A stretch of DNA of 48,118 nt, taken from NCBI GenBank assembly GCA_023266845.1, contig JAHFPH010000008.1, positions 1-48,118 on the forward strand, read 5' to 3'. The stretch's first letter is position 1. Every line of letters starts with the position of its first letter. A program made the translations under genes and the position numbers. Shown here in pieces: positions 1 to 48,118 of this stretch. The stretch is from Rhodospirillaceae bacterium (GTDB lineage Bacteria; Pseudomonadota; Alphaproteobacteria; JAEULC01). The notes beneath the pieces are model-generated. The model was not told the origin of the DNA and searched no databases. It was given only the letters and a program-made list of their open reading frames with translations.

Positions 1-1
1 G

Positions 2-118
2 GGGATACCCTACCAGCGCTTCATCCGGCAGGTCCTTGAAACCGCCGTCGAGCCCCGCAAGCCCCGAATACGCTCCACCGGCATTCCCCAGGTACAGGAA
101 TTGCAATGCCGCCCTTGA
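2..118 (+). CDS. C-terminal fragment of a CopG/BrnA-antitoxin-like protein, truncated by window edge
   Basis: Frame 2 reads GIPYQRFIRQVLETAVEPRKPRIRSTGIPQVQELQCRP*; GIPYQ-x-x-IRQ-x-LE resembles the C-terminal part of CopG-type antitoxins. The start lies outside the window. Confidence 0.35.
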   Translation, partial: GIPYQRFIRQVLETAVEPRKPRIRSTGIPQVQELQCRP

Positions 119-244
119 CTATGGCCGCCCAGGGGCCATGTTAACCAATTCGTTAATCCCCCTGGGTATTCCGGGCCAAGCGATGGTATGATGCGTGCTT
201 GGGGGTAGGTAGCGGTCGTAGGTAGCGGAGTTTTGCGAGGCACC

Positions 245-2656
<2,412 letters not shown>

Positions 2657-2800
2657 CTTGAGCCCGGTTCGAAACCGCTGGTCGAAAACGGCGCCGGTCT
2701 GCGTCGCTTTGCGCGGTCGGGTAGGCGGCGTTTAACCATCCGGGGCGGTGAATCCTGTGGAAAATCGCCATTTTTAGGGGTTTTTGCCGCTGTCAGCCGA

Positions 2801-2829
2801 TTGACGGCGGAATTTTGCGGGCCTAAGAC
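2801..2829 (+). promoter_or_regulatory. candidate sigma70 promoter for hup
   Basis: TTGACG (2801-2806), 17-bp spacer, TAAGAC (2824-2829). Sequence match only. Confidence 0.3.
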
Positions 2830-2910
2830 TTCCGCCACATCTTCGCCATTTTCACGCGGCACCTAGTTTCCGCTTCTTTTCGCCAAACACCTCGCAAGGA
2901 GTACGCCCTA

Positions 2911-3198
2911 GTGAACAAGAACGATCTTGTCACCGCGCTTTCCGACAAGGCCGGCATTTCCAAGGCCGACGCAACCAAGGCGATCGACTCGCTGTTCGAC
3001 GTGCCGACCGGCGTGATCGCCGCGACGCTGAAAAGCGGCGACGATGTGCGCCTGGTCGGTTTCGGCAACTTTGTCGTGACCAAGCGCGCGGCGAGCGAAG
3101 GGCGCAATCCGCGCACCGGCGAGAAAATCCATATTCCCGCGTCCAAGCAGCCCAAGTTCAAGGCGGGCAAGGGCTTGAAGGACTCCGTCAACCCGTAA
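2911..3198 (+). CDS. hup: HU family DNA-binding protein
   Basis: 95 aa MNKNDLVTALSDKAGISKADATKAIDS...GFGNFVVTKRAASEGRNPRTGEKIHIPASKQPKFKAGKGLKDSVN; GTG start after the cctcgcaaggag region; position after lon is typical. Confidence 0.96.
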   Translation: MNKNDLVTALSDKAGISKADATKAIDSLFDVPTGVIAATLKSGDDVRLVGFGNFVVTKRAASEGRNPRTGEKIHIPASKQPKFKAGKGLKDSVNP

Positions 3199-3285
3199 CC
3201 CGGATGATCGGGTCCGGCTGTCCCGGGGCGGGCGTTGGCCCGTCGCCGGGGCGTTCCGGGCGATGATTTGTGTTAGTTTTGCGCT

Positions 3286-3360
3286 GGGCGGTTAGCTCAG
3301 CGGTAGAGCATCTCGTTTACACCGAGAGGGTCGGCGGTTCGAAACCGTCACCGCCCACCA
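3286..3360 (+). tRNA. tRNA-Val (anticodon TAC), CCA encoded
   Basis: GGGCGGT...ACCGCCCACCA acceptor stem, TCTCG TTTACAC CGAGA anticodon arm, GGTTCGAAACC T-arm. Confidence 0.97.
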
Positions 3361-3410
3361 CAGCTTGAAAGCGCCGCCAACCGCTCGGGCGGTGGCCTTA
3401 ACCAAAGCGC

Positions 3411-3530
3411 CCGTTTGCTCCAGCGCCGGAAACGGCGCGCCCGTTTGCTCCAGCGCCGGAAACGGCGCGCCTGCTTGCCCCAGCGCCGGAAACGGCGCGC
3501 CTGCTTGCCTTGACGCCGGGGGCACCCGCC
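3411..3530. repeat. 30-bp tandem repeat, three close copies plus a degenerate fourth, each of the three with a GCGCCG-GAAA-CGGCGC hairpin
   Basis: Units 3411-3440, 3441-3470, 3471-3500 (ccgtttgctccagcgccggaaacggcgcgc and variants); perfect 6-bp stems with GAAA loop at 3423-3438, 3453-3468, 3483-3498. Confidence 0.95.
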
Positions 3531-3554
3531 TGTACACCGTCGCACCCTAATTGC

Positions 3555-3631
<77 letters not shown>

Positions 3632-3647
3632 TTTTCATCGGTACAAT

Positions 3648-3783
3648 GCCCTCACCCTCCCGCTGCTTTTGCAGCGGGCCCCTCCCTCTCCCGCGGGCGA
3701 GGGGCTTCTGACCCTCGCCCACCGATGAGATACAAAAGGGTGCGACCCTGAGCCTGTCGAAGGGGAACGGGTGAGGGCTTTTT
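3648..3783. repeat. composite palindromic intergenic repeat; contains one CTGAGCCTGTCGAAGG core and ends in a T tract
   Basis: Outer arms GCCCTCACCC (3648-3657) / GGGTGAGGGC (3769-3778) followed by TTTTT; inner CCCGCTGC-TTTT-GCAGCGGG (3659-3678); GGGCGAGG / CCTCGCCC; core at 3748-3764. Confidence 0.8.
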
Positions 3784-3903
3784 CACGCTGCGGGAAGGGG
3801 TTGGGCGGGACATGTGGCCGCCGGTTCCGTCCCCGTAAAGCCCCGGACAGCCTTCCCTTCCCGCAAGGCCAGCCTTATATTCCTGCCACGTGAGAAAGAC
3901 GCC

Positions 3904-3920
3904 GTTTTGCGGCGCAAAAC
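3904..3920. promoter_or_regulatory. 17-bp perfect dyad upstream of nuoA
   Basis: GTTTTGC-GGC-GCAAAAC, 47 bp before the nuoA ATG. Confidence 0.4.
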
Positions 3921-3967
3921 AAGCCGCCGGCTGGTTCAGGGCCGAGTGGAAAGCAGGAAGTTTGCCG

Positions 3968-4333
3968 ATGGACGCGATGCTGCGCGAATACCTGCCGATC
4001 CTGATTTTCCTCGGGATCGCGGTGGTCATCGCCGGGGCGGCGGTGATCGCCTCGCTGATCGTCGGCCGGCAGAAGCCCGACCCGGCAAAGCTCTCGGCCT
4101 ATGAATGCGGCTTCGACACGTTCGAGGACGCGCGCGGTCGTTTCGACGTGCGCTTCTACCTGGTGTCGATCTTGTTCATCATCTTCGATCTGGAAGTAGC
4201 GTTCCTGTTTCCGTGGGCGGTTTCGCTGGGCGACGTGGGCGTGTACGGCTTTTGGTCGATGATGATGTTTCTGGGCGTGCTGACCGTGGGCTTCGCGTAC
4301 GAATGGCGCAAGGGAGCGCTGGAATGGGAATAA
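3968..4333 (+). CDS. nuoA: NADH-quinone oxidoreductase subunit A
   Basis: [20 protein letters not shown]...[48 protein letters not shown] is typical NuoA. Confidence 0.97.
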
Positions 4334-4875
4334 TCCAACCCGTCGCGGCATTGCCGTTGCCGGGGCAGGATGTGGCCTGGAAGGACGCGGCGCTGAAAGC
4401 CGTGACCGACGAGCTGCAGGACAAGGGCTTCGTCATCGCGCAGCTCGACAAGCTGGTGAACTGGGCGCGCACCGGCAGCCTGTGGCCGATGACTTTCGGC
4501 TTGGCCTGTTGCGCCGTGGAAATGATCCACGCCTATATGAGCCGCTACGATCTCGACCGCTTCGGCGTCGTGCCGCGCGCCAGCCCCCGCCAATCGGACG
4601 TTATGATCGTCGCCGGTACGCTGTGCAACAAGATGGCCCCGGCCTTGCGCAAGGTCTACGACCAGATGGCCGAGCCGCGCTGGGTGATCTCGATGGGCTC
4701 CTGCGCCAATGGCGGCGGCTATTACCACTACTCCTATTCGGTGGTGCGGGGCTGCGACCGCATCGTTCCGGTCGATATCTACGTGCCGGGCTGCCCACCC
4801 ACCGCCGAGGCGCTGCTCTACGGCATCCTGCAGCTGCAAAAGAAGATCCGCCGCACCGGCAGCATCATCCGCTAG
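4324..4875 (+). CDS. nuoB: NADH-quinone oxidoreductase subunit B
   Basis: [110 protein letters not shown]; overlaps the nuoA 3' end. Confidence 0.97.
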
Positions 4876-4898
4876 GCCGGACCCAAACGAAGCGCGCG

Positions 4899-5534
4899 AT
4901 GACTGAAACCCTCAAGGAACTCGGCGATTATGTCGCGCAGGCGCTTGGGTCTTCGGTGCTGAAGGCCGAGGTCCTGCAGGGCGAGCTTATCGTGACGGTG
5001 GCGCGCGACGCGCTGATACCGACGCTGACGCTGCTGCGCGACGATCCCAAGTGCCGGTTCGAGCAGTTGATGGATGTCTGCGGCGCCGACTATCCCGAGC
5101 GCGCGGAGCGGTTCGAGGTGATCTATCACCTGCTTAGCCTCGCGCATATCAGGCGCGTGCGCGTGAAGATCGCGACCGGCGAGCAGACGCCCGTGCCGTC
5201 CGCGACCGGCGTGTTCAGCTCGGCCAACTGGTTCGAGCGCGAGGCCTGGGACCTCTACGGCATCCTGTTCTCGGACCACCCCGATCTGCGCCGCATCCTG
5301 ACGGATTACGGCTTCGAGGGGCATCCCTTGCGCAAGGATTTCCCGCTCACCGGCTTCGTGGAACTGCGCTACGACGACGAGAAAAAGCGCGTGGTCTACG
5401 ACAAGGTGAAGCTGCAGCAGGATTTCCGCACCTTCGACTTCATGTCGCCCTGGGAGGGCATGACCCGCCAGATTCTGCCGGGCGACGAGAAGGCGAATGT
5501 CGCGTCGCCGCCGAAGCCCGAGGGCAAAGCCTGA
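4899..5534 (+). CDS. nuoC: NADH-quinone oxidoreductase subunit C
   Basis: [88 protein letters not shown]. Confidence 0.97.
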
Positions 5535-6712
5535 TGCCCGAACAGCAGATCAAGAACCTGACCATGAATTTCGGACCGCAGCATCCCGCGGCCCACGGCG
5601 TGCTGCGCCTGGTGCTGGAGATGGACGGCGAAGTGGTCGAACGCGCCGATCCGCATATCGGCCTGTTGCATCGCGGCACCGAGAAGCTGATCGAATACAA
5701 GACCTATCTTCAGGCCGTGCCGTATTTCGACCGGCTCGACTACGTAGCGCCGATGAACCAGGAGCACGCCTTCGCGCTGGCGACGGAAAGGCTGCTGGGC
5801 CTGAAAGTGCCGGCGCGCGGGCAGTATATCCGCGTGCTGTATTGCGAGATCGGGCGGCTGCTGAACCACCTGCTCAACGTCACCACCTTCGCCATCGATA
5901 TCGGCGCCATCACGCCGGCGCTCTGGGGCTTCGAGGAGCGCGAGGTGCTGATGGAATTCTACGAGCGCGCCTCGGGCGCGCGGCTGCACGCCGCGTATTT
6001 CCGCCCGGGCGGCGTGCACCAGGACCTGCCGGCGGGGCTGCTCGACGACATCCATAAATACTGCGGCCGGCTGCCCAAGGTGATCGACGATTTGGAGAAT
6101 CTGCTGACCGAGAACCGCATCTTCAAGCAGCGCACGGTCGATATCGGGATCGTGGACCGTAAGGACGCGCTGGATTGGGGGTTCTCCGGGCCGATGCTGC
6201 GCGCCTCGGGCGTCGCGTGGGACCTGCGCAAGCAGCAGCCCTACGACACCTATGCCGATTTCGATTTCGACGTGCCAATAGGCAAGACCGGCGATTGCTA
6301 CGCGCGCTATCTGGTCCGCATGGAGGAGATGCGCCAGTCGTTGCGCATCATCCGCCAGGCCTGCGAGAAGATGCCGGGCGGGCCGGTGGTCACCGACGAC
6401 CGAAAGGTGGCGCCCCCGCCGCGTGCCGAGATGAAGCGCTCGATGGAGGCGCTGATCCACCACTTCAAGCTCTATACCGAGGGCTATCACGTGCCGGCGG
6501 GCGAGACTTACGCGGCGGTCGAGGCGCCGAAGGGCGAGTTCGGCGTGTATTTGGTGGCCGACGGCAGCAACAAGCCCTATCGCTGCAAGATCCGCGCGCC
6601 GGGCTTCGCGCATCTGTCGTCGCTCGACTTCCAGTCCAAGGGGCACATGCTGGCCGACGCCGTGGCCATCATCGGCTCGATGGACATCGTGTTCGGCGAG
6701 ATCGACCGATGA
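5534..6712 (+). CDS. nuoD: NADH-quinone oxidoreductase subunit D
   Basis: [45 protein letters not shown]...; ATG overlaps the nuoC stop. Confidence 0.98.
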
Positions 6713-7308
6713 GCACAGCACCGGAAAAGTTCGAGCTCACGCCGGAAAACCTGGCGGCGGCGAAGAAGATCATCGCCAAATACCCGCCCGGCCGGCAGGC
6801 CAGCGCCGTGATGCCGGTGCTGATGTTGGCGCAGAAGCAGCACGACAACTGGTTGCCGCAGGCGGCGTTGGAGTACGTCGCCAAGCTTCTGGGCATGGCG
6901 CCGATCCGCGTGCACGAGGTCGCCAGCTTCTACACCATGTACAACCTCAGGCCCGCAGGCCGCGTGCAGGTGCAGGTCTGCACCACCACGCCGTGCTGGC
7001 TGCGCGGGTCCGGCGCGGTGGTCGCGGCCTGCGAAAGGGCGCTGGGTGTGGCCTGTGGCGGTGTCACGCCCGACGGCAGGTTCGGCCTCAAGGAAGTCGA
7101 GTGCCTGGGCGCTTGCGTCAACGCGCCGATGATGCAGATCGGCGACGAGTATTACGAGGATCTGGACTCGGCCAGCGCGGCGAAGCTCATCGAGACGCTG
7201 AAGTCCGGCGGCAAGCCCAGGCCGGGCCCGCAGAGCGGCCGCAAGACGTCGGAGCCGCTGGGCGGGCCGACCACGCTGACGACTCTGCGTTTCGGGAAGG
7301 ATGCGTGA
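6709..7308 (+). CDS. nuoE: NADH-quinone oxidoreductase subunit E (24 kDa, 2Fe-2S)
   Basis: [35 protein letters not shown]...[22 protein letters not shown]. Confidence 0.97.
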
Positions 7309-8597
7309 TGGCGCTGCAGGACAAAGACCGCATCTTCACCAATCTCTACGGCCAGCGCGATTTCCGGCTGGCGGCGGCGAAGGCGCGCGGCGACTGGGAC
7401 GGCACCAAGGAGATCCTGGCTCGCGGACGCGACACGATCGTCCAGCAGATGAAGGATTCGGGTTTGCGTGGGCGTGGCGGGGCCGGTTTCGGCGCGGGCC
7501 TGAAATGGTCGTTCATGCCCAAGAAATCCGACGGCCGCCCGCACTACTTGGTGGTCAACGCCGACGAGGGTGAGCCCGGCACCTGCAAGGACCGCGACAT
7601 GATGCGCCACGACCCGCACAAGCTGGTCGAGGGCTGCCTGATCGCCAGCTTCGCCATCGGCGCGAACGCCTGCTACATCTACATCCGCGGCGAATTCGCG
7701 CGCGAAGCCGAAAACCTCCAGACCGCGATCGACGAAGCCTATGACGCCGGGCTGATCGGCAAGAACGCCTGCGGCTCGGGTTGGGATTGCGACCTCTATC
7801 TGCATCGCGGCTCCGGCGCCTATATCTGCGGCGAGGAGACGGCGCTGCTGGAAAGCCTGGAAGGCAAGAAGGGCCAGCCGCGCCTGAAGCCGCCGTTCCC
7901 GGCGGGCGCCGGCCTTTATGGCTGCCCGACCACGGTCAACAATGTCGAGACCATCGCGGTCGCGCCGACGATCCTGCGCCGGGGCGCGGCGTGGTTCGCG
8001 GCCATCGGCAGGCCCAACAACACCGGCACCAAAGTGTTCTGCATCTCGGGCCACGTGAACAAGCCCTGCAACGTGGAAGAGGAGATGGGGATTCCGGTCA
8101 AGGAGTTGATCGAGCGCCACGCCGGCGGCGTGCGCGGCGGCTGGGACAATCTGCTGGCGATCATCCCCGGCGGCTCGTCGGTGCCTGTCGTGCCGAAATC
8201 GGTCTGCGACACGCTGCTGATGGATTTCGACTCGTGCAAGGCGGTGCGCAGCGGCCTGGGCACTGCCGCGGTGATCGTGATGGACAAGTCCACCGACATC
8301 GTCAGGGCGATCGCGCGCCTGTCGAAATTCTACATGCACGAGAGCTGCGGCCAGTGCACGCCCTGCCGCGAGGGCACGGGCTGGATATGGCGGGTGATGG
8401 AGCGCATGGTGCGCGGCGAAGCCGAGCCGCGCGAGATCGACATGCTGCTGGAAGTCGCCAACCAGGTCGACGGCCACACGATCTGCGCGTTGGGCGACGC
8501 GGCGGCCTGGCCGATCCAGGGACTGATCCGGCATTTCCGGCCCGAGATGGAGCGGCGCATCGCCGCCTATCGCGGCCAGCGCGCGGCGGCGGAATAG
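7308..8597 (+). CDS. nuoF: NADH-quinone oxidoreductase subunit F
   Basis: [20 protein letters not shown]...[27 protein letters not shown]...[14 protein letters not shown]. Confidence 0.98.
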
Positions 8598-8602
8598 CGG
8601 AC

Positions 8603-10663
8603 ATGCCCAAGCTCACGATCGACGGCAAGCTGATCGAGGTCGAGGCCGGCCTGACGGTGCTTCAGGCCTGCGAGCGCGCGGGCGTGGAAATTCCCCGCTT
8701 CTGCTACCACGAGCGCCTGTCGATCGCGGGCAATTGCCGCATGTGCCTGGTGGAGCAGGAAAGGGCGCCCAAGCCGATCGCCTCGTGCGCCATGCCGGTC
8801 ATGGACAACATGGTCATCAAGACCGACACCGAGATGGTGCGCAAGGCGCGGCGCGGGGTGATGGAGTTCCTGCTCATCAACCATCCGCTGGACTGCCCGA
8901 TCTGCGACCAGGGCGGCGAATGCGACCTGCAGGACCAGGCCATGGCCTATGGCTTCGGCCGCAGCCGCTACGACGAGAACAAGCGCGCGGTGGCCGACAA
9001 GTACATGGGGCCGCTGATCAAGACGATCATGACGCGCTGCATCCACTGCACGCGCTGCATCCGCTTCGCCACCGAGGTGGCGGGCGTCGAGGAGATGGGC
9101 GCGCTCGGCCGCGGCGAGCATATGGTAGTCACCACCTATCTGGAAAAGGCGCTGGCGTCGGAAATGTCGGCTAACGTGATCGACCTTTGCCCGGTCGGCG
9201 CGCTGACGTCCAAGCCCTATGCGTTCGAGGCGCGGCCCTGGGAGCTGCGCAAGACCGAAAGCGTCGACGTGATGGACGCGGTGGGCAGCGCCATCCGCGT
9301 GGACACGCGCGGGCGCGAGGTGATGCGCGTCCTGCCGCGCCTGAACGAAGACGTGAACGAGGAATGGATTTCCGACAAGACGCGCTATGCCTGCGATGGC
9401 CTCACGCGCCAGCGGCTGGACGTGCCGTATCTGCGCAAGGACGGCGCGTTGCGGCCCATGTCGTGGAACGATGCGCTGAAAGCCGCCGCCGACAGGCTGA
9501 AAGCGGCGCCGGGCGACCGCATCGCCGCGCTGGCGGGCGATCTTAGCGACGCCGAGTCCATGTTCGCGCTGAAAGAGCTGATGACGGCGCTCGGCTCGCC
9601 CCATGTCGAATGCCGCCAGGACGGCGCGTTCCTGCCGGCCGACAGCCGCGCGGGGTATCTGTTCAACACGACCATCGTCGGGATCGAGCGCGCGGATGTC
9701 TGCCTGCTGGTCGGCGCCAATCCGCGCTGGGAAGCCGCGATCGTCAACACGCGCCTGCGCAAGCGCCACCTGATGGGCGGCTTCACGGTCGCGGCGATCG
9801 GCCCGGCGCTGGACCTAACGTTTCCGGTGCAGATGTTGGGCGACGGGCCGAAGGCCCTGGCGCAAATCGCCGCCGGCACGCATCCTTTCTCGCAAAAACT
9901 CAAAGACGCCAAGGCGCCGATGATCGTCCTGGGCCAGGGGGCGCTGGCCCGGCCGGACGGCGCCGCCGTGTACGCCGCGGCGCGCAAGCTCGGCGAGCTT
10001 TGCCAGCGCGAGGGCTGGAATGGCTTCAACGTGCTGCACACCGCCGCCGCGCGCGTCGGCGGGCTGGATCTGGGCCTCGTGCCCACGGGCAAGCTGAAAG
10101 ACGTGAACGCGATCCTCGATGCCGCCGCCTCGGGCGCGCTCGACGTCGTCTATCTGCTGGGCGCCGACGAGATCGATATGGATCGCCTGGGCAAGGTCTT
10201 CGTGATCTATCAGGGCCATCACGGCGATCGGGGCGCGCATCGCGCCGATCTGATTTTGCCGGGCGCCGCCTATACCGAAAAGAACGGCATCTACGTCAAC
10301 ACCGAGGGCCGCGCCCAGCTCGCGAAACTCGCCTCCGCGCCGCCGGGCGAGGCGCGCGAGGACTGGAAGATCCTGCGCGCGCTGTCCGAGGCCGCCGGCA
10401 AAACCCTGCCTTACGACACGCTGGCCGATTTGCGCGGCGCGCTGGTGAAGGCGCATCCCGGCTTCGCGCGGATCGGCGACGTGACGCCGTCGTCGCTTGG
10501 GTCCTACAGCGGGCCCGCGGGAAGCGCGATGGACGCGCCGTTCGCCCATCCGATCGCCAATTTCTACATGACCGATCCGATCAGCCGCGCCTCGCTCACC
10601 ATGTCGCATTGCACCGAGGTGTTCCTGAACGCTAGGGCGGCGAAGACCGGGACGCATGGATAG
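8603..10663 (+). CDS. nuoG: NADH-quinone oxidoreductase subunit G
   Basis: [51 protein letters not shown]...[19 protein letters not shown]...[17 protein letters not shown]. Confidence 0.98.
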
Positions 10664-11672
10664 CGGCATGCTCATGTTCTGGAACGGCTACGCCCTGCCC
10701 ACGGTCATCATCGTCGCGCAGGTCGTGGCCATCGTCGTGCCGCTGATGCTGGCGGTGGCGTATCTTACCTATGCCGAGCGCAAGGTGCTGGCGGCGATGC
10801 AGTTGCGCATGGGCCCCAACGTCGTGGGGTGGTGGGGGCTGCTGCAGCCGATCGCCGACGGGCTCAAGCTTCTGACCAAGGAAACTGTCATCCCGTCGGG
10901 CGCCAACCGCTTGCTGTTCGTGGCCGCGCCGATGCTCAGCTTCATTCTGGCGCTGGTCGCCTGGGCGGTGATCCCGTTCAGCGCGGGCATGGTGCTGGCG
11001 AACATCAACGTGGGCGTGCTGTACCTGTTCGCCATTTCGTCGCTGGGCGTCTACGGCATCGTGGTCGCGGGCTGGGCCAGCAACTCGAAATACGCGTTCC
11101 TGGGCGCGCTGCGCTCGGCCGCGCAGATGGTCAGCTACGAGGTCTCGATCGGCTTCGTGATCGTCACCGTGATCATGTGCGCGGGCTCGATGAATCTCAG
11201 CAAGATCGTCGAAGCGCAGAAGCACGTCTGGTTCTTCATTCCGCTGTTCCCGATGTTCATCGTGTTCTTCATCTCGGGGCTCGCCGAAACCAACCGCACG
11301 CCGTTCGACCTGGCGGAGGGCGAGTCCGAACTGGTGGCCGGGTATTTCGTCGAATACTCGTCGATGACCTTCGCGCTGTTCTATCTGGGCGAATACGCCA
11401 ACATGATTCTGATCAGCGCGATGACGGCGGTGCTGTTCCTGGGCGGCTGGCTGCCGCCGATCGACATCGCGCCGCTCAACTGGATTCCCGGGCCGGTCTG
11501 GTTCGCGCTGAAAATCGCCGTCGGCCTGTTCTTCTTCCTGTGGGCGCGCGCCACCTTGCCGCGCTATCGCTACGACCAGTTGATGCGCTTGGGCTGGAAG
11601 GTATTCCTGCCGTTCTCGCTGCTGTGGGTGGCGCTGACGGCCGGCGTTCTGGTCTATGGCGGGCTGGTGTAG
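10656..11672 (+). CDS. nuoH: NADH-quinone oxidoreductase subunit H
   Basis: [42 protein letters not shown]...[44 protein letters not shown]. Confidence 0.98.
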
Positions 11673-11689
11673 GGCAAAGAAAGGGCATC

Positions 11690-12178
11690 ATGGCGTTCCT
11701 CGACCGCACCGCGCGGAGCTTCCTGTTGGCCGAACTGGTCAAGGGCCTGGGCCTGACCTTCAGCTACATGTTCAAGCCGCGCGCGACCATCAATTATCCC
11801 TACGAGAAGGGCCCGTTGAGTCCGCGCTTTCGCGGCGAGCACGCGCTGCGCCGCTATGCCAACGGCGAGGAGCGCTGCATCGCCTGCAAATTGTGCGAGG
11901 CGATCTGCCCGGCTCAGGCCATCACCATCGAGGCCGAGCCGCGCGAGGACGGCAGCCGCCGCACCACGCGCTACGACATCGACATGACGAAATGCATCTA
12001 TTGCGGCTTCTGCCAGGAAGCCTGCCCGGTGGACGCCATCGTCGAAGGGCCGAATTTCGAATACGCCGCCGAAACCCGCGAGGAGCTGTACTACAACAAG
12101 GACAAGCTGCTCGCGAACGGCGACCGCTGGGAGGCCGAGATCGCCTCCAACCTCGCCGCCGACGCGCCGTATCGCTGA
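11690..12178 (+). CDS. nuoI: NADH-quinone oxidoreductase subunit I (2x 4Fe-4S)
   Basis: [66 protein letters not shown]. Confidence 0.98.
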
Positions 12179-12204
12179 CGGGCCGCTTGTTCACGCACAA
12201 AATA

Positions 12205-12293
12205 CCCCTCCCCCTTTCCCCCTCCCGCAAGGGGAGGGGGGGCTTCTTTTTTGTCCCCTCCCCCTCGACGGGGGAGGGAAAGGGAGGGGGTGA
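12205..12293. repeat. C/G-rich intergenic repeat with two hairpins, between nuoI and nuoJ
   Basis: CCCCCTCCC-GCAAG-GGGAGGGGG (12218-12240) followed by a T6 run (12247-12252); CCCTCCCCC-TCGAC-GGGGGAGGG (12256-12278). Confidence 0.85.
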
Positions 12294-12323
12294 CCTTCCT
12301 TCAATGCGCGCGGGGCGGTGCCC

Positions 12324-12941
12324 ATGATCGTCTCCGCGCTGGCGTTTTACGTGTTCGCCGCCGTGGCCGTGGCGTCGGGCGTGATGGTCATTTCATCGCG
12401 CAATCCCGTGCATTCCGTGTTGTTCCTAATCCTGGCGTTTTTCAACGCCGCCGGGCTTTTTGTTCTTCTTGGTGCCGAGTTCCTGGCGATGATCCTGGTC
12501 ATCGTCTATGTCGGCGCGGTCGCCGTGCTGTTCCTGTTCGTGGTGATGATGCTGGACATCAACTTCGTGGCGCTGCGCGAAGGGTTCATGAAATACCTGC
12601 CGGTGGGCGCGGCGATCGGGCTGGTGCTGCTGGCCGAGCTGCTGCTGGTGGTGGGCGCCTGGAGCTTCGCGCCGCGCGCGAAAACCGTGCTGGACGCGCC
12701 CGTGCCCGCCTTCGATCAGCTCAGCAACGCCCAGGCGCTGGGCCGCATCCTCTATACCGACAATCTCTACTTGTTCCAGGCGGCGGGCCTGGTGCTGCTG
12801 GTGGCGATGATCGGCGCCATCGTGCTGACGCTGCGCGAGCGCGAGGGGGTGCGGCGCCAGAACGCCGGCGCGCAGATCGCGCGGCGGCGCGAGGACGTGA
12901 TCGAGATCAGGAAACTCCCGGCGGGCGGGGGCGGGCAATGA
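12324..12941 (+). CDS. nuoJ: NADH-quinone oxidoreductase subunit J
   Basis: [59 protein letters not shown] 12324 (in-frame GTG at 12318). Confidence 0.97.
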
Positions 12942-13246
12942 CCGTCACGCTCGGCCATTACCTGACCGTCGCCGCCATCCTGTTCACCACGGGCATTTTC
13001 GGCATTTTCCTGAACCGCAAGAACGTCATCATCATCCTGATGTCGGTCGAGCTGATGCTGTTGGCCGTCAACATCAACCTGGTGGCGTTCTCGTCGTTCC
13101 TGGGCGACCTGGTGGGCCAGGTCTTCGCCATGTTCGTGCTGACCGTGGCGGCGGCCGAGGCCGCCATCGGCCTGGCGATCCTGGTGGTCTATTTCCGCAA
13201 CCGCGGAACCATCGCGGTCGAAGACATCAACCTGATGAAGGGCTAG
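12938..13246 (+). CDS. nuoK: NADH-quinone oxidoreductase subunit K
   Basis: [102 protein letters not shown]. Confidence 0.98.
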
Positions 13247-13255
13247 CGCGCGGCG

Positions 13256-15187
13256 ATGTTCGTCCTTTGCATCTTCCTGCCGCTGCTCGCGGCCTTCGTC
13301 GCCGGCATGTTCGGCCGCTTGATCGGCGATCGCTGGGCGCAATACGTCACCTGCGGCGCGCTGGTCGCCTCGGCGCTGATCTCGCCGTTCGTCCTGTACG
13401 ACGTGGCGATCCTGGGCCATGCGCGCGATGTGCAGCTCGTCTCGTGGATCGCCTCGGGCGACCTCGAGCTTTCCTGGGCGCTGCGCTTCGACTCCTTAAG
13501 CGCCGTGATGGTGGTCGTGGTCGCGGTGGTGTCGTGCCTCGTGCACGTCTATTCCGTCGGCTATATGAGCCACGATCCGCATATCCCGCGCTTCATGGCG
13601 TACTTAAGCCTGTTCACCTTTTCGATGCTGATGCTGGCGACGGCCGACAATTTCGTGCAGATGTTCTTCGGCTGGGAAGGCGTGGGCCTATGCTCGTATC
13701 TGCTGATCGGCTTCTGGTACGAAAAACCCTCGGCCAACGACGCGGCGATCAAGGCGTTCATCGTCAACCGCATCGGCGATTTCGGCTTCGCGCTGGGCAT
13801 CTTCGGCACGTTCCTGCTGTTCCAATCCGTGTCGTTCGACGACGTGTTCGCCGCCGTGCCGGGCAAAGCCACGGCCACGCTGCATTTTCTCAACTGGGAT
13901 TTCCACGCCCTGACCGTCCTGTGCCTGCTGCTGTTCGTGGGCGCGATGGGCAAGTCGGCGCAGCTGGGCCTGCACACCTGGCTGCCCGACGCGATGGAAG
14001 GGCCGACTCCGGTTTCGGCCTTGATCCATGCCGCGACGATGGTGACGGCCGGGGTGTTCATGGTCTGCCGCCTGTCGCCGATGTTCGAATACGCGCCGGC
14101 GGCGCTGAACGTCGTCGTCGTGGTGGGCGCGGCGACCGCGTTCTTCGCCGCCACGATCGGGCTGGTGCAGAACGACATCAAGCGCGTGATCGCCTATTCC
14201 ACCTGCAGCCAGCTCGGCTACATGTTCTTCGCCGCGGGCGTTTCCGCGTACGGCGCGGCCATGTTTCATCTGTTCACCCATGCCTTCTTCAAGGCGCTGC
14301 TGTTCCTGGGCTCGGGCTCGGTGATTCACGCGCTCGCCGGCGAGCAGGACATGCGCAAGATGGGCGGCATCTGGCGCGTGGTGCCGTACACCTATGCCGT
14401 GATGTGGATCGGCTCACTGGCGCTGGCCGGCGTGCCGTTCTTCGCCGGCTACTACTCCAAGGACACGATCCTCGAAGCCGCCTTCGCCGCGCATAGCGGC
14501 GTGGGACTGTTCGCCTATATCGCCGGCACGGTTGCCGCGCTGATGACCGCGTTCTATTCCTGGCGTCTGTTGTTCATGACGTTCCATGGAGAGTCCCGCG
14601 TCGACCATCACGCGCTGGAGCACGCGCATGAATCGTCGTGGGTGATGCTGGTGCCGCTGTTCGGGCTGGCCGCCGGCGCGGTGTTCGCGGGGTTTCTCGG
14701 CTACGACGCCTTCGTCGGCGAGGGGCGCGGCGAATTCTGGGCCAAGTCGATACTGGTGCTCGAGCCGCACGACACGCTCGAGGCCGCGCACCACGTTCCG
14801 CTTTGGGCGAAGCTGCTGCCCACGGCGATGGGCGTGGCCGGCATCGCGCTGGCCTATGCGTTCTACATCCGGCGTCCGCACTGGCCCGTGGCGCTCGCCG
14901 CGCGCTTCCGCGGCCTTTACCTGTTCCTGTTGAACAAATGGTATTTCGACGAGCTGTACTGGAACGTGCTGGTCGAGCCGGCGATGAGCCTCGGCCGCGT
15001 GCTGTGGAAGGGTGGCGACGGCGCGATCATCGACGGTCTGGGGCCCGACGGCATCGCCACCACGACGCAGGCGCTCGCGCGCCGCGCCGGGTTGCTGCAG
15101 ACCGGGTACCTCTACCACTACGCCATGGCGATGCTGATCGGCGTCGTGCTGCTGGTGTCGTGGTATCTGCTGACGCGGGTGGGGTGA
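13256..15187 (+). CDS. nuoL: NADH-quinone oxidoreductase subunit L
   Basis: 643 aa; [50 protein letters not shown]. Confidence 0.98.
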
Positions 15188-15194
15188 GGGGACG

Positions 15195-16712
15195 ATGAGC
15201 GGCTTCCCGATCCTGACCGTCACCACCTTCCTGCCGCTGGTCGGCGCGCTGTTCATTCTAGTACAGCGCGGCGACGAGGAAACCGTGGCGCGCGTGTCGC
15301 GCTACGCGGCGCTGTGGGCGTCGCTCGCCACCTTCGCCCTGTCCCTGGTCATCTGGATCGGCTTCGATCCGGCCAGCGCGAAGTTCCAGTTCGTGGAAAA
15401 AGCGCAGTGGATCAAGGGCTACGACATCAACTACTACATGGGCGTGGACGGCATCTCGCTGTTCTTCGTGCTGCTGTCCACGCTGCTGACGCCGCTGTGC
15501 ATCCTGGCGAGCTGGGAGTCGATCCGCACGCGCGTGCGCGAATACATGGTCGCGTTCCTGGCGCTGGAAACGCTGATGGTCGGGACGTTCTGCGCGCTCG
15601 ATCTGTTCGTGTTCTACATCTTCTTCGAATCCGTGCTGATCCCGATGTTCCTGATCATCGGCGTGTGGGGCGGGCCGCGCCGGGTCTACTCGGCGTTCAA
15701 GTTCTTCCTCTACACGCTGCTCGGTTCGGTGCTGATGCTGCTGGCGATACTGGCGATCTATCGCGCGGTCGGCAACGCCGACATTCCCGCCGCCATGGCG
15801 CATCAATTCCCGAAATCGATGCAGACCTGGCTGTGGCTGGCGTTCTTCGCCTCGTTCGCGGTCAAGCTGCCGATGTGGCCGGTGCATACCTGGCTGCCCG
15901 ACGCGCATGTCGAGGCGCCGACGGCCGGCTCGGTGATCCTGGCGGGCGTGCTGTTGAAAATGGGCGGATACGGGTTCCTGCGTTTTTCGCTGCCCATGCT
16001 ACCGGACGCCAGCGTCTATTTCACGCCGTTGATCTACGGCCTCAGCATCGTCGCGGTGATCTATACCTCACTGGTGGCGCTGGCGCAGGACGACATGAAA
16101 AAGCTGGTCGCCTATTCGTCCGTGGCGCATATGGGGTTCGTCACCATCGGTACGTTCACGCTGACCATGCAGGGCATCCAGGGCGCGATCTTCCAGATGC
16201 TGAGCCACGGCGTGGTGTCGGCGGCGCTGTTCCTGTGCGTGGGGGTTGTCTACGACCGCATGCACACGCGCGAGATCGCGCGCTATGGCGGGCTGGTCGA
16301 GCGCATGCCGAAATACGCCTTCACCTTCATGGTGTTCATGCTGGCCTCGGTCGGCCTGCCCGGCACCTCGGGCTTCGTCGGCGAGGTGCTGGTGCTGTTT
16401 GGCGCCTTCCAGGTCAACACCTGGGTTTGCGCGCTGGCGGCCACCAGCATGGTGCTGGGCGCGGCCTATATGCTGGTGGTGTACCGCCGCGTGGTGTTCG
16501 GCAAGATCGAGCGCGCGGACCTCAGGTCGATCCTCGATATGAACCTGCGCGAGGTGGCCGTGTTCGCGCCGCTGATCGCGCTGGTGTTCCTGATGGGCGT
16601 GTTCCCGAACGTTTTCCTGAAGCCGACCGAGCCGGCGGTGGCCGAGCTGATCCGCAACTTCAACGCCCAGCGCACCGCCGCGACGGATGTGCAAGGGGAC
16701 GTCAAACGATGA
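15195..16712 (+). CDS. nuoM: NADH-quinone oxidoreductase subunit M
   Basis: [36 protein letters not shown]...[38 protein letters not shown]. Confidence 0.98.
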
Positions 16713-18163
16713 TTCCCGTGGTTCACAATCCGGTCCCGGCTTCGGCCGAGATATTCCTGGCTTTAGCGGCCATGGCGTTGCTGATGGTCGGCGCGTTCTG
16801 GAAACGCGGCGCCCAGGCGCGCGTCGCGTCGGTGTTGGCGTTGTCGATCCTGGCGGTCGCCGGCGTGGTGCTGATCGGCGTCACGCCGCCGCGCAACGTT
16901 ATCTTCCACGGCCAGTTCATCGCCGATCATTTCGCCCTGTTCATGAAGCTTTTGATCCTGATCGGATCGGGGCTGACCTTGCTGATGTCGCTGGACTATA
17001 TCGAGCGCGAGGGCATGGCGCGGTTCGAGTATCCCGTGCTGGTGCTGTTCGCCACGCTCGGCATGATGATGATGGTCTCGGCCAACGACCTGATCGCGCT
17101 TTATATCGGGATCGAGCTGCAAAGCCTGTCGCTTTACGTCGTGGCCGCGTTCAAGCGCGACGAGGTGCGCTCGACCGAGGCGGGGTTGAAATATTTCGTT
17201 CTCGGCGCGTTGTCTTCGGGCATGCTGCTGTACGGCGCGTCGCTGGTCTACGGTTTTGCCGGCAGCACCAACTTCGCCGTGCTCGCCAAGCTCTTGGCGC
17301 AGGGCGCGCCGGGCAGCACCTCGGTCGGGCTGATCGTCGGCGTCGTGTTCGTGATGGCCGGCCTGGCGTTCAAGGTGTCGGCCGTGCCGTTCCACATGTG
17401 GACGCCCGACGTGTACGAGGGTGCGCCCACGCCGGTCACCGCCTTCTTCGCCGTCGCGCCCAAGATCGCCGCGATCTCGCTGTTCACCCGCGTGATGATG
17501 GGGCCATTCGGCCCGCTGGTCATGGAATGGCGGCAGATCGTGGTGGCGGTCGCCATCGCGTCGATGATTTTGGGCGCGCTGGCCGCGATCAACCAGACCA
17601 ACATCAAGCGCCTGATGGCCTACAGCTCCATCGGCCATGTCGGCTACGCGCTGGTGGGCTTGGCCGCCGCCAATCCCTCGGGCGTGCGCGGCATCCTGAT
17701 CTACATGGCGACCTATCTGTTCATGAATCTCGGTACTTTCGCCTGCATCCTGTCGATGAAGCGCCAGGGCAAGATGGTCGAAACCATCGCCGATCTCGCC
17801 GGCCTGGCGCGCTCGCAGTCCAAGGTCGCCTATGCCCTGGCCATTTTCATGCTGTCGATGATCGGCCTGCCGCCGTTTGCCGGGTTCTTCGGCAAGCTGT
17901 TCGTGTTCCTGGCCGCGATCGAGGCCGGGCTTTATGCGCTGGCCGTGATCGGCATGCTGACCAGCGTCGTGGGCGCGTATTATTACATCCGCATCGTCAA
18001 GATCATGTTCATGGAAGAGCCCGCCTCGCCGTTCGACCGTCCGCAAGGCCAGGTGGCGGCGGTGATGGGATTGAGCGCGATCGTCACGCTGCTGTTTTTC
18101 GTTTTCTGCTGGCCGTTGTTTTACGCGGCCGAAGCCGCCGCCAAAGTTTTGATCGGGTCATAG
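16709..18163 (+). CDS. nuoN: NADH-quinone oxidoreductase subunit N
   Basis: [47 protein letters not shown]...[30 protein letters not shown] overlaps the nuoM stop. Confidence 0.98.
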
Positions 18164-18166
18164 ACC

Positions 18167-18934
18167 ATGCCGGCGCGCGCGCCGTCGCTGCCGCCCGCTT
18201 ACAACTTGGTCGCGCTCGAGCGCACCGAGAGCACCAACGACTGGGCGCGCAAGCTGGCCGGCGAGGGGGCCGAGGACGGCACGCTGGTCTGGGCGCTGGA
18301 ACAGACCAAGGGCAGGGGCCGCCAGGGCCGCAACTGGGCCTCGCCACCGGGCAATCTTTATTGCTCGCTGGTCTTGCGGCCGGATTGCGCGCCCGCCGAT
18401 GCGCCGCAGCTCTCGTTCCTCGCCGCTTTGGCCGTGGGCGGCGCGTTGGGCGGGCTGGTGCCGCCCTTGACCGATCTACGCTACAAATGGCCCAACGACG
18501 TGCTGCTGAACGGTCGCAAGGCGGCGGGCATCCTGCTGGAATCCGCCGTCAAATCGGATGGAACATTGGATTTTCTGGTGCTGGGCGTGGGCGTGAACGT
18601 GACAAGCCATCCCGAGGACGCGGCGTTTCCCGCCACCTCGATCCGCGCCGAGGGCGCCGAGCCTGTGGAGCTCGAGGCGGTGCTGGAATCCTTCGCGCGT
18701 CATCTGCTGACTTGGGTAGATCGGTGGATGGATGATGGATTCGGCCCGGTGCGCGAGGCATGGCTGCGGCGCGCTTGGCGCCTGGGCGAACGGTTGGAAG
18801 TGAATCTGGGCGACGAGGCGGTTTCCGGCCGCTTCGCCGGCCTTGCCGCCAGCGGCGCGCTGGAGCTAGAGATGGACGGCGGCGCGCGGCGCATGATCGC
18901 GGCGGGCGATGTGCGCGCCGCCCGCGCGGCGTGA
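18167..18934 (+). CDS. birA: biotin--[acetyl-CoA-carboxylase] ligase
   Basis: ERTESTNDWARKLAGEGAEDGTLVWALEQTKGRGRQGRNWASPPGNLYCSLVLRP...KWPNDVLLNGRKAAGILLE. Confidence 0.96.
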   Translation: MPARAPSLPPAYNLVALERTESTNDWARKLAGEGAEDGTLVWALEQTKGRGRQGRNWASPPGNLYCSLVLRPDCAPADAPQLSFLAALAVGGALGGLVPPLTDLRYKWPNDVLLNGRKAAGILLESAVKSDGTLDFLVLGVGVNVTSHPEDAAFPATSIRAEGAEPVELEAVLESFARHLLTWVDRWMDDGFGPVREAWLRRAWRLGERLEVNLGDEAVSGRFAGLAASGALELEMDGGARRMIAAGDVRAARAA

Positions 18935-18946
18935 AAGGGTAAGGCG

Positions 18947-19717
18947 ATGCTGCTCGCGATCAACGCCGGCAACACCAACGTGTCGTTCTGCGTGTTCGAC
19001 GGCGATAAGAAGCGCGGCGCTTGGCGCGCCAGCAGCGATTCCAAGCGCACGGCCGACGAATTCGCCGCGTGGCTGACTCATCTGATGGCGCTCAACGGTT
19101 TGCAGCCTGCCGACATCAAGGCGGTGATCGTCGCCATCGTCGTGCCCGAGATGCTGTTCAGCCTGAAAACCCTGTGCCGCCAGTATTTCAACTGCGACCC
19201 CATGCTGATCGGCGACAAATCCGTCGACCTGGGCGTCAAGGTGCTGATCGACAAGCCGGAGCAGGCGGGCGCCGACCGGCTGGTCAACGCGGTCGAGGCG
19301 CATGCGCGCTGGGGCGGGCCGTTGATCGTGGTCGATTTCGGCACCGCCACCAATTTCGACATCGTGGACGGCGACGGCAATTTCATCGGCGGCGTGATCG
19401 CCACGGGCATCAACCTGTCGCTGAAGGCGCTGTACGAAGCCGCCGCCTTGCTGCCGCGCATCGGCGTGCGCCGACCGTCGCGCGTGATCGGCAAGGACAC
19501 GGTGTCTGCGATGGAGTCGGGCATCTACTGGGGCTATACCGGCCTGGTCGAAGGGCTGGCGGCGCGGATCGAAAAGGAATTCGGCGGTAAGATGAAGGTG
19601 ATCGCCACCGGCGGCCTGGCGCCCCTGTTCCAAGACGCCATACGCTTCGACGCGGTCGAGGTGGACCTGACCCTGAACGGCCTGTTGCGCGTCTACAAGC
19701 GCAACGCCAGAGCATGA
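18947..19717 (+). CDS. coaX: type III pantothenate kinase
   Basis: MLLAINAGNTNVSFCVFDGD...IGDKSVDLGVKVLIDKPEQAGADRLVNAVEAHARWGGPLIVVDFGTATNFDIVD. Confidence 0.96.
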   Translation: MLLAINAGNTNVSFCVFDGDKKRGAWRASSDSKRTADEFAAWLTHLMALNGLQPADIKAVIVAIVVPEMLFSLKTLCRQYFNCDPMLIGDKSVDLGVKVLIDKPEQAGADRLVNAVEAHARWGGPLIVVDFGTATNFDIVDGDGNFIGGVIATGINLSLKALYEAAALLPRIGVRRPSRVIGKDTVSAMESGIYWGYTGLVEGLAARIEKEFGGKMKVIATGGLAPLFQDAIRFDAVEVDLTLNGLLRVYKRNARA

Positions 19718-21417
19718 AGAAAAAGAAACCCGCCGCCGCGCCGCCGCCCGACTTCGATCTGCCGGACGACAAGGAAAGCCTCTACTTCCTGCCGCTCGGC
19801 GGATCGGGCGAGATCGGCATGAACCTCAACCTGTTCGGCCACCAGGGCAAATGGCTGATGATCGATCTGGGCGTCACCTTCGCCGACGACAGCCAGCCGG
19901 CGATCGACGTCCTGATGCCCGACCCCGATTTCATCGTGAAACGCCGCGACAAGCTGGTCGGCATCGTGCTGACCCACGCGCACGAGGACCATCTGGGCGC
20001 GGTGCCGTATCTGTGGTCGAAACTGCGCTGCCCAGTCTACGCCACGCCCTTCGCCGCCGCCGTGTTGCGCCGCAAGCTGAAGGAGGACGGGCCGGGCGAG
20101 GACGTGGTGCCGATAATCGAAGTGCCGCTGTCCGCGCGCTTCAAGCTCGGGCCGTTCGACCTCGAGCTTATCACGCTGACGCATTCGATCCCCGAGCCCA
20201 ACGCGGTGGCGATCCGCACTGAGGCCGGCACGGTGCTGCACACCGGCGACTGGAAGCTGGACGCGGCACCGCTGGTGGGCGAGGTGACCGATGAAGCGGC
20301 GCTCAGGCGCCTGGGCGAGAACGGCGTGCTGGCGATGGTCTGCGATTCCACCAACGTGCTGGTCGAGGGCGCGTCCGGCTCGGAATCCGATGTGCGCGAA
20401 AGCCTGGGCGAGTTGATGGGTAGGTTCAAGAACCGCGTCGCGGTGGCCTGCTTCGCCTCGAACGTGGCGCGGCTGGAGACCATGGCGCGCGTCGCGGAAA
20501 AGCACGGCCGCCACGCCGCGCTGATCGGCCGCTCGCTGTGGCGCATGCAGGAAGCCGCGCGCGCCACCGGGTACCTGGCCGACACGCCGGAATTCGTCAG
20601 CGAGCACGACGCCGGCTACCTGCCGCGCGACAAGGTGCTGCTGGTCTGCACCGGCAGCCAGGGCGAGCCGCGCGCGGCCCTGGCGCGCATCGCCCAGGGC
20701 GAGCATCCGCATATCGTGCTGGAAAAGGGCGACGCGGCGGTGTTCTCCTCGCGCATCATCCCGGGCAACGAGCGCGCGATTTTCCGCCTGCAGAACCAGT
20801 TGGCCGCGCGGGGCGTCGAGCTGGTGACCGAGAAAGACCATTTCGTCCATGTTTCGGGCCATCCCGCGCGCGACGAGCTGACGCGCATGTACCAGTGGGT
20901 GCGGCCGAAAATCGCCGTGCCGGTGCATGGCGAGGTGCGGCACCTGATAGCGCATGCGGAACTAGCGAAGCAATGCCAGGTGCAGCAGGCGATCATGCCC
21001 GCGAACGGCCAGGTGATCCGCCTGGCGCCCGGCCCGGCCGAGACGGTGGCGACGGTGAAAAGCGGCCGGCTGGCGCTGGACGGCAGCGTGCTGCGCGAGG
21101 TCGGCAGCGCGGTTTTGCGCGACCGCCACCGCCTCATGTATAACGGCGCGGCCACCGCCACGGTGGTGGTCGACGCGAAAGGCGCGCTGAAGGCGCCGCC
21201 CGCGATCACCGCGCGCGGCTTGCTGGATCCCGAGGTCGACGCCGGCGACATCGCCAAGGTGGCCGAGGCGGTCGGCGCGGCGGTGAAGGCGCTGAAGGCG
21301 CAGGAAAAGCGCGACGACGCGGCAGTGTCCGAGGCGGTGCGCCGCGCGGTGCGCAAGACGATCCAGGGATTGCGTGGCCACAAACCGGTCACCGACGTGC
21401 ATGTGATGCGGGTATGA
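19714..21417 (+). CDS. rnj: ribonuclease J (metallo-beta-lactamase RNase)
   Basis: LGGSGEIGMNLNLFGHQGKWLMIDLGVTF...LTHAHEDHLGAVPYLW...TGDWKLD...VHGEVRHLIAHAELAK. Confidence 0.96.
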   Translation: MKKKKPAAAPPPDFDLPDDKESLYFLPLGGSGEIGMNLNLFGHQGKWLMIDLGVTFADDSQPAIDVLMPDPDFIVKRRDKLVGIVLTHAHEDHLGAVPYLWSKLRCPVYATPFAAAVLRRKLKEDGPGEDVVPIIEVPLSARFKLGPFDLELITLTHSIPEPNAVAIRTEAGTVLHTGDWKLDAAPLVGEVTDEAALRRLGENGVLAMVCDSTNVLVEGASGSESDVRESLGELMGRFKNRVAVACFASNVARLETMARVAEKHGRHAALIGRSLWRMQEAARATGYLADTPEFVSEHDAGYLPRDKVLLVCTGSQGEPRAALARIAQGEHPHIVLEKGDAAVFSSRIIPGNERAIFRLQNQLAARGVELVTEKDHFVHVSGHPARDELTRMYQWVRPKIAVPVHGEVRHLIAHAELAKQCQVQQAIMPANGQVIRLAPGPAETVATVKSGRLALDGSVLREVGSAVLRDRHRLMYNGAATATVVVDAKGALKAPPAITARGLLDPEVDAGDIAKVAEAVGAAVKALKAQEKRDDAAVSEAVRRAVRKTIQGLRGHKPVTDVHVMRV

Positions 21418-21447
21418 GTTCGGTTCATGGTGATGGATTTCCTTTTT

Positions 21448-21555
21448 CGTCATGCCCGCCTTGGAACTTCGTTCCTTCGGTGTTCCGGGCATCCACGTCG
21501 GGCCGCCCACGCAAACCTGACGACGTGGATGGCCGGGACGAGCCCGGCCATGACG
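21448..21555. repeat. long imperfect palindromic intergenic repeat
   Basis: Outer CGTCATGCCCG (21448-21458) / CGGCCATGACG (21545-21555); inner CCGGGCATCCACGTC / GACGTGGATGGCCGGG. Confidence 0.85.
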
Positions 21556-21591
21556 GATTAGGGGAGGCGCTGTGAGGCGCTACGCAATCCC

Positions 21592-21996
21592 ATGATCGGC
21601 CGGCTGAACCACATCGCCATCGCGGTGCCCGACCTGGAGAAAGCGTCGGCGGTGTACCGCGACACGCTGGGCGCTAGAGTGTCCAAGCCCTTGCCGCTGC
21701 CAGCGCACGGCGTCACGACGGTGTTCGTCGAGCTGCCCAACACCAAGATCGAGTTGCTGCATCCCTTGGGCGACAAATCGCCGATCGCGGGCTTTCTGGA
21801 GCGCAATCCCGCCGGCGGCGTGCACCATGTGTGCTACGAGGTGGGCGACATCGCCGCCGCGCGCGATAAGCTCAAGGCGCGGGGCATGCGCGTGCTGGGC
21901 GACGGCGAGCCCAAGACCGGCGCGCACGGCAAGCCGGTGCTGTTCCTGCACCCCAAGGATTTCTGCGGCACGCTGATCGAAATCGAACAGGCATGA
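21592..21996 (+). CDS. mce: methylmalonyl-CoA epimerase (VOC superfamily)
   Basis: MIGRLNHIAIAVPDLEKASAVYRDTLGARVS...GVHHVCYEVGDIAAARDKLKARGMRVLGDGEPKTGAHGKPVLFLHPKDFCGTLIEIEQ. Confidence 0.95.
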   Translation: MIGRLNHIAIAVPDLEKASAVYRDTLGARVSKPLPLPAHGVTTVFVELPNTKIELLHPLGDKSPIAGFLERNPAGGVHHVCYEVGDIAAARDKLKARGMRVLGDGEPKTGAHGKPVLFLHPKDFCGTLIEIEQA

Positions 21997-22223
21997 ACCT
22001 CTACGCCGGCGCCCTGGTTTTCGTCCTGTTGTGGTGGACGGTGCTTTTCACCGTGCTGCCCTGGGGCAACCGTCCGCCCGAGAAGGTCGAATCCGGCCAC
22101 GCCACCTCGGCTCCGGCCAAACCGCGCCTGGCGCTGAAATTCGCCGTCACCACCGGGGTCACGGCCGTGCTGTGGCTGATCGTCGACCAGATCGTGCGCC
22201 ACGGCCTGATCTCGTTCAAATAG
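21993..22223 (+). CDS. DUF1467 family membrane protein
   Basis: Small two-TM protein MNLYAGALVFVLLWWTVLFTVLPWGNRPPE...; ATG overlaps the mce stop. Confidence 0.85.
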   Translation: MNLYAGALVFVLLWWTVLFTVLPWGNRPPEKVESGHATSAPAKPRLALKFAVTTGVTAVLWLIVDQIVRHGLISFK

Positions 22224-22241
22224 CCGCATGTCCTAGGCCCG

Positions 22242-22787
22242 ATGTCGTATTGCAAGATCGCGCCGGGCCACGAATTCCACGGGCCCTATCACGACACGGA
22301 ATACGGCTTTCCGTCGCGCGACGAGCGCGTCTTGTTCGAACGCCTGGCCCTGGAAATCATGCAGGCGGGGTTGAGCTGGCTGATCGTGCTGAAAAAGCGC
22401 CGGGGGATGAACACCGCGTTCCGCGATTTCGACGTCGACAAGGTGGCGGCGTTCGGCGCGCGCGACATAAAGCGCCTGCTCGCCGACGCTGGGATCATCC
22501 GCAACCGCCTGAAGATCGTTGCGATCATCGACAACGCGCGGCGCGTGCGGGCCTTGCGCGAAAGCCACGGCGGCTTCGCCTTCTGGCTCGATGTGCACCA
22601 TCCCAAATCCAGGGACGAATGGGTCAAGCTGTTCCGCGCGACCTTCCGTTTCACGGGCGGCGAGGTGGTGAACGAGTTCTTGATGAGCCTGGGTTATTTG
22701 CCGGGCGCGCATCATCCGCGCTGCCCAGCGCATAAACGAATCATGCGCGCAAAACCGCCTTGGCTCCTAGCCAAACGCGCGAAATAG
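22242..22787 (+). CDS. tag: DNA-3-methyladenine glycosylase I
   Basis: YHDTEYGFPSRDERVLFERLALEIMQAGLSWLIVLKKRRGMNTAFRDFD; N-terminal Cys and C-terminal HHPRC typical of the TAG zinc site. Confidence 0.93.
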   Translation: MSYCKIAPGHEFHGPYHDTEYGFPSRDERVLFERLALEIMQAGLSWLIVLKKRRGMNTAFRDFDVDKVAAFGARDIKRLLADAGIIRNRLKIVAIIDNARRVRALRESHGGFAFWLDVHHPKSRDEWVKLFRATFRFTGGEVVNEFLMSLGYLPGAHHPRCPAHKRIMRAKPPWLLAKRAK

Positions 22788-22878
22788 ACAATATTGAATT
22801 ATCTTATTTCTAATTCGCCGAATCGGCTATCGATCTGATTGATATCGCCGATTTCGGCGGCAACGTCCAATTCGTGCG

Positions 22879-22913
22879 AAAAAAAGTGGCAAGCCGATAG
22901 ACATGCTTGCCAC
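22879..22913 (-). terminator. intrinsic terminator (minus strand) downstream of the NCS2 permease
   Basis: GTGGCAAGC (22886-22894), 10-nt loop, GCTTGCCAC (22905-22913); A7 at 22879-22885 on plus = U7 on the minus transcript. Confidence 0.75.
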
Positions 22914-22943
22914 AAAAGCGTTTTGGGTTCCTAGTATCCGGTG

Positions 22944-23032
22944 TGGAACGAGGCGTTTCCGCCTGTTCCTTTCGCCTGGTGGCGATTCCTCCCTAAACTC
23001 GGGCCGCGTCGGCTTGCCGACGCGGTCTTTTT
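22944..23032 (+). ncRNA. putative trans-acting sRNA with CCUCCC motif and intrinsic terminator
   Basis: GGAAC-g-AGGCG-TTTC-CGCCT-GTTCC hairpin (22945-22969), CGCC-TGGT-GGCG hairpin (22973-22984), exposed CCTCCC (22988-22993), terminator CCGCGTCGG-CTTG-CCGACGCGG-TCTTTTT (23004-23032). Upstream TTGCCA / TAGTAT with a non-ideal 19-bp spacer. Confidence 0.5.
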
Positions 23033-23044
23033 CACGGCGGCGTG

Positions 23045-23073
23045 AGTATAGCGAGGCGCTTCCGGCCTGTCAC
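23045..23073 (-). promoter_or_regulatory. candidate sigma70 promoter on minus strand
   Basis: Minus strand GTGACA (23073-23068), 17-bp spacer, TATACT (23050-23045). Confidence 0.4.
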
Positions 23074-23138
23074 CCTTTGTCCACAGGCAACAGGCAGGTT
23101 ATCCACAGGTTTAATATTCCGCCTCCGCTCAAATTTTT

Positions 23139-24437
23139 TCAGATCAGCCCGTATTTGAGCAGGAACAGCGCGGCGATGGCGATCACCGCGGGATGCAGCT
23201 CCTTGAACCGCCCGGCCAGCAGCTTGCACAGCGCGTAGACCACGAAGCCGAAGGCGATGCCGTGGGCGATCGAGAAGGTCAGCGGCATGGCCAGCGCGCA
23301 GACCACCGCCGGGGCGTATTCCGTCACGTCCTCCCAGTCCAGCTCGGTAAGGCCGCGCGCCATCAGGCAGGCCACGAACAGCAGGGCCGGGGCCGTGGCA
23401 TAGGCCGGGATGCTGCTGGCCAAGGGCGAGAAGAACAGCGCCGCCAGGAACAGCACCGCCACCACCACGGCGGTCAGGCCCGTGCGTCCGCCGGCCTTCA
23501 CGCCCGCCGCGCTTTCGATATAGCTGGTGACGGTCGAGGTGCCCAGCACCGCGCCCATCATGGCCGAGCCGCTGTCGGCGATCAGCACCTTTTTCAGGCG
23601 CGGGATCGTGCCGTCGGGTTGCAGCATTCCAGCGCGATAAGCCACGCCGATCAGCGTTCCCGCGTTGTCGAAGAAATCGACGAACAGGAACGCGAACACG
23701 ATGGCGAACAAGCCCAGGTTGAGCGCGCCTTTGAGATCCATCTGCCCGAAAGTCGGTGCCAGGCTGGGCGGCGCGCTGGCGATGCCGTTGAATTTCGACA
23801 CGCCCGACACAATGCCGATCGCCGCCACCAGCAGAATCGAGATGATGATGCCGCCGGTCACCTTGCGCGCGTCCAGCGCGATCATCAAAAGGAACCCGAA
23901 AATCGCCAGCAGCACCTCGGGCTTGGTGACGTCGCCCAGCGTCACCAGGGTTTCGGGATGCTTCACGACGATGCCCGCCTCTTCCATGGCGATGATGCCG
24001 AGGAACAGCCCGATGCCGGCCGAGATCGCCATTTTCAGCGATTTGGGAATCGCGTTGATGATGTATTCGCGCACCGGCGTGACGGAGAGGATGAAGAACA
24101 GGATGCCCGACAGGAACACCGCGCCCAGCGCCACCTGCCAGGACTGCTTCATGCCCAGCACCACGCTGAAGGTGAAATAGGCGTTGAGGCCCATGCCCGG
24201 CGCCAGCGCCAGCGGGTAGTTGGCGTAAAGCCCCATCGCCAGCGTGCCGATGGCGGAGCCCAGGCACGTCGCCACGAACACGGCACCGTAATCCATGCCC
24301 GCCGCCTTCAGGATCGACGGGTTGACGAAGATGATATAGGCCATGGTCAGGAACGTCGTGACGCCGGCCAGGATTTCCGTGCGCACCGATGTGCGGTTCT
24401 CGTCCAGCCGGAAAAACTTGTTCAGCATGTCGGTCAT
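23139..24437 (-). CDS. NCS2 family permease (guanine/hypoxanthine/adenine type)
   Basis: MTDMLNKFFRLDENRTSVRTEILAGVTTFLTMAYIIFVNPSILKAAGMDYGAVFVATCLGSAIGTLAMGLYANYPLALAPGMGLNAYFTFSVV; ATG at 24437. Confidence 0.95.
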   Translation of the reverse strand: MTDMLNKFFRLDENRTSVRTEILAGVTTFLTMAYIIFVNPSILKAAGMDYGAVFVATCLGSAIGTLAMGLYANYPLALAPGMGLNAYFTFSVVLGMKQSWQVALGAVFLSGILFFILSVTPVREYIINAIPKSLKMAISAGIGLFLGIIAMEEAGIVVKHPETLVTLGDVTKPEVLLAIFGFLLMIALDARKVTGGIIISILLVAAIGIVSGVSKFNGIASAPPSLAPTFGQMDLKGALNLGLFAIVFAFLFVDFFDNAGTLIGVAYRAGMLQPDGTIPRLKKVLIADSGSAMMGAVLGTSTVTSYIESAAGVKAGGRTGLTAVVVAVLFLAALFFSPLASSIPAYATAPALLFVACLMARGLTELDWEDVTEYAPAVVCALAMPLTFSIAHGIAFGFVVYALCKLLAGRFKELHPAVIAIAALFLLKYGLI

Positions 24438-24563
24438 TGCGGCAGCCCCCCGATTTGGCGGGGATGCGGCGCCTTGAAAGCGTCGCGGAACCCCACCCCC
24501 CGGATTCCCTGTAGCGCGTCTGCTTGTGGATTGGCTAGTCGCCTGCAACCCTTGCTTCTATTT

Positions 24564-24643
24564 CGTCCTCGCCCTTCGACAGGCTCGGGGTGAGGACGAT
24601 AGAGAAAGTTCCTCATTCCTAGGCTTGTCGAAGGATGAGGAAC
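24564..24643. repeat. bipartite REP-like element (two hairpins, CTTCGACAGGCTC core)
   Basis: CGTCCTC...GAGGACG (24564-24598) and GTTCCTCAT...ATGAGGAAC (24608-24643) enclosing inverted copies of the core. Confidence 0.85.
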
Positions 24644-24700
24644 TGGTCGATGCAATGACGTTGGCCGATCCGCCCGTTCCCCGCTAGACTCCGCGCCGCA

Positions 24701-25876
24701 ATGGCCGCCTCACGTCTCGCCGCCCGGCTGTTCGAGCCGGGCCCCGCCGCGTTCGTCCTGCTGTTCGCCGTCGATACCCTGTCGCGCGCCACCCTGGCGG
24801 TGGTGCTGCCGGTGGTGGCGCTGGGCGCATTGGGCAACGCGCGCAACGTCAGCATCGCCTACACCGTCGCGGTCTGCATGGTGCTGGCGGCGAGCCAAGC
24901 CATCCCGGTCGTGGTGCGGCGCTTCGGCGCGCACCGCGTCTTCGTGCTGGCGGCGCTGATGCTGCTGCTGGTGCCGCCATGCCTCGCGTTCGCCAACGGC
25001 GCCAGCGTGCTGGCGGCGATCGCCTTGCGCGGACTTGCCACCGCCGCCGGCGTGACGGCCCTGCAGCTCATGATCATGGCCCATACCGACCGGCGCGACC
25101 TGTCGAAGATCGAGCCGCTGCGGGTGTTTTCGTCGGCCGGCGTGTGGGTGGCGATGCCGCTCGTCGGCATCAAGCTGTACGAGCAGATCGCGCCCTGGGC
25201 CGCCTATGCCGTCACCATCGCTTTTATCGTGCTGCTGCTGGTCCATCTGGCGCTGCTCAAGGCCGAGCGCGGCCCGCCAGCGGGTTTGCCCGCGCGTTTC
25301 GCGCCGCTCAGAAACTTCAGGCGCTACATGGCGCAGCCGCGGCTGCGCCTGGCCTATGTGCTGAACATGGCGCGCGAAAGCTGGTGGGCGCTGTTGATAG
25401 TCTATGTGCCGATCTACATGGTGACCGCCGGCATGGGCGCGGACTGGGGCGGCTATCTGGTCTCGGCTTGCTTTGGCCTGCTGTTCGCTACGCCGCTGTT
25501 CGGGCGGCTGGCGCGGCGCATCGGCATGCGGCCGGTGATCATGGGCGGTTTCATCGTCACCGGAACGGCGGTTCTGCTAGGCGCGCTCGCGACGGAGTGG
25601 CCCGTGGCCTTCGCCGCCTGCATCATCGTCGCGGGGATCGGCGCCATCGCGCTCGATTCCATCAGCATGGTGACGTTCCAGCGCGCGGTGCGCGCGCGCG
25701 AACGGCCCGAGATGACGGTGGTGTTCGTCACCTATCGCGACACCGCCGTTCTGGTCTCGACTGGAATCTACTCCCTGCTGCTCAGCTTCTTCGGCCTGTG
25801 GTCGGTGTTCGCGGCGGCGGGGTTGTGCCTGCTGGCCGCCGCCTGGCTCGCGCGCCATATCCCGCGCGGCATGTGA
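24701..25876 (+). CDS. MFS transporter
   Basis: 391 aa, about 12 hydrophobic segments, e.g. ARESWWALLIVYVPIYMVTAGMGADWGGYLVSACFGLLFATPLFGRLARRIGMRPVIMGGF. Confidence 0.85.
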   Translation: MAASRLAARLFEPGPAAFVLLFAVDTLSRATLAVVLPVVALGALGNARNVSIAYTVAVCMVLAASQAIPVVVRRFGAHRVFVLAALMLLLVPPCLAFANGASVLAAIALRGLATAAGVTALQLMIMAHTDRRDLSKIEPLRVFSSAGVWVAMPLVGIKLYEQIAPWAAYAVTIAFIVLLLVHLALLKAERGPPAGLPARFAPLRNFRRYMAQPRLRLAYVLNMARESWWALLIVYVPIYMVTAGMGADWGGYLVSACFGLLFATPLFGRLARRIGMRPVIMGGFIVTGTAVLLGALATEWPVAFAACIIVAGIGAIALDSISMVTFQRAVRARERPEMTVVFVTYRDTAVLVSTGIYSLLLSFFGLWSVFAAAGLCLLAAAWLARHIPRGM

Positions 25877-26397
25877 TGACGCTTTCCATCCTCGTTCTCA
25901 CGCTGGTGACCGTACAGCGGCTTTGCGAGCTTCTATACGCGCGTGTCAATGCGTTGAGGCTCGTCGCCATGGGGGCGGTCGAGGCGGGCGCGGCGCATTA
26001 TCCGTTCCTGATCGGTGTGCATTTCTTCTGGATCTTCGGGCTGTGGTGGTTCGGCCGCGATCAACCCGTCTCGCCGGCCTGGCTTGCGGTCTATCTGTTG
26101 CTGCAGATCGGCCGCGCCTGGGTGCTGTGGACGTTGGGCAGGCGCTGGACCACGCGCATCTATGTGCTGCCGGGCGCGAGGCTGGTGCGCGCCGGTCCGT
26201 ACCGCTTCATCGATCATCCGAACTACGCGGTGTTGGCGGGCGAGATCGCGGTGCTGCCGCTGGTGTTCGGGCTTTGGGCTTACGCGGCGGTTTTTACGGC
26301 GCTCAACGCGGCGGCGTTGTTCGTGCGCATCAGGTCTGAAAACGCGGCCCTTGCGGGGCTACGCTTGGTAGGCACTGGCCATATCAAGCCCTTGTAG
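25876..26397 (+). CDS. isoprenylcysteine carboxyl methyltransferase (ICMT) family protein
   Basis: MTLSILVLTLVTVQRLCELLYARVNALRLVAMGAVEAGAAHYPFLIGVHFFWI...GPYRFIDHPNYAVLAGEIAVLPLVFGLW...RIRSENAAL; starts within the MFS stop (ATGTGATGAC). Confidence 0.88.
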   Translation: MTLSILVLTLVTVQRLCELLYARVNALRLVAMGAVEAGAAHYPFLIGVHFFWIFGLWWFGRDQPVSPAWLAVYLLLQIGRAWVLWTLGRRWTTRIYVLPGARLVRAGPYRFIDHPNYAVLAGEIAVLPLVFGLWAYAAVFTALNAAALFVRIRSENAALAGLRLVGTGHIKPL

Positions 26398-26426
26398 TCT
26401 CTTCGATATCTGGTGGAGATTAGCGA

Positions 26427-26456
26427 TTGCCGGGCGAGATATTGTGCGGGTATCAT
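26427..26456 (+). promoter_or_regulatory. candidate sigma70 promoter for rpiB-glyA
   Basis: TTGCCG (26427-26432), 18-bp spacer, TATCAT (26451-26456). Confidence 0.3.
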
Positions 26457-26490
26457 GCCGGTACTGCCGCCCAAGGGACTATGCCTAGAA

Positions 26491-26925
26491 ATGACCGCCG
26501 AGACCATCGCCATCGCTTCCGATCATGCCGGCCTGCCGTTGAAACAGGCGCTGAAAAGCGAACTGGAGCGGTCGGGCCTCGGCGTGCTGGATCTGGGCAC
26601 CGACGCCGCAGACTCGGTGGATTATCCCGATTTCGCCGACAAGCTGGCCGCCGTCCTGAAGGCAGGCAAGGCCAAGCGCGGCGTTTTGGTCTGCGGCACG
26701 GGCATCGGCATTTCGATGGCCGCCAACCGCCATCGCCATGTGCGCGCGGCTTTGTGCCACGACGCCACCTCGGCGCGGCTGGCGCGCCAGCACAACGACG
26801 CCAACGTGCTGGCCCTGGGCGCGCGGCTGATCGGCGAGGAGACGGCCAAGGAATGCCTGCGCGTGTTTCTCAATACCGCCTATGAAGGCGGGCGCCATGT
26901 CCGCCGCGTCGCCAAGATGAGCTGA
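26491..26925 (+). CDS. rpiB: ribose 5-phosphate isomerase B
   Basis: IAIASDHAGLPLKQALKSELERSGLGVLDLGTDAADSVDYPDFADKLA...GVLVCGTGIGISMAANRHRHVRAALCHDATSARLARQHNDANVLALGARLIG. Confidence 0.96.
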   Translation: MTAETIAIASDHAGLPLKQALKSELERSGLGVLDLGTDAADSVDYPDFADKLAAVLKAGKAKRGVLVCGTGIGISMAANRHRHVRAALCHDATSARLARQHNDANVLALGARLIGEETAKECLRVFLNTAYEGGRHVRRVAKMS

Positions 26926-26943
26926 GCGGAGAACGGTTTTCCC

Positions 26944-28242
26944 ATGACCGCCAAAATGGCCCACCGCGCCGGCGCCGATCCTTTCTTCGCCCGCGCGCTC
27001 GGCGACGCCGATCCGGCGATCCAGGCCACGATCGGCCGCGAGTTGAAGCGCCAGCAGGACGGGATCGAGCTGATCGCGTCGGAAAACATCGTCTCGCGCG
27101 CCGTGCTGGAAGCGCAGGGCTCGGTGCTGACCAACAAATACGCCGAGGGCCTGCCGGGCAAGCGCTATTACGGCGGCTGCGAGTTCGTGGACGAGACCGA
27201 GCGGCTGGCGATCGAGCGCGCCCGCAAGCTGTTCGACTGCGTCTTCGCCAACGTGCAGCCGCATTCCGGCGCGCAGGCGAACGAGGCGGTATATTTGGCG
27301 CTGCTCAGTCCCGGCGACACGATCATGGGATTGTCGCTGGCCGCGGGCGGGCATCTGACGCACGGCGCGCCGCCCAACATCTCGGGCAAGTGGTTCAAGG
27401 CGGTGCAGTACGGCGTGCGCCGCGACACCCAACAGATCGACTACGACGAGCTGGAAGCGACCGCCCGGCAGGTGAAGCCGAAGCTGATCATCGCCGGCGG
27501 CTCGGCCTATCCGCGGCTGCTCGACTTCCCGCGCTTCCGCAAAATCGCCGACGCGGCCGGCGCCTATCTGATGGTCGACATGGCGCATTTTGCCGGGCTT
27601 GTTGCGGGCGGGGCGCATCCAAGCCCGTTGCCGCACGCCCATGTCGTGACCACCACCACGCACAAGACCCTGCGGGGCCCGCGCGGCGGCATGATCCTGA
27701 GCGTCGACGCCGAGCTCGGCAAGAAGATCAACTCGGCCGTGTTTCCCGGCCTGCAGGGCGGCCCGCTGATGCACGTGATCGCCGCCAAGGCGGTGGCGTT
27801 CGGCGAGGCGCTCGAGCCCGCGTTCCGCGCCTATGCCAAGCAGGTGGTCGACAACGCCAAGGCGCTGGCCGCCACCCTGCAAGCGCGCGGCTTCGACATC
27901 GTGGCCGGCGGCACCGACACGCATCTGATGCTGGTCGATCTGCGCTCGAAGAAGCTGACGGGCAAGGCCGCCGAGGAGACGCTCGGCCGCGCGCATCTGA
28001 CCTGCAACAAGAACGGCGTGCCGTTCGATCCGGAAAAACCGACGATCACCTCGGGCATCAGACTGGGCACGCCCGCGGGCACCACGCGGGGCCTGGGTGT
28101 CGGCGAATTCCGCCGGGTGGGCGAGCTGATCGCCGACGTGCTGGACGCCGAGGCGCGGAGCAACGGCGACAATTCGGCGGCCGAAGCCAAGGCGCGCGAG
28201 GCGGTATTCGATCTGTGCCGCCGCTTTCCGATCTACGGATAG
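26944..28242 (+). CDS. glyA: serine hydroxymethyltransferase
   Basis: [51 protein letters not shown]...[19 protein letters not shown]. Confidence 0.98.
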
Positions 28243-28278
28243 CGGAAGCGGCGAAGAAGGAATGAGGGGGAACGGGGG

Positions 28279-28737
28279 ATGCGCTGTCCATTTTGCGGCC
28301 ATGACGACACCCAGGTGAAGGATTCGCGGCCGACCGAGGACAACTCGGCGATCCGGCGGCGAAGGTTCTGTCCGAACTGCGGTGCGCGCTTCACCACGTT
28401 CGAGCGCATCCAGTTGCGCGAGTTGACGGTGGTGAAGAAGAACGGCCAGCGCGAACCGTTCGACCGCGACAAGCTGGCGCGCTCGATGGCCACGGCGCTG
28501 CGCAAGCGCCCGGTCGAGGCCGAGCGCACCGAGCGCGTGATCAACGGTATCGTCCGGCGCCTGGAAAGCTCGGGCGAAAGCGAAATTCCCGCCAGCGCGA
28601 TCGGCGAGCTGGTGATGGAGGCGCTGGCGAACCTCGATCCGGTCGCCTATGTGCGCTTCGCGTCGGTCTACCGCAATTTCCGCGAGGCCAAGGACTTCGA
28701 GGATTTCGTCGAGAAGCTCGGCGACACTAAAGAATAA
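28279..28737 (+). CDS. nrdR: transcriptional repressor NrdR
   Basis: [66 protein letters not shown]. Confidence 0.97.
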
Positions 28738-28749
28738 AGCGGCTTGAAG

Positions 28750-28811
28750 CCACCAAGATACCAAGGCACCAAGCAAAGCCCCTTAATCTTGGTGTCTTTG
28801 TGCCTTGGTGG
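28750..28811. repeat. imperfect inverted repeat between nrdR and ribD
   Basis: CCACCAAGATACCAAGGCACCAAG ... CTTGGTGTCTTTGTGCCTTGGTGG. Confidence 0.85.
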
Positions 28812-28851
28812 TTAGCCCTTGAGTGGCACGGGACATCGGACGGAGCCGTGC

Positions 28852-29964
28852 TTGAGCGCATTCACTGAACACGACCGCCATTTCATGCAGGGCGCGCTGA
28901 GCCTCGCGCGGCGCGGGCTGGGCCGGGTCTGGCCCAATCCGGCCGTGGGCTGCGTGATCGTGAAAGACGGCGCGGTGGTCGGGCGCGGCTCAACGCAACC
29001 CGGCGGCCGCCCGCATGCCGAGACCGAGGCGCTGAAGCGCGCCGGCGCGAAAGCGCGCGGCGCCACCGTCTATGCGACGCTCGAACCGTGCTCGCATCAC
29101 GGTCAAACGCCGCCCTGCGCCGACGCGCTCGCCGCGGCCAAGGTCGCGCGCGTGGTCGCCGCGATCGAAGACCCCGATCCGCGCGTGAAGGGAAACGGCT
29201 TCGCGGCGCTGAAGCGCGCCGGCATCGCCGTCGAAACCGGCCTGTGCGCTGAGGAGGCGCGCGCGGTCAACCAGGGGTTCTTCACGCGCATCCTGCACAA
29301 GCGGCCGATGGCGACGCTGAAGCTTGCGACCTCTCTCGATGGGCGCATCGCCACGCGCCTAGGCGAAAGCAAATGGATCACATCCGAGCAGGCGCGCGCG
29401 CGGGCGCATCTGCTGCGCGCCACGCATGACGCCGTCATGATCGGCATCGGCACGGCGCTCAAGGACGATCCCGAGCTCACCTGCCGCCTACCGGGCATGG
29501 AAGCGTTTAAGCCCGTGCGCGTCGTGTCGGACAGCGACGCCAAGCTGCCGCTTGCCTCCAAGCTGGTCCGCTCGGCGCGCGCGCATCCCGTTTGGATCAT
29601 CGCGCGCCAGGGCGCCGACGACGCGCGGGTCGCGGCGCTGAAAGCGGCCGGCGTGGACGTGCTGCGCGTGCTGGCCGGCCCCGACAACCGCCCGGACCCA
29701 GCCGAGGCGCTCCAGGCGCTGGGCGCCGAGGGCCTGACCCGCGTTCTGGTCGAAGGCGGCGGGCGGCTTGCCGCGTCGCTGCTGAAGGCGGGTCTGATCG
29801 ACCGCCTGGTCTGGTTCCGCGCGCCGATCGTTCTGGGCGGCGACGGCGTGCCGGCGCTGGAGGGGCTCGACGTCAGCAAATTGGCCGATGCATTCGGCTT
29901 CACGCGCCGATCGGCCTCCGCCCTCGGCCCCGATCTCATGGAAAGCTACGTCCGGGCGCGCTAG
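28852..29964 (+). CDS. ribD: bifunctional riboflavin deaminase/reductase RibD
   Basis: HFMQGALSLARRGLGRVWPNPAVGCVIVKDGAVVGRG...GGRPHAETEALKRAG...YATLEPCSHHGQTPPCADAL; exact start uncertain (TTG 28819 or TTG 28852). Confidence 0.95.
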   Translation: MSAFTEHDRHFMQGALSLARRGLGRVWPNPAVGCVIVKDGAVVGRGSTQPGGRPHAETEALKRAGAKARGATVYATLEPCSHHGQTPPCADALAAAKVARVVAAIEDPDPRVKGNGFAALKRAGIAVETGLCAEEARAVNQGFFTRILHKRPMATLKLATSLDGRIATRLGESKWITSEQARARAHLLRATHDAVMIGIGTALKDDPELTCRLPGMEAFKPVRVVSDSDAKLPLASKLVRSARAHPVWIIARQGADDARVAALKAAGVDVLRVLAGPDNRPDPAEALQALGAEGLTRVLVEGGGRLAASLLKAGLIDRLVWFRAPIVLGGDGVPALEGLDVSKLADAFGFTRRSASALGPDLMESYVRAR

Positions 29965-29974
29965 TCTGCGGCCC

Positions 29975-30634
29975 ATGTTCACCGGCATCGTCACGCATAT
30001 CGGGCGCGTGCGGCGCGTCGTCCCGGCCTCGCGCGCGGGCGGCGACACGCGCCTGGAAATCGAGGCGGGCTTCGACCTGGCATCGGTTCCGATCGGCGCG
30101 TCGATCGCCTGCGCCGGATGCTGCCTGACGGTGATCGAAAAGGGGCGGGGCTGGTTCGCGGTTCAGGCCTCCGCCGAAACCATGGGCAAGACCACGCTCG
30201 GCGATTGGCAGGCGGGCGCGAAGATCAATCTCGAACGCCCGCTTAAAATCGGCGACGAGCTGGGCGGGCATATCGTCGCGGGTCATGTCGACGGCGTGGG
30301 CCGGCTGGTCTCGCGCCGGGGCGAAGGCGCGTCGATCCGCCTGGTGTTCGCCGCGCCGCGCGCGCTGGGGCGCTTCATCGCGTCGAAAGGCTCGGTTGCA
30401 GTCGACGGCGTGTCGCTGACCGTCAACGAGGTCGCGGACAAGGGCAAGGATACGCTGTTCGGCGTCAACGTCATCCCGCATACGTCGAAAATCACGACCC
30501 TGGGAGCGCTCAGGCCCGGCGGCGGGGCGAATCTGGAAATCGACATGCTCGCGCGCTATGGTGCGCGGCTTGCCGAGGCCACGGGCCGGACGCCGGGCGC
30601 GGGCAGGGGCAAGGCGAAGCGGGGCGGGCGATGA
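29975..30634 (+). CDS. ribE: riboflavin synthase alpha chain
   Basis: MFTGIVTHIGRVRRVV...GASIACAGCCLTVIEKG...GDELGGHIVAGHVDGVGRLV. Confidence 0.96.
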   Translation: MFTGIVTHIGRVRRVVPASRAGGDTRLEIEAGFDLASVPIGASIACAGCCLTVIEKGRGWFAVQASAETMGKTTLGDWQAGAKINLERPLKIGDELGGHIVAGHVDGVGRLVSRRGEGASIRLVFAAPRALGRFIASKGSVAVDGVSLTVNEVADKGKDTLFGVNVIPHTSKITTLGALRPGGGANLEIDMLARYGARLAEATGRTPGAGRGKAKRGGR

Positions 30635-31104
30635 CCGAGGAGAAGCCGCATATCATGGTGGTCGAGGCGCGGTTCTACGACGATCTGACCGACGAGCTGG
30701 TCAAGGGCGCCATGGCCGTCTTGGAAAAGGCCGAGGCGAGCTTCGATCGCGTCGCCGTGCCGGGCGCGCTGGAGATCCCCGGCGCGATCCAGATCGCCCT
30801 CAAGTCGATGGAGGTGCGCGCCACGGCGCGCAAGCGCTATGACGGGTACGTCGCGCTGGGCTGCGTGATCCGCGGCGAAACCTCGCATTACGAGCATGTC
30901 TGCACCGAAAGTATCCGCGGGCTTCAGGACCTGACGCTGCGCCATACCCTGGCGCTGGGCATGGGCATCCTGACCTGCGACAACCGCGAGCAGGCCCGCG
31001 TTCGCGCCGACACCGCCAAGGGCGATTTCGGCGGCCGCGCCGCGCGCGCCTGCCTGCGCATGCTCGACGTGAAGCGCCACTACCGCCTCTGGCCGCGCCA
31101 GTGA
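30631..31104 (+). CDS. ribH: 6,7-dimethyl-8-ribityllumazine synthase
   Basis: IMVVEARFYDDLTDELVKGAMAVLEKAEASFDRVAVPGALEIPGAIQIALKS...DGYVALGCVIRGETSHYEHV. Confidence 0.95.
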   Translation: MTEEKPHIMVVEARFYDDLTDELVKGAMAVLEKAEASFDRVAVPGALEIPGAIQIALKSMEVRATARKRYDGYVALGCVIRGETSHYEHVCTESIRGLQDLTLRHTLALGMGILTCDNREQARVRADTAKGDFGGRAARACLRMLDVKRHYRLWPRQ

Positions 31105-31622
31105 CCTCGGCCGCGAAGAAGAAATCGGCCAAGAACGCGCCCGCTGGAAAACGGTCCTCCGCGCGGCTCGCCGCCGTGCAGGCGCTGTATCAGCTCGATA
31201 TCAACGGCGGCAAGCCGGCCGAGGTGATCGACGAGTTCGTGCAACACCGGCTGGGGCGCGAGATCGACGGCGACCAGTACGGCGGCGTGGACGAGGCGTT
31301 GTTCCGCGCGCTGGTCGCGGGCGCCGCCACGCGGCGCGACGAGCTGGACAACATCGTCGCCGCCGTGCTGCCGGATAGCTGGCCGCTGGATCGCCTGGAA
31401 TCCATCCTGCGCCAGATCCTGCGTTGCGGCGTGTACGAGCTGGCCGAGCAGCCGACGATTCCCGCGCCGGTGGTCATCAGCGAGTATGTCGGCGTGGCCG
31501 ACGCCTTTTATGGCGGCAAGGAGCCGGGCATGGTGAACGCCGTGCTCGACCGCCTGGCGCGCGATCTCCGCCCGGGCGAGGCGCCCAATGCCAAGCGCCA
31601 AAGCGCCAAGCCGCCGGCGTAA
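31101..31622 (+). CDS. nusB: transcription antitermination factor NusB
   Basis: ARLAAVQALYQLDINGGKPAEVIDEFVQHR...RLESILRQILRCGVYELAEQPTIPAPVVISEYVGVADAFYGGKEPGMVNAVLDRLAR; GTG start overlapping the ribH stop. Confidence 0.95.
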   Translation: MTSAAKKKSAKNAPAGKRSSARLAAVQALYQLDINGGKPAEVIDEFVQHRLGREIDGDQYGGVDEALFRALVAGAATRRDELDNIVAAVLPDSWPLDRLESILRQILRCGVYELAEQPTIPAPVVISEYVGVADAFYGGKEPGMVNAVLDRLARDLRPGEAPNAKRQSAKPPA

Positions 31623-32613
31623 GACGCCCCGCCGCCGGGGCCTCGGCGAATTCGGCCGCATCGAGCGGTATTTCGCGCCGCTATCGGCGTCGTTTCCGGG
31701 CGCCCGGCATCTGACCGACGATTGCGCGACCTTCGCGCCGCCGCCGGGCGGCGTGCTGGTGGCCAAGACCGACACCATCGTCGCGGGCGTGCACACGATC
31801 GGCGACGAGCCGCCCGATCTCGTCGCCCGCAAAGCGCTGCGCGCGAACCTGTCCGACCTTGCGGCCAAGGGCGCGCAGCCCTTCGCCTATCTGCTGTCGC
31901 TCACCACGCCGCGCGATACGACCGACGCGTGGATCAAGCGCTTCGCCGACGGCCTTAGGCGCGACCAGCGCGAGTTCGGTCTGGCGTTGATCGGCGGCGA
32001 CAGCGTAACCGCGCCGAGCCCGGCCAGCGTCACGATCACGGCACTGGGCCATGCGCCGCGCGCTTCGGTGCCGCGGCGGGACGCCGCGCGGGAGGGCGAC
32101 GACATCTATGTCACCGGCACGATCGGCGACGCGGCGCTCGGCCTGCTGGCGCTGCGCGGCTGGCTGCGCGGCCTGAAGACGCGCGCCAGCGCTCATCTGG
32201 CGAACCGCTATCGCCTGCCGCGCCCGCGCGTCGCGGCGGGCCGGGCGCTGGCGCATCTCGCGCACGCCATGATGGACGTGTCGGACGGGCTGGCGGGCGA
32301 TCTTGGCCATATCTGCAAATGGTCGCGCCTCGGCGCGGTGATCGAGTGGCCGCTGGTGCCGCTGTCGCCGGCGGCGCGGGCCGCGCTCGCGCTGCGCCCG
32401 GCATTGCGCACGACCGTACTTGCCGGGGGCGACGATTACGAGCTGCTGTTCACGGCGTCGCGCTGGTCCGCCCCGCTGATCGCGACCGCCGGGCGCCGCT
32501 CAGGCGTGCGGGTGACGCGCATCGGCCGAATGGTCAAGGGGCGCGGGGTTAGCGTGATCGACGCGGCCGGGCGCGACATCACCCCGGCGCGCGGGGGGTA
32601 CGAACACCGCTAG
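31588..32613 (+). CDS. thiL: thiamine-phosphate kinase
   Basis: GEFGRIERYFAPL...LTDDCATFAPPPGGVLVAKTDTIVAGVH...MDVSDGLAGDLGHICKWSRLGAVIEWPLVPLS...LAGGDDYELLFTA. Confidence 0.95.
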   Translation: MPSAKAPSRRRKTPRRRGLGEFGRIERYFAPLSASFPGARHLTDDCATFAPPPGGVLVAKTDTIVAGVHTIGDEPPDLVARKALRANLSDLAAKGAQPFAYLLSLTTPRDTTDAWIKRFADGLRRDQREFGLALIGGDSVTAPSPASVTITALGHAPRASVPRRDAAREGDDIYVTGTIGDAALGLLALRGWLRGLKTRASAHLANRYRLPRPRVAAGRALAHLAHAMMDVSDGLAGDLGHICKWSRLGAVIEWPLVPLSPAARAALALRPALRTTVLAGGDDYELLFTASRWSAPLIATAGRRSGVRVTRIGRMVKGRGVSVIDAAGRDITPARGGYEHR

Positions 32614-32629
32614 GCGGTCTCCGGCGCCG

Positions 32630-32713
32630 ATGTCGCGCACGGGCCGCATAACTGCCGGGCGCGGGGCGGGGGTGATCGAAACGGCGGGACGTGATATCAG
32701 GCCGTCCCATGCG
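32630..32713 (+). pseudogene. diverged second copy of the thiL 3' end (about 20 codons)
   Basis: TGRITAGRGAGVIETAGRDI (32639-32698) aligns without gaps to ThiL IGRMVKGRGVSVIDAAGRDI (32521-32580); about 40/60 nt and 12/20 aa identical by manual count. Confidence 0.7.
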
Positions 32714-33770
32714 GATCGTGACCCGGGCCCAGAAAAGCATGTTGCGGCGCAAAGCAGTCGCGCTGGGCGCGGGGCTTTTCGCGCTGGTAGTCGGCTGCGG
32801 GGCTGCGCCGGCGCAAACGCGCACGCAGCTCAACGTCTACAGCACGCTCGAGGCCGACCAGCTCGCCGTCTATAAAAAGACCTTCGAGGCCGACAACCCG
32901 GATATCGAGATCGCGTGGCTGCGCGATTCGACCGGCGTCGTCACCGCGCGCATCCTGGCCGAGAACGGAAGGCCCACGGGCGATGTCGCCTGGGGTCTGG
33001 CGGTCACCAGCATGATTCTTTTGGACCAGCAGGGATTGCTGGTGCCCTACGCGCCCCAGGATCTGGCGCGCATCAAGCCGGATTTCCGCGACCGGCGCGA
33101 CCCGCCGCGCTGGGTGGGCGTGGATGCCTGGGTGGCAGCGATCTGCTTCAACACGATCGAGGCGCAGAAGCGCGGATTGAAGCCGCCGCGGAGCTGGAAG
33201 GACCTGCTTGATCCTTCCTACAAAGGACAGATCGTGATGCCGAATCCAGGCTCCTCGGGCACCGGCTTTTTCCATGTCTCGGCCTGGCTGCAGATCATGG
33301 GCGACAAGCCGGGTTGGGACTTCATGGACGGGCTCGATCGCAATATCGGCCAATACACGCATTCCGGCTCCAAGCCCTGCAAAATGGCCGCCGCCGGCGA
33401 ATACGTCCTGGGCATTTCGGCCGAGAACGCGGGCGTCCAGGCCAAGCAGCAAGGCGCGCCGGTCGAGGTGCTGCTGATGGCGGAGGGCGGCGGCTGGGAC
33501 ATGGACGCGACCGCGATCTTGAAGGGCGCGAAAAACATCGAGCATGCCAAGCGCCTGGCCGATTGGGCCGCCGGCCGCAAGGCGAACGAGATGTACAGCC
33601 GCTATCTGGCGCTGGTCGCCGTCGACGGCGTCAAGTCCGACATTCCCTTCTATCCGCCGGGCGTCGAGCAATCGATGATCAAGAACGACTTCGCCTGGGC
33701 CGCCGGCAACCGCGAGCGCATCATCCAGGAATGGCGCAAGCGCTACGACGCCAAGACCGAACGCAAGTAA
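32709..33770 (+). CDS. ABC transporter substrate-binding protein, 2-aminoethylphosphonate/iron(III)-type
   Basis: LNVYSTLEADQLAVYKKTFEADNPDIEIAWLRDSTGVVTARILAE...PRWVGVDAWVAAICFNT...IVMPNPGSSGTGFFHVSAWLQIMG...YTHSGSKPCKMAAAGEY; signal-peptide-like N-terminus. Confidence 0.85.
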   Translation: MRIVTRAQKSMLRRKAVALGAGLFALVVGCGAAPAQTRTQLNVYSTLEADQLAVYKKTFEADNPDIEIAWLRDSTGVVTARILAENGRPTGDVAWGLAVTSMILLDQQGLLVPYAPQDLARIKPDFRDRRDPPRWVGVDAWVAAICFNTIEAQKRGLKPPRSWKDLLDPSYKGQIVMPNPGSSGTGFFHVSAWLQIMGDKPGWDFMDGLDRNIGQYTHSGSKPCKMAAAGEYVLGISAENAGVQAKQQGAPVEVLLMAEGGGWDMDATAILKGAKNIEHAKRLADWAAGRKANEMYSRYLALVAVDGVKSDIPFYPPGVEQSMIKNDFAWAAGNRERIIQEWRKRYDAKTERK

Positions 33771-33778
33771 CCGGCCGC

Positions 33779-34969
33779 ATGACCGACTTCCGCACCCGCC
33801 GCAACGTGCTGCTGCTGTCCGCGTGCCAAGCGCTGATGATGACCGGCACTACGCTGGTGATGACGATCTCGGCGCTGGCGGGCCACCAGCTCGCCGAGGA
33901 TAAATCGCTCAGCACCTTGCCGCTGGCGTTGCAGTTCCTCGCCACCATGCTGGCGACGATACCGGCGTCGATGCTGATGAAGCGCATCGGGCGGCGCGAC
34001 GGCTTCACGATCGGAATCGCGATCGGCTTGGCCGGAGCGGGAACCCTGGCTTGGGGCGTGTTCACCGGCAATTTCTGGCTGTTCGCGCTGGGCGGGATTC
34101 CGCTGGGCGTGTTCAACGGCTTCGCCCAGTTCTACCGCTTCGCCGCCGCCGACACCGCCGGGCCCGAATATCGCGCCCGGGCGATCTCTTACGTGCTGGC
34201 CGGCGGCGTGGCGGCGGCGATCGCGGGACCGGAGCTCGCGCGCTGGTCCACGGACTGGTTCGCGCCGGTGTTCTTCGCCGGCGGCTTCGTCGCCATCGCG
34301 GGATTGCAGGCGGCGGCGCTGATCCTGGTGCGGTTTCTCGACATCCCGCCGCTCAGCACGCTGGAGCGCGCGGCCAGCGGCCGAGGCATGGGAGAGATCG
34401 CCCGGCAACCCGCCTTCGTCATCGCCGTGCTGGCGGGGATGATCGCCTACGCCTCGATGAATTTCGTCATGACCGCCACGCCCCTAGCGATGGCGGCCTG
34501 CGGCCATTCCTTTTCCGCCACCACGCTGGTGATGCAGGTGCATGTGCTGGGCATGTTCGTGCCGTCCTTCTTCACCGGGCATCTGATCCGGCGCTTCGGC
34601 GTGCTGCCGGTGATGCTGTCGGGCGCCGCGCTGATCGCGGGCTGCATCGCGGTCAACGCCACGGGAATTTCCGAATGGCATTTCCAGTCGGCGTTGCTGC
34701 TGCTGGGCCTGGGCTGGAATTTCCTCTATGTCGGCTCGTCGACCCTGCTGACCGAAGTGCCGGCGCCGTCCGAGCGCAACAAGGTGCAAGCCGCCAACGA
34801 CTTTCTAGTGTTCGGGCTGGTCTCGATATCGGCCTGGAGCTCGGGCGCGGTCCACGAATGGCTGGGCTGGCAGCCCGCCAACCTGATCGTGCTGCCGCTG
34901 ATCGCTTTTGCGGCTATCGCGACGCTGTGGTTTATCTGGACACGCCGCAGCTTGGCACAAGCGGCGTGA
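33779..34969 (+). CDS. MFS transporter
   Basis: MTDFRTRRNVLLLSACQALMMTGTTLVMTISALAGHQLAEDKSLSTLPLALQFLATMLATIPASMLMKRIGRRDGF. Confidence 0.88.
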   Translation: MTDFRTRRNVLLLSACQALMMTGTTLVMTISALAGHQLAEDKSLSTLPLALQFLATMLATIPASMLMKRIGRRDGFTIGIAIGLAGAGTLAWGVFTGNFWLFALGGIPLGVFNGFAQFYRFAAADTAGPEYRARAISYVLAGGVAAAIAGPELARWSTDWFAPVFFAGGFVAIAGLQAAALILVRFLDIPPLSTLERAASGRGMGEIARQPAFVIAVLAGMIAYASMNFVMTATPLAMAACGHSFSATTLVMQVHVLGMFVPSFFTGHLIRRFGVLPVMLSGAALIAGCIAVNATGISEWHFQSALLLLGLGWNFLYVGSSTLLTEVPAPSERNKVQAANDFLVFGLVSISAWSSGAVHEWLGWQPANLIVLPLIAFAAIATLWFIWTRRSLAQAA

Positions 34970-35052
34970 CGCGCTAGGGTCATCCGCTCAAAAAACGGCG
35001 GCCGCGCCCCGCAAAAGGCGAACGGCTGTCGCAAAGGGAAAGAGGAGGAAAC

Positions 35053-36030
35053 ATGTTCCGACGGAATCTGCTCGGCATCGCCTCGGCTGCGGCGGTAGCA
35101 AGCGTCATGGGCCTGGCCGCGCCAGCCATAGCCGCCTATCCCGACCGCCCGATCACCTTGATCGTGCCCTGGGCTGCGGGCGGCGGCACCGACGCGGTTG
35201 CGCGTATTTTTGGCATCTTAATGGAAAAAGAGTTGAAGCAGCCGGTCAACGTCGTCAACCGCACGGGCGGCAGCGGCGTGGTGGGCCACCAGGCGATCGC
35301 CGAGGCGAAGCCCGACGGCTACACGATCGGCCTGATCACGGTCGAAATCAACATGATGCACTGGCAGGGCCTGACCAAGCTGACCTGGCAGGATTATACG
35401 TCGCTGGCGCTGGTCAACGCCGATCCGGCCGGGCTGCAGGTCGACGTGAAATCGCCGTACAAGGACGCGAAAAGCCTGCTGGCCGCGGTCAAGGCCAACC
35501 CGGGCAAGTTCAAGGCCTCGGGCACCGGCCAGGGCGGCATCTGGCATCTGGCGCTGGCCGGCATGTTGCAGGACCAGAAGATCGACCCGGCCACGGTGCC
35601 GTGGGTGCCGAGCCAGGGCGCCGCGCCGGGCTTGCAGGATCTGGTCGCCGGGGGCGTCGACATCGTGACCTGCTCGCTGCCCGAGGCGCGCGCGCTGATC
35701 GACGCCGGCAAGGTGAAAAGCCTGGCCGTCATGGATGCGCAGCGCAACGGCGCGTTGAAGGACATACCCACGCTGAAAGAGGCGATCGGCAGCAACTGGA
35801 CCACGGCCGCGTGGCGCGGCATGGCCGGACCGAAAGGCCTGCCCAAGGACGTGGCCGACAAGCTGACCGCCGCGTTCGACAAGGCCTACAAGAGCAAGGA
35901 GTACAAGGACTTCATGGATCAGCGCGGCTTCGGCATGATCTGGGGCAACCAGGCCGAGTTCGCCAAGTTCATGGACAAGAGCAACAAAGACCTTGGCGCC
36001 GTGATGAAGGCGGTCGGTCTGGCGAAGTAG
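35053..36030 (+). CDS. tctC: tripartite tricarboxylate transporter substrate-binding protein (TctC family)
   Basis: AAYPDRPITLIVPWAAGGGTDAVARIFGILMEKELKQPVNVVNRTGGSGVVGHQAIAEAKPDGYTIGLIT. Confidence 0.95.
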   Translation: MFRRNLLGIASAAAVASVMGLAAPAIAAYPDRPITLIVPWAAGGGTDAVARIFGILMEKELKQPVNVVNRTGGSGVVGHQAIAEAKPDGYTIGLITVEINMMHWQGLTKLTWQDYTSLALVNADPAGLQVDVKSPYKDAKSLLAAVKANPGKFKASGTGQGGIWHLALAGMLQDQKIDPATVPWVPSQGAAPGLQDLVAGGVDIVTCSLPEARALIDAGKVKSLAVMDAQRNGALKDIPTLKEAIGSNWTTAAWRGMAGPKGLPKDVADKLTAAFDKAYKSKEYKDFMDQRGFGMIWGNQAEFAKFMDKSNKDLGAVMKAVGLAK

Positions 36031-36060
36031 CGCCGCGTTTACCCACGATTCCTCGATCGG

Positions 36061-36089
36061 CCTCGCCCGGCGATCCGCGCCGGGCGAGG
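36061..36089. promoter_or_regulatory. strong intercistronic hairpin between tctC and tctB
   Basis: CCTCGCCCGGCG-ATCCG-CGCCGGGCGAGG, perfect 12-bp stem. Confidence 0.7.
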
Positions 36090-36107
36090 GCGTCTTTACG
36101 GTAGCTC

Positions 36108-36584
36108 ATGAAATTCAACGACGCCGTCAGCGGCCTGTTCCTCGCGGCGCTTGCCCTGGTGGTGATCGCCTGGAGCCGGACTTTCCCGCCGATGCCCGGT
36201 CAGTTCGTCGGGCCGGGACTATTTCCCACGCTGATCGGCTGCGGCATGCTTGCGGGCGCGGGGTTGCTGATCCTGCGCGGCTGGAACGCGCGCGCCGTCG
36301 TGCCGTGGGTCGCGCTCGACGATTGGATCAAGACGCCGCGCCTGGCGGGGCATTTCGCGCTGATCCTCGGGCTGACCCTCGCCTATATCCTGTTTTCCGA
36401 GCAGATCGGTTTTCTCGCGCTGGCGTTCGCGCTGCTGGCGGGCCTGTGCGCCATCGGCGGCGTGCGGTGGTGGGTGAACCTCCTGTCGTCGGTGATCGGC
36501 GTGCTTGCGGTCTACTACATGTTCGAACGCGTGTTGCGCGTGCCGTTGCCGCGCGGCGAGCTGTTCGATTTCCTTCCGTACTAG
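36108..36584 (+). CDS. tctB: tripartite tricarboxylate transporter small permease (TctB family)
   Basis: Small protein with about 4 TM segments between tctC and tctA: MKFNDAVSGLFLAALALVVIAWSRTFPPMPGQFVGPGLFPTLIGCGMLAGAGLLIL. Confidence 0.88.
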   Translation: MKFNDAVSGLFLAALALVVIAWSRTFPPMPGQFVGPGLFPTLIGCGMLAGAGLLILRGWNARAVVPWVALDDWIKTPRLAGHFALILGLTLAYILFSEQIGFLALAFALLAGLCAIGGVRWWVNLLSSVIGVLAVYYMFERVLRVPLPRGELFDFLPY

Positions 36585-36597
36585 GCGTGGGGCCGGC

Positions 36598-38082
36598 TTG
36601 CAAAATCTGATCAATGCCGCCGACCTCCTGTTCCGCTACGACGTGATGTTCACGATCGTCGTCACGTCGTTCTTCGGGCTGTTCGTCGGCGCGATGCCCG
36701 GATTGACCGCCACCATGGCCACGGCGCTCTTGGTGCCGTTCACCTTTTTCATGGAGCCGGTGCCGGCGATCGCCGCCATCGTCACCGCCACGGCGATGGC
36801 GATTTTCTCGGGCGACATCCCGGGCGCTCTGCTGCGCATTCCCGGCACGCCGGCGTCGGCGGCCTATGTCGACGAAGCCTACGCGATGACGCTCAAGGGC
36901 CAGGCCGACCAGGCGCTCGGCGCGGGGCTGGTGTTCTCGGCGATTGGCGGATTGTTCGGCACGGCGGTGCTGATCTGGGCCGCGCCCGCGCTGGCCGAGG
37001 TGGCGCTGAAATTCAGCTCGTTCGAGTATTTCTGGCTGTCGTGCCTCGGCCTTACCTGCGCCGTGCTGATCGCCACCGACCGGCCGCTGAAGGGGCTGAT
37101 CGCGCTGTGCATCGGCCTGCTGATCGCTTGCGTCGGCGTGAACAACCCGGCGGGGTATCAGCGCTTCACCTTCGGCGTGTCCGACCTTCTGGGCGGCATC
37201 AGCTTCATTCCGGTGCTGATCGGCATGTTCGCGGTGCCCGAGGTGCTGCGCTCGGCGACCGATCACGGCCGCGGCGCGCGCATCGCCCAGGTGCGGATCG
37301 ACAGCGTGTTCCGCCACATGGGCCGCTACGCGTGGAAATACAAGCTCGGCATCGTGCGCGGTAGCACGATCGGTACGCTGATCGGCGCGCTGCCCGGCGC
37401 CGGCGCCGACATCGCCGCCTGGGTCACCTATGCCGTCAGTAAGAAATTCTCGAAGGAGAGCGAGAAATTCGGCACCGGCCATATCGAGGGCATCATCGAA
37501 AGCGGTTCGGCCAACAACGCCGCGCTGGCCGGCGCGTGGGTGCCGGCGATGGTGTTCGGCATTCCCGGCGACTCGATCACGGCCATCGCCATCGGCGTGC
37601 TGTACATGAAAGGGCTCAATCCGGGGCCGACTTTGTTTATCAACAAGCCCGACGCGGTGTACGCGATTTTCATGGTGTTCGTGCTGGCCAACCTGCTGAT
37701 GATCCCGATGGGGTGGATTGCGATCAAGTCGGCCAAGCAGATCCTGCGCGTGCCCAAGGAAATCCTGATGCCGTTCATCCTGTTGAACTGCATCGTCGGC
37801 GCCTATGCGATCGACAACACCGTGTTCGGTGTGACCCTGATGCTGTTCTTCGGCATCATCGCGTTCGCTATGGAAGAGAACGACTTTCCCGTGGGTCCGG
37901 CGATCCTGGGCCTGGTGCTGGGGCCGCTGGTCGAGGAGAACTTCATCAAATCCCTGATCAAGTCCGACGGGCAGTTGCTGCAATTCTTCGACCGGCCGAT
38001 CGCCGGCTCGCTGGGCGTCGTCACGCTGGCGATCTGGCTGCTGCCCCCAGCGTTCCTTTTGTGGCGCCGATGGAAGCGCTAG
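36598..38082 (+). CDS. tctA: tripartite tricarboxylate transporter large permease (TctA family)
   Basis: GLFVGAMPGLTATMATALLVPFTFFMEPVPAIAAIVTATAMAIFSGDIPGALLRIPGTPASAA...; start probably TTG at 36598. Confidence 0.93.
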   Translation: MQNLINAADLLFRYDVMFTIVVTSFFGLFVGAMPGLTATMATALLVPFTFFMEPVPAIAAIVTATAMAIFSGDIPGALLRIPGTPASAAYVDEAYAMTLKGQADQALGAGLVFSAIGGLFGTAVLIWAAPALAEVALKFSSFEYFWLSCLGLTCAVLIATDRPLKGLIALCIGLLIACVGVNNPAGYQRFTFGVSDLLGGISFIPVLIGMFAVPEVLRSATDHGRGARIAQVRIDSVFRHMGRYAWKYKLGIVRGSTIGTLIGALPGAGADIAAWVTYAVSKKFSKESEKFGTGHIEGIIESGSANNAALAGAWVPAMVFGIPGDSITAIAIGVLYMKGLNPGPTLFINKPDAVYAIFMVFVLANLLMIPMGWIAIKSAKQILRVPKEILMPFILLNCIVGAYAIDNTVFGVTLMLFFGIIAFAMEENDFPVGPAILGLVLGPLVEENFIKSLIKSDGQLLQFFDRPIAGSLGVVTLAIWLLPPAFLLWRRWKR

Positions 38083-38801
38083 CGGACGTCGGTCTGCTGC
38101 TGCGGCTGCGCGGCGGCGACGGCAGGAAGTCGCGCGGGCCCTGGGGCGGGGGAGGGGGCGAGCCGGGCGGCGCGGAGTCGCGCCAGCCCATGTTCAACAT
38201 CACGACCGCCGTCATGTGGCTGATGATCGCCAATCTGGCGGTGCATCTCGCGCGCATGCTGCTGCCCGAGCAGGCGGACGATGCGCTGGTCTACGACCTG
38301 GCGCTGGTTGCGGCGCGGCTGACCGGGGCCATGCCATGGGGCGCGGTCGATCCGCTGCCGGTCGTGACCTATCAGTTCCTGCACGCAGGGCTGGATCATC
38401 TCGGCATCAACATGCTGGCGTTGCTCGCCTTCGGCACGCCGGTCGAACGGCGCCTAGGCGCCGTGCGTTTCCTTCTGTTCTATCTGGCCTGCGGTTTGGC
38501 GGGGGCGCTGGCGCATGTCGTCGCTTTCGCCGGCTCGCCCGCGCCGCTGATCGGCGCTTCGGGCGCGATCGCCGGTTGCTTCGGCGGCGCCATCCGCATC
38601 ATCGCCGGCACCGGCCCGGAAGGCAGGCTGGCGGGGCTGCGCCAGATCGGCATTCTCGCTGTCGTGTGGCTCGGCAGCCAGGCGGTGTTCGGCGTTTTCG
38701 GCGGCGGAATCGGCTCGGCCGAGATCGTCGCGTGGTGGGCGCATGTCGGCGGATTCCTGGCGGGGCTCGCGCTGATCGGATTGTTCAAGCCGCGCGCTTA
38801 A
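38070..38801 (+). CDS. rhomboid family intramembrane serine protease
   Basis: TYQFLHAGLDHLGINMLALLAFGTPVERRLGAVRFLLFYLACGLAGALAH...PLIGASGAIAGCFGG (GxSG) and WWAHVGGFLAG (catalytic His). Confidence 0.9.
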   Translation: MEALADVGLLLRLRGGDGRKSRGPWGGGGGEPGGAESRQPMFNITTAVMWLMIANLAVHLARMLLPEQADDALVYDLALVAARLTGAMPWGAVDPLPVVTYQFLHAGLDHLGINMLALLAFGTPVERRLGAVRFLLFYLACGLAGALAHVVAFAGSPAPLIGASGAIAGCFGGAIRIIAGTGPEGRLAGLRQIGILAVVWLGSQAVFGVFGGGIGSAEIVAWWAHVGGFLAGLALIGLFKPRA

Positions 38802-38814
38802 GTGACCGCGCGGC

Positions 38815-40272
38815 TCACGCCTCGTATTTCACCGTCGTCATCATGCCGGCGGCCATGTGATACAAGTTGTGGCAGTGCAGCGCCCATTCGCCGGGATTGT
38901 CGGCGTCGAAGGCGACCGTCACGCGCCCGCCCTGGGCCGGCACGATCACCGTGTCGCGCATCGCGCCGTCGATCGCCCGGCCGTTCAGCGCCGTCACCTG
39001 GAAATGGTGCCCGTGCAGGTGCATGGGATGCATCATTCCCGTCGGATTGACGAACGTCATCTGCACGCGCTCGCCCTGCCGGACCGTCATCGGACGGTGC
39101 GCGCCGTGCGTCTGCCCGTTGATGGTCCAGATATAGGGCGGCTGCTCGCCCAGCATGACCGTAAGCCTGCGGTCGGCCGCGCGCCTGGGCAGCGGGTCGC
39201 GCGCGCGCAGCTTCATCTCCAGATCCAGACCGGCCGCCGCAGCCTTGCGCTGGCTCATGGGCGCCAGCTTCACCACCTGGGCTTTTTGCGTAGCCAGGAT
39301 GATGCCCGTGCGCTGCGCCTCGCCTTCGCGCCGCATCAGCACCGGATAGGCGCCTTCGCCGCGCGGCAGGGCCAATAGAAGATCGATGCGCTGGCCCATC
39401 GCCAGCGGAAACTGCGTACCCTCGACCGGCTCGACCGCGTCGCCGTCCACCGCCACGGCTCGCGCCGTTATCGCGCCGGTGTCGACGATGAACGACGTGG
39501 CGGTGGCCGCGTTGATCAGGCGCAGCCGCACGCGCCCACCGCGCTCCACCCGCACCACCTCGGGATCGTTCAGCGTGCGGTCGTTGGCGAGATAGGCGTC
39601 GTACTCGATATCGTGGAGATGCGGCGGCGACGAAGGCGCTGTGGGAGCCTTGGCGACCGGTGCGGGGCGATGCGCGGCATGCGGGTCGGGCTGATCCTGG
39701 CCGGCCATGGCCATATGCCCGGCATGCGCGCCCTGTCCGGCGCCGAGCTTGGCGAACAGCTCCGCCGCGTCGGCGAAGCTGAAATCGTGCAGCAGCACGA
39801 CCGCTTCCTGCGCGTCGTCGCGTCGGTCCTCGCGCACGATCAGGGGTGCTGCCATCAGCATCTGCTCCTGCAACCCCTCATGCGAATGCATCCAGTGCGT
39901 GCCGGGGCGCGGCGCGAAGTCGTAGTCGTAGCGCTGGTCCGGCGGCAGCGGCGGCTGCGACAGGCCCGGCACGCCGTCTTGCGCCGGCGGCGGCGTTTGG
40001 CCATGCCAATGGATCAACGACGGCAGCCCGGCGCGGTTCTCCAGCGTCACGTGGAATCGCTCGCCCGGCTCCAGAACCAGCCCCGGCTTGCCGCCGTCGC
40101 GCGTGATGCCGAACACGCTGGCCGGCTCGCGGTTCACCTCGATCATGCGCCGGGCAATCACCAGCTTCGCCGGTGAGGGGGGTTGCGCCGAGACAGGCCA
40201 GGGCAACGCGGCGGTTGCCGTCGCCGCCAGGCCACGGGCCAGCAGGGAGCGGCGCGTGACCCGGCGGTTCAT
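38815..40272 (-). CDS. multicopper oxidase with Tat-like signal (copper resistance/CueO-type)
   Basis: NRRVTRRSLLARGLAATATAALPWPVSAQ; copper motifs LIHWHGQ, THWMHSHEG, HPMHLHGHHF, HCHNLYHMAAGM; His/Met-rich insert GAHAGHMAMAGQDQPDPHAAH. Confidence 0.93.
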   Translation of the reverse strand: MNRRVTRRSLLARGLAATATAALPWPVSAQPPSPAKLVIARRMIEVNREPASVFGITRDGGKPGLVLEPGERFHVTLENRAGLPSLIHWHGQTPPPAQDGVPGLSQPPLPPDQRYDYDFAPRPGTHWMHSHEGLQEQMLMAAPLIVREDRRDDAQEAVVLLHDFSFADAAELFAKLGAGQGAHAGHMAMAGQDQPDPHAAHRPAPVAKAPTAPSSPPHLHDIEYDAYLANDRTLNDPEVVRVERGGRVRLRLINAATATSFIVDTGAITARAVAVDGDAVEPVEGTQFPLAMGQRIDLLLALPRGEGAYPVLMRREGEAQRTGIILATQKAQVVKLAPMSQRKAAAAGLDLEMKLRARDPLPRRAADRRLTVMLGEQPPYIWTINGQTHGAHRPMTVRQGERVQMTFVNPTGMMHPMHLHGHHFQVTALNGRAIDGAMRDTVIVPAQGGRVTVAFDADNPGEWALHCHNLYHMAAGMMTTVKYEA

Positions 40273-40463
40273 TTGCCCTCGACCAGGTAGCCCGCGCGTT
40301 CGATCGCCGCGATCACCGCCTGGCGCTCGGCCTCGCCCGTGATCGAAACGCGGCCGGAGCCGAGATCGACCCGCACTTGCGCCCGGGGTGCCGCCGCCGC
40401 GACGAAGCGCCGCACCGCCCCAACGCAGCCCTCGCAATGCATGCCTTTGACCGTCAGTTCCAT
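40269..40463 (-). CDS. heavy-metal-associated (HMA) domain protein, CopZ-like
   Basis: MELTVKGMHCEGCVGAVRRFVAAAAPRAQVRVDLGSGRVSITGEAERQAVIAAIERAGYLVEGK (GMHCxxC); stop overlaps the multicopper oxidase ATG (ATGA). Confidence 0.88.
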   Translation of the reverse strand: MELTVKGMHCEGCVGAVRRFVAAAAPRAQVRVDLGSGRVSITGEAERQAVIAAIERAGYLVEGK

Positions 40464-40541
40464 GGCCTCGGTCCGTCTTTTGCGTCCATCGCGGGTATGT
40501 GGGGCTTCCAGCGCCGGGAAGGTCAAGCCCGTGCGACGCGC

Positions 40542-40964
40542 CTATTTCTTCCGGGCGCCGGTCAACCGGGCTTCCAGGCTCTTCAGATAGCGCCGATCGG
40601 CTGATGTGAATTCACCTTCCTTGATGTCGTGCTTGAGGTCTTCCAGCATCGCGCGCGTATCGGCCGACAGGTCGTGCGCTTTCATCAGTCGGTCGATCAG
40701 CGCCAGGTCGCCGGCGGCGTCTCCCGGCGGGTCGGCGGCGGGCAAGGCGGCCGTGTCCTCGTCCCCGGCATGGACATGGCCGGGCGGGTCGCCGTCCATC
40801 TGGGCATGCACCACCCCCGTGAACGCCAGCAGCGAGGCCCAGTCCGCCCCGGCTTCCTTCACGCGATGCGCGATTTCGCGCGCCGCGGCCAGGGCCTCGG
40901 GGTCTTCGGGGTGGCCCAGCTTGTGCAGCAGGGCGATTAAACCTTCGCGGTCCTTGAGCGGCAT
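40542..40964 (-). CDS. hypothetical protein
   Basis: 140 aa MPLKDREGLIALLHKLGHPEDPEALAAAREIAHRVKEAGADWASLL...HDIKEGEFTSADRRYLKSLEARLTGARKK; same orientation as the copZ-like gene. Confidence 0.75.
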   Translation of the reverse strand: MPLKDREGLIALLHKLGHPEDPEALAAAREIAHRVKEAGADWASLLAFTGVVHAQMDGDPPGHVHAGDEDTAALPAADPPGDAAGDLALIDRLMKAHDLSADTRAMLEDLKHDIKEGEFTSADRRYLKSLEARLTGARKK

Positions 40965-41016
40965 ATCGTCTCCTGTCCAGGCGGAATTCGGGAATGATCG
41001 CGTTCCGTTGTTGTCT

Positions 41017-41046
41017 GTTGTAGCGGTGGGCCGAGGGCGCTACAAC
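41017..41046. promoter_or_regulatory. perfect 9-bp inverted repeat in a divergent intergenic region
   Basis: GTTGTAGCG-N12-CGCTACAAC between the hypothetical gene start (40964, minus) and the corA-like start (41072, plus). Confidence 0.5.
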
Positions 41047-41071
41047 ACCGGCCTGATCCGACGAGGGGTGC

Positions 41072-42097
41072 ATGCTGACAGCCTATGCGCTGAACAACGG
41101 CCGGCTGGAAAAGGCGGCGCTGGGGGCATCCGGCGAGCCGCCGGTCAACGCGCTGTGGCTCGATCTGATGTCGCCCACGCGCGACGAGGAGGGCGCGGTT
41201 CAGCGTTTCACCGGCGTCGAGGTCCCGACCCGGGAAGAGATGCAGGAAATCGAGGTTTCCAGCCGGCTCTACCGCGAAGGCGACACGAACTACTTGACCG
41301 CGCCGATCATCCACAAGACCGACACCCCGCGGCCCGAAGTCACGCCCGTGACCTTCATCGTGGCGCGCGGCCAGTTGATCACCGTGCGCTACGCCCATCC
41401 CAAGTCGATCGATTTCTTCTCCGCGCGCGCCGCGCGCCAGGTCGGCTGGTGCACGACGCCCGAGATGGTGCTGCTGGGCCTCTTGGAAACCATCGTCGAC
41501 CGGGTCGCCGACGTGATGGAGCGCGTGGCGGCGGAGCTCGACACCATATCGCGGCGCATCTTCTACGATCCCGCCAGCGGCAACGGCCAGCCGGCGGGCG
41601 AGAAAAGCGACGAGCAGGCCAACGCCGACTTGAACACGGTTCTGCGCCAGCTGGGCCAAGCCGGGGACATCACCACCAAGACACGCGACACGATCCTGGG
41701 CCTCGACCGCATGGTGACCTATATCATCGCCGCCGAGACGCTGGGCGTCAGCCGCGAATCCAAGCCGCGCATGAAAACCCTGACGCGCGACATACGCTCG
41801 CTGGCCGAGCATGACGGGTTCCTGTCGCTCAAGGTCAATTTTCTGCTCGACGCCACGCTCGGCATGATCTCGATCGAGCAGAACCGCATCAGCATCGAGC
41901 AGAACAACATCGTCAAGATCTTCACCGTGGCCGCGGTCGCGTTCCTGCCACCCACGCTGGTGGCCAGCATCTATGGGATGAACTTCAAGTGGCTGCCCGA
42001 GCTGCAATGGGAGTACGGCTATTTCTGGGCGTTGGCGCTGATGGTGCTGTCGGCCGCGCTGCCGTTCCTGTACTTCAAGCGCCGCGGCTGGCTGTAG
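41072..42097 (+). CDS. CorA family magnesium/divalent cation transporter
   Basis: C-terminal TM1-YGMNF-TM2 arrangement: FLPPTLVASIYGMNFKWLPELQWEYGYFWALALMVLSAALPFLYFKRRGWL. Confidence 0.94.
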   Translation: MLTAYALNNGRLEKAALGASGEPPVNALWLDLMSPTRDEEGAVQRFTGVEVPTREEMQEIEVSSRLYREGDTNYLTAPIIHKTDTPRPEVTPVTFIVARGQLITVRYAHPKSIDFFSARAARQVGWCTTPEMVLLGLLETIVDRVADVMERVAAELDTISRRIFYDPASGNGQPAGEKSDEQANADLNTVLRQLGQAGDITTKTRDTILGLDRMVTYIIAAETLGVSRESKPRMKTLTRDIRSLAEHDGFLSLKVNFLLDATLGMISIEQNRISIEQNNIVKIFTVAAVAFLPPTLVASIYGMNFKWLPELQWEYGYFWALALMVLSAALPFLYFKRRGWL

Positions 42098-42132
42098 ACG
42101 CAAGAACTTCTTCCCGAAAGGCGGTCCCCCCA

Positions 42133-43722
42133 ATGCGCGACTTCCAGCTACCCGGTCGCTCGACCGTCCATGCGGGCGAGGCGATGGCGGCCACCTCGCA
42201 TCCCCTCGCCACGCTAACGGCGGTGGAGACGCTGAAATCGGGCGGCAACGCGATCGACGCGGCGGTCGCCGCCGCCGGCGTGCTGGGCGTAGTCGAGCCG
42301 GCGATGACCGGCATCGGCGGCGACTGCTTCGTGCTGTACGCGCCCAAGGGCGGCGACAAGGTGATCGCCTATAACGGCTCGGGCCGCGCGCCCAGGGCGG
42401 CTTCGGTCGAGGCGCTGAACAAAAAGGGCGTCAAGACCATCGAGGTGACGTCGCCGCACGCCGTCACCGTGCCCGGTTGCGTCGAGGCCTGGGAGCGGCT
42501 CATCGCCGATCACGGCACGAAGGACCTAGGCGCCTTGCTCAAGCCCGCGATCAAGACGGCGGAAGAGGGGTTCCCAGTCAGCCCGCGCGTCGGGCATGAC
42601 TGGCCGGGCTACGTCGACAAGCTCGGGCGCAATGCCGCGGCGCGCGACGTGTTTCTGCCCCAGGGCCGCGCCCCCAAGGTGGGCGAGCGGTTCAAGAATC
42701 CGCGCCTGGCCGAGACGCTGAAGAAAATCGCCAAGGGCGGCGCCAAGGCGTTTTACACCGGCGCCGTGGCGCATGACATGGTTTCGGCGTTGAACGCGCT
42801 GGGTGGCCTGCACGCGATGGACGATTTCGCCGCGACCAAGGGCGAATATGTCGAGCCGATCAGCACGGTCTATCGCGGCTACCAGGTGCATGAATGCCCG
42901 CCCAATGGCGGCGGCATCACCACGCTGCTGATGCTCAACATTCTGCAGGGCTTCGAGCTCGGCAAGCTCGACCCGAAAAGCGTCGAGCGCCTGCATCTGG
43001 AGGTCGAGGCGACACGCCTGGCCTTCGCCGACCGCGACGCCTATATCGCCGATCCGCGCTTCGGCCGCGTGCCGGTCGAGGAGCTGCTGTCGGAGCGCCA
43101 CGGCGCCGACCAGCGCAAGCGCGTCAAGCGCGACCGCGCGATGGCCGATCCCGGCCCGTCGCTCGTGCCCGCGCATAACGACACGGTCTATCTGTGCGTG
43201 GTCGACCGCGACCGCAACGCGGTCAGCTTCATCAACTCGATCTTTCACAGCTTCGGCAGCGGCATCGCCGCGCCGGGAACCGGGGTGCTGTTCCAAAGCC
43301 GCGGCTTCGGCTTCCGCATGGACCCCGCGCACCCCAACCGCGTGGAGGGCGGCAAGCGGCCGATGCACACCATCATCCCGGCGATGCTGACCAAGGAAGG
43401 CCGCGCCGTGATGCCGTTCGGCGTGATGGGCGCGCATTTCCAGCCCGTGGGCCAGACCCATGTGCTGACCAACATGCTGGATTTCGGCATGGACCCGCAG
43501 GAGGCGATCGACTTCCCACGCGCGCATTACTACGAGGGCGCGGTGCAGTTGGAGCGTGGCTACGGCGACGACATGGCCAAGGGCCTACAGGCCCTGGGCC
43601 ACCGCACCGTGCGCGCCGGCAGTCCGCTCGGCGGCGGCCAGGCGATCTGGATCGACGCCAAGTCGGGCATGCTCACCGGCGGCTCCGACCCGCGCAAGGA
43701 CGGCTTCGCGGCGGGCTATTAG
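42133..43722 (+). CDS. ggt: gamma-glutamyltransferase family protein
   Basis: GEAMAATSHPLATLTAVETLKSGGNAIDAAVAAAGVLGVVEPAMTGIGGDCFVLYAPKGGDKVIAYNGSGRAP...HNDTVYLCVVDRDRNAVSFINS. Confidence 0.93.
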   Translation: MRDFQLPGRSTVHAGEAMAATSHPLATLTAVETLKSGGNAIDAAVAAAGVLGVVEPAMTGIGGDCFVLYAPKGGDKVIAYNGSGRAPRAASVEALNKKGVKTIEVTSPHAVTVPGCVEAWERLIADHGTKDLGALLKPAIKTAEEGFPVSPRVGHDWPGYVDKLGRNAAARDVFLPQGRAPKVGERFKNPRLAETLKKIAKGGAKAFYTGAVAHDMVSALNALGGLHAMDDFAATKGEYVEPISTVYRGYQVHECPPNGGGITTLLMLNILQGFELGKLDPKSVERLHLEVEATRLAFADRDAYIADPRFGRVPVEELLSERHGADQRKRVKRDRAMADPGPSLVPAHNDTVYLCVVDRDRNAVSFINSIFHSFGSGIAAPGTGVLFQSRGFGFRMDPAHPNRVEGGKRPMHTIIPAMLTKEGRAVMPFGVMGAHFQPVGQTHVLTNMLDFGMDPQEAIDFPRAHYYEGAVQLERGYGDDMAKGLQALGHRTVRAGSPLGGGQAIWIDAKSGMLTGGSDPRKDGFAAGY

Positions 43723-43727
43723 AGTTA

Positions 43728-43801
43728 GCCTTATCCTTCGACAGGCCTAGGGATGAGGCTGAAAAAGAAGTCCTCATGCTGAGCCTGTCGAAGCATGAGG
43801 A
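43728..43801. repeat. bipartite REP-like element, same family as 24564 and 45911
   Basis: GCCTTATCCTTCGACAGGCCTAGGGATGAGGC (43728-43759) and TCCTCATGCTGAGCCTGTCGAAGCATGAGGA (43771-43801). Confidence 0.9.
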
Positions 43802-43826
43802 CGCATCGACGCGAGAGCGCACAGGA

Positions 43827-44759
43827 ATGACCGCCGAATCGGACCGCCAGCTTCCAGCGGGGAATGAAATCTTCCTCGATCATGTCGGCTATTTCGCGGC
43901 CGATCTCGGCGTAGCGGGCGGGCAGCTCGAACGCCTGGGGTTCCAGGTTTCGCCGGTCAATCTGCAGCAGAACCCCGACGCCGGGGGCGTGCTGCACCCC
44001 TCCGGCACGTCGAACCGGCTGGCGATGCTCCGGCGCGGCTTCATCGAAGTTTTGGCGGTCACGCACGACACGCCTCTGGCCGAGCGCGTGAAAGAAGCGC
44101 TCAGGCGTTACGCGGGACTGCATCTCATCGCCCTGTCGCACGACGATCTCGCGGCCCAGCGCGCGCGCCTCGTCGCGGCCGGATTCAAGATGCACGACAC
44201 GGTCGATCTGCGGCGCCAGACGCAAACGCCCGACGGGCCGCGCGAGGTTTCCTGGTCCGTGCTGCGGCCCGAGGCGCGCGCGCTGCCCGAGGGGCGCGTG
44301 CAGTTCGTCGAATGCCATACGCCCGAATCCGTATGGCCTCCGGTGCTGACCGTGCATCCGAACAAAGCCGACGCCGTGACCGACATACTGCTCTGCGTAG
44401 ATAACCGGCGTGAATCGGCCGAGCGCCTCGGGCGCTATGCCGCGCGCACGCCACAGCACGAGGCCGCGCGCAGCACGCTCGCGCTCGATCGCGGGCGTCT
44501 GATGTTCGTCGATCCTGGAGAGGCAGTAAAATTCCTGCCGGGCTTCGCCGCGCCCGATCTGCCGTTCATGGCCGGCCAGGCGATCCGCAGCGCCGATCTG
44601 GCCGCGACGCGCGATGCGCTGAAGCGCGGCGGCGTCGCGCCGTTGTTCTCGGACAACGAATTGATCTGCATCGGCTCCAAGGACGCGCTGGGCGGGTATC
44701 TGCTGTTCCACAGCGCGTCGGTTGCCGATCCATGGAAGACCTTGGCCGGGCGGGTCTAG
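43827..44759 (+). CDS. VOC/glyoxalase-like domain protein
   Basis: FLDHVGYFAADLGVAGGQLERLGFQVSPVNLQQNP...GTSNRLAMLRRGFIEVLAVTHDT...VQFVECHTPESVW. Confidence 0.82.
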   Translation: MTAESDRQLPAGNEIFLDHVGYFAADLGVAGGQLERLGFQVSPVNLQQNPDAGGVLHPSGTSNRLAMLRRGFIEVLAVTHDTPLAERVKEALRRYAGLHLIALSHDDLAAQRARLVAAGFKMHDTVDLRRQTQTPDGPREVSWSVLRPEARALPEGRVQFVECHTPESVWPPVLTVHPNKADAVTDILLCVDNRRESAERLGRYAARTPQHEAARSTLALDRGRLMFVDPGEAVKFLPGFAAPDLPFMAGQAIRSADLAATRDALKRGGVAPLFSDNELICIGSKDALGGYLLFHSASVADPWKTLAGRV

Positions 44760-45859
44760 CCGCGCGCGAACACGGCGCGCAGCGCGCCGGCGAGCGAGCC
44801 TTCTTCCAGGTATTTGATGCCCAGATAGCCGCCGGCCATGATCGACAGCCACGCGATCAACGATCCCAGCGCCAGGGTGGACATGCCGGTGATGCCCTGG
44901 CCGATGGTGCAGCCCAGCGCCAGCACGCCGCCCACGCCCATCATCGCGCCGCCCAGTATGTGGCGCAGCATGTCGGGCGCGTCGGTGAAGCTCTCGACGC
45001 GGAACTCGCGCGTGAGGTACGCGGCCAGGAACGCCCCGGCGATCACGCCAATTCCCGCCGCGATGCCGAAATTGATCTTCGCCCCGGTGAAGGTCATCAG
45101 GTATTGCAGCATGTCGCCGATCGGCGCGACGAAGGTGAAGGAGGCGAGTTGCGTCGGCTCGAACTCGTCCTTGCCCACAACACCGGTAATCAGCCAGCCC
45201 GCGACCACCAGCGCGCCGACGATCAGGCCGGCCGCGATGTCGCGGCGCGCGGCGCGGAACGCGGCGTCCTTGAAGCAAAAGTACAGCAGCGCGCCCGCCG
45301 ACAAGAGCATAAGCCCCAGGCGCAGCGGGGTTTGGCCCATGCCCGTCGCGCTGGCCAGCAGGTCGGCCAATCCCTGCCGCGCTACGCCCAGCTTGGCGAG
45401 GTTGAGATTCGCGCTTTGCTCCAACTGCATCCGCGGCACGCCGATCAGACCGCGCAGCGTGGTATAGGCAGTGATCGCCAAAACCAGGAATACGACCAGC
45501 GATTTCAGGCTGCCGCCGCCCAGCCGCACCAGGGTCTTGTTGCCGCACCCCCCGGTGAGCGTCATGCCGAAGCCGAACAAGAGGCCGCCGACGATCGCGC
45601 CGAACCAGCCGAGATTGGGCGTGAGATAGATCGACTGGTTCAGGTCCACGACGCCCGCGAGATGCAGCCCCTGGCTGCCGAGCATCGCCACGGCGATCGC
45701 CAGCATCCAGGCGCGGAACCGGTTGGCGCTGCCCATCAGCACCAGGTCCGAGATGGCGCCCATGGTGCAGAAATTGGTGCGTTGGGCGGTGGCGCCGAAG
45801 GCGATGCCGGCGGCGAAGCCGGTCAGGGCGACCAATGTATTCACGGGCAGATCGGCCAT
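44756..45859 (-). CDS. YeeE/YedE family sulfur-compound transporter (TsuA-like)
   Basis: FAAGIAFGATAQRTNFCTMGAISDLVLMGS...GFGMTLTGGCGNKTLVRLGGGSLKSLV...GGVLALGCTIGQGITGMSTLALGS. Confidence 0.93.
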   Translation of the reverse strand: MADLPVNTLVALTGFAAGIAFGATAQRTNFCTMGAISDLVLMGSANRFRAWMLAIAVAMLGSQGLHLAGVVDLNQSIYLTPNLGWFGAIVGGLLFGFGMTLTGGCGNKTLVRLGGGSLKSLVVFLVLAITAYTTLRGLIGVPRMQLEQSANLNLAKLGVARQGLADLLASATGMGQTPLRLGLMLLSAGALLYFCFKDAAFRAARRDIAAGLIVGALVVAGWLITGVVGKDEFEPTQLASFTFVAPIGDMLQYLMTFTGAKINFGIAAGIGVIAGAFLAAYLTREFRVESFTDAPDMLRHILGGAMMGVGGVLALGCTIGQGITGMSTLALGSLIAWLSIMAGGYLGIKYLEEGSLAGALRAVFARG

Positions 45860-45910
45860 TCCCGAACCTCTGTTTGCGGCCCGACTCCTTCCCTATATTA
45901 CAGGCTATCG

Positions 45911-45991
45911 GCCTCATCCTTCGACAGGCCTAGGGATGAGGCGCAAAGCTTTTCAATTCATCCTCACCCTGAGCCTGTCGAAGGGTAAAGG
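45911..45991. repeat. bipartite REP-like element in the yeeE/tusA divergent region
   Basis: GCCTCATCCTTCGACAGGCCTAGGGATGAGGC (45911-45942) and TCCTCACCCTGAGCCTGTCGAAGGGTAAAGG (45961-45991). Confidence 0.88.
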
Positions 45992-46015
45992 GCAAAAGAG
46001 GCGAAACGTGCGATC

Positions 46016-46267
46016 ATGGCCGCTACCCCGGACTCCGTTCCCGCCGACAAGGCGATCGACGCCAAGGGGCTGACCTGCCCCTTGCCGGTGTTACGCGCGC
46101 GCAAGGCGATGGCCGGCCTGCCGGTCGGCGGCGTGTTGCGCGTCGAGGCCACCGACCCCGGCGCGCCCAAGGATTTCGACGTGTTCGTTAGGGCCGCCGC
46201 GCACGAGATGCTAGCGACCAGCGCCGAGAATGGCGTATTCGTTTTCGTCATCAAGAAAGGTCCGTAA
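46016..46267 (+). CDS. tusA: sulfurtransferase TusA family protein
   Basis: IDAKGLTCPLPVLRARKAMAGLPVGGVLRVEATDPGAPKDFDVFVRAAAHEMLATSAENGVFVFVIKKG. Confidence 0.95.
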   Translation: MAATPDSVPADKAIDAKGLTCPLPVLRARKAMAGLPVGGVLRVEATDPGAPKDFDVFVRAAAHEMLATSAENGVFVFVIKKGP

Positions 46268-46271
46268 TCCT

Positions 46272-46628
46272 TTGCGGCGACTTGTTCTTTTGGCTCTCTT
46301 CATACTTTGCTTGAACGCGGTATTCGCGCCCGCTTGGGCGGGCGAACTGGTGATGTTCGAGCAAAAGGGCTGTCCCTGGTGCGCGAAATGGGACCGGGAG
46401 ATCGCGCCGATCTATCCCAAATCGGCCGAGGGCGAGCGTCTGCCGTTGCGGCGCGTGGATATCGACCAGCCGCGCCCCGCCGATCTCGCGGCCGTGGGGC
46501 CGATCCGCTATACGCCCAGCTTCGTGGCGATGGAAGGCGGCAAGGAGGTCGGGCGCATCACCGGCTATCCGGGCGACGATGTGTTCTGGGGGTTGCTCGG
46601 CCAGATCATGGCGAAGCTGCCGCAATAG
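46272..46628 (+). CDS. thioredoxin-like protein, SoxS-type
   Basis: Signal-like LRRLVLLALFILCLNAVFAPAWA then ELVMFEQKGCPWCAKWDREIAPIYPKSAEGERLPLRRVDI...YTPSFVAMEGGKEVGRITGYPGDDVFW; TTG start likely. Confidence 0.82.
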   Translation: MRRLVLLALFILCLNAVFAPAWAGELVMFEQKGCPWCAKWDREIAPIYPKSAEGERLPLRRVDIDQPRPADLAAVGPIRYTPSFVAMEGGKEVGRITGYPGDDVFWGLLGQIMAKLPQ

Positions 46629-46670
46629 CCCATAGGGTTTCGCAAAAGCGCCGCGCGGCTTTCCCAGCCC

Positions 46671-46916
46671 TCAGGACTTGCAGAAGCTCGGCAGATGGCC
46701 GGCCAGCATGGTCATCAGCCGCACGGCCACTTCCACGCCGCATAGCGCGTGCGTGACGACGGCCTGCACGTATAACGCAAATATCACCAGGACCAGAAAC
46801 GCCGCACCGGCCAGCAGCAGGCCATAGCCGCCGACCGCGCGCACACGCCGGCCCGTGGGCTCGTCGCGCGGGCGAAACACGGCCGGCCGGGCAGGATCGC
46901 GGTGCGCGTCGCGCAT
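46671..46916 (-). CDS. small single-TM hypothetical protein
   Basis: MRDAHRDPARPAVFRPRDEPTGRRVRAVGGYGLLLAGAAFLVLVIFALYVQAVVTHALCGVEVAVRLMTMLAGHLPSFCKS. Confidence 0.55.
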   Translation of the reverse strand: MRDAHRDPARPAVFRPRDEPTGRRVRAVGGYGLLLAGAAFLVLVIFALYVQAVVTHALCGVEVAVRLMTMLAGHLPSFCKS

Positions 46917-46950
46917 GAGGCAGATCCATCGAGAATAAATTCGATGCTAA

Positions 46951-47073
46951 GGCAGTCCTTATGGCGTTGTCCAATTGCCATCGGGCGGCGGCTATGCGCG
47001 CTTCGCCGAGTTCCTGAAGGGGCCTGTCGAAACCGCCGGCTATGTGGAAGCGTCTCCGTTTGGGCGCGTCTAG
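46951..47073 (+). pseudogene. orphan C-terminal coding remnant
   Basis: In-frame GSPYGVVQLPSGGGYARFAEFLKGPVETAGYVEASPFGRV* with protein-like composition, no upstream ORF (TAA at 46948). Confidence 0.35.
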
Positions 47074-47214
47074 CGCGCACCGCGGCCGGGGGCGTGGAGC
47101 TTGGCTCCGCGTCGCGCATTGCTGGACAGCGCCGATCCCAATTAAAGCGCGAAACGCGACGGTATGGTTGTCTTCGGCCGGTCGTCTGTGTTTGCCGGCG
47201 ATGGCGCCGGTTTC

Positions 47215-48105
47215 CTATGGCGCCTTCGCAGGCACGGCACTGGGCAGAGGCGGCAGAGTCTTGAGGTAGATCGCAATGGCTTTGCGGTCATCCACCGTCA
47301 GCCGACTCGTGCTGTACTTCACGACTTCCCGCATCTCGCCGTCGAACGAGCCGCCTTCCGGTGTGGAGCCTGTCTCCAACGCGAATACGATGTCGCTTGC
47401 CGTCCACTGCGATAGACCGTTCGGTCCAGGGGTAAGATTGGGGGCTGCGGCCTGCTGGGCGCCGATGCGCGCGCCCGCCAGCCACCTTGTTCGGTCAAGC
47501 GCGCCCAGCTTGTCGCGCGGTGTATGGCATTCGCCGCAGTGGGACAGCGCCTCCACCAGATAGGCGCCACGATTCCACTGCGCGTCACGTTGCGGGTCGG
47601 CCTTCCATGCCCCGGGAGAAAAGTTCAGCCATTTCCAGGTCAGCAGCGTCAACCTGATGGAAAAAGGGAAAGAGACCTCGTGCGGCCGGCTCGGACGGGC
47701 GATCGGCGCCACCGTTTGCAGATACGCCCACAGGTCTTCCAAGTCGTTTTCGGCGAGCTTGGTATAGGTGGTATAGGGAAACACGGGGTAGTAATGCTGG
47801 CCGGCCGGTCCGACGCCTTCTCGCAGCGCCTTGCGGAATTGCGCCGCGGTCCAACGGCCGATGCCGAAATTGAGGTCCGGGGTGATATTGGGCGCGTAGA
47901 AGGTGCCGAACGGCGTGACTATCGGCGGGCCGCCCGCGAGCGCCGGCACGCCGGAACGGCTGTCCGTGTGACAGGCCAGGCAGCCGCCGGCGTCGAAGAT
48001 GTAGCGGCCGCGCTCCGCAGAGAGACTCCCGGCCATGGCGGCGACCGGCAGGAGCAGCGCCGCACCTACTGCCAAACTAGCTGCAACGTGAGGCGATGCC
48101 ACCAT
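47215..48105 (-). CDS. diheme cytochrome c (alcohol/gluconate dehydrogenase cytochrome-subunit-like)
   Basis: GGCLACHTDSRSGVPALAGGPPIVTPFGTFYAPNITPDLNFGIGRWTAAQFRKALREGV...YYPVFPYTTYTKLAENDLEDLWAYLQTV...CGECHTPRDKLG; signal peptide; start close to window edge. Confidence 0.9.
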   Translation of the reverse strand: MVASPHVAASLAVGAALLLPVAAMAGSLSAERGRYIFDAGGCLACHTDSRSGVPALAGGPPIVTPFGTFYAPNITPDLNFGIGRWTAAQFRKALREGVGPAGQHYYPVFPYTTYTKLAENDLEDLWAYLQTVAPIARPSRPHEVSFPFSIRLTLLTWKWLNFSPGAWKADPQRDAQWNRGAYLVEALSHCGECHTPRDKLGALDRTRWLAGARIGAQQAAAPNLTPGPNGLSQWTASDIVFALETGSTPEGGSFDGEMREVVKYSTSRLTVDDRKAIAIYLKTLPPLPSAVPAKAP

Positions 48106-48118
48106 GTCGCGGCAGGCG

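Follow-up and report, generated by a model that had tools for sequence, protein, structure and literature searches.

The window analysed here, the whole 48,118-nt stretch of contig JAHFPH010000008.1 from a Rhodospirillaceae bacterium (GenBank assembly: GCA_023266845.1, in 200 contigs), carries on its forward strand the thiamine-phosphate kinase gene thiL, which is single-copy in this genome, followed by genes for an orphan solute-binding protein (SBP) and an MFS transporter (Table 1). The start of the SBP gene was placed using its predicted signal peptide (MLRRKAVALGAGLFALVVGC), further in-frame starts being present at 32709 and 32691. Most of the gap between thiL and the SBP gene (79 of 125 nt) is taken up by a diverged repeat of the thiL 3′ end.

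Table 1. Features of the thiL–SBP–MFS locus (positions are those of the window).
Feature	Position	Strand	Evidence or remark
thiL, thiamine-phosphate kinase, complete resident gene	31588..32613	+	TIGR01379, 284.4 bits (cut-off 184.15); AIRS and AIRS_C domains
thiL-internal segment with downstream repeat	32508..32586	+	Best ungapped match
thiL-to-SBP gap, 125 nt	32614..32738	+	Without TPP riboswitch, terminator-like hairpin with T run, or unusual folding energy
Diverged thiL-derived fragment, not a gene	32626..32704	+	54/79 identical; ThiL profile
Orphan solute-binding protein (SBP), PhnS2 family	32739..33770	+	TIGR03261, 450.5 bits (cut-off 392.75)
MFS transporter, old thiL neighbour	33779..34969	+	MFS_1, 108.9 bits

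The initial annotation of this DNA had reported a gapless 60-nt match between the end of thiL and the sequence beyond it. On recounting, positions 32521–32580 and 32639–32698, spaced by 118 nt, are identical at exactly 40 of 60 sites without gaps, and the translations given for both copies are correct. The optimal ungapped match is longer, extending over the 79-nt pair listed in Table 1 with a score of +29 (+1/–1 scoring), and a repeat finder applied to positions 31500–34000 ranked the thiL/fragment pair (48 nt at 75%) first among the direct repeats and as the strongest of the diverged ones. Against the observed score of 29, first-order shuffles of the gap reached maxima of 16 and 19 (500 and 1500 shuffles, respectively), and real segments of the same contig a maximum of 16 (n=1479). 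When 314 pairs of adjacent segments along the contig were compared, only one other high score (24) appeared, owing to an exact 24-nt direct repeat at 3407/3437 (3407–3460, 30-nt spacing), which lies between the genes for tRNA-Val (3286–3360) and tRNA-Asp (3555–3631). An HMM of the ThiL C-terminus (109 rows, with the window's genome left out) scored the fragment at 15.7 bits as a peptide and 17.8 bits over the whole frame, compared with 8.4 bits for the best of 1000 shuffled peptides and 63.7 bits for the resident thiL. Since all the nulls score lower and an independent ThiL profile recognizes the fragment, we conclude that the repeat is genuine and thiL-derived; the significant thiL match on which the initial annotation had made its reading depend is present by either measure. 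Among 111 thiL loci, including those of the sister genomes G002 and G003, a second thiL end downstream of thiL was seen in the window only, the next best score being 19. The window's order is represented by four genomes in our collection, of which G001 was left out of this comparison because its thiL sits at a contig end.

In shape, the fragment departs from an intact second tail. Its similarity to thiL breaks off at 32704, 27 nt short of where the thiL stop would fall, and the last nine thiL codons are missing, among them the stop codon that a true second tail would include (no GGYEHR-stop). Its frame differs from that of both thiL and the SBP gene, and it overlaps no defensible functional reading frame. 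Like a partial gene duplication or a thiL pseudogene fragment, it repeats part of the adjacent gene in diverged form and lacks a start, a stop and frame continuity; unlike these, it comprises just 79 nt, is bounded on both sides and is situated where relatives keep a regulatory element. It is too diverged for its breakpoints to show.

By DNA, the nearest relative of the fragment is the resident thiL (54/79 identical, bootstrap 0.67), followed by the thiL genes of G002 and of an outgroup (L024), with 50/79 each; the resident and G002 thiL genes are likewise identical at 54/79 positions. Seven sites set the resident apart from six or more of eight outgroups, and at four of these the fragment agrees with the outgroups (e.g., GCC, encoding Ala, as against AAG, encoding Lys, in the resident). 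This equal distance and these outgroup states together indicate that the split between fragment and resident is old. Third codon positions account for 13 of the 25 differences between the copies, a weak excess (p ~0.05 by approximation) that is expected anyway, given the coding constraint that acts on the resident copy. A class-wide search of 289 genomes with the gap DNA recovered no thiL donor; six DNA matches to the gap were rejected as chance coding words, as were the matches to the region within the same genome (L002–L008), which fall within unrelated genes. The proposal that the fragment is the tail of another thiL allele that diverged under coding selection, rather than a recent duplication, hence stands as to its thiL derivation and its age, whereas the signal of coding selection is weak and no donor was found. 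The better match to another lineage's thiL that the initial annotation had named as support did not emerge from the DNA comparison, where the resident leads, though with a bootstrap of just 0.67.

These sequences are compatible both with an ancient local duplicate and with a piece of a different thiL allele. If recombination had brought in the thiL tail of another lineage, without a cassette, and the fragment were what remains of it, its outgroup-like states would be readily explained, as would the modest bootstrap for the resident and the slightly better score of the fragment peptide against the L024 thiL (79) than against the resident (76). However, it is the resident that is nearest by DNA, the 289 genomes of the class offer no donor, and a donor tail should run past the thiL stop rather than end short of it; we accordingly regard this origin as unlikely.

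The neighbouring genes bear on the further claim that the fragment marks the arrival of a binding-protein/MFS cassette, with thiL as the anchor of homology-assisted integration. Of 43 thiL loci where an MFS gene was matched (the window and G003 counted), 42 have it after thiL in the same orientation, at a thiL-to-MFS distance of 3–915 nt in 36 relatives; consequently, the MFS gene is no recent arrival. SBP orthologs follow thiL in both G002 (72% identity) and G003 (70%), in neither case with a second thiL tail. Among the thiL loci examined, the SBP occurs at this location in this genus only, which means that it entered at some time, and its distribution places that entry before the window's species, G002 and G003 split. 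With an old thiL–MFS synteny, an SBP shared by both tail-less sisters and no recombinase gene between thiL and MFS in the window, the notion that the fragment is the junction scar of a recent cassette integrated via thiL homology becomes very improbable, and the insertion-junction reading is unsupported. Of the comparison with relatives that the initial annotation had suggested, one half came out as it anticipated, the second tail being absent from them, and the other did not, the SBP being present in G002 and G003. The region between these genes shows other differences among the sisters. The gene order in G003 is thiL–SBP–FliL-like–MFS–TctC–TctB–TctA; an equivalent FliL-like gene follows the SBP in G002, with a sub-threshold FliL match (21.4 bits), and is absent from the corresponding position of the window (33770–33779). 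The thiL–SBP gap of G002 is ~900 nt long and contains an open frame (L040:2371–3040, minus strand, MPKSKITLPFETNHYTALGR..., no Pfam match), which marks this gap as a variable spot.

The corresponding gap of G003 measures 165 nt and holds a 19-bp hairpin immediately 3′ of the thiL stop (fold z=–4.73) and a TPP riboswitch (RF00059, THI element; 57.7 bits, gathering score 54.3). TPP riboswitches lie immediately upstream of SBPs of the same subfamily in five further genomes (G047, G275, G290, G291 and G180). In relatives, the element is found in the equivalent leader, immediately before the SBP ortholog, whereas a cmscan of positions 32400–33000 of the window gave no match to RF00059 even at E up to 10, which argues for loss rather than for a variant riboswitch. 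No terminator-like site was found in the window's gap, its folding is average and no better than that of shuffles, and a promoter scan of the window side returned nothing, such a scan being uninformative in a GC-rich genome. A degenerate riboswitch in this gap was considered and rejected: in local alignments to eight TPP elements, 2 of 16 comparisons gave p=0.016–0.028, which fails multiple testing. Alignment of the gap with that of G003 gave p=0.17, and no degenerate TPP element was found in G002, L150 or L151. G002 is without both the riboswitch and the thiL fragment. The window's genome has two TPP riboswitches elsewhere, of which the one on contig C152 precedes genes for an ABC ATPase and a permease; in G003, the corresponding riboswitch is followed by a ThiZ/ThiX/ThiY-like operon.

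Two further readings of the fragment fare poorly. Although short GC-rich coding words do produce spurious DNA matches elsewhere in the genome and in relatives, a chance or compositional resemblance is scarcely credible for a score above every null with which an independent protein profile agrees and which none of the thiL-downstream regions of 110 relatives attains. Regulation of the SBP gene by the fragment, as a functional RNA or a short coding element, would suit its leader position and the 81-aa open frame (32630–32875) that passes through it; yet its folding energy is ordinary (z=–0.11), it has no Rfam match, no ribosome-binding site is evident upstream of 32630, and it is conserved nowhere else (111 thiL loci; class-wide search), making such a role highly doubtful.

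The SBP itself passes the curated cut-off of the PhnS2 family (TIGR03261, putative 2-aminoethylphosphonate binding), from which its subfamily differs in being an orphan without an adjacent ATPase or permease, in lying beside thiL and in being linked to TPP riboswitches in relatives. Apart from the window, loci of this subfamily include L041:5615–6655, L152, L153 and L181–L184, and its genes are riboswitch-preceded in six other genomes. In a tree of 36 SBPs, the TPP-preceded SBPs and that of the window form one clade (support 100/100); no TPP element was found upstream of the 29 SBPs outside it, within the up to 1.5 kb examined. Because TPP-preceded SBPs stand on both sides of the first split of the clade, the simplest history is that the subfamily ancestrally possessed the riboswitch, which would then have been lost in the window's species, in G002 and in some further members (e.g., L150 and L151). 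The same tree suggests the window's genome (G000) and G002 as possible sisters (support 90/65). The riboswitch linkage in relatives points to a thiamine-related ligand, and the SBP, whose best family model is that of a 2-aminoethylphosphonate binder, may be a binding protein for thiamine or a thiamine precursor. A paralogous SBP (50% identical) is also encoded in the window's genome (L192, G000:C152, 5983–10013), next to genes for an ABC ATPase and a permease and ~4 kb away from a TPP riboswitch, on its downstream side; the orphan SBP might use the permease of this locus. We found nothing in the literature on this SBP subfamily under TPP control.

Taken with the relatives, the fragment is probably a non-coding remnant of the thiL 3′ end, likely the organism's own, that sits where the control region of the SBP gene was lost. 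What the data show directly is the homology of the fragment, its confinement to this genome among those compared, and the lack here of a riboswitch that relatives possess; the order of events, the copying mechanism and the effect on expression are what we infer. Judging from the relatives, the ancestral SBP leader would have comprised the thiL terminator hairpin, a promoter region and the TPP riboswitch. One or a few events would have removed this control region, and a thiL-templated insertion, arising for instance by template switching during repair, may have been left in its place; alternatively, a local duplication might have been trimmed later. The literature on template switching that we found is mainly eukaryotic. 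The SBP gene would then probably be reached by read-through from nusB–thiL and no longer be switched off under TPP. The more specific version, in which a gene-end fragment replaced the riboswitch region by templated insertion and so released a thiamine-linked orphan SBP from TPP control and tied its expression to that of thiL, is a tentative proposal that we hold possible but doubtful. The case for riboswitch loss and fragment gain as a single event is limited by G002, where the riboswitch disappeared but no thiL fragment was acquired; if the window's genome and G002 are sisters (90/65), the loss may predate the fragment and the two events may be unlinked.

The feature is an evolutionary scar of an ordinary type, interesting for where it lies. 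The fragment alone is minor, and its surroundings are of more use: the occurrence of TPP riboswitches upstream of this PhnS2-type SBP in several alphaproteobacterial families, together with its adjacency to thiL in the genus, makes it a candidate component of thiamine uptake, and the window provides a natural case of riboswitch loss in which the effect on a vitamin transporter component can be asked.
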